This document shows positions 1 to 26,052 of a stretch of DNA of 26,052 nt, piece by piece. The translations under genes were made by a program, and so were the position numbers. The DNA lies in contig PEWQ01000080.1 in NCBI GenBank assembly GCA_002780065.1, forward strand, positions 57,322-83,373. Direction: 5' to 3'. Every line of letters starts with the position of its first letter. Within the stretch, counting starts at the first letter, position 1. The notes below the pieces were generated by a model that worked only from the letters and a program-made list of their open reading frames with translations, did no database searches and was not told the origin of the DNA. Source of the DNA: Candidatus Hydrogenedentes bacterium CG07_land_8_20_14_0_80_42_17. Its GTDB lineage: Bacteria; UBA8481.

Positions 1-1
1 G

Positions 2-373
2 CTAGTCGAGAAGCGGCGCGAGAAGCCGCATTCGAAATCGAATGCTCCGGCTCTGAAAGGTTGTCCTCAGCGCCGTGGTGTTTGCACGCGCGTATATACC
101 GTAACGCCGAAGAAACCGAATTCGGCATTACGCAAAGTTGCTCGTGTGCGGTTGACATCAGGAGTAGAGGTTACGGCGTATATACCCGGCACCGGGCACA
201 ATTTGCAAGAACACTCAGTTGTGCTGGTAAGAGGCGGGCGTGTCAAAGACCTGCCTGGAGTAAAGTATCATGTTGTAAGAGGGTCATTAGACTCAGCCGG
301 TGTGGAAAAACGGAATAAAAGCCGCTCAAAGTATGGAGCGAAGAGACCAAAGAAGGAAGGAGCGACGTCGTAA
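2..373 (+). CDS. rpsL: 30S ribosomal protein S12 (5' end outside window)
   Basis: S12 sits at the decoding centre of the small subunit and helps monitor codon-anticodon pairing. The reading frame is open from base 2 and matches S12 throughout: [11 protein letters not shown], then [11 protein letters not shown] (the loop whose lysine is the usual streptomycin-resistance site; here it is the sensitive lysine form), then [10 protein letters not shown] and [11 protein letters not shown], which holds the aspartate that is methylthiolated in many bacteria. By comparison with the 124-residue E. coli protein only about six N-terminal residues lie outside the window. The C-terminus carries a short lysine-rich extension ending KKEGATS. 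The stop overlaps the rpsG start (TAATG), the usual S12-S7 coupling. Confidence 0.97.
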
Positions 374-843
374 TGCCACGCAGAAAAGTAGCACGCCGAA
401 GAGAAGCGGCGCCAGATCCAATATATCAATCGAGACTTGTTTCGAAGTTTGTCAACGGAATGATGAGAGACGGAAAAAAGTCGACAGCATTGTCACATTT
501 TTACAGTGCAATGGAAGAACTTTCAAAGAAAGGCCCTGCGGCTCCGCTACAGGTATTCAGACAAGCAATTGAAAATGTGAAACCAGTGATTGAAACTCGA
601 TCTCGCCGTGTCGGCGGCGCAAATTATCAAGTGCCTATTGAAGTAAGGCCTGAACGAAAGACAGCATTGGCTATCAGATGGATAATCGAATTTGCTCGTT
701 CAAAAAAAGGAAAGGCATTCAGCAAGAGTTTAGCTGAGGAATTGCTTGAGGCGTCGAATAATCAAGGCGGTGCCATCAAACGTAAAGAAGATACTCACAA
801 GATGGCAGAAGCAAACAAAGCATTTGCCCATTACAAGTGGTGA
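373..843 (+). CDS. rpsG: 30S ribosomal protein S7
   Basis: S7 nucleates assembly of the 16S rRNA head and contacts the E-site tRNA. In E. coli it also represses its own operon by binding the rpsL-rpsG mRNA junction. The 156 residues match the usual length. The start reads [10 protein letters not shown], followed by the conserved FVNGMMRDGKKSTA region, then RRVGGANYQVP and AIRWIIEFAR. The ATG at 373 shares its A with the rpsL stop, so translation is probably coupled. That leaves no intergenic space for an E. coli-type S7 operator, so any S7 feedback here would have to use coding sequence (inference). Confidence 0.98.
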   Translation: MPRRKVARRREAAPDPIYQSRLVSKFVNGMMRDGKKSTALSHFYSAMEELSKKGPAAPLQVFRQAIENVKPVIETRSRRVGGANYQVPIEVRPERKTALAIRWIIEFARSKKGKAFSKSLAEELLEASNNQGGAIKRKEDTHKMAEANKAFAHYKW

Positions 844-855
844 GGATGAAAACAA

Positions 856-2991
856 ATGCCGGATTTGAAGCTCCCATTATCACGTACTCGCAATATCGGT
901 ATTGCCGCGCACATAGACGCCGGCAAGACGACATTGACGGAACGGATATTGTTCTATACGGGCAAGACCTACAAGATGGGAGAAGTTCACAACGGCAATA
1001 CAGAGATGGACTGGATGGACCAGGAGAGAGAACGCGGCATCACAATAACTTCTGCGGCTACAACTTGTTTCTGGTCAATAACCGGTCAGAATGGGGAGAT
1101 GAGTTTACCGGATGTTCATCGAATCAATATCATAGATACTCCGGGACATGTCGATTTCACTGTAGAAGTGGAGCGATCGATGAGAGTATTGGACGGAGCC
1201 ATAGCGGTTTTCGACGGAGTAGAGGGCGTAGAACCTCAGTCGGAGACGGTTTGGCGGCAAGCAGACCGATACAATGTGCCTCGTATATGTTTTGTGAACA
1301 AGATGGACCGAGTCGGAGCGAATTTCGAGAGGTGTGTCGCAATGATTCGTGAGAGATTGAGCGCGAACCCTGCAGTTGTGACGATACCTATTGGAGCAGA
1401 GGATCATTTTGAAGGCATTATCGATCTTATCAACATGGAAGCATTAAAATGGTCAGACTCTGGGTCGGACTCTGCACAGGGCAGTGAATTTGTTAAATCA
1501 GAGATACCGGATTCACTGAAGGATTCTGCGACTATTTATAGAAAACAATTGTTAGAATGTGTTTCCGAATTTGATGATGAACTTATACATGCATATCTTG
1601 AAGATAAACCAATCGACCGAAAAATGATTGATAAGGCAATAAGATGCGGCACTCTGGCGGGCGAAATAACTCCTGTTTTTTGCGGAGCTGCATTTAAGAA
1701 GAAGGGCGTTCAACCGCTATTAGACGGTATTGTGCGCTATTTGCCATCACCGATGGATTTACCTCCGGTTATGGGAAAAGACTTAAGCGATGAAACTAAA
1801 ACACTTGAAAGAAAACCGACATCGGACGAACCGTTTACAGCATTGGCATTCAAGATTGCGACGGATCCATTTGTAGGGTCTTTGACATATTTCAGAGTAT
1901 ATTCAGGCAAATGCGAAGCAGGGTCAACGGTATACAATCCGCGATTAGGGCGCAAAGATAGAGTAGGAAGATTATTGCGGATGCATGCCAACAAACGGGA
2001 AGAGATTGATAATGTAGAAGCCGGCGATATTGCGGCAGTAGTAGGCTTGAAGCAGACGAAAACCGGAGACACTATTTGTGATGTTTCCCATCCTATTGTG
2101 CTAGAAAGAATAAAATTCCCTGAACCTGTACTTTCAGTTGCGATTGAACCTAAAACTTCAGAGGATGAAGAAAGGCTTTCAAATGCAATTCAGAAGCTAT
2201 TGGATGAAGATCCGACATTCAGAATGAAGACAGATATTGAGACGGGACAAACAATAATATCCGGAATGGGCGAACTTCATTTAGAAATTATTGTTGATAG
2301 AATGCAGAGAGAGTTCAATGTTAAAGCGAATGTTGGGAGACCTCAGGTTGCATATCGTGAAACAATAACTAAGACAGCGATGGCAGAAGGCAAATACATT
2401 CGGCAAACCGGCGGCAGGGGCCAATATGGGCATGTCAAGATTACGGTTGCGCCGCAGAATCGGGGTGAAGGATTTATATTTGTCAACAAAATTATTGGAG
2501 GCTCGATACCTAAAGAGTATATTCCGTCAGTTGAGCGCGGAGTCAGGGAAGCATTAGACAGCGGAGTTCTTGTAGGATATCCGGTTGTAGATATTTCCGT
2601 GACGCTTTTAGACGGCACATATCACGAAGTAGATTCATCGGAGCTGGCATTCAAAATAGCGGCTTCGATGGCATTCAAAGATGCTATGTCAAAAGGTGCT
2701 CCACAGTTGTTGGAACCAATAATGTCAGTAGAAGTTGTTTTACCCGAAGCATATCTAGGAGATGTTATAGGAAATTTAAATTCGAGGCGAGGGCAGATAG
2801 AGGCGATGGAAGAGCGAAAGGGATTTCGAGTAGTCAAAGCAAAAGTTCCTCTTGCCTCAATGTTCGGATATGCTACTGACCTGAGATCATTTTCTCAGGG
2901 CAGAGCGAGTTACTCGATGGAATTTGCGTATTATTCGCCGGTGCCCGCGGCAATTGCGGAACAGATAGTAACGAAGGCTAAAGGAAATTAG
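856..2991 (+). CDS. fusA: Elongation factor G
   Basis: EF-G is the GTPase that drives mRNA-tRNA translocation and, with ribosome recycling factor, splits post-termination ribosomes. The 711 residues are full length. The G1 loop AHIDAGKT is at residues 18-25. Switch I is canonical, with ERERGITI around 58-65. G3 DTPGH is at 94-98 after a short insertion (about 75-88), and G4 is NKMD. Later come domain II, the GMGELHLEI segment of domain III, the GGRGQYGHV loop of domain IV and the domain V motif [11 protein letters not shown]. The ATG at 856 lies 12 bases after rpsG. The normal switch I here contrasts with the altered one in the neighbouring tuf. Confidence 0.98.
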
Positions 2992-3056
2992 AAAAATGTT
3001 AGTAAGTAATTTTATTTTGAAGACTAAATCCATTGGATTGGATAGGAGGGTCATAA

Positions 3057-4265
3057 ATGGCTAAGGCTAAATTTGAACGGACGAAGCCTCATGTAAATGT
3101 AGGCACGATCGGTCACGTTGATCACGGTAAGACGACTCTTACTGCGGCTATTACAAAGGTTATGTCCGATAAAGGACTGGCCACGTATATAAGTTATGAT
3201 CAAGTTGCGAAGGCATCGGAGAAGCAAGGCCGCCGCGACGAAACGAAGATTCTCACGATTGCGACATCTCACGTCGAGTATCAGAGCGCTAACAGGCACT
3301 ATGCTCACGTTGACTGCCCCGGACATGCAGATTACGTCAAGAACATGATAACCGGCGCGGCACAGATGGACGGAGCAATTCTTGTCGTTTCCGCCGCTGA
3401 TGGTCCAATGCCTCAGACTCGTGAACACATTCTGCTTGCGCGTCAGGTAGGAGTTCCGAATATTGTAGTTTATTTGAATAAGTGCGATTTAATGGAAGAC
3501 CCTGAGTTGTTAGACTTAGTTGAACTTGAAGTGCGAGAACTTCTTTCAAAATATAAGTTCCCGGGCGATGAAGTACCGTTTATTCGCGGCTCAGCGATAA
3601 AAGTTTTGCAGGGCGATACAACAGATCCTCTAGGAGTTCAATCGATTGAGAAACTGTTGGAAGCTTTAGACTCTTACATTCCTGAACCTGTTCGAGAAGT
3701 TGACAGACCATTCTTGATGCCTATTGAGGATGTATTTACAATTACGGGCCGCGGCACAGTAGTGACTGGCCGTGTCGAGCGCGGAATTGTTAAAGTTGGA
3801 GACGAAGTCGAGATCATCGGATTTCGAGATACTCGCAAAAGTATTGTTACCGGCGTCGAGATGTTCCGTAAGCTGTTAGACGAAGGACGTGCAGGAGATA
3901 ATATTGGAACGCTGCTGCGCGGCATTGACAGAACGGACATTGAACGCGGAATGGTTTTAGCAAAACCTGGAACTACTACGCCTCACAAGAAGTTCAGTGC
4001 AGAAGTTTACGTATTGACTAAGGAAGAAGGCGGAAGACACACTCCGTTTTTCAATGGATATCGTCCGCAATTTTATTTTAGAACAACAGACGTAACAGGT
4101 TCATTGAACCTTGCCGAGGGTGTTGAGATGATCATGCCCGGAGACAATTGTCAAATCGTAGCCGAATTGATAACTCCGATAGCGATGGAAGAGCAACTTC
4201 GATTTGCTATTAGAGAAGGTGGAAGAACGGTAGGCGCAGGCGTTATCACAAAGATTATTGAGTGA
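3057..4265 (+). CDS. tuf: Elongation factor Tu with a variant switch I
   Basis: EF-Tu delivers aminoacyl-tRNA to the ribosome as a GTP complex. The 402 residues include G1 GHVDHGKT (19-26), G3 DCPGH (86-90), G4 NKCD (141-144) and a G5-like GSAIK. Domain 2 has [17 protein letters not shown] and domain 3 ends [15 protein letters not shown]. The odd part is residues about 51-68. Where most bacterial EF-Tu proteins read a form of D-x-A-P-E-E-K-x-R-G-I-T-I, this one reads [18 protein letters not shown], about five residues longer and without the R-G pair. The Mg-coordinating threonine appears kept as T67. A strong AGGAGG sits at 3044-3049, seven bases before the ATG. The 65-base gap after fusA is one of the longer ones in the operon. 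Confidence 0.97.
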
Positions 4266-4316
4266 TTGAGTGAGGAAGATGACTTCGGAAATGGAAGAGA
4301 GTAGAGGACGTTCGCT

Positions 4317-4625
4317 ATGACAGCAAACAAAATAAGAATTAGGCTTAGGGCTTACGATGCCAAATTGCTTGATGAATCAGCGTTGAATATTGTGCAGACA
4401 GCAAAGCGTACGAATGCTCGCATAGTTGGTCCCATTCCGTTGCCCACGAAAATAGAAAGGTTTACTGTCAATAGGTCTCCCCACGTAGACAAGAAGTCGA
4501 GGGAACAATTCGAAATCAAAACGCATAAGCGTTTAATGGATGTTGTAGATCCAACTGCAGAGACAATAAATGCTCTGATGAAGTTAGATCTGCCAGCTGG
4601 TGTTGACGTGGAGATTAAACTCTGA
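4317..4625 (+). CDS. rpsJ: 30S ribosomal protein S10 (NusE)
   Basis: S10 belongs to the 30S head and, as NusE, also joins NusB and NusG in transcription antitermination, coupling ribosomes to RNA polymerase. The 102 residues match the family length. The start [19 protein letters not shown] is typical, and the ribosome-embedded loop is present as [13 protein letters not shown] followed by THKRLMDV. It opens the S10-type gene block 51 bases after tuf. That gap contains only a small GAAG-ATGA-CTTC hairpin (4275-4286) and a purine-rich stretch before the ATG. No promoter or terminator is evident, so rpsJ is probably co-transcribed with tuf. Confidence 0.97.
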
Positions 4626-4633
4626 GGATTAGA

Positions 4634-5266
4634 ATGATGATAAATGAGCTAATTGGGCGTAAGGTTGGAATGACACAGATATACAATGAAAGTGGACAGG
4701 TTGTTCCGGTCACTGTTGTTGAAGCGGGACCTTGCGTTGTTGTAGGAAAGAGATCTCTAGCCCGAGACGGCTACAATGCCGTCAGTTTGGGTTTTGGAGA
4801 GAAGAAGAACAAGAGAACTACTAAGCCTGAGAAAGGACAGTATAGCGAAGACGTTTCGCCGAAGAGAATTATCAAAGAGGTAAAGACCGAAGAAGTAGAG
4901 TCATACAATATTGGTCAAGAGATAAAAGCCTCAATATTTAAGCCGGGCGAATATGTTGACGTAATTGGAATTTCGAAGGGAAAAGGTTTTCAGGGAGTAA
5001 TTCGGCGCCACAATTTTGTAGGCGGCGTAGAAACTCACGGTTCGAATTTTCATCGTCGACCCGGTTCGATAGGAGCATCAGCGGATCCATCGAGAGTTTT
5101 ACCGAACATGAAGATGCCGGGAAGAATGGGTGGGAAGCGAGTGACAGTGCAGAATCTGTCAGTTGTAGTTGTTGACGACTCAAAGAATTTATTATTGATT
5201 CGAGGAGCAGTTCCGGGCGCTCGCGGTTCCCTTCTGACGATAAAGCGGAGGGTAAGCAATGGCTGA
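4634..5266 (+). CDS. rplC: 50S ribosomal protein L3
   Basis: L3 binds near the 3' end of 23S rRNA, is an early assembly protein, and reaches the peptidyl transferase centre with a long loop. The 210 residues start [17 protein letters not shown]. The signature region is intact: [11 protein letters not shown], then [15 protein letters not shown], then [14 protein letters not shown]. Two adjacent ATG codons (4634 and 4637) are possible. GAGG at 4624-4627 is six bases from the first and nine from the second, so the choice changes only one residue. The end overlaps rplD by 8 bases. Confidence 0.97.
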
Positions 5267-5894
5267 GATAAAGATATATGGACTCGATGGAGCAGAAAAG
5301 AGTTCTATAGAAGTTCCCGCATATCTCTTCGAGTCCAGTGTTTCGAAGCACCTTCTTCATGAAGTAATTAGAGCCGAGGAAGCCAACGCTCGAGTTGGAA
5401 CAGCGGATACAAAGACGCGCACTGATGTTTCAGGCGGCGGAAAGAAACCATGGAAGCAGAAAGGAACAGGAAGAGCGCGACACGGCTCAACTCGTTCACC
5501 AATCTGGCGAAAGGGCGGCACTGTTTTTGGACCGCATCCCCGTGACTATACAATAAAACTTAATCGTAAAGAGAAGAAGCAGGCATTGGCAGGAGCTCTT
5601 TCCATAAGATTCGGTGAAGAACGAGTAATCGGGCTTGATACAATGGGACTAGATGAACCTAAAACTCAGAAATTAGTTTCTTTCTTAAAACATTTTGAAG
5701 GAATCAAAAAGCCGGTATTTATTCATACTCCGGAAGAAAAGATTCTCGTGAAGTCGGTGAATAATATCAGCAATGCTTCGCACAGAAATGTACAGAATAT
5801 AAGCACTAAAACTTTGCTAGTATCCGATTTTGTTGTATTCACACCTGCGGCTATAGAAGCTCTCGGCAATACAATATCGGAGGAAAAAAGATGA
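5259..5894 (+). CDS. rplD: 50S ribosomal protein L4
   Basis: L4 binds 23S rRNA domain I and extends a loop into the peptide exit tunnel, where it meets L22. In E. coli it also represses the S10 operon at transcription and translation. The 211 residues contain the basic tunnel loop, with GGGKKPWKQKGTGRARHGS followed by SPIWRKGGTVFGP. The start [11 protein letters not shown] overlaps the rplC stop by 8 bases, with GGAG in the rplC tail as its ribosome-binding site. I see no equivalent of the long structured S10 leader on which E. coli L4 acts, so that control is unlikely in the same form. Confidence 0.96.
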   Translation: MAEIKIYGLDGAEKSSIEVPAYLFESSVSKHLLHEVIRAEEANARVGTADTKTRTDVSGGGKKPWKQKGTGRARHGSTRSPIWRKGGTVFGPHPRDYTIKLNRKEKKQALAGALSIRFGEERVIGLDTMGLDEPKTQKLVSFLKHFEGIKKPVFIHTPEEKILVKSVNNISNASHRNVQNISTKTLLVSDFVVFTPAAIEALGNTISEEKR

Positions 5895-6193
5895 GAACAA
5901 AGTCATTTAAAGTTATTAAAGCTCCGATTGTGACCGAGAAAGCTCGAGAAGGTTGGAAAGATGAAATCAAAGGAAGGCTGTATTCATTTGAAGTCGATAA
6001 GAGTTCAACAAAAGCGGAGATCAAGTCAGCAGTAGAAACGGCGTTTGAGGTAAAGGTTGCAGAAGTGCGAACCATGACAAAATGCGGCAAATTCCGAAGG
6101 CGCCGCATGCGCGGAGGCTATACAGCCGAGACGAAGCGCGCTATGGTAAGACTTTTGCCGGATTACAAAATACCTTTCTTTGATGGGATATGA
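5891..6193 (+). CDS. rplW: 50S ribosomal protein L23
   Basis: L23 lies at the mouth of the exit tunnel and is the main docking site for trigger factor and SRP. The 100 residues show the family pattern: an N-terminal VIKAPIVTEKA, a central FEVDKSSTKAEIKSAVE, and the FEVKVAEVRTM strand followed by a basic loop KCGKFRRRRMRGG. The ATGA overlap with rplD (ATG 5891, TGA 5892-5894), preceded by GGAGG, indicates translational coupling. Confidence 0.96.
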   Translation: MRTKSFKVIKAPIVTEKAREGWKDEIKGRLYSFEVDKSSTKAEIKSAVETAFEVKVAEVRTMTKCGKFRRRRMRGGYTAETKRAMVRLLPDYKIPFFDGI

Positions 6194-6204
6194 GGAGCTA
6201 AGAG

Positions 6205-7032
6205 ATGGCATTGAAGCAATTCAATCCGGTTACGCCGGGTCGACGAAACATGACAGTAGAGGACTTTTCGGATTTAGATAAAGTACGTCCGAAGAAGAGC
6301 CTCACCCGCGGCAAGAAAAGAATTGATGGCAGAAATAATTTAGGAAGAATGACAATGCGGCGGCGCGGTGCAGGCCACAAGAGATTGTACCGCGAAATCG
6401 ATTTCAAGCGGGATAAAGACGGCATTAAAGGAATTGTTGAAACTCTTGAATATGATCCTAATCGTTCAGCAAGAATTGCTTTAATTAAATATGCCGATGG
6501 TGAACGCAGATACATTCTTGCTCCGAAGGGGTTGAAGCAAGGAGACGCTGTGCAGTCCGGCATAGATGCTCCAGTAAAAAATGGCAATTGTTTACCATTG
6601 GCGTCAATACCTGTTGGAGAGACAGTACATGCTATAGAACTGTCAGCCGGCAGAGGAGCTGTATTAGCTCGTTCTGCAGGAACGTTTGTTCAGATAGTTG
6701 CAAGGGAATCCGGATTTACGACGATTCAGCTTCCTTCAGGAGAATTGAGGAAGGTGTCGGACAAATGCAGAGCGGTAGTAGGATCAGTCGGCAACGAAGA
6801 GCATGAGAATGTAGTTATTGGAAAAGCTGGAAGAACTCGTTGGATGGGACGACAGCCTAAGGTTCGAGGCGTCGTACAGAATCCTGTTGATCATCCTCAT
6901 GGCGGCGGAGAAGGAAAATCTCCGCAAGGCAATCCTCATCCGGTTACGCCTTGGGGCAAACCGACAAAGGGATACAAGACCAGGCATAAGAAGAAGGCAT
7001 CAAGTCAGTATATTGTGAAGCGGAGGAAGTAG
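6205..7032 (+). CDS. rplB: 50S ribosomal protein L2
   Basis: L2 is needed for subunit association and for peptidyl transferase activity and is among the most conserved ribosomal proteins. The 275 residues start [18 protein letters not shown]. The rRNA-binding core includes [19 protein letters not shown], and the C-terminal loop [15 protein letters not shown] holds the histidine implicated in peptidyl transfer (His229 in E. coli). It ends in a lysine-rich tail. GAGGAG, nine or so bases upstream of the ATG in the rplW-rplB gap, is the ribosome-binding site. Confidence 0.98.
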
Positions 7033-7033
7033 C

Positions 7034-7327
7034 ATGGCGCGTTCGATTAAAAAGGGACCTTACGTTGATTCAAATTTATTGAAGAAGGTTACGGCCATGG
7101 ATATTAAGAACAAAACGATTATAAAGACATGGTCGAGGCGTTCTACGATTCCACCGGAATTTGTCGGGTTTACTTTTGCAGTTCATAGCGGAAAAAATTT
7201 TCAGAGCGTATATGTCACTGAAAATATGGTTGGGCATAAGCTCGGAGAATTTTCGCAGACTCGGATATTCAGAGCTCACGGTGTCAGACAAGTTGTTGAG
7301 CCTGACAAGCGGTCTGATGTGAAGTGA
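7034..7327 (+). CDS. rpsS: 30S ribosomal protein S19
   Basis: S19 lies in the 30S head with S13 and contacts the A-site finger of 23S rRNA. The 97 residues read [12 protein letters not shown] at the start, with the [16 protein letters not shown] segment in the middle and [16 protein letters not shown] near the end, all diagnostic. The ATG is one base after the rplB stop, and its ribosome-binding site (CGGAGGA) lies inside the last codons of rplB. Confidence 0.97.
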
Positions 7328-7340
7328 GAGGGGAACAATT

Positions 7341-7718
7341 ATGAATTTCACTGCCACAGCACGCTATAGGAGAATATCTACACGTCGAGTTCGATTAGTT
7401 GCGGATTTAGTCAGGGGCCGCAATGTTCTGGATGCATTAAAGATATTGAAGGGAACTCCCAAAGCGGGAGCCATAGTTTTATCGGAGGTTATTGAATCAG
7501 CTCGTGCAAATGCGGTCGAGATGGACAAGCAGAAAAATCTGCGAGTTAATCCCGATCTATTTGTCGTCAGCGAATTGAAGATTGACGGGGGCCCGATTAT
7601 CAAGAGATTTCGTCCAATGTCGATGGGGCGAGCAGGAAAGATACGGAGGCGCACGACGCATATTACTGCGGTGCTTTCAGACGGGCAACCAAAAGAGAAG
7701 CAGAGGAGGAGAAAATAA
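7341..7718 (+). CDS. rplV: 50S ribosomal protein L22
   Basis: L22 spans the large subunit and forms the exit-tunnel constriction together with L4. Changes in its hairpin loop affect macrolides and stalling peptides. The 125 residues contain the N-terminal RYRRISTRRVRLVADLVRG and the C-terminal hairpin KRFRPMSMGRAGKIRRRT, followed by THITAVLSD. A short basic tail KEKQRRRK ends exactly one codon before the rpsC start. Confidence 0.97.
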   Translation: MNFTATARYRRISTRRVRLVADLVRGRNVLDALKILKGTPKAGAIVLSEVIESARANAVEMDKQKNLRVNPDLFVVSELKIDGGPIIKRFRPMSMGRAGKIRRRTTHITAVLSDGQPKEKQRRRK

Positions 7719-8426
7719 GTGGGGCAGAAGATACATCCAATAGGCCTAAGGCTTGGAATAATAAAACCCTGGTTGGGGCGTTGGTACGCTCCGAAAGGCA
7801 AATATCAGCAATATCTTCATGAAGATATTAAACTAAGGCAATTTGTTAAGACTTATCTATCCCACGCAAGTGTATCGAAGGTAGAGATCGAGAGATATCC
7901 TCAGAAAGTGAGAATAATCATTCACACTGCAAAGCCCGGAATTGTTATTGGACGCAAGGGCGGCGATGTGAATGCTCTCAGAAAAAAACTTCAGTCTATG
8001 ACTTCTAATGAAATCGACATATCGATTCATGAGATAAAAAATCCGTTGGCAGATGCTCAATTGGTCGCTGAGGGTGTTGGTCAGCAGTTATTGAAGAGAG
8101 TTGCATTTAGAAGAGCAATACGCAAGTCGATTTCAGATGCTCGGCGCGCCGGAGTTCAGGGAATTAAGATTCACGTATCCGGCAGATTGGGCGGTGCGGA
8201 AATCGCTCGATCTGAATGGTTGAGAGACGGAAGAGTTCCGCTTCATACTTTACGAGCGGATATTGATTACGGTTTCACACATGTCTTTACTACATACGGA
8301 GCTCTTGGCGTAAAAGTGTGGATATTTACGAAAGAGATATTACCGAAAGGCAAAGAATTAGTTTCCGGCCGAGTTCAGGAAAGCGCAAAGTCATTTGATT
8401 TTGTTCCGATTTCGGAGGAAAAGTAA
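7719..8426 (+). CDS. rpsC: 30S ribosomal protein S3 (GTG start)
   Basis: S3 lines the mRNA entry tunnel and, with S4 and S5, contributes the ribosome's helicase activity. The 235 residues begin [14 protein letters not shown]. The KH domain motif [18 protein letters not shown] is near residues 75-92, and the C-terminal domain carries [13 protein letters not shown] and [15 protein letters not shown]. The start is GTG at 7719, directly abutting the rplV stop. AGGAGG at 7704-7709 is nine bases upstream, and no ATG in frame fits the conserved N-terminus. Confidence 0.97.
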
Positions 8427-8428
8427 TT

Positions 8429-8842
8429 ATGTTGATGCCAAAGCGGGTCAAATATAGAAAGGCCCAACGCGGAAGGATGAAGGGCACTGAATGCCGTGGA
8501 ACCAAGATTTCGTTTGGCGATTACGGAGTGATGGCTCTTGAGCCGGCATGGCTTATGAACAGATGCATAGAAGCCGCAAGAATAGCAATGACGCATCAGA
8601 TCAAGCGCGGCGGCCGTGTATGGATTCGAATATTTCCGGATAAGCCGTACACCAGAAAACCGGCTGAAACTAGAATGGGTTCTGGAAAAGGAAATCCTGA
8701 AGGATGGGTTGCAGTAATTAAACCGGGCAGAATATTATTCGAGATAGGCGGCGTAGATGAAACTCTCGCAATGAAGGCGCTCGAAATGGCTCGGGATAAG
8801 CTGCCTTTGAAGACAAAAATAATAAAGCGGGAGGAATGGTGA
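8429..8842 (+). CDS. rplP: 50S ribosomal protein L16
   Basis: L16 organises the A site of the large subunit and contacts aminoacyl-tRNA. The 137 residues start [19 protein letters not shown], which lines up with E. coli MLQPKR and supports the first ATG (8429) over the one two codons later. The core [20 protein letters not shown] and the following ILFEIGGV are diagnostic. GGAGG inside the rpsC tail is its ribosome-binding site. Confidence 0.97.
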
Positions 8843-9051
8843 TGGCTAGAGCTGATAAAGTCAAGACCGTAGACATCCGCCAGAAGACTGAAAAAGAGCT
8901 TCATCTTATGCTAGAAGAAAAGGAGCAAGAGCTAATGAATCTCAGATTTCAGAAAGCTGTCTCAAAATTGGATAAGCCTGCTAGGTTAAGAGAATTGAAA
9001 AAGGATAAAGCTCGAATTTTAACTATTCTCAGGGAGAAGGTAAAAAAATGA
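8842..9051 (+). CDS. rpmC: 50S ribosomal protein L29
   Basis: L29 is a small two-helix protein at the tunnel exit beside L23 and part of the chaperone docking platform. The helical core reads [20 protein letters not shown] and the second helix [19 protein letters not shown] prefer the ATG at 8842, which shares its A with the rplP stop (TGATG) and lies seven bases after GGGAGG (8829-8834). The in-frame ATG at 8836 would sit only one base from that site. This gives 69 residues. Confidence 0.92.
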
Positions 9052-9338
9052 ATAAAGAAGTCGGGCAACGTAAAGAGCTTATAGGCACAGTTCGATCTAA
9101 TGCTATGGAAAAGACAATAGTAGTGGATATTACGAGAACAAGACTAGACAAGCTGTATAAGAAGCAGTTAAAAGTGACAAAGAAAATAATGGCGCATGAT
9201 GAAAAGAATTCGGCAAAAGTTGGAGACAAAGTTCGGGTAGTTGAATGCCGTCCCTTGTCAAAAAGCAAGCGCTGGAGACTTGTAGAAGTAATTGAGCGTG
9301 CGAAGTTACTTGATTCAGGTGTGGAGGTTCAGCAATGA
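9048..9338 (+). CDS. rpsQ: 30S ribosomal protein S17
   Basis: S17 is a primary 16S-binding OB-fold protein needed for assembly of the 5' domain. The 96 residues show the family core: [14 protein letters not shown], then the [16 protein letters not shown] strand-loop, then [18 protein letters not shown]. Overlaps at both ends (ATGA with rpmC and with rplN) place it in the tightest part of the operon. The tail after VIERAKLL runs about ten residues past the core and ends EVQQ. Confidence 0.96.
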
Positions 9339-9703
9339 TTCAGAATGAGTCTCGGCTTGTAGTTGCCGACAATTCCGGAGCCAAGGAGGTTCTTGTCATA
9401 AGAACTCTTGCAGGTTCAAACCGCAGATATAGTGGAATTGGAGACATAGTAGTTGCTACAGTCAAGGTTGCTATTCCCGAGGGACAAGTAAAAAAAGGAG
9501 AAGTTGTTTTTGCAGTGATTGTTCGAACTGTGCGTGCGTTGAGAAGGGCAGATGGCTCCTACATCAGATTCGACGACAATGCTGCTGTAATCATAACGAA
9601 AGAACGTGAGCCGCGAGGAACGAGAATATTCGGACCGGTTGCAAGAGAATTAAGAGATAAAAATTTCATGAAAATTATTTCTCTTGCACCAGAGGTGCTG
9701 TGA
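9335..9703 (+). CDS. rplN: 50S ribosomal protein L14
   Basis: L14 forms part of the subunit interface (bridges B5 and B8) with L19 and is the docking site of the silencing factor RsfS. The 122 residues equal the usual length. Diagnostic stretches are the start [19 protein letters not shown], then [13 protein letters not shown] and [14 protein letters not shown]. In E. coli L14 opens the spc operon; here it overlaps rpsQ by 4 bases, with no space for a separate promoter. Confidence 0.98.
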
Positions 9704-10020
9704 TGGCGTGCAAGATTAAAAAAGGAATGACAGTAGTTGTTCTTTCAGGAAAGAGCAAAGGAAAACAAGGCAAGATATTAGGAATAGATTTGAAAGAAGG
9801 AAAAGTATTAGTTGAGGGTGTGAATATAGTTAAGAGAGCTACTCGGCCTAATCGTCAGAATCCTCAAGGCGGAATTTTGGAAAAAGAATCAGGCTTGCCT
9901 ATTTCAAAGGTTTCTGCGATAGATCCTGATGACAAGAAGCCATGCCGAATAAAATTTATTGAACAAGGCGGACAGAAAGTCAGGGTATCTAAGCGATCAG
10001 GAAAGGTAGTAGAGCAGTGA
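9703..10020 (+). CDS. rplX: 50S ribosomal protein L24
   Basis: L24 is one of the two assembly initiators of the large subunit and binds the 5' domain of 23S rRNA. Its KOW motif is seen as [20 protein letters not shown] near the N-terminus, followed by [21 protein letters not shown]. Starts at GTG 9700 and ATG 9703 are in frame. I chose 9703 (105 residues) because it shares its A with the rplN stop and is seven bases from GAGG at 9692-9695. The difference is a single residue. Confidence 0.94.
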
Positions 10021-10565
10021 ACAGACCTAGAATATATGAAAAGTATTTGAATGAAATTCGTCCTGCTTTGAAAGAAGATCTGAAGCTTAGTTCAATTATG
10101 GAAGTGCCGAAGCTTGTTAAGATAGTTATCAACATGGGTGTTGGCGCTGCGGCTTTAGATTCAAAGGCGATGGATAAGGCGGTTGAAGATTTAAGAGCGA
10201 TTACGGGTCAACAGCCTCAATTGACGAGAGCAAAGCAAGCCGAGGCAAATTTCAAGCTGAGGAAAGGTATGCCGATTGGAACGAAGGTGACATTACGTGG
10301 AGCAAGGATGTACGAATTTTTTGATAGATTCGCCAACATTGCTTTGCCTCGTGTTCGAGACTTCAGAGGGTTACCTGCTACAGGATTTGACGGAAAAGGA
10401 AATATGACGATTGGTATCAAAGAGCAGATCATATTTCCTGAAATCAATTTTGATTCGGTAGACAAGATTCGAGGAATGGATATTACATTTGTTACAACAG
10501 CGAAGAAGGATGAAGAAGCTAAGGAGCTTTTATCCAGACTTGGATTGCATTTTAGAAAGAAGTAA
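10017..10565 (+). CDS. rplE: 50S ribosomal protein L5 (GTG start)
   Basis: L5 binds 5S rRNA and, as part of the central protuberance, forms a bridge to S13 and touches P-site tRNA. The 182 residues contain [14 protein letters not shown], then [15 protein letters not shown], then the loop [10 protein letters not shown] and [12 protein letters not shown]. The start is GTG at 10017, overlapping the rplX stop (GTGA). It encodes [13 protein letters not shown], the expected beginning, and no ATG is available. Confidence 0.96.
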
Positions 10566-10577
10566 CGGAGGAAACTT

Positions 10578-10601
10578 ATGACATTTGAGGGAGAAAGATA
10601 A
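10578..10601 (+). other. possible 7-codon upstream ORF before rpsN
   Basis: The 39-base gap between rplE and rpsN holds a minimal reading frame, ATG to TAA, encoding MTFEGER. It has a better-placed ribosome-binding site (GGAGGA at 10567-10572, about six bases from the ATG) than rpsN itself, whose nearest purine-rich site (GAGGGAG, 10587-10593) lies inside this frame. It could couple translation of rpsN to ribosomes ending at TAA three bases upstream, or be a chance remnant. I do not recognise the peptide. Confidence 0.35.
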
Positions 10602-10604
10602 ACG

Positions 10605-10790
10605 ATGGCAAGATTAAGCCACAGAATAAAGGCGATGAGCAAACCAAAGTTTAATGTGAGACAGCACAATAGGTGTCCGATCTGCGGCCGCCCTAGAGGA
10701 TATTTGCGCCGCTTCCAAATGTGCCGAATATGTTTCAGACAACGAGCGCACGAGGGAGAAATTCCCGGCGTTGTCAAGGCTTCATGGTGA
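10605..10790 (+). CDS. rpsN: 30S ribosomal protein S14, zinc-binding short form
   Basis: S14 completes the 30S head near the A and P sites. The 61-residue length marks the short zinc (C+) form rather than the roughly 100-residue zinc-free form. Cysteines at residues 24, 27, 40 and 43 (CPIC and CRIC) form the zinc ribbon around [12 protein letters not shown], and the tail IPGVVKASW is the conserved end. Some bacteria carry a second, zinc-independent copy elsewhere under zinc-starvation control, which this window cannot show. Confidence 0.98.
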
Positions 10791-10804
10791 AGGAGGCAAA
10801 TTAG

Positions 10805-11203
10805 ATGGCTATTCATGATGTAATAGGAGATTTTCTTACAAGGATACGAAATGCTTCCAAAGCTCGATTGGATTCAGTTGAGATTAAGTCGTCAAAGCTT
10901 TTACAAAGCCTTGCTGAATTATTGAGAGACGAAGGATATATTTCAAGTGTTAAAGCAATAAAAGACCAACCGCAATTAATATTGAAGATAACATTGAAAT
11001 ACGATGCCGGTCATAAGTCAGTATTCAGAATAATGAGGCGCGTATCAAAACCGTCGAGAAGAGTATATGTAGATGCGGACGAAATAAAACCTTTATTGGG
11101 CGGAATAGGAACTCGAATTATCTCCACTTCTCAAGGATTGCTGACGGATCGTCAAGCTCGTCGCGCTCATGTCGGCGGCGAGATTCTTTGCGAGGTTTGG
11201 TAA
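10805..11203 (+). CDS. rpsH: 30S ribosomal protein S8
   Basis: S8 binds the central domain of 16S rRNA early in assembly. In E. coli it represses the spc operon by binding the rplE region of the mRNA. The 132 residues start MAIHDVIGDFLTRIRNA, and the C-terminal motif is intact as GGIGTRIISTSQGLLTDRQA followed by GGEILCEVW. The ribosome-binding site GAAGGAGG lies just after the rpsN stop, about seven to eight bases from the ATG. Confidence 0.97.
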   Translation: MAIHDVIGDFLTRIRNASKARLDSVEIKSSKLLQSLAELLRDEGYISSVKAIKDQPQLILKITLKYDAGHKSVFRIMRRVSKPSRRVYVDADEIKPLLGGIGTRIISTSQGLLTDRQARRAHVGGEILCEVW

Positions 11204-11204
11204 G

Positions 11205-11744
11205 ATGTCTCGAATAGGAAAGATACCGGTTCAAATACCGAAAGGTGTTACTGTGACAATTGACGGCTCTACTGTTAAAGTAAAGGGTTCTAAAGGCAGT
11301 TTAGAGCACGGGATACTGTTTGGTACGTTGGCCAAGATTGAGGATAATAAAGTTATTGTCGAAAAAACAAATGAGACGCCTCAAGCAAAAATGAATTACG
11401 GAACTATGCGCGCTCATATAGCAAATATGATTAAAGGAGTTACAGAAGGATATCAGAAGACTCTTTTGATTGAAGGTGTCGGATATAGAGCTTCGGTTGA
11501 AAAGAATGAAGTAGTATTGAATTTAGGTTTTGCCGAGCCAAAAAGATATAAAATTCCGAATGGAATAAAAGTTGAAACTCCTGAGCAGACTAAAATAGTT
11601 ATTTCAGGAATCGAGATTGAAAAAGTTGGACAAACGGCCATGGAATTAAGAGCGTTCAGAAAGCCTGAGCCATACAAAGGCAAAGGCGTTCGCTATGAGT
11701 TTGAACATATTAGAAGAAAGGCCGGAAAGGCGGCTGGCAAATGA
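11205..11744 (+). CDS. rplF: 50S ribosomal protein L6
   Basis: L6 lies near the GTPase-associated centre and the sarcin-ricin loop and assembles late. The 179 residues start MSRIGKIPVQIPKGV. Two repeats of the L6 fold follow, and the C-terminal GQTAMELRAFRKPEPYKGKG is diagnostic. The frame is open back to 11169, but the extra residues would overlap rpsH and do not resemble L6. The ATG at 11205 is one base after the rpsH stop and matches the family start. Confidence 0.96.
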   Translation: MSRIGKIPVQIPKGVTVTIDGSTVKVKGSKGSLEHGILFGTLAKIEDNKVIVEKTNETPQAKMNYGTMRAHIANMIKGVTEGYQKTLLIEGVGYRASVEKNEVVLNLGFAEPKRYKIPNGIKVETPEQTKIVISGIEIEKVGQTAMELRAFRKPEPYKGKGVRYEFEHIRRKAGKAAGK

Positions 11745-12103
11745 TAATAAGAGAAGCTGAAAATAAGAGAGCGCGGCAGGCTCGGCGCAGAAAGAGAATT
11801 CGAAAGAAAGTAGTCGGAACATCCGCTCGGCCGAGACTTTCTGTAGCAAGAACTGTGAAGCATATGCATGTTCAGATTATCGATGATGCATCCGGAAAGC
11901 TGATAGCTCATGTCACTACCACTTCAAAGAACGTTGAAGGCAAGACCAAGACTGAGCGAGCAAAAAGTATTGGAAAACAAATTGCGGCTTTAGCGGTTGA
12001 AAAAGGAATAAAGAAAGTAGTTTTTGATAGAGGCGGAAGAATGTATCACGGCAGAGTGAAAGCTGTTGCCGATGGAGCTCGCGAGGGAGGATTGGAGTTT
12101 TAG
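11741..12103 (+). CDS. rplR: 50S ribosomal protein L18
   Basis: L18 binds 5S rRNA with L5 and helps dock it in the central protuberance. The 120 residues have a strongly basic N-terminus ([20 protein letters not shown]), then the [17 protein letters not shown] core, [17 protein letters not shown], and the conserved ending [19 protein letters not shown] with AREGGLEF. The ATG overlaps the rplF stop by 4 bases. Confidence 0.97.
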
Positions 12104-12622
12104 ATGGCTGGACGAGGAATGCAACGGCAGAAGAAGGAAGGCCCTGAGTTTATAGAGAAGGTAATAGATATTGCTCGAGTCGCTAAAGTTGTTAAGGGCG
12201 GTAGACGTTTTTCGCTTCGAGCTCTTGTGGCGATAGGCGACGGCAAAGGAACTATAGGTTTGGGATTTGGAAAATCGAATGAAGTATTGAGTGCTATTCA
12301 AAAGGCTCTATTAGATGCCAGACGTAATATGGTTACAATTTCGCGAAAAGGGACTACTATTCCTCACGAAGTTTTAACTAAATTTAAAGGGGCAAAGGTA
12401 CTTTTGAAGCCTGCTTCGGAAGGAACAGGAGTTATAGCAGGCGGAGTAATAAGGTCAATTGCGGAATGTGCAGGAATTCAGAATTTGCTTTCGAAGTCTT
12501 TGGGTTCTGATTCAAAATTGAATATTGCGAGGGCAACTCTTGAAGCGTTACTCTCTATAAGGACTCGGGAGCAGGTTGCTCAAATTCGCAACAAAGCCAT
12601 TGAGGAGCTAAAAGCAAAATGA
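12104..12622 (+). CDS. rpsE: 30S ribosomal protein S5
   Basis: S5 acts with S4 and S3 in the mRNA entry helicase and in decoding fidelity (ram and spectinomycin sites). The 172 residues show the double-stranded RNA-binding domain with [20 protein letters not shown], a normal spectinomycin loop, and the C-terminal [15 protein letters not shown] plus [20 protein letters not shown]. It begins directly after the rplR stop. Its end overlaps rplO by 4 bases, so the rpmD gene usually found here is absent. Confidence 0.97.
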
Positions 12623-13071
12623 AAAAGTGCGTTACTATCTCTGACTTATCTCCTAATCGCGGTTCAAAGCGTAGTAGAGTTCGTGTCGGCCGCGGAATAG
12701 GAAGCGGCTTAGGCAAGACTTCAGGCCGAGGCTATAATGGCTATGGAGCACGATCGGGCTCAAAGTTTTCTCCAGGTTTTGAAGGCGGCCAGATGCCAAT
12801 TGCAAGAAGAACACCTAAATCAGGTTTTGTATCTCCGTTTAGAGTTGAGTATGCAGTAATAAATTTGAGCGGGCTTGACAAATTTGATGACGGCTCCACA
12901 GTAACGCCTTCTGAGTTAAAGACGGCGGGTTTGATAAAAGGAAAGTTGCCGGTTAAAATTCTTGCTTCAGGGAAGTTATCAAAAAAGTTGACTGTAAAAG
13001 CAAATGCATTTTCAGCTTCTGCAAAGAGTGCAATTGAAAATGCCGGCGGAAAAACCGAGATAATCGGTTGA
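12619..13071 (+). CDS. rplO: 50S ribosomal protein L15
   Basis: L15 is a late assembly protein with a long glycine- and basic-rich N-terminal extension. The 150 residues read SDLSPNRGSKRSRVRVGRG, then GSGLGKTSGRGYNGYGARSG, then FEGGQMPIARRTPKSGF; the C-terminal domain includes GKLPVKILASGKLSKKLTVK and NAFSASAKSAIENAGG. The usual PNKGSRK-like start is slightly altered to PNRGSKRSR. The ATG overlaps the rpsE stop (ATGA). Confidence 0.97.
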   Translation: MKKCVTISDLSPNRGSKRSRVRVGRGIGSGLGKTSGRGYNGYGARSGSKFSPGFEGGQMPIARRTPKSGFVSPFRVEYAVINLSGLDKFDDGSTVTPSELKTAGLIKGKLPVKILASGKLSKKLTVKANAFSASAKSAIENAGGKTEIIG

Positions 13072-13098
13072 CAGTGTCATTAGAGCGGGAGAGATAAA

Positions 13099-14427
13099 AT
13101 GATTCAGGATGCATTAAGTAATACAATCAAGATTCCTGAATTGCGTCGTCGTATATTTTTTACTGCAGTGATGCTTTTGATCTTCAGAGTTGGCTCTCAT
13201 ATACCTGTCCCAGGCGTCTCAGTGGATGGTTTGCGGGCATTTTGGGGGCGCGGCGGCGGCGGCGGAATTTTTGGAATGCTTGATATGTTTTCGGGCGGAG
13301 CATTTCAGAATTTTTCACTTTTTGCATTAGGAATAATGCCGTATATCAACGCATCGATTATTTTACAATTACTGACAGTAGCTTTTCCCGATTCCCTGGG
13401 AAAGATTGCAAAAGAGGGCGAATCCGGAAGAATGATAATTACGAAGTGGACCAGATATCTAACCGTCGTTCTTGCGGCGATACAGGGTTCAGGGCTCACT
13501 TGGTATATGATTCAGGAAGGCGCGTCTTACAATGTAATACCAAATCCCGGAGTGAGATTTTTCTTAGTGACAGTTCTTTCTTTGGCAACCGGGACGGCAT
13601 TCATCATGTGGGTCGGAGAGCAGATAACTGAGCAAGGAGTCGGAAACGGAATTTCCATTTTAATTTCCGCCGGTATCATAGTGGCAATTCCATCAGGGCT
13701 TACTAGGACATATAGATTATTGAGAGATAATGAAATCACGGTTCCCGGAGTTGCAGTGCTCTGCATAGTCATGCTATTTGCAACTGCGGCGACTGTGATA
13801 ATGACTTTAGGTCAACGCAAGGTGCCATTGCAGTATGCTCGACAGATACGAGGCAGAAAAGTGTACGGCGGTGTTGGAACATTTTTACCGCTAAGAGTTA
13901 ATGCGGCCGGAGTTATTCCTGTTATATTTGCGCAAGCTCTTCTTTCTCTGCCGACAATGTTGGCTGGTGCAATAGGCGCTGCCGGAGATCCTGACTCGTT
14001 TTTAGGAAAACTTTTTTACTTCTTTTCGCCGGGTGGAATACCGTATGAATCATTATTTGTAATAGGATTGGTTTTCTTTACCTTCTTTTATACTGCAATC
14101 ATATTGAATCCGGAGGAAGTGGCGGACAATTTAAAAAAGCAGGGAGGTTCTGTTCCGGGAATAAGGCCTGGCAAGTCGACTGCTCAACATATTGAATGGA
14201 TTATTATGCGAATCACAATGGCAGGAGCTGTCTTTCTGTGTGTGATTTGTTTACTTCCTCAGATACTTATCATGAAATTTGGAGTTCCATTTTATTTTGG
14301 CGGAACCGCGTTATTGATTGTCGTAGGAGTTCAGCTTGATACGCTGAAGCAGATGGAATCTCATTTATTGATGAGGCACTACGACGGTTTTTTGAAGAAA
14401 GGCTCAGTTCGAGGAAGGATTAGCTGA
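13099..14427 (+). CDS. secY: Protein translocase channel subunit SecY
   Basis: SecY is the pore of the SecYEG translocon in the inner membrane and passes signal-peptide proteins such as the lipoprotein encoded later in this window. The 442 residues form about ten hydrophobic spans. A glycine-rich plug region (GRGGGGGIFGMLDMFSGG, about 50-67) is followed by LGIMPYINASIILQLL. The large cytoplasmic loops include GQRKVPLQYARQIRGRK, and the late loop LKKQGGSVPGIRPGKSTAQH is conserved. The start has a good GGGAGA site. The usual next gene, adk, is absent. Confidence 0.98.
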   Translation: MIQDALSNTIKIPELRRRIFFTAVMLLIFRVGSHIPVPGVSVDGLRAFWGRGGGGGIFGMLDMFSGGAFQNFSLFALGIMPYINASIILQLLTVAFPDSLGKIAKEGESGRMIITKWTRYLTVVLAAIQGSGLTWYMIQEGASYNVIPNPGVRFFLVTVLSLATGTAFIMWVGEQITEQGVGNGISILISAGIIVAIPSGLTRTYRLLRDNEITVPGVAVLCIVMLFATAATVIMTLGQRKVPLQYARQIRGRKVYGGVGTFLPLRVNAAGVIPVIFAQALLSLPTMLAGAIGAAGDPDSFLGKLFYFFSPGGIPYESLFVIGLVFFTFFYTAIILNPEEVADNLKKQGGSVPGIRPGKSTAQHIEWIIMRITMAGAVFLCVICLLPQILIMKFGVPFYFGGTALLIVVGVQLDTLKQMESHLLMRHYDGFLKKGSVRGRIS

Positions 14428-14473
14428 TTATGAGGCGGCATCTTTTTTTTTTAGAAACTGATGTCGGTTCGAT

Positions 14474-15247
14474 ATGAGTATTGATATTAAATCGTCTGCA
14501 GAGATTGAATCGATGAAGCGGGCGAATGGTATAGTAGTTGCGGTTCATAAAGAATTGCGCGAGAAGTTGCGGCCGGGTATTTCGACTCGCGAGCTGGATA
14601 AAATTGCGTCTGGCGTAATTGCGAAGCATTCGGGCGCGATACCGGTTTTTCTCGGGTATCACGGATTTCCGGCGACGATTTGCGTATCGATCGATTCTGA
14701 AGTAGTGCATGGGATACCGTCGCAGGACCGCTTTATTGTCGAAGGATCAATAGTGTCTATCGACGTAGGCGTAAAATATCGTGGATTTGTCGGCGATGCT
14801 GCGGTAACCTATGGAGTTGGAAAAATAGATGAGGCCGGTCGGAAACTTTTGATCGCAACTCGTGACTCACTCTATTCGGCGATAGAGAAGGCGCGAGTCG
14901 GAGGAAGGCTTTCCGACATTAGCAATGCGGTTGAGAGTTTTGTTGTGCCTCGAGGCTTTTCAGTTGTGACCGAATATGTCGGTCATGGAGTAGGCCGAGA
15001 AATGCATGAGGAGCCGCAGGTCCCTAATTTTGGTCGGCCTGGTTTAGGACCTAGATTAAAGGCTGGCATGACTTTGGCGATAGAGCCGATGGTGAACGAA
15101 GGCGTTGGAGGCACGAGAGTTCTTTCGGACGGCTGGACTGTAGTTACAGCAGACGGAAGGCGATCGGCGCATTTCGAGCACAGCGTAGCTATTACAAAGG
15201 ACGGTCCGATCATATTGTCGGAAGGCTTGCCGACAGGATTGGATTGA
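14474..15247 (+). CDS. map: Methionine aminopeptidase, type I
   Basis: This enzyme removes the initiator methionine from nascent proteins whose second residue is small. The 257-residue protein is a plain type Ia enzyme without an N-terminal zinc finger. All metal and catalytic residues are present, at the same positions as in E. coli: His79, Asp97, Asp108, His171, Glu204 and Glu235, in the motifs EVVHGIP, SIDVGV, GDAAVTY, GHGVGREMHEEP, AIEPM and HFEHS. It follows secY by 46 bases that hold a run of ten T (14443-14452). No clear ribosome-binding site precedes the ATG, which is unusual for this operon. The first unit of a tandem repeat begins two bases after its stop. Confidence 0.98.
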   Translation: MSIDIKSSAEIESMKRANGIVVAVHKELREKLRPGISTRELDKIASGVIAKHSGAIPVFLGYHGFPATICVSIDSEVVHGIPSQDRFIVEGSIVSIDVGVKYRGFVGDAAVTYGVGKIDEAGRKLLIATRDSLYSAIEKARVGGRLSDISNAVESFVVPRGFSVVTEYVGHGVGREMHEEPQVPNFGRPGLGPRLKAGMTLAIEPMVNEGVGGTRVLSDGWTVVTADGRRSAHFEHSVAITKDGPIILSEGLPTGLD

Positions 15248-15249
15248 GA

Positions 15250-15385
15250 GCATCTGTTGATGCAAAGCATCCGTTGATGCAAAGCATCCGTTGATGCAAA
15301 GCATCCGTTGATGCGAAGCGTCCGTTGATGCGAAGCATCCGTTGATGCGAAGCATCCGTTGATGCGAAGCGTCAATTGACGCAAA
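15250..15385 (+). repeat. eight tandem 17-bp hairpin units between map and infA
   Basis: Eight head-to-tail 17-bp units fill almost the whole map-infA gap, with consensus GCATCCGTTGATGCRAA. They start at 15250, 15267, 15284, 15301, 15318, 15335, 15352 and 15369. Within each unit GCATC and GATGC can pair around a 4-base loop. Unit 1 has a changed loop (TGTT). Unit 5 has GCGTC, leaving a G-U pair. Unit 8 is GCGTCAATTGACGC, where both sides of the same pair changed and the stem is kept. GATGC can also pair with GCATC of the next unit around a 3-base RAA loop, so two folding registers compete. The infA ribosome-binding site lies just beyond unit 8. Confidence 0.95.
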
Positions 15386-15399
15386 GGAAAGGATAGGAT

Positions 15400-15618
15400 A
15401 TGGCGAAGGAGGATACGATTCAGGTAGAGGGAACGGTGATTGAGCCGTTGCCGAACACTATGTTTCGAGTAGAGCTCGAAAATGGGCACAAAATCCTGGC
15501 TCATATCTCTGGAAAAATGCGAATGAATTACATTCGCATACTTTCGGGCGATCGCGTTACCGTTGAATTATCTCAGTATGATTTAACGAGAGGACGCATT
15601 GTGTACCGGTTTAAGTAA
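15400..15618 (+). CDS. infA: Translation initiation factor IF-1
   Basis: IF-1 binds the 30S A site and cooperates with IF-2 and IF-3 in start selection. The 72 residues are the standard OB fold: [19 protein letters not shown], then [20 protein letters not shown], then [20 protein letters not shown], ending [14 protein letters not shown] at 15388-15393, six bases from the ATG, is the ribosome-binding site and directly follows the hairpin array, so folding of the array could influence access to it (inference). Confidence 0.98.
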
Positions 15619-15635
15619 TTTATTCGGAGTGTTGT

Positions 15636-15749
15636 ATGAAAGTTAGAGCATCGGTAAAAAAGATTTGCAATAAATGCAAGATCATAAAGCGGCGTGGAGT
15701 AGTTCGGGTAATATGCACTAATCCGCGTCATAAACAGCGTCAGGGCTGA
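15636..15749 (+). CDS. rpmJ: 50S ribosomal protein L36, zinc-binding form
   Basis: L36 is the smallest large-subunit protein and stabilises 23S rRNA near the base of the L7/L12 region. The 37 residues start [15 protein letters not shown], with zinc ligands Cys11, Cys14, Cys27 and His32, and end NPRHKQRQG, which is the C+ form. GGAG about eight bases upstream of the ATG serves as ribosome-binding site. It lies between infA and rpsM as in most bacteria. Confidence 0.97.
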
Positions 15750-15762
15750 GGAGGATTGAATA

Positions 15763-16134
15763 ATGGCACGCATTGCTGGTGTTGACCTGCCACGAGAAAA
15801 GCGGCTTCAGTTTGCTCTACCGTACATTTACGGTATAGGTAGAACAAAATCGAAGGAGATATGTGACATCGCGAAGGTCGACGGCATGAAGAAGGTAAAA
15901 GATCTTACTGACGCAGATGTGGCGGAATTACGTAAGGCTATTGAGCGGCTGAATCTGCGCATAGAAGGCGATCTCAGAGCAGAGATCATGCGCAATGTTA
16001 AACGCTTGATTGATGTCGGAACTTACAGGGGGCAGAGGCATAAGAAGAGCCTGCCGGTTCGAGGGCAAAGAACGCATACGAATGCCAGAACGCGAAAAGG
16101 CCCGCGAAAAGCTATCAATGTGAAGAGAGGCTGA
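15763..16134 (+). CDS. rpsM: 30S ribosomal protein S13
   Basis: S13 sits at the top of the 30S head, bridges to L5 and touches P-site tRNA with its C-terminal tail. The 123 residues start [20 protein letters not shown], followed by [14 protein letters not shown] and the helix-two-turn-helix region. The basic tail includes [20 protein letters not shown] and [11 protein letters not shown]. The ribosome-binding site GAGGAGG follows the rpmJ stop. Confidence 0.98.
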
Positions 16135-16135
16135 T

Positions 16136-16510
16136 ATGGCTACGAAAACAAAAAAGAAAACTGTACCTGCAGAAGGCATTGTGCATATTGATGCGTCATT
16201 TAACAATACGATTGTCACTATCGCTGACAATGGCGGCAACGTCATTTCATGGGCATCTGCCGGATCATCCGGATTTAAGGGTTCAAGAAAAGGAACTCCT
16301 TATGCGGCTCAAGTTGCTGCTGAAAAAGCCGGTGGGGTTGCAGTGGAATTAGGACTTAAGCGAGTAAATGTACTTGTGAAAGGCCCAGGCGGTGGCCGTG
16401 AAACAGCTATTAGGGCACTTGCTACTGTTGGGCTCGAAATAATTACTATCCGAGATATCACGCCGGTACCGCACAATGGTTGCAGACCGCCAAAGCGAAG
16501 AAGGGTCTAA
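16136..16510 (+). CDS. rpsK: 30S ribosomal protein S11
   Basis: S11 lies on the 30S platform and contacts mRNA at the E site and the Shine-Dalgarno helix. The 124 residues carry [18 protein letters not shown], then [19 protein letters not shown], and the near-invariant ending [16 protein letters not shown]. The ATG is one base past the rpsM stop. Its tail contains the ribosome-binding region for rpsD. Confidence 0.98.
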
Positions 16511-16520
16511 GGAGGAAACA

Positions 16521-17162
16521 ATGGCGAGAAATATGTATTCTGTTTGCCGCTTATGCCGGCGAGAAAAAGAAAAGTTGTATATTAAAGGTGAGAAGTGCTT
16601 TTCAGCAAAGTGTATTCTTGAAAAAAAGACTAATTCTCCTGGCGCGCTAGGCGGTCAGATGGCTTCTACAAGAGGCGGCAGAAGAAAGAAAATATCTGAG
16701 TTTGGAATTCAACTTCGTGAGAAACAGAAAGCAAAAAGAATTTATGGAATTTTGGAACGGCAGTTCAGAAAGATATTTTTTGAAGCTTCCCGAGAAAAAG
16801 GCATTACCGGTGAAAATTTAATCCGTCTGCTGGAAAGAAGACTCGATAACGTTGTTTATAGACTTGGCTTTGCCTCTTCGCGAAGGACTGCTCGTCAGTT
16901 GGTAATGCACGGCCTGGTTACAGTCAATCAAAAGAAAGTTGATATTCCGAGTTCATTAGTAAAAGTCGGAGATATGATAACTTTGAAGAAAGATCTTCAT
17001 GTTGTCAAAACAGCTGTTGAATCATCAAAGAAACGCTCGCGTCCAGGTTGGCTGGATGCGGATTTTGAAAAAAAGGTAGGTAGAGTTCTTGCGCTTCCGA
17101 GCAGAGATACTCTTGAAATTCCGTTGAAAGAAAAGCTCATCGTCGAGCTTTATTCTAAGTAA
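16521..17162 (+). CDS. rpsD: 30S ribosomal protein S4, zinc-binding form
   Basis: S4 initiates 30S assembly, affects accuracy (ram), and in E. coli represses the alpha operon through a pseudoknot. The 213 residues start [20 protein letters not shown]. Cysteines 9, 12, 26 and 31 form the N-terminal zinc knuckle of the C+ form. The S4 RNA-binding domain follows with [20 protein letters not shown] and [13 protein letters not shown]. The frame is open upstream to 16476, but the ATG at 16521 has GGAGG five bases before it and matches the family start. Confidence 0.97.
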
Positions 17163-17181
17163 GAACGAAAAGGAGAGTTAC

Positions 17182-18186
17182 ATGGACGTTCGTCTTATTA
17201 CAAGAGGTTTGGAAAAACCAAGGCGTATAGAGGTCGACGAGGCAGACAAAACTCCTACGTTCGGCCGGTTTTTTGCTAAACCATTGGAAAAAGGATTCGG
17301 TCAAACAATTGGCAATGCTCTTAGAAGAATTTTGCTGTCTTCGATAGCCGGATCTTCGATTACCGGAGCTGAGATAGAAGGCGTTGAACATGAGTTTTCT
17401 ACTATTGCCGGAGTCATTGAAGATGTTTCAGAGATCATTCTAAATCTTAAAGGCGTTAGATTAAAAATTAAAGGAAGCGGAACTAGAGAACTTACTTTAG
17501 AAGCTACAGGACCATGCACTATTACTGCAAAAGATATTAAGGTGCCGGAAAATGTTGAGATTCTCAATCCTGAACATGTGATCGCGCATATTGATGTCAA
17601 AAATGCCAGACTTGCAATGAAACTGACTGCGAAGGTAGGCAGAGGATTTGTTTCAAGCGATGATGATGTTTCAGAACACAAAATTGGATACATTCCCATG
17701 GATGCTCTGTATTCACCGGTTAAGAAGGTTTCGTATCATGTTGAGCCGACACGTGTCGGACAGAGAACAGATTACGATAAATTGATTATCGAAATTACAA
17801 CTGACGGTTCAATTGATCCTGAAGATGCTTTGGGATATGCCGCGAGAATTCTTTCCGACTACGTCAAAATTTTCATTAATGTTGAAGAGGTAGAAGTAAT
17901 AGAAGAGACACCTGAGTCGAAGGAAGATGAACGTTTGAAGAAGCTCTTGGCGACTTCAGTCGATGAACTGGAATTATCTGTTCGATCCTCGAATTGTCTT
18001 AAGGCGGCAAATTTGAAGACACTTGGCGAGCTTGTAATTCGCTCTGATCAAGAGATGCTTAAATATAGAAATTTTGGAAAGAAATCTTTGCAAGAAATTA
18101 GAGAGAAACTGCAGGAATACGGGTTGCTTCTCGGAATGAAGGATAAAATTGCAAATTTGATTCAGGGTTTAACGGAGAAGAAGTGA
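17182..18186 (+). CDS. rpoA: DNA-directed RNA polymerase alpha subunit
   Basis: Alpha dimers nucleate assembly of RNA polymerase, and their C-terminal domains bind UP elements and activators. The 334 residues have the N-terminal dimerisation domain (GNALRRILLSS at 44-54, then EGVEHEFSTIAGV and RVGQRTDYDKLIIEI). An acidic linker (EEVEVIEETPESKEDE) leads to a complete helix-hairpin-helix C-terminal domain: ELELSVRSSNCLKAANLKT, then LGELVIRSDQEMLKYRNFG and KKSLQEI. It follows rpsD by 19 bases with AGGAGAG as ribosome-binding site. Confidence 0.98.
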   Translation: MDVRLITRGLEKPRRIEVDEADKTPTFGRFFAKPLEKGFGQTIGNALRRILLSSIAGSSITGAEIEGVEHEFSTIAGVIEDVSEIILNLKGVRLKIKGSGTRELTLEATGPCTITAKDIKVPENVEILNPEHVIAHIDVKNARLAMKLTAKVGRGFVSSDDDVSEHKIGYIPMDALYSPVKKVSYHVEPTRVGQRTDYDKLIIEITTDGSIDPEDALGYAARILSDYVKIFINVEEVEVIEETPESKEDERLKKLLATSVDELELSVRSSNCLKAANLKTLGELVIRSDQEMLKYRNFGKKSLQEIREKLQEYGLLLGMKDKIANLIQGLTEKK

Positions 18187-18187
18187 T

Positions 18188-18541
18188 ATGCGCCATAGAG
18201 TTAGAGGAAATAATCTTGGAAGAATGGGCTCTGAGCGAAAAGCGTTATTGAAGGGCATGGCTATTGATTTAATTATTCACGGTAAGATTAGAACTACCGA
18301 TGCGAAAGCAAAAGCTCTGCGTCCTTATGTGGAACGTTTGGTTACGATAGCTAGAAAAGATACTTTATCTAATCGAAGACTTATTGCTTCACGTTTAAAT
18401 AATCCTAATGGTGTTAAAGTTCTTTTCAAAACGATTGCACCTCGATATGCAGAACGAAAAGGCGGATACTTGCGCCTTATTAAGATTTCGGGTTTTCAAC
18501 GGGGCGATGCAACGAGATTATCTGAGTTGCAGTGGGTTTAA
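18188..18541 (+). CDS. rplQ: 50S ribosomal protein L17
   Basis: L17 lies near the tunnel exit, and its gene closes the operon as it does in E. coli. The 117 residues start MRHRVRGNNLGRMGSERKAL, followed by IHGKIRTTDAKAKALRPYVE, and end with ERKGGYLRLIKISGFQRGD and ATRLSELQWV. The ATG is one base after the rpoA stop. A rho-independent terminator begins 17 bases after its stop. Confidence 0.97.
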   Translation: MRHRVRGNNLGRMGSERKALLKGMAIDLIIHGKIRTTDAKAKALRPYVERLVTIARKDTLSNRRLIASRLNNPNGVKVLFKTIAPRYAERKGGYLRLIKISGFQRGDATRLSELQWV

Positions 18542-18557
18542 AAAAGCTCTGAGAGAT

Positions 18558-18588
18558 AAGGCGCAAGCATTGCTTGTGCCTTTTTTTT
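18558..18588 (+). terminator. rho-independent terminator of the ribosomal superoperon
   Basis: GGCGCAAGC and GCTTGTGCC form a 9-bp stem (one G-U pair) around an ATT loop at 18560-18580. Two A-T pairs extend the base, and eight T follow (18581-18588). It is the only clear terminator between the left edge and the window's middle genes, and it separates the ribosomal block from alr. Confidence 0.93.
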
Positions 18589-18633
18589 ATCGCTCTCTTC
18601 CAGTGATTCAAAACTGAGGATAGAATACTTTTC

Positions 18634-19782
18634 ATGTTTGATGGTGTTAAAGAAAATAGCTCTAATTTTTTTAAGGCAAAGCTGGATAGACCGACTTGGG
18701 TGGAAATAGATACAGAAGCTGTTCGCTCGAATATTCGTTCTCTGCGCCGAGCTTTATCTTCGACTGTGCGTTTTCTCGCCGTCGTAAAAGCTGAAGCTTA
18801 TGGTCATGGCGCTATCGGAGTAGCTCATGCCGCTATGAAGGAAGATGTTTACGGATTCGGAGTTGCTACGCCTTACGAAGGCCAGCTCCTGCGCGAATCG
18901 AAGATTGACGCTCCGATAATAGTATTGAGTCCGATACTTTCTCATCAAGCAGATGATATAGTTTCAAATCGACTGACGCCTGCAGTTGCGTCGCTTGAAG
19001 TTGCTGAAGCATTGAAAGGTTCAGGCACAAAAATTCATGTCAAAGTTAACACAGGCATGAACAGAAGCGGAATTGAAATTGAGGACACAGCAGAATTTTT
19101 GAGAAAATTATCAAAGATCGAAGGAATTGAAGTTGAAGGCATTTTTTCGCATTTTGCAGGTTCAGACGAAATTGACCGTCACGGCGCTTATGATCAGTTT
19201 GAACGATTCGAAATACTTCTACATAATCTTGAAAGTTTAGGTTTGAGGCCGCCGATTGCTCACATCTCTAACTCTGCCGCAATTATAGATATGCCTGAGA
19301 TGTCGCTTGATCTGGTTCGAGCAGGTTTGGCGATATACGGAATGTATCCTTCAAATTATGTATCAAGGTCGCCTGTTTTGAAGCCGGCATTGACATGGAA
19401 GACTCATGTGATTGATAAACGCATCTTGCCTGAAGGCTCTGCAGTTTCGTATGGCGGAACATGGCGAGCAGAAAAGGAAACTACAGTTGCATTACTTCCT
19501 GTCGGATATGCAGACGGTTATAGAAGAGCTCTTTCGAATAAAGGAGAAGTTTTACTTCGAGGTAACAGATGCAAAATTGCGGGCAGAGTCTGTATGGACC
19601 TGACCGTTGTTGACTGCGGAAATAATCCTGTTGAAATTGGTGACGAGGTAGTTCTGCTTGGCGAACAAAATAGCTCGCACATAACCGCTGATGAAATGGC
19701 TGAATGGCTCGGCACTAACAATTATGAAGTGACAACTCAAATAACTTATCGTGTTCCAAGAAGGATAAGAGTGAATGAATGA
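18634..19782 (+). CDS. alr: Alanine racemase
   Basis: This PLP enzyme interconverts L- and D-alanine and supplies D-alanine for peptidoglycan. The 382 residues have the PLP lysine in VVKAEAYGHG (Lys52), the catalytic tyrosine in AVSYGGTW (Tyr273), and the C-terminal PVGYADGYRR and GRVCMDLTVVD motifs. About 20 residues precede the usual beginning RPTWVEID, slightly more than normal. There is no well-spaced ribosome-binding site (GAGGAT ends 13 bases before the ATG). The gene opens a second cluster after the terminator, but I see no strong promoter in the 92-base gap. The end overlaps thiL by 8 bases. Confidence 0.96.
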   Translation: MFDGVKENSSNFFKAKLDRPTWVEIDTEAVRSNIRSLRRALSSTVRFLAVVKAEAYGHGAIGVAHAAMKEDVYGFGVATPYEGQLLRESKIDAPIIVLSPILSHQADDIVSNRLTPAVASLEVAEALKGSGTKIHVKVNTGMNRSGIEIEDTAEFLRKLSKIEGIEVEGIFSHFAGSDEIDRHGAYDQFERFEILLHNLESLGLRPPIAHISNSAAIIDMPEMSLDLVRAGLAIYGMYPSNYVSRSPVLKPALTWKTHVIDKRILPEGSAVSYGGTWRAEKETTVALLPVGYADGYRRALSNKGEVLLRGNRCKIAGRVCMDLTVVDCGNNPVEIGDEVVLLGEQNSSHITADEMAEWLGTNNYEVTTQITYRVPRRIRVNE

Positions 19783-20638
19783 AAAGCAGTGGATAGAGTA
19801 TCTCAAAAAACATGTTTCATGTTTTGAAGATGTTATAGGAATCGGAGATGACTCTGCTGTACTGCCTGACGGAACTTTAATCTCTACAGATACGTTTGTC
19901 GAAGAAATTCATTTTTCCAGAAAATGGGCTTCGTGGCGTCTTATTGGCCGAAAAGCATGCGAGGCTACGATCTCGGATATAGCCGCGATGGGAGGAAAAC
20001 CTTTGTGGCTTCTCGCAAATCTATCCAGTTCGGAAAGCGGCGGAGTTGCGGACGAATTGCTTCACGGAATTTTGGAGTGCGGTATTCCTTTGATTGGCGG
20101 AGATACTACTTCTTCACAAAAAGGAGCGGTCACTTTGACTCTTACGGTGCTGGGAAAAACTGAAAGACCGGTATTGCGCAGTGGAGCAAAAACGGGCGAC
20201 AGAATTTTTGTGTCGGGAAAGTTGGGCGGCACTCAGGCAGGATTGATATCTCTTCAAAAAGGACTGAATTTATTCGAATGCGAAAAGAGGTTTCTAGAGC
20301 CAAGGGCGCGGCTGGATATTTCTGAGTCATGGGGCGCACTTGCAACATCGATGATCGATGTCTCTGATGGACTTTCTACTGAACTGAATCATCTTTCAGA
20401 AGCGTCTAAAAAAAGATTCAGAATCGATATTTCGAAATTACCGTGTTTTAGTGAAATAGAAAAGACTGGCAGAGAAGCAACAGAGCTTATTTTGGAGAGC
20501 GGGGAAGAATTTGAATTATTAGCGACATCGAATTTTAATTTACCTGGAGGTTTTGAAATAGGAGTGGTTGAAGACGGGCATGGAGTTTATGACGGATTAA
20601 ATGAAATTCTTCCGCGAGGATATGATCATTGGTCATGA
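19775..20638 (+). CDS. thiL: Thiamine-monophosphate kinase
   Basis: ThiL makes the cofactor thiamine diphosphate from thiamine monophosphate with ATP. The 287 residues, a little shorter than the E. coli protein, show the AIR-synthetase-like fold motifs: VIGIGDDSAVL (about 20-30), ISTDTFVEEIHF (Asp39), SDIAAMGGKP (67-76), LIGGDTTSS and IDVSDGLSTELNHL. The last residues GYDHW match the usual ThiL C-terminus. It overlaps alr by 8 bases at its start and probably tsaE by 4 at its end. Confidence 0.93.
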   Translation: MNEKQWIEYLKKHVSCFEDVIGIGDDSAVLPDGTLISTDTFVEEIHFSRKWASWRLIGRKACEATISDIAAMGGKPLWLLANLSSSESGGVADELLHGILECGIPLIGGDTTSSQKGAVTLTLTVLGKTERPVLRSGAKTGDRIFVSGKLGGTQAGLISLQKGLNLFECEKRFLEPRARLDISESWGALATSMIDVSDGLSTELNHLSEASKKRFRIDISKLPCFSEIEKTGREATELILESGEEFELLATSNFNLPGGFEIGVVEDGHGVYDGLNEILPRGYDHWS

Positions 20639-21069
20639 AACTAATTTCTCGTTCTGAATCCGACACGTTTGAGATCGGAAGAAAAATCGGAGCGGCATTG
20701 TCAGGCGGAGAAAAATTGCTTTTGATCGGTGACCTTGGGGCAGGCAAGACAGTTATGGCTAGAGGTATAGCTAAAGGTGCAGGCTCGAATGACGAGGTCT
20801 CTTCTCCGACTTATGTAATCGAGAAAATATATCGAGGTAGAATACAAATTCGACATATTGATTTGTATAGGATTGAAAAGAGGGAAATATATTCGCTGGA
20901 TTTGGATGCGTTAGAAAACGCATCAGACGCAATAATGATAGAATGGGGAGATAAATTGCCGATTTCATATCGCAAAGATTCAATCGAAGTAAAAATAGAT
21001 TTCAATGAAAACGAAAATGATCGGTTGATTGAAATTGTTGGTGACGATGAATGCAAAATAAAATTCTAG
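20635..21069 (+). CDS. tsaE: tRNA t6A synthesis ATPase TsaE
   Basis: TsaE is the P-loop ATPase that works with TsaB and TsaD to put threonylcarbamoyl on A37 of ANN-decoding tRNAs. The 144 residues show Walker A GDLGAGKT (32-39), the SSPTYVIEK segment, HIDLYRIE and the late IEWGDKLP motif. Two starts are possible: ATG 20635, which overlaps the thiL stop (ATGA), or TTG 20629, which sits eight bases after GCGAGGA (20614-20620). I favour the ATG because coupled overlaps are the rule here. The 3' end overlaps tsaB by 19 bases. Confidence 0.93.
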   Translation: MKLISRSESDTFEIGRKIGAALSGGEKLLLIGDLGAGKTVMARGIAKGAGSNDEVSSPTYVIEKIYRGRIQIRHIDLYRIEKREIYSLDLDALENASDAIMIEWGDKLPISYRKDSIEVKIDFNENENDRLIEIVGDDECKIKF

Positions 21070-21662
21070 GCATAGATTCTGTTTCAGGCAGAAGCGGAGT
21101 AGCTTTGATTGGCGGAGATGGAATTATTGAAGAAAGAAGAATTGATCACGTAAATGGGCGGCCGTCAAAGAATTTGCTTGTTGAAATTGATAAACTTTTT
21201 CAAGAGACAAAAACCGATATTTCGGAAGTATCTTCTGTCGGCATAACAAATGGCCCGGGTTCTTTGACAGGAATTAGAGTCGGCATTTCTATGGTTCACG
21301 GATTGCTGTTTGAGAGCCGCATACCGGTAGTTGCCGTTAACACTTTTGATGCTATAGAAAAAGCGTCGGGGCGAAAGAATGATTTGCAGGCTATTAGAAT
21401 TAGAAAGACAGAGTGGCTTCTGCGAACAAATGGAAAGATCAGTTCTGCTGATGAAAAACAAATTTGTGATTTAATTAATTCTGTAAAAACTGCGGCAATG
21501 ATAGGAAGTGTTCCAAATGAAATTACAACTGATTTATTGGTCATTGAGACCTCTTTAGCAAGGAGTGTTGCTGAAATTGCAAAGAATGTTTTTCAATTTG
21601 GGAATGCGATGCCGATCGAACAATTATCACCTTTCTATTTTGTTGAGATTTATTCGAAATGA
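21051..21662 (+). CDS. tsaB: tRNA t6A synthesis protein TsaB
   Basis: TsaB is a catalytically inactive paralogue of TsaD that scaffolds the t6A complex. The 203 residues begin ILGIDSVSGRSGVALIGGDG, with the signature SSVGITNGPGSLTGIRVGIS (about 61-80) and VVAVNTFDAIEKA. The C-terminal part is poorly conserved and the protein is about 25 to 30 residues shorter than E. coli TsaB, yet it ends with the expected AMPIEQLSPFYF-like segment, so it looks intact. tsaD is not in the window. The gene overlaps tsaE by 19 bases and rimI by 4. Confidence 0.92.
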   Translation: MQNKILGIDSVSGRSGVALIGGDGIIEERRIDHVNGRPSKNLLVEIDKLFQETKTDISEVSSVGITNGPGSLTGIRVGISMVHGLLFESRIPVVAVNTFDAIEKASGRKNDLQAIRIRKTEWLLRTNGKISSADEKQICDLINSVKTAAMIGSVPNEITTDLLVIETSLARSVAEIAKNVFQFGNAMPIEQLSPFYFVEIYSK

Positions 21663-22096
21663 TAGTTCCGATTTCTAAAGAAAAAATTTCAGAAATACTT
21701 GAGATAGAACACGAGTCATACAGCTTGCCGTGGAGCGAGAGAATGTTTCTGGCAGAATTTGAAAATGAACTTGGCATAAGTTTTGGATATGAAGTGAACG
21801 GCAAACTAGTCGGATTCATCTTTGCTTGGATGATATTTGAAGACATTCATATAAATAATATTGCTGTGGCGCAGGCTGAAAGACGAAAAGGAATTGGAAG
21901 AAAGTTGTTGGAACATACATTTAATGAAGTTCGAAAAAAAGGAGTGACAAAAGCAATGCTCGAGGTAAGACCGTCAAACAAAGCGGCATTAGAACTATAT
22001 TCGCAATATGGTTTCAAACTCATGTCAGTCAGAAAAAAATATTACACGGATACAAACGAAGATGCATTAATATTGATAGCGGAGTTGAATAGATGA
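21659..22096 (+). CDS. rimI: GNAT N-acetyltransferase, RimI family
   Basis: RimI acetylates the N-terminal alanine of ribosomal protein S18 in E. coli and may act on other proteins. The 145-residue GNAT fold shows IHINNIAVAQAERRKGIGRK, with the acetyl-CoA loop RRKGIG at 75-80, then LEVRPSNKAALELYSQYGF. Glu102 and Tyr114 fit the proposed catalytic pair. The tsaE-tsaB-rimI order is common in bacteria and supports the name. S18 is not in the window, so the actual substrate is unproven. Confidence 0.9.
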   Translation: MIVPISKEKISEILEIEHESYSLPWSERMFLAEFENELGISFGYEVNGKLVGFIFAWMIFEDIHINNIAVAQAERRKGIGRKLLEHTFNEVRKKGVTKAMLEVRPSNKAALELYSQYGFKLMSVRKKYYTDTNEDALILIAELNR

Positions 22097-24549
22097 AAAA
22101 ATTTATTACATTGTTATTAATTGTTTTGCTTGCGGCTTGCGCAAATATGAAGACTGAAGTGATTGATATCCCTTTATTTCAAACAGTGAGTCTTGCCGGA
22201 AGTTTTAATAATTGGAATGCGAAAGATCAAGTAACGATTATGAAGTATCTTGGAAATAATAAATGGTCGTTGAATAAACTTTTTGAGAAAGGTCAATCGA
22301 AGTTTAAATTCGTTATGAACGGCGGTTGGGATATTCACAGAGGAGTTTCTCCTGATGGAAGATTAATTCAACCCGGAAGCGATATAACTCTGAATATTTC
22401 TAGCTTTGGTTTTTATGAAATACTTTTAGATTTGAATATTGATACGTGGTCTGTGAAACCGGCTCCGGCTTCCAACGCTGTGGCTTTTGCTGAATTCAAA
22501 AAAGAATATGATTTAGGCGAAGAGGTTCTTCTCTCTGCAGAAAAATCATTTGCTCGCTCAGGAAAAAATATAAGAAAATTCTTTTGGACTCAAGATTCGC
22601 TAGACGCAGTGAAATTGAAAGAACTTCCTTTTGAGAGCGGCGCATCAACTTTATCTCTGAAACCTGAACAGCCTGGTCTGTATCACATTACGCTTTCTGT
22701 TGACGACGGCGAGAAAGGACTCGATTACAAAATTTCTTTTCGTGTTTTTGAATCAGTGAATGATTTTGTTTTCGGCGATACTGAAGATTCGGAGTGGAAT
22801 TTTCAGAATAGACGAACATATACGACTCCTGATTGGGCAAAGAATGTCGTTTGGTATCAGATAATGCTGGATCGCTGGCGCAACCTCGATTCAAGTAATG
22901 ATCCTGACAGTAGTTTACCGTGGAGATGGAACTGGTTTGCTCCATTTACGGATGGAGAGAGCAAATCGTTTTACGGCGGGGACGGAGTTTGGAACAGAAA
23001 TTTTGGTGGAGATTTAGCAGGGCTAATACGCTCTTTAAATTATCTTGAAGAATTAGGAGTGACGGGAATTTACCTCAATCCCATTTTTGAGGCACCGGGT
23101 CATCATAAATACAACACAGCGGATTATCGGCATATCGACGACAATTTTGGAACGCGGGGCGATATTATTTTGCGATGGAAAACTGAGACGGAGGATTCCA
23201 GAACTTGGGCTTTTACTCAGACTGATTCGCTCTTCTTAACTTTTTTGAATATTGCTCATCAGCGGGGATTTAAAGTGATTATCGATGGAGTGTTCAATCA
23301 TTCAGGAACGGAATTTTGGGCATTCAAGGATTTGATAGAGAATGGTCAAAATTCACGATACAAGAATTGGTACAATGTTAAGGAATGGAATGTAAAGCCA
23401 TCTAAACCTGGCGCGCCCTCGTTTGCTTATGAAGGTTGGGCAGGATTTGACGGGCTTCCGGAGTATAAAGAAGATGAAAACGGATTGGCTCATGGGATTC
23501 GTGAACACATTTTCGATATAACGAGAAGGTGGATGGATCCTAATGGAGACGGAGACCCGTCAGACGGAGTTGACGGCTGGCGGCTGGATGTTCCTGAAAA
23601 TGTGAATGAACGTTTTTGGAGAGAATGGCGGAAAGTTGTGAAAGGTATAAATCCCAACGCATACATTACAGGTGAGATTTGGGGCGACGCAAGAGATTGG
23701 CTCGATGGAGATCACTTTGACGCAGTAATGAACTATGAATTTTTGAAGCGGGTTCACGCATTTTTCTTGCCCGGAGGAAACACTCAGGCAATGAAAGCGC
23801 CTGAGTTTGCGCGTTCGATTTGCGAATTGCTGAAGGCTTATTCATGGCAGTCAGATTTAGTTCTTCAAAATCTTTTGTCGAGTCACGATATTGATCGAAT
23901 CTCTTCTGCGATACATAACAGAGCCGGCTGGAAGCGTGGAAGAGTCCAGGATGAAAATCCTTTGTACGATACTGGAGCTCCATCTGATTACGATTATGAA
24001 ATATTGGCGGAACTTGCCGCGTTTCAGTTTTCATGGCCAGGCGCACCCATGATTTATTACGGTGATGAGGTCGGAATGTTTGGAGCGGACGATCCGACGA
24101 ATCGAATGTCTATGTGGTGGGACGATTTGATGCCTTACAGCAATTCGGATTATTTTGTTCGCCGCGGATTGAAAGAGCGATATGCAAGATTGATTGCTAT
24201 ACGTAATTCGTTTTCTGCATTGAGGACTGGCCGTGTAAGATTTTTATTAGCTGATGATACCGCGGGAATAATAGCATTTGAGCGCCGTGATTCAGAAAAT
24301 AGTTTGATGACGATAATAAACAATTCGGACAGCTTTGTCATATCGAAGATTCCAATGGAAAAAGAAAGTGAGTTTATAGATCTTTTACAACCTCGAAATG
24401 CGAGAACAAAATGGGGAAAGGTGAAAGGAATAGATGCGGAACGGAATCTGATTGAATTACTGCCGAGTGCTATTCGATTGAAGAGCAGTGAAGATGGTCT
24501 TGAGATAAGTCTTCCGCCTCACGGTTCTGCAATATTGCTGGAGCTATAG
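22093..24549 (+). CDS. Exported GH13 alpha-glucan hydrolase lipoprotein
   Basis: This is probably an outer-surface or periplasmic enzyme that cleaves starch-, pullulan- or maltodextrin-like glucans. The 818 residues start with a signal peptide and lipobox LAAC (Cys16). Residues about 25-120 resemble a glycogen/starch-binding beta-sandwich (SLAGSFNNWNAK, KFKFVMNGGWD). A second sandwich-like segment runs to about 225. The catalytic barrel runs from about 250: region I IIDGVFNHSG (Asp398, His403), region II DGWRLDVPENV (nucleophile Asp499), region III ITGEIWG (acid Glu528) and region IV LSSHDIDR (Asp599). A Ca-site-like MDPNGDGDPSDG precedes region II. A C-terminal sandwich ends the protein. Substrate and product are not predictable from this. 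The start overlaps rimI by 4 bases. Confidence 0.9.
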   Translation: MKKFITLLLIVLLAACANMKTEVIDIPLFQTVSLAGSFNNWNAKDQVTIMKYLGNNKWSLNKLFEKGQSKFKFVMNGGWDIHRGVSPDGRLIQPGSDITLNISSFGFYEILLDLNIDTWSVKPAPASNAVAFAEFKKEYDLGEEVLLSAEKSFARSGKNIRKFFWTQDSLDAVKLKELPFESGASTLSLKPEQPGLYHITLSVDDGEKGLDYKISFRVFESVNDFVFGDTEDSEWNFQNRRTYTTPDWAKNVVWYQIMLDRWRNLDSSNDPDSSLPWRWNWFAPFTDGESKSFYGGDGVWNRNFGGDLAGLIRSLNYLEELGVTGIYLNPIFEAPGHHKYNTADYRHIDDNFGTRGDIILRWKTETEDSRTWAFTQTDSLFLTFLNIAHQRGFKVIIDGVFNHSGTEFWAFKDLIENGQNSRYKNWYNVKEWNVKPSKPGAPSFAYEGWAGFDGLPEYKEDENGLAHGIREHIFDITRRWMDPNGDGDPSDGVDGWRLDVPENVNERFWREWRKVVKGINPNAYITGEIWGDARDWLDGDHFDAVMNYEFLKRVHAFFLPGGNTQAMKAPEFARSICELLKAYSWQSDLVLQNLLSSHDIDRISSAIHNRAGWKRGRVQDENPLYDTGAPSDYDYEILAELAAFQFSWPGAPMIYYGDEVGMFGADDPTNRMSMWWDDLMPYSNSDYFVRRGLKERYARLIAIRNSFSALRTGRVRFLLADDTAGIIAFERRDSENSLMTIINNSDSFVISKIPMEKESEFIDLLQPRNARTKWGKVKGIDAERNLIELLPSAIRLKSSEDGLEISLPPHGSAILLEL
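24544..24549. other. shared palindromic stop for convergent genes
   Basis: CTATAG contains the TAG stop of the GH13 gene (24547-24549) and, on the other strand, the TAG stop of the membrane protein gene (24546-24544). The two coding regions therefore overlap by 6 bases with no room for an intergenic terminator. Confidence 0.9.
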
Positions 24550-26052
24550 GATCTCGTACACAGACACTTCGCCTTTTGAATCTGTGAATATTCGTTTCAA
24601 GGAGGTGTCGGTGTCGGGATTGTAATCGGGAGAGAATCTCTTTTCCTGAGGACCCCAGAGCACATAGTCGCACTTGTAAATGAATAGATCTTTGATGCAT
24701 ATCGGTTTTCGCTCAGCAATAAATTTTTCATAAGAATCGTAAATAGAGTTGATGTAGCTCTGGAATTTTTTCACTCCGGCTTTCTCTTGTTCCGCAAAGA
24801 TTGGAGGCAGTCCGAAACTTTTTAATTTGTCGTTCATCATCTTGAAATGCGGCGCTTCTGATCCTGCACTTGCGTAAAGCATGGTGTAATCTCGAGCGTT
24901 GTAATCTAGCAAGACTTCATGAGTTTTGTAAATTGGGTCGAAAGGAGTTTCCATTCTAGCTTTTGCTCTCATAAATAAGAAAGGAAAATACCTTTGGTTC
25001 AAAGTTTTTTGCTCTCTGCATATATATTGAGTTAATGCTGAAGAATAACAATAACGATCGGTAAGCGTATAGAAGACACAATCTGTTGAAGGCTCAATGA
25101 GAAAAACAGAAGTATCGGAAGTGTTTTGTTTTATCCATGAATAAGTTTCTCTGTAATATTTTTGGATAGCAAGAGGCCGATAACCCCAAATAGAATCAAA
25201 AAAGTAAGGGGGTTCATTGAAGCGGGCTGTATAGTAGAGTTCGTGCGCATGATAGAAAATACTTAATATGATTGCTAAAGAAATAATCAGACTTCGAAAA
25301 ATTTGGTTAGAAAAGCGCTCCATAAGATTCATGAAGAGAATAGTTGCAATAATCCCGGCAGGAATAAGCATGACAGCCGCTACATGAACACCTTGATAAT
25401 ACAATCTGTTTTGAGTGATTACGTTTTGAAAATAAATACCGAGAAGAAATAAAATTATGAGGCCGCATCGCTTGAGTATTCCATTTCTGTCAGAACTGAA
25501 ACCAAACTTTTTGGCTGTTAGATATGAACCCGCGAGCAGAACAACCCATAAGAGAAGCCTGGGATAATCAGGGACATAAGTATGGACTGCGCCTTGACGC
25601 TCGGTTATCAATTTGAAACCTTCGTGATGAGAATAGTCAATCAATCTTAATAGTTCCGGTACACCGTTAATGCAGATTGCCATGAGCAAAAACAGATAGA
25701 GAAGAGCAACCCGATAATTTTTTCCACTGATGCAAATCAGTCCGACAGAAAACTGAGTAATAAAGAGAAGAATCGCAAACCATGGATCCATAATGAGCAG
25801 AGTTCCATTAAAAATCAGCATTAAAGGATACAGATAGAAGAGTGTTTCTTTCTTCATGCTATGAAGCGATAGAGAGGCTATAAACAAAAACATTACAGGA
25901 ATGAATGTAATTTGCGAATGAAGGTATCTTGTAATATTTCTTTGACCCGGCACCATAAGAAATAGAATTGTAAATATTAAGGAATAAGGAATGAGTTTGG
26001 TTCGTTTTGTATCAGGGAAAAGAGCAGGGAATCCCCAAAAATGAATAAGCAT
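24544..26052 (-). CDS. Polytopic membrane protein of unknown function (N-terminal end uncertain)
   Basis: I do not recognise the family. The 502 residues visible contain about eight or nine hydrophobic spans in the first 270 (near 20-36, 45-63, 71-87, 89-108, 113-130, 166-180, 196-209, 221-243 and 252-267). A soluble C-terminal domain of about 230 residues, rich in Tyr and Phe, ends DYVLWGPQEKRFSP with a short terminal strand pair. This layout recalls GT39-like or YfhO-like membrane glycosyltransferases, which usually have more N-terminal spans and an Asp-rich first loop; neither is visible. An ATG coincides with the window edge (26052), so the gene probably continues beyond it. It is convergent with the GH13 gene, and a glycan role is only a guess. 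Confidence 0.7.
   Translation of the reverse strand: MLIHFWGFPALFPDTKRTKLIPYSLIFTILFLMVPGQRNITRYLHSQITFIPVMFLFIASLSLHSMKKETLFYLYPLMLIFNGTLLIMDPWFAILLFITQFSVGLICISGKNYRVALLYLFLLMAICINGVPELLRLIDYSHHEGFKLITERQGAVHTYVPDYPRLLLWVVLLAGSYLTAKKFGFSSDRNGILKRCGLIILFLLGIYFQNVITQNRLYYQGVHVAAVMLIPAGIIATILFMNLMERFSNQIFRSLIISLAIILSIFYHAHELYYTARFNEPPYFFDSIWGYRPLAIQKYYRETYSWIKQNTSDTSVFLIEPSTDCVFYTLTDRYCYSSALTQYICREQKTLNQRYFPFLFMRAKARMETPFDPIYKTHEVLLDYNARDYTMLYASAGSEAPHFKMMNDKLKSFGLPPIFAEQEKAGVKKFQSYINSIYDSYEKFIAERKPICIKDLFIYKCDYVLWGPQEKRFSPDYNPDTDTSLKRIFTDSKGEVSVYEIL

Follow-up and report, generated by a model that had tools for sequence, protein, structure and literature searches.

A longer, alternative switch I block in the EF-Tu of a Candidatus Hydrogenedentes bacterium and its scattered occurrence among bacterial phyla

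The tuf gene of the window and its switch I block

The window, i.e. the whole stretch of 26 052 nucleotides that was analysed, corresponds to a str-S10-spc-alpha cluster. Its tuf gene (positions 3057-4265, + strand) lies after fusA and before rpsJ, has an intact open reading frame and encodes an EF-Tu of 402 amino acids, which scores 707.8 bits against the TIGR00485 profile (cut-off 522.4). It is the sole tuf found in the assembly: the search for a second copy, advised in the original prediction, revealed none over the TIGR00485 cut-off in the bacterium's own genome (2.39 Mb), but one may have been missed since the assembly consists of 207 contigs and is 86.9% complete.

It had been predicted that the G motifs of this protein are normal with the exception of switch I, and this is what we find. 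The P-loop (G1) reads GHVDHGKT (3111-3134, + strand) and includes D22, equivalent to E. coli D21, at the position of a monovalent-cation ligand (the role of this Asp is taken from PMC4342817). Judging from the sequence and the alignment with the E. coli protein, the G3 motif DCPGH of switch II (3312-3326, + strand), with the catalytic H90 (H84 in E. coli), is normal, and so is NKCD of G4. The Mg-binding threonine of G2, T67 (3255-3257, + strand), is invariant across an alignment of 49 EF-Tu proteins. Outside the switch I block, every functional residue checked is identical to that of E. coli EF-Tu (pairwise alignment, L182). The neighbouring EF-G (gene at 856-2991) is also unchanged, as predicted, and keeps the canonical ERGITI (1030-1047, + strand).

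The R-G-I-T-I sequence is the near-universal context of G2 and is general in translational GTPases; in typical bacterial EF-Tu proteins (TIGR00485; E. coli, Thermus), switch I is of the form DxAPEExxRGITI. In the window EF-Tu, K-I-L-T-I is found instead at residues 64-68, within a non-canonical segment at residues 51-68 (positions 3198-3281 encode D48-Y75). Because profile, fold and gene place are all those of EF-Tu, we regard K-I-L-T-I as a variant within the family and not as a reason for exclusion from it. Pairwise alignment with E. coli EF-Tu bears out the prediction of a real, longer switch I devoid of the R-G pair: there is one insertion of five residues, G59 is absent, I60 corresponds to L66 and T61 to T67. 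The five extra residues are D61-I65 (DETKI; 3237-3251, + strand), their placement inside RRDETKI being alignment-dependent. The alternative block extends from Y47 to S71 (3195-3269, + strand); no other stretch of the protein has columns that are strongly linked to the switch I type in four phyla. It is five residues longer than in the E. coli and Thermus proteins and lacks R58-G59, P53, K56 and D50. In contrast, the three domains, G1, G3 and G4, the Mg-binding threonine, the place in the str operon and the tRNA- and antibiotic-contact residues checked are alike, and identity to E. coli chains is ~70%. The long-type segment has the consensus DxVAKASExxGRRDxTKILTI, and we defined the long (+5) type by the pattern [VI]A[KR]A[SD]...[RKT]Dx[TS]K[IV][LVM]T[IV] in block 47-71, which the window EF-Tu matches.

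Distribution of switch I types among bacteria

When named genomes were scanned with residues 40-122 of the window protein, the +5 segment was recovered at 15 loci, and most other loci were canonical. The +5 records are named Gemmatimonadaceae, Acidobacteriota, Planctomycetota, Kiritimatiellota, Bipolaricaulota/Acetothermia, Nitrospira, Hyphomicrobium and two Bradyrhizobium isolates; the genomes compared are mostly MAGs, so that contamination may affect taxon labels and apparent two-copy cases. By its str-operon neighbours the Hyphomicrobium record is an alphaproteobacterium (100 with Bradyrhizobium), and the tree gave no confirmation of the Nitrospira label of the other record. The same scan revealed a +2 form, DIAKGGTVRDxTKTVTI, in Planctomycetota and in a Puniceicoccales record. 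The window segment shares A-K, R-D-x-T-K and T-I with it, R-G being absent from both, and both types exist in Planctomycetota. However, the +2 form is three residues shorter, with GGTV for ASExxGR and KTVTI for KILTI; the window protein, with five extra residues, ASEKQGRRD and KILTI, does not match the +2 pattern GGTxRDx[TS]K[TIV]VTI.

Whole-genome samples were then typed by a pattern printing the segment, so that the fractions given here are those of genomes matching the pattern exactly. Among Gemmatimonadota, ~74 of 124 typed genomes (about 60%, counted from the listed rows) have the long type, the rest being canonical. The long type was found in 18 of the 119 Acidobacteriota sampled (15%) and in 4 of 121 Hyphomicrobiales (3%). 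The original prediction had taken a form common and scattered over phyla as an argument against its own reading. This is borne out in part: the form is scattered and, in Gemmatimonadota, common, and is thus not peculiar to a single lineage. The suggested likeness to planctomycetes holds in part: of 75 typed Planctomycetota, 27 have the +2 form (TVRDxTKTVTI) and 8 the +5 form, but 36 are canonical and 4 intermediate. The intermediate planctomycete forms (L261, L262, L279 and L280; TRRSDSKIITI, TQHGADKILTI, EQRGETKILTI) may show how the canonical, +2 and +5 types are related; in L261, the P-loop has SHGK for DHGK and has thus lost the cation-binding Asp. A sub-variant, AKADAKxFRRDxTKILTV, is common to Acidobacteriota and Bipolaricaulota (L189-L192, L017, L020).

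Most typed genomes carry one switch I type only. A single long copy is found in G271, and two identical long copies per genome in the Nitrospira and Hyphomicrobium records. One long and one canonical copy coexist in Bradyrhizobium and in two related Acidobacteriota genomes, G340 and G370. A further candidate for this category, G161, was discarded: its canonical copy is gamma-like and probably a contamination. In Bradyrhizobium (L018 3884-5089, L019 3884-5089, L186), the long tuf is a stand-alone second gene and the str-operon copy is canonical; the L018 copy sits among ORFs which, judged by eye, are TonB-receptor-like. In G370 (L274/L276) and G340 (L275/L277), it is the long tuf that lies in the str operon, and the long and canonical copies are 77% identical outside the block.

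Independence of switch I type from EF-Tu backbone and taxonomy

One other genome from the window's phylum was compared (G001; same order, other family). Its tuf has the same place in the operon and a canonical switch I. A tree built from EF-G and the ribosomal proteins of the same gene clusters places the window and G001 as sisters (100); in it, the long and canonical types are interleaved, well-supported branches forcing at least 7 changes of type. At least 6 changes are forced in the EF-Tu backbone tree; the backbone trees were built with residues 38-72 removed, and deep branches are poorly resolved in such single-protein trees. The window and G001 are again sisters in the four EF-Tu trees without switch I (91; 99/92; 95; 99/91), and each flank alone still pairs them (97/86 for the G domain without the segment, 92/79 for domains 2-3). 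Because both flanks pair the window with a canonical relative, its switch I seems to be of another history than either of them. When the segment is left out, a tree that unites all long types in one clade is rejected (AU p = 1.75e-6). A tree joining the window to the Gemmatimonadota long types is not rejected (AU p = 0.117), so that a whole-gene transfer into the window's lineage, although less likely, may have occurred; outside the block, the window EF-Tu is ~81% identical to that of G001 and also ~81% identical to one long-type Gemmatimonadota protein. The Gemmatimonadota long types themselves form one backbone clade while their species are interleaved in the translation-gene tree; whole tuf genes therefore moved in this phylum. 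The long copies of Hyphomicrobium and Bradyrhizobium cluster as well in backbone trees. Thus, the long type is separate from the backbone and follows no taxonomy; both its spread and the mosaicism are observed, and movement probably occurs in two modes, by whole genes and by short tracts. Two other proposals were abandoned. A planctomycete ancestry of the window tuf is unsupported, the window pairing with the canonical relative in its own phylum, and a pairing of L007 with L047 and an acidobacterial canonical backbone, seen with few rows, was gone once more Acidobacteriota were sampled.

Long-type proteins were compared with canonical ones inside each of four groups (Gemmatimonadota, Acidobacteriota, Planctomycetota and Alphaproteobacteria). 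Consistently type-linked columns lie at 47, 50, 51, 54, 56, 57, 58, 60, 61, 63-66 and 71 in all four; sites 47-58 and 71 had not been used in the definition of the types. Outside 47-71, type-linked signals are weak (columns 35, 140 and 204 in the four phyla). Strong type-linked changes elsewhere in EF-Tu are absent, and the block is self-contained. A per-column test on independent pairs comprised 3 supported pairs only. At the diagnostic sites of its block, the window protein is of the long type in 13 cases, of neither type in 1 (K56) and like G001 in 0, whereas the sites outside the block are split, 18 being long-like and 20 like G001. No donor signature was found in the window tuf from codon use, GC3 or synonymous matches; GC3 is raised over codons 41-100, to a level reached by 11% of the windows along the gene.

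Possible consequences and origin of the long switch I

As modelled by AF2, the window EF-Tu has three domains and takes the closed GTP form, with a TM score of 0.92 to 1EFT and 1TTT and of about 0.54 to most GDP forms; switch I itself is modelled with low confidence (pLDDT near 50). The long form seems to be absent from solved EF-Tu chains, whose best alignments all show a 5-residue gap or start after the indel, and we found no description of this form in the open-licence full-text literature. A Pseudomonas prolyl hydroxylase is said to act on Pro54 of EF-Tu. Published work places the target of this enzyme in switch I (PMC4682802) and describes switch I, which passes the tRNA acceptor stem, as a gate in tRNA selection (PMC10495418). 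Methylation of K56 lowers GTP hydrolysis, T61 is phosphorylated and R59 contacts phospho-T382 (PMC5851678); Lit cleaves EF-Tu at Gly59-Ile60 (PMC3014915); and the main-chain carbonyl of a switch I Gly binds a monovalent cation together with the P-loop Asp, as described for eIF5B and extrapolated to translational GTPases (PMC4342817, PMC4509514). Gly59 is absent in all long types, and the K56 and Pro53 positions are mostly Gln and Ser. Most of these known features of switch I are altered or lost in the long block.

We consider it likely, with a probability of roughly 0.7, that the window encodes a working EF-Tu with an alternative switch I allele, an old variant that would have moved between phyla, would be interchangeable in function with the canonical form and would make a longer, differently regulated gate. 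The allele comprises about 25 residues (47-71), the five additional ones lying between the helix of switch I and the Mg-binding threonine; it would be homologous wherever it occurs and would have passed repeatedly from one EF-Tu gene to another across bacterial phyla. In some lineages it may have travelled with the whole gene; in the window's lineage it would most likely have arrived as a short recombined tract inside a vertically inherited tuf. Functional consequences such as the original prediction expected are plausible; as to the biochemical effect and the selective cause of the allele, we infer the following. Because no further EF-Tu was found in this genome or in some of the others, the protein must presumably support normal elongation, and GTP cycling and aminoacyl-tRNA delivery should be kept. 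The loop, longer and differently charged, would do without the cation-binding Gly, K56, Pro53/54 and the Gly59-Ile60 bond; it could change the gate for the tRNA acceptor stem, escape the known modifications of switch I and be refractory to cleavage of the Lit type at Gly59-Ile60.

An artefact of sequencing or assembly, such as paired frameshifts or a chimera, could be imagined in a genome as fragmented as this one, but the frame is open and the same 22-residue segment is present in many independent genomes, including those of Bradyrhizobium isolates, and is thus due neither to chance nor to frameshift. These natural homologues, which agree with the original prediction, leave such an explanation practically no credit. 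An alternative that deserves serious attention, although we hold it for the less probable one, is that the block never moves alone and that one or a few old lineages of long EF-Tu displaced the native tuf in place. The single backbone clade of the Gemmatimonadota long types despite interleaved species, the clustering of the Hyphomicrobium and Bradyrhizobium copies and the tolerated junction of the window with Gemmatimonadota are all as expected from whole-gene replacement; but it does not explain why the window pairs with canonical G001, over the complete backbone as well as in either flank, nor why a single long clade is rejected. That the two types descend from two early tuf copies appears improbable. 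Gene conversion would have homogenized their backbones, the difference in length would have shielded the block, and random loss would have followed. Two tuf copies subject to gene conversion are usual in many bacteria (PMC4342817), and G340 and G370 still hold one copy of each type. Yet the copies in these two genomes are 77% identical outside the block, so that conversion is not at work there, and most typed genomes have a single type.

Another view is that the long block is a selected escape allele, kept because targets in switch I are lost (those of Lit-type cleavage at Gly59-Ile60, of prolyl hydroxylation and of K56 methylation) or because another agent directed at EF-Tu is evaded. The sites altered in long types are documented targets, long and canonical copies persist side by side in Bradyrhizobium and in the two Acidobacteriota genomes, and the patchy spread is as expected under such selection. 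We nevertheless find this view doubtful. A Lit search of the window's own genome gave no relative, though the control search did not give any match either; no linked defence or toxin gene was noticed by eye near the stand-alone long copies. Moreover, the elfamycin-site residues, at positions which we take to be the known sites of resistance to kirromycin, GE2270 and pulvomycin, are all those of E. coli, i.e. of the sensitive type, and do not follow the switch I type; the idea of an elfamycin resistance allele was dropped on these grounds. A bolder and equally doubtful version would be that switch I is an exchangeable cassette, and that agents attacking or modifying it drove repeated short-tract recombination into the tuf genes of many phyla, with a retuning of the tRNA gate. 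A second, stress-linked EF-Tu resistant to EF-Tu inhibitors is known from actinomycetes (actEF-Tu; Streptomyces tuf3; PMC4342817). It is likewise an alternative form of EF-Tu, and in Bradyrhizobium the long type also is a second copy, but the window tuf is the only one found, lies in the str operon and has sensitive-type residues at the inhibitor sites tested.

If the preferred reading of a mobile switch I allele is right, a part of EF-Tu thought to be fixed in all life would exist in exchangeable versions. The findings show that an essential informational gene, whole or in part, has crossed between phyla, which calls for caution in the use of EF-Tu as a phylogenetic marker. A natural and widespread alternative in which the switch I Gly, K56, the Pro that is modified and the bond cut by Lit are missing, and which no strong compensating change elsewhere in EF-Tu accompanies, would also allow the role of these residues to be tested by a simple swap.

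Covariation with EF-Ts, a check suggested in the original prediction, did not appear at the level of EF-Ts architecture: 8 short and 7 full forms accompany the long type, and 6 short and 3 full ones the canonical type. The window's own genome has a short EF-Ts (L317; G000 C6:7044-7643), with a 222-codon frame in which model positions 97-175 are missing; that of its order-mate G001 (L303) is full-length, and Gemmatimonadota and Acidobacteriota each mix short and full EF-Ts. Elsewhere in the window, in the spc operon, a tandem array of eight copies of the 17-bp unit AGCATCCGTTGATGCAA lies between map and infA (15249-15386), and each unit contains a small hairpin, GCATC-CGTT-GATGC.

Follow-up and report, generated by a model that had tools for sequence, protein, structure and literature searches.

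A tandem array of 17-bp mini-hairpins between map and infA resembles REP-like repeats dispersed in a Candidatus Hydrogenedentes genome

Introduction

Why does a ribosomal-protein operon carry a run of eight small hairpins directly before infA, and do these hairpins act on the operon or belong to repeat DNA that has entered it? The window, the whole 26,052-nt stretch of Candidatus Hydrogenedentes bacterium CG07_land_8_20_14_0_80_42_17 analysed here, holds an ordinary ribosomal-protein operon around the array, and an earlier note on it had proposed that base changes within the stems mark a structure that is kept, serving as an mRNA control element or a protein-binding DNA array, with replication slippage as the alternative. 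Set against the rest of the 2.39-Mb draft genome and a comparison set of 59 other genomes, the array looks like selfish repeat DNA of the REP type that has spread, and not like a switch dedicated to controlling the operon. What stands out is a REP-like unit made of a 17-bp hairpin, amplified head to tail, with at least eight stem classes sharing a common loop in one genome, and the interest lies mainly in these stem classes and in the nested arrays rather than in the ribosomal location.

The array between map and infA

The map-infA gap in the window measures 152 bp, of which the array takes up 136 bp. Outside it lie 2 nt just downstream of the map stop codon and 14 nt containing the infA ribosome-binding site (RBS); these 16 nt read GA followed by GGAAAGGATAGGAT. 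TRF reported a single array in the whole window (15249–15386; period 17; 8.1 copies; 92% matches) and scored it at 206, far beyond the chance level, as the best array in 100 block-shuffled windows reached 60. Each unit comprises a 5-bp stem, a 4-nt loop and a 3-nt purine spacer, with a predicted folding energy of -4.2 kcal/mol for the hairpin GCATC-CGTT-GATGC, and the joints between units read AAA-G or GAA-G (Table 1). All eight stems are Watson-Crick or G-U paired and units 1–7 differ from a neighbouring unit by at most one base. The description in the earlier note of a gap made almost wholly of eight 17-bp hairpin units was borne out by TRF, the unit list and a check of stems and loops, and the paired change in unit 8 and the G-T in unit 5 are both present as it had reported.

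Table 1. Features of the map-infA region and of related or neighbouring repeats. Positions without a prefix refer to the window; C and L prefixes mark other parts of the genome.
Feature	Description	Position	Strand	Evidence or remark
map	methionine aminopeptidase, upstream gene	14474..15247	+	PF00557; stop codon 15245-15247
Array	eight 17-bp units, consensus GCATC-CGTT-GATGC + RAA, REP-like mini-hairpins	15250..15385	+	TRF, unit list, related arrays genome-wide
Unit 1	GCATCTGTTGATGCAAA	15250..15266	+	loop TGTT
Units 2-4	GCATCCGTTGATGC + AAA/AAA/GAA	15267..15317	+	unit starts 15267, 15284, 15301
Unit 5	GCGTCCGTTGATGCGAA	15318..15334	+	stem GCGTC/GATGC, G-T at pair 3
Units 6-7	GCATCCGTTGATGCGAA	15335..15368	+	unit starts 15335, 15352
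Unit 8	GCGTCAATTGACGCAAA	15369..15385	+	GCGTC/GACGC, G-C at pair 3; stem of the genome-wide main subfamily
infA ribosome-binding region	GGAAAGGATAGGAT	15386..15399	+	unpaired in predicted fold
infA	IF-1, downstream gene	15400..15618	+	PF01176
rpmJ-like ORF	37 aa, between infA and rpsM	15636-15749		below the size of the default ORF list
Canonical REPs	GTAGGGACARGGCNNTGCCYTGTC	L169:4853-4950, L169:2580-2620, G000:C205:10071-12447, C108:12207-12332, C15:2695		GTAG-tagged
Y1 genes with own inverted repeats	TIR-type, not REP-type	L166:2442-3278, L168:2468-3325	reverse strand of loci	
Second dispersed 17-bp array	GACAC-CATT-GTGYC-GTA	L122:2396-2461, L129:2340-2439, L131:2340-2371, L198:2188-2287, L199:13-95		
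GATTC/GAATC units	two units	L202:856-887		coding end of a 618-aa ORF

The history of the third base pair can be read from the wider family described below. Members of the family elsewhere in the genome have G-C at pair 3, so the likeliest course is that unit 8 retains the ancestral pair and units 1–7 share one derived A-T pair; a history of one or two changes is not enough to demonstrate selection. Both arms of a hairpin can also change at once through template switching within it. The paired change of the window array, offered in the earlier note as a sign of a kept stem, is therefore too thin by itself, and the support for pairing comes from arrays elsewhere in the genome.

Two other identities for the array were set aside. 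A coding reading is contradicted by stops in all three forward frames across the array, the open frames on the minus strand following from the 3 x 17 bp period, and a CRISPR-like or iteron array is contradicted by the lack of unique spacers and by stem bases that are not conserved.

Related arrays across the genome

A genome-wide search for further arrays, suggested by the earlier note, found related arrays in quantity. The 14-nt core GCRTCNRTTGAYGC occurs in 149 exact copies in the genome (80 on one strand, 69 on the other) and in 0–3 copies in each of the 59 other genomes, with no match to the reversed control in its own genome. Most cores lie between genes in tandem arrays with a period of 17 or 18 bp, usually within a larger palindrome ending GGAG, and the consensus of this main family is GCGTC-CATT-GACGC, with GTG, GAG, GTA, GGA or GGG as the spacer (GTG-G, 41; GAG-G, 28; GTA-G, 16; GGA-G, 16). 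Mapping of the stretches round repeats and transposase genes placed 66 related arrays elsewhere in the genome, each of 1–10 units, on both strands of the chromosome and beside many genes, with no clear orientation bias; 51 of the 66 lie outside any ORF of at least 80 aa. As many arrays sit at contig ends, the assembly evidently breaks at them and these counts are lower limits. All but two of the mapped arrays (64/66) keep at least one arm of the outer palindrome ending GGAG. Read on the other strand the element is TGGAG-GCACAGGCG-(CTC GCGTCAATGGACGC)n-CTC-GCCTGTGC, with the variant GCACGTGCG, and matching outer arms occur together in 23 cases compared to a shuffle mean of 16, a value as high being found in none of 2000 shuffles.

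The window array has neither the outer palindrome nor a GTAG/GGAG tag, and its stem class forms an array at the map-infA locus only. Its kinship to the family rests on agreement with the main core at 11 of 14 bases, on the same period and layout, and on units intermediate between the window type and the main type at C84 and C141, the two places to which BLAST links the array within its own genome (3.6e-10 and 9.8e-8, respectively).

Stem pairing between and within arrays

Arrays with other stems were sought with a generic pattern, GNRG-N4-CRTT-N4-C, required twice, which fixes the tag, loop, spacing and outermost pair and leaves four of the five stem pairs open. The pattern has 86 matches in the genome, 0 or 1 in each of the 59 others and none in the reversed control of its own genome. 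Together with two follow-up searches, it returned arrays with the stems GACAC/GTGTC, GCATT/AATGC, GTATC/GATAC, GATTC/GAATC, GCACC/GGCGC and GACGC/GCGCC, as well as the GCATC/GATGC of the window. Across eight stem classes, the CRTT loop, the G-N-R spacer and the 17-bp period are constant, and in four of the five stem pairs both partners vary. Pairing is kept in 38 of 40 stem cells (95%) compared to 64% in shuffles, the covariation score is 0.80 compared to 0.17 (reached by 0 of 500 shuffles), and, for the 25 distinct units, none of 5000 arm shuffles reaches the observed pairing. Since the generic pattern itself fixes pair 1, the evidence for covariation sits in pairs 2–5.

Within the main subfamily, a test for compensatory changes found none beyond chance: its 193 units hold 86 one-sided stem changes, mostly breaking pairs, and one paired change (1/87; shuffle mean, 1.05), which indicates that stems decay like other sequence once an array exists. 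The proposition that the stem and not just the sequence is kept thus holds between arrays, in the form of covarying stem classes, but fails within the main subfamily. A constant loop and spacer combined with stems that are free in sequence yet paired points to a hairpin that was recognised or formed as a single strand, either RNA or ssDNA, at the founding of an array.

Likeness to known REP systems and candidate transposases

The closest structural likeness is to REPMb of Marinomonas sp. MWYL1, a group-3 REP of the REPtron Mb (TnpA_REP/RAYT) with a perfect 5-bp stem and a 4-nt loop, for which stem pairs 2 and 3 could be changed without effect on cleavage, mismatches cut cleavage strongly and three loop bases were required (PMC8266576). 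The units described here share the 5-bp stem, a conserved 4-nt loop, a short adjoining tag and stem bases that are replaceable while pairing is kept; they differ in having a CRTT loop rather than TTTA, a loose GNRG tag (AAAG/GAAG in the window) rather than a GTAG tag 2 nt from the stem, and 17-bp head-to-tail arrays. In the part of Di Nocera et al. (2013; PMC3733652) drawn on here, the GTAG-1 REPs of Thauera sp. MZ1T, a different bacterium, have 5-bp stems, are mostly clustered and were first seen in a tandem-repeat database; they are likened to the present units, as tiny clustered hairpins, by description and not by sequence, and the outer palindrome of the main-family arrays is absent from what that part describes. 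BIMEs and REPINs, which are composite REP elements, are comparable to the main-family arrays in that these lie between two inverted arms and are dispersed between genes, whereas one to ten tandem mini-hairpins inside the outer palindrome, and a window array without outer arms, are unlike them.

According to the same part of that source (PMC3733652), GTAG-tagged REPs are palindromes with a stem of 5–13 bp and a loop of 2–20, and alternative complementary stems are usual in REP families. The window unit lies inside this stem and loop range, the cores and mapped arrays counted above are dispersed and mainly extragenic as in REPs, and subfamilies with alternative complementary stems are present. 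No GTAG or close variant stands at the palindrome end of the window units (AAA-G/GAA-G), while the arrays labelled B do carry GTAG. The window array is not a GTAG REP in the strict sense and was not filed as one because it is without GTAG tag and outer palindrome and because no transposase is tied to its stem class; it works like REP-like mini-hairpins and is probably descended from them. CGTC-tagged REPs, described there as having an unpaired CGTC tag and an 8–9 bp stem, were rejected as a match, as CGTC here lies within the 5-bp stem.

The genome encodes four Y1_Tnp/REP_Tyr_transpos proteins, all of which match the NCBIfam REP-associated transposase model below its cut-off (57–71 of 80 bits), and a link to the window stem class was found for none of the four. 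At C205, GTAGGGACARGGC..GCCYTGTC REPs, both tandem and inverted, lie next to and within a Y1 gene; this repeat, GTAGGGACARGGCNNTGCCYTGTC, is a textbook GTAG REP, and the 13 observed copies of the family come in both arrangements and include compensated stem variants. At C2, an n=0 copy of the main-family palindrome lies about 150 bp upstream of a Y1 gene, downstream of which the contig ends. The other two Y1 genes are flanked by unrelated inverted repeats of their own, GGGGTCAGGCTTGAACTTTT and GGTGCCTGTCTTATAGTTATATAG, and one of these TIR-type flanks holds GGGGTCAG, a match to the GGGGWSAS motif of TIR-flanked relatives.

Origin of the array

At a probability of about 0.6, the array belongs to a lineage-specific set of REP-like mini-hairpins spread over the genome and arose at this site by a recent tandem expansion that was tolerated between cistrons, a reading based on the related arrays and their absence elsewhere, the constant loop, spacer and period with covarying stems, the intergenic sites, the Y1/RAYT-like genes and the GTAG-REP family. 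A well-paired founder unit would have been put into the short map-infA gap by REP-type (single-stranded, HUH/Y1-dependent) spread or by recombination, the pairing kept between arrays reflecting a hairpin that may be recognised or formed as a single strand at the moment of founding. Replication slippage at the hairpin would then have produced the further copies on the spot, and the near-identity of neighbours among units 1–7 fits such duplication. The array could persist by virtue of sitting between the map stop codon and the infA RBS and breaking neither. In the transcript, interchangeable hairpins would probably separate the cistrons, any influence on mRNA stability or coupling being mild at most. 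Against the REP-like reading stand the missing tag and outer palindrome in the window, the sub-cut-off transposases, two of them with inverted repeats of their own, and the loss of pairing after expansion.

An unlikely alternative, though one that stays alive, is that the array serves the map-infA junction as an mRNA element, kept by selection, that blocks 3' exonucleases or RNase processing or uncouples map and infA translation. It draws on the placement of the array exactly between stop codon and RBS, on the pairing intact in all eight units, on the predicted fold of the gap RNA (-60.3 kcal/mol compared to -48.0 shuffled; z, -3.4), in which the RBS is unpaired, and on the ribosomal-protein operons of Beggiatoaceae, where TAACTGA heptamer direct repeats, many just upstream of start codons, have a suggested translational role (PMC4679880), tandem and inside a ribosomal operon like the present array but as 7-bp direct repeats rather than 17-bp hairpin units. 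The fold, whose minimum joins arms of different units, was dropped as evidence for function, since any tandem palindrome array folds well; similar arrays lie beside many other genes without a clear orientation bias, and one-sided, pair-breaking changes are common in the family. In the nearest genome compared (one genome, same order; map 70% identical), the gap is 42 bp without repeats, and that genome yielded one chance-level core only and no GGAG palindrome of the main-family kind. Rfam gave no match to the window or the gap at the gathering score or E<=1, there is no intrinsic terminator (GC-rich stem and T run) at 14400-15800, and a promoter scan gave no signal. With 66 related arrays elsewhere, these results lend no support to the specific control element of the ribosomal operon that the earlier note had suggested, and although the array might regulate infA, no finding backs such a role. 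What keeps the mRNA element under consideration is that the naked single-locus arrays D (C12), E (C71), G (C52) and H (C198) also lie at gene junctions or just upstream of genes, positions that fit tolerated sites and would also fit a junction role. It is improbable that the shared loop and spacer with free stems allow a single dedicated factor, binding RNA or ssDNA, to take hold of all these arrays, so that the junction arrays, including map-infA, would be co-regulated rather than debris.

That a palindromic 17-mer arose here by chance, without kinship to the genome-wide family, and was multiplied simply by replication slippage is decidedly improbable and already disfavoured: the near-identical neighbouring units and a stem class that forms an array at this locus only would suit it, but the array matches the others in its period, in the lengths of stem and loop, in the CRTT loop and in the purine spacer, the stem of unit 8 is that of the main family, and the BLAST links and intermediate units tie the array to the family. 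Slippage is thus very likely as the expansion step, while the unit itself is not random sequence. Very improbable is an iteron-like array of double-stranded protein sites of operator, nucleoid or partition type; palindromes regularly spaced at 17 bp, in arrays of up to ~10 units on both strands, could suggest one, yet stem bases are interchangeable while pairing is kept, the opposite of what a double-strand reader needs, spacings of 17 and 18 bp are mixed, and unit number varies from 1 to 10. The protein-binding DNA array proposed earlier is disfavoured accordingly.

Taken as REP-like mini-hairpins, the stem classes would amount to a natural covariation experiment on what REP-type machinery recognises, namely loop and tag and not stem sequence. 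REP-like arrays can enter a core ribosomal operon and seemingly leave it intact, and when both bases of a pair have changed within such repeats, regulatory selection at that site is not the necessary conclusion.

Other repeats in the genome

Several further repeats were observed. Copies of the second dispersed 17-bp array, GACAC-CATT-GTGYC-GTA (Table 1), share a conserved downstream flank of approximately GCAAAAGATTTAGGGAAACTCCAG, and a GTAG-type palindrome, GTAGCCGCAGGCTTTAGCCTGCG, flanks several arrays (L122, L126, L128). An AT-rich dispersed repeat, GCAAATTGGAAAGTGCAAATTGAAAATTTTATTTTTCCAATTTTCATTTTTCAATTATTT, adjoins GC-rich palindromes (L136, L143, L171, L173, L178, L185 and many contig ends); it is locally tandem with periods of 47, 60 and 138 bp, and contigs end inside it. 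At L202, two GATTC/GAATC units supply the final codons of a 618-aa ORF that is closely followed by a response-regulator-like ORF, suggesting that hairpin units may extend reading frames.
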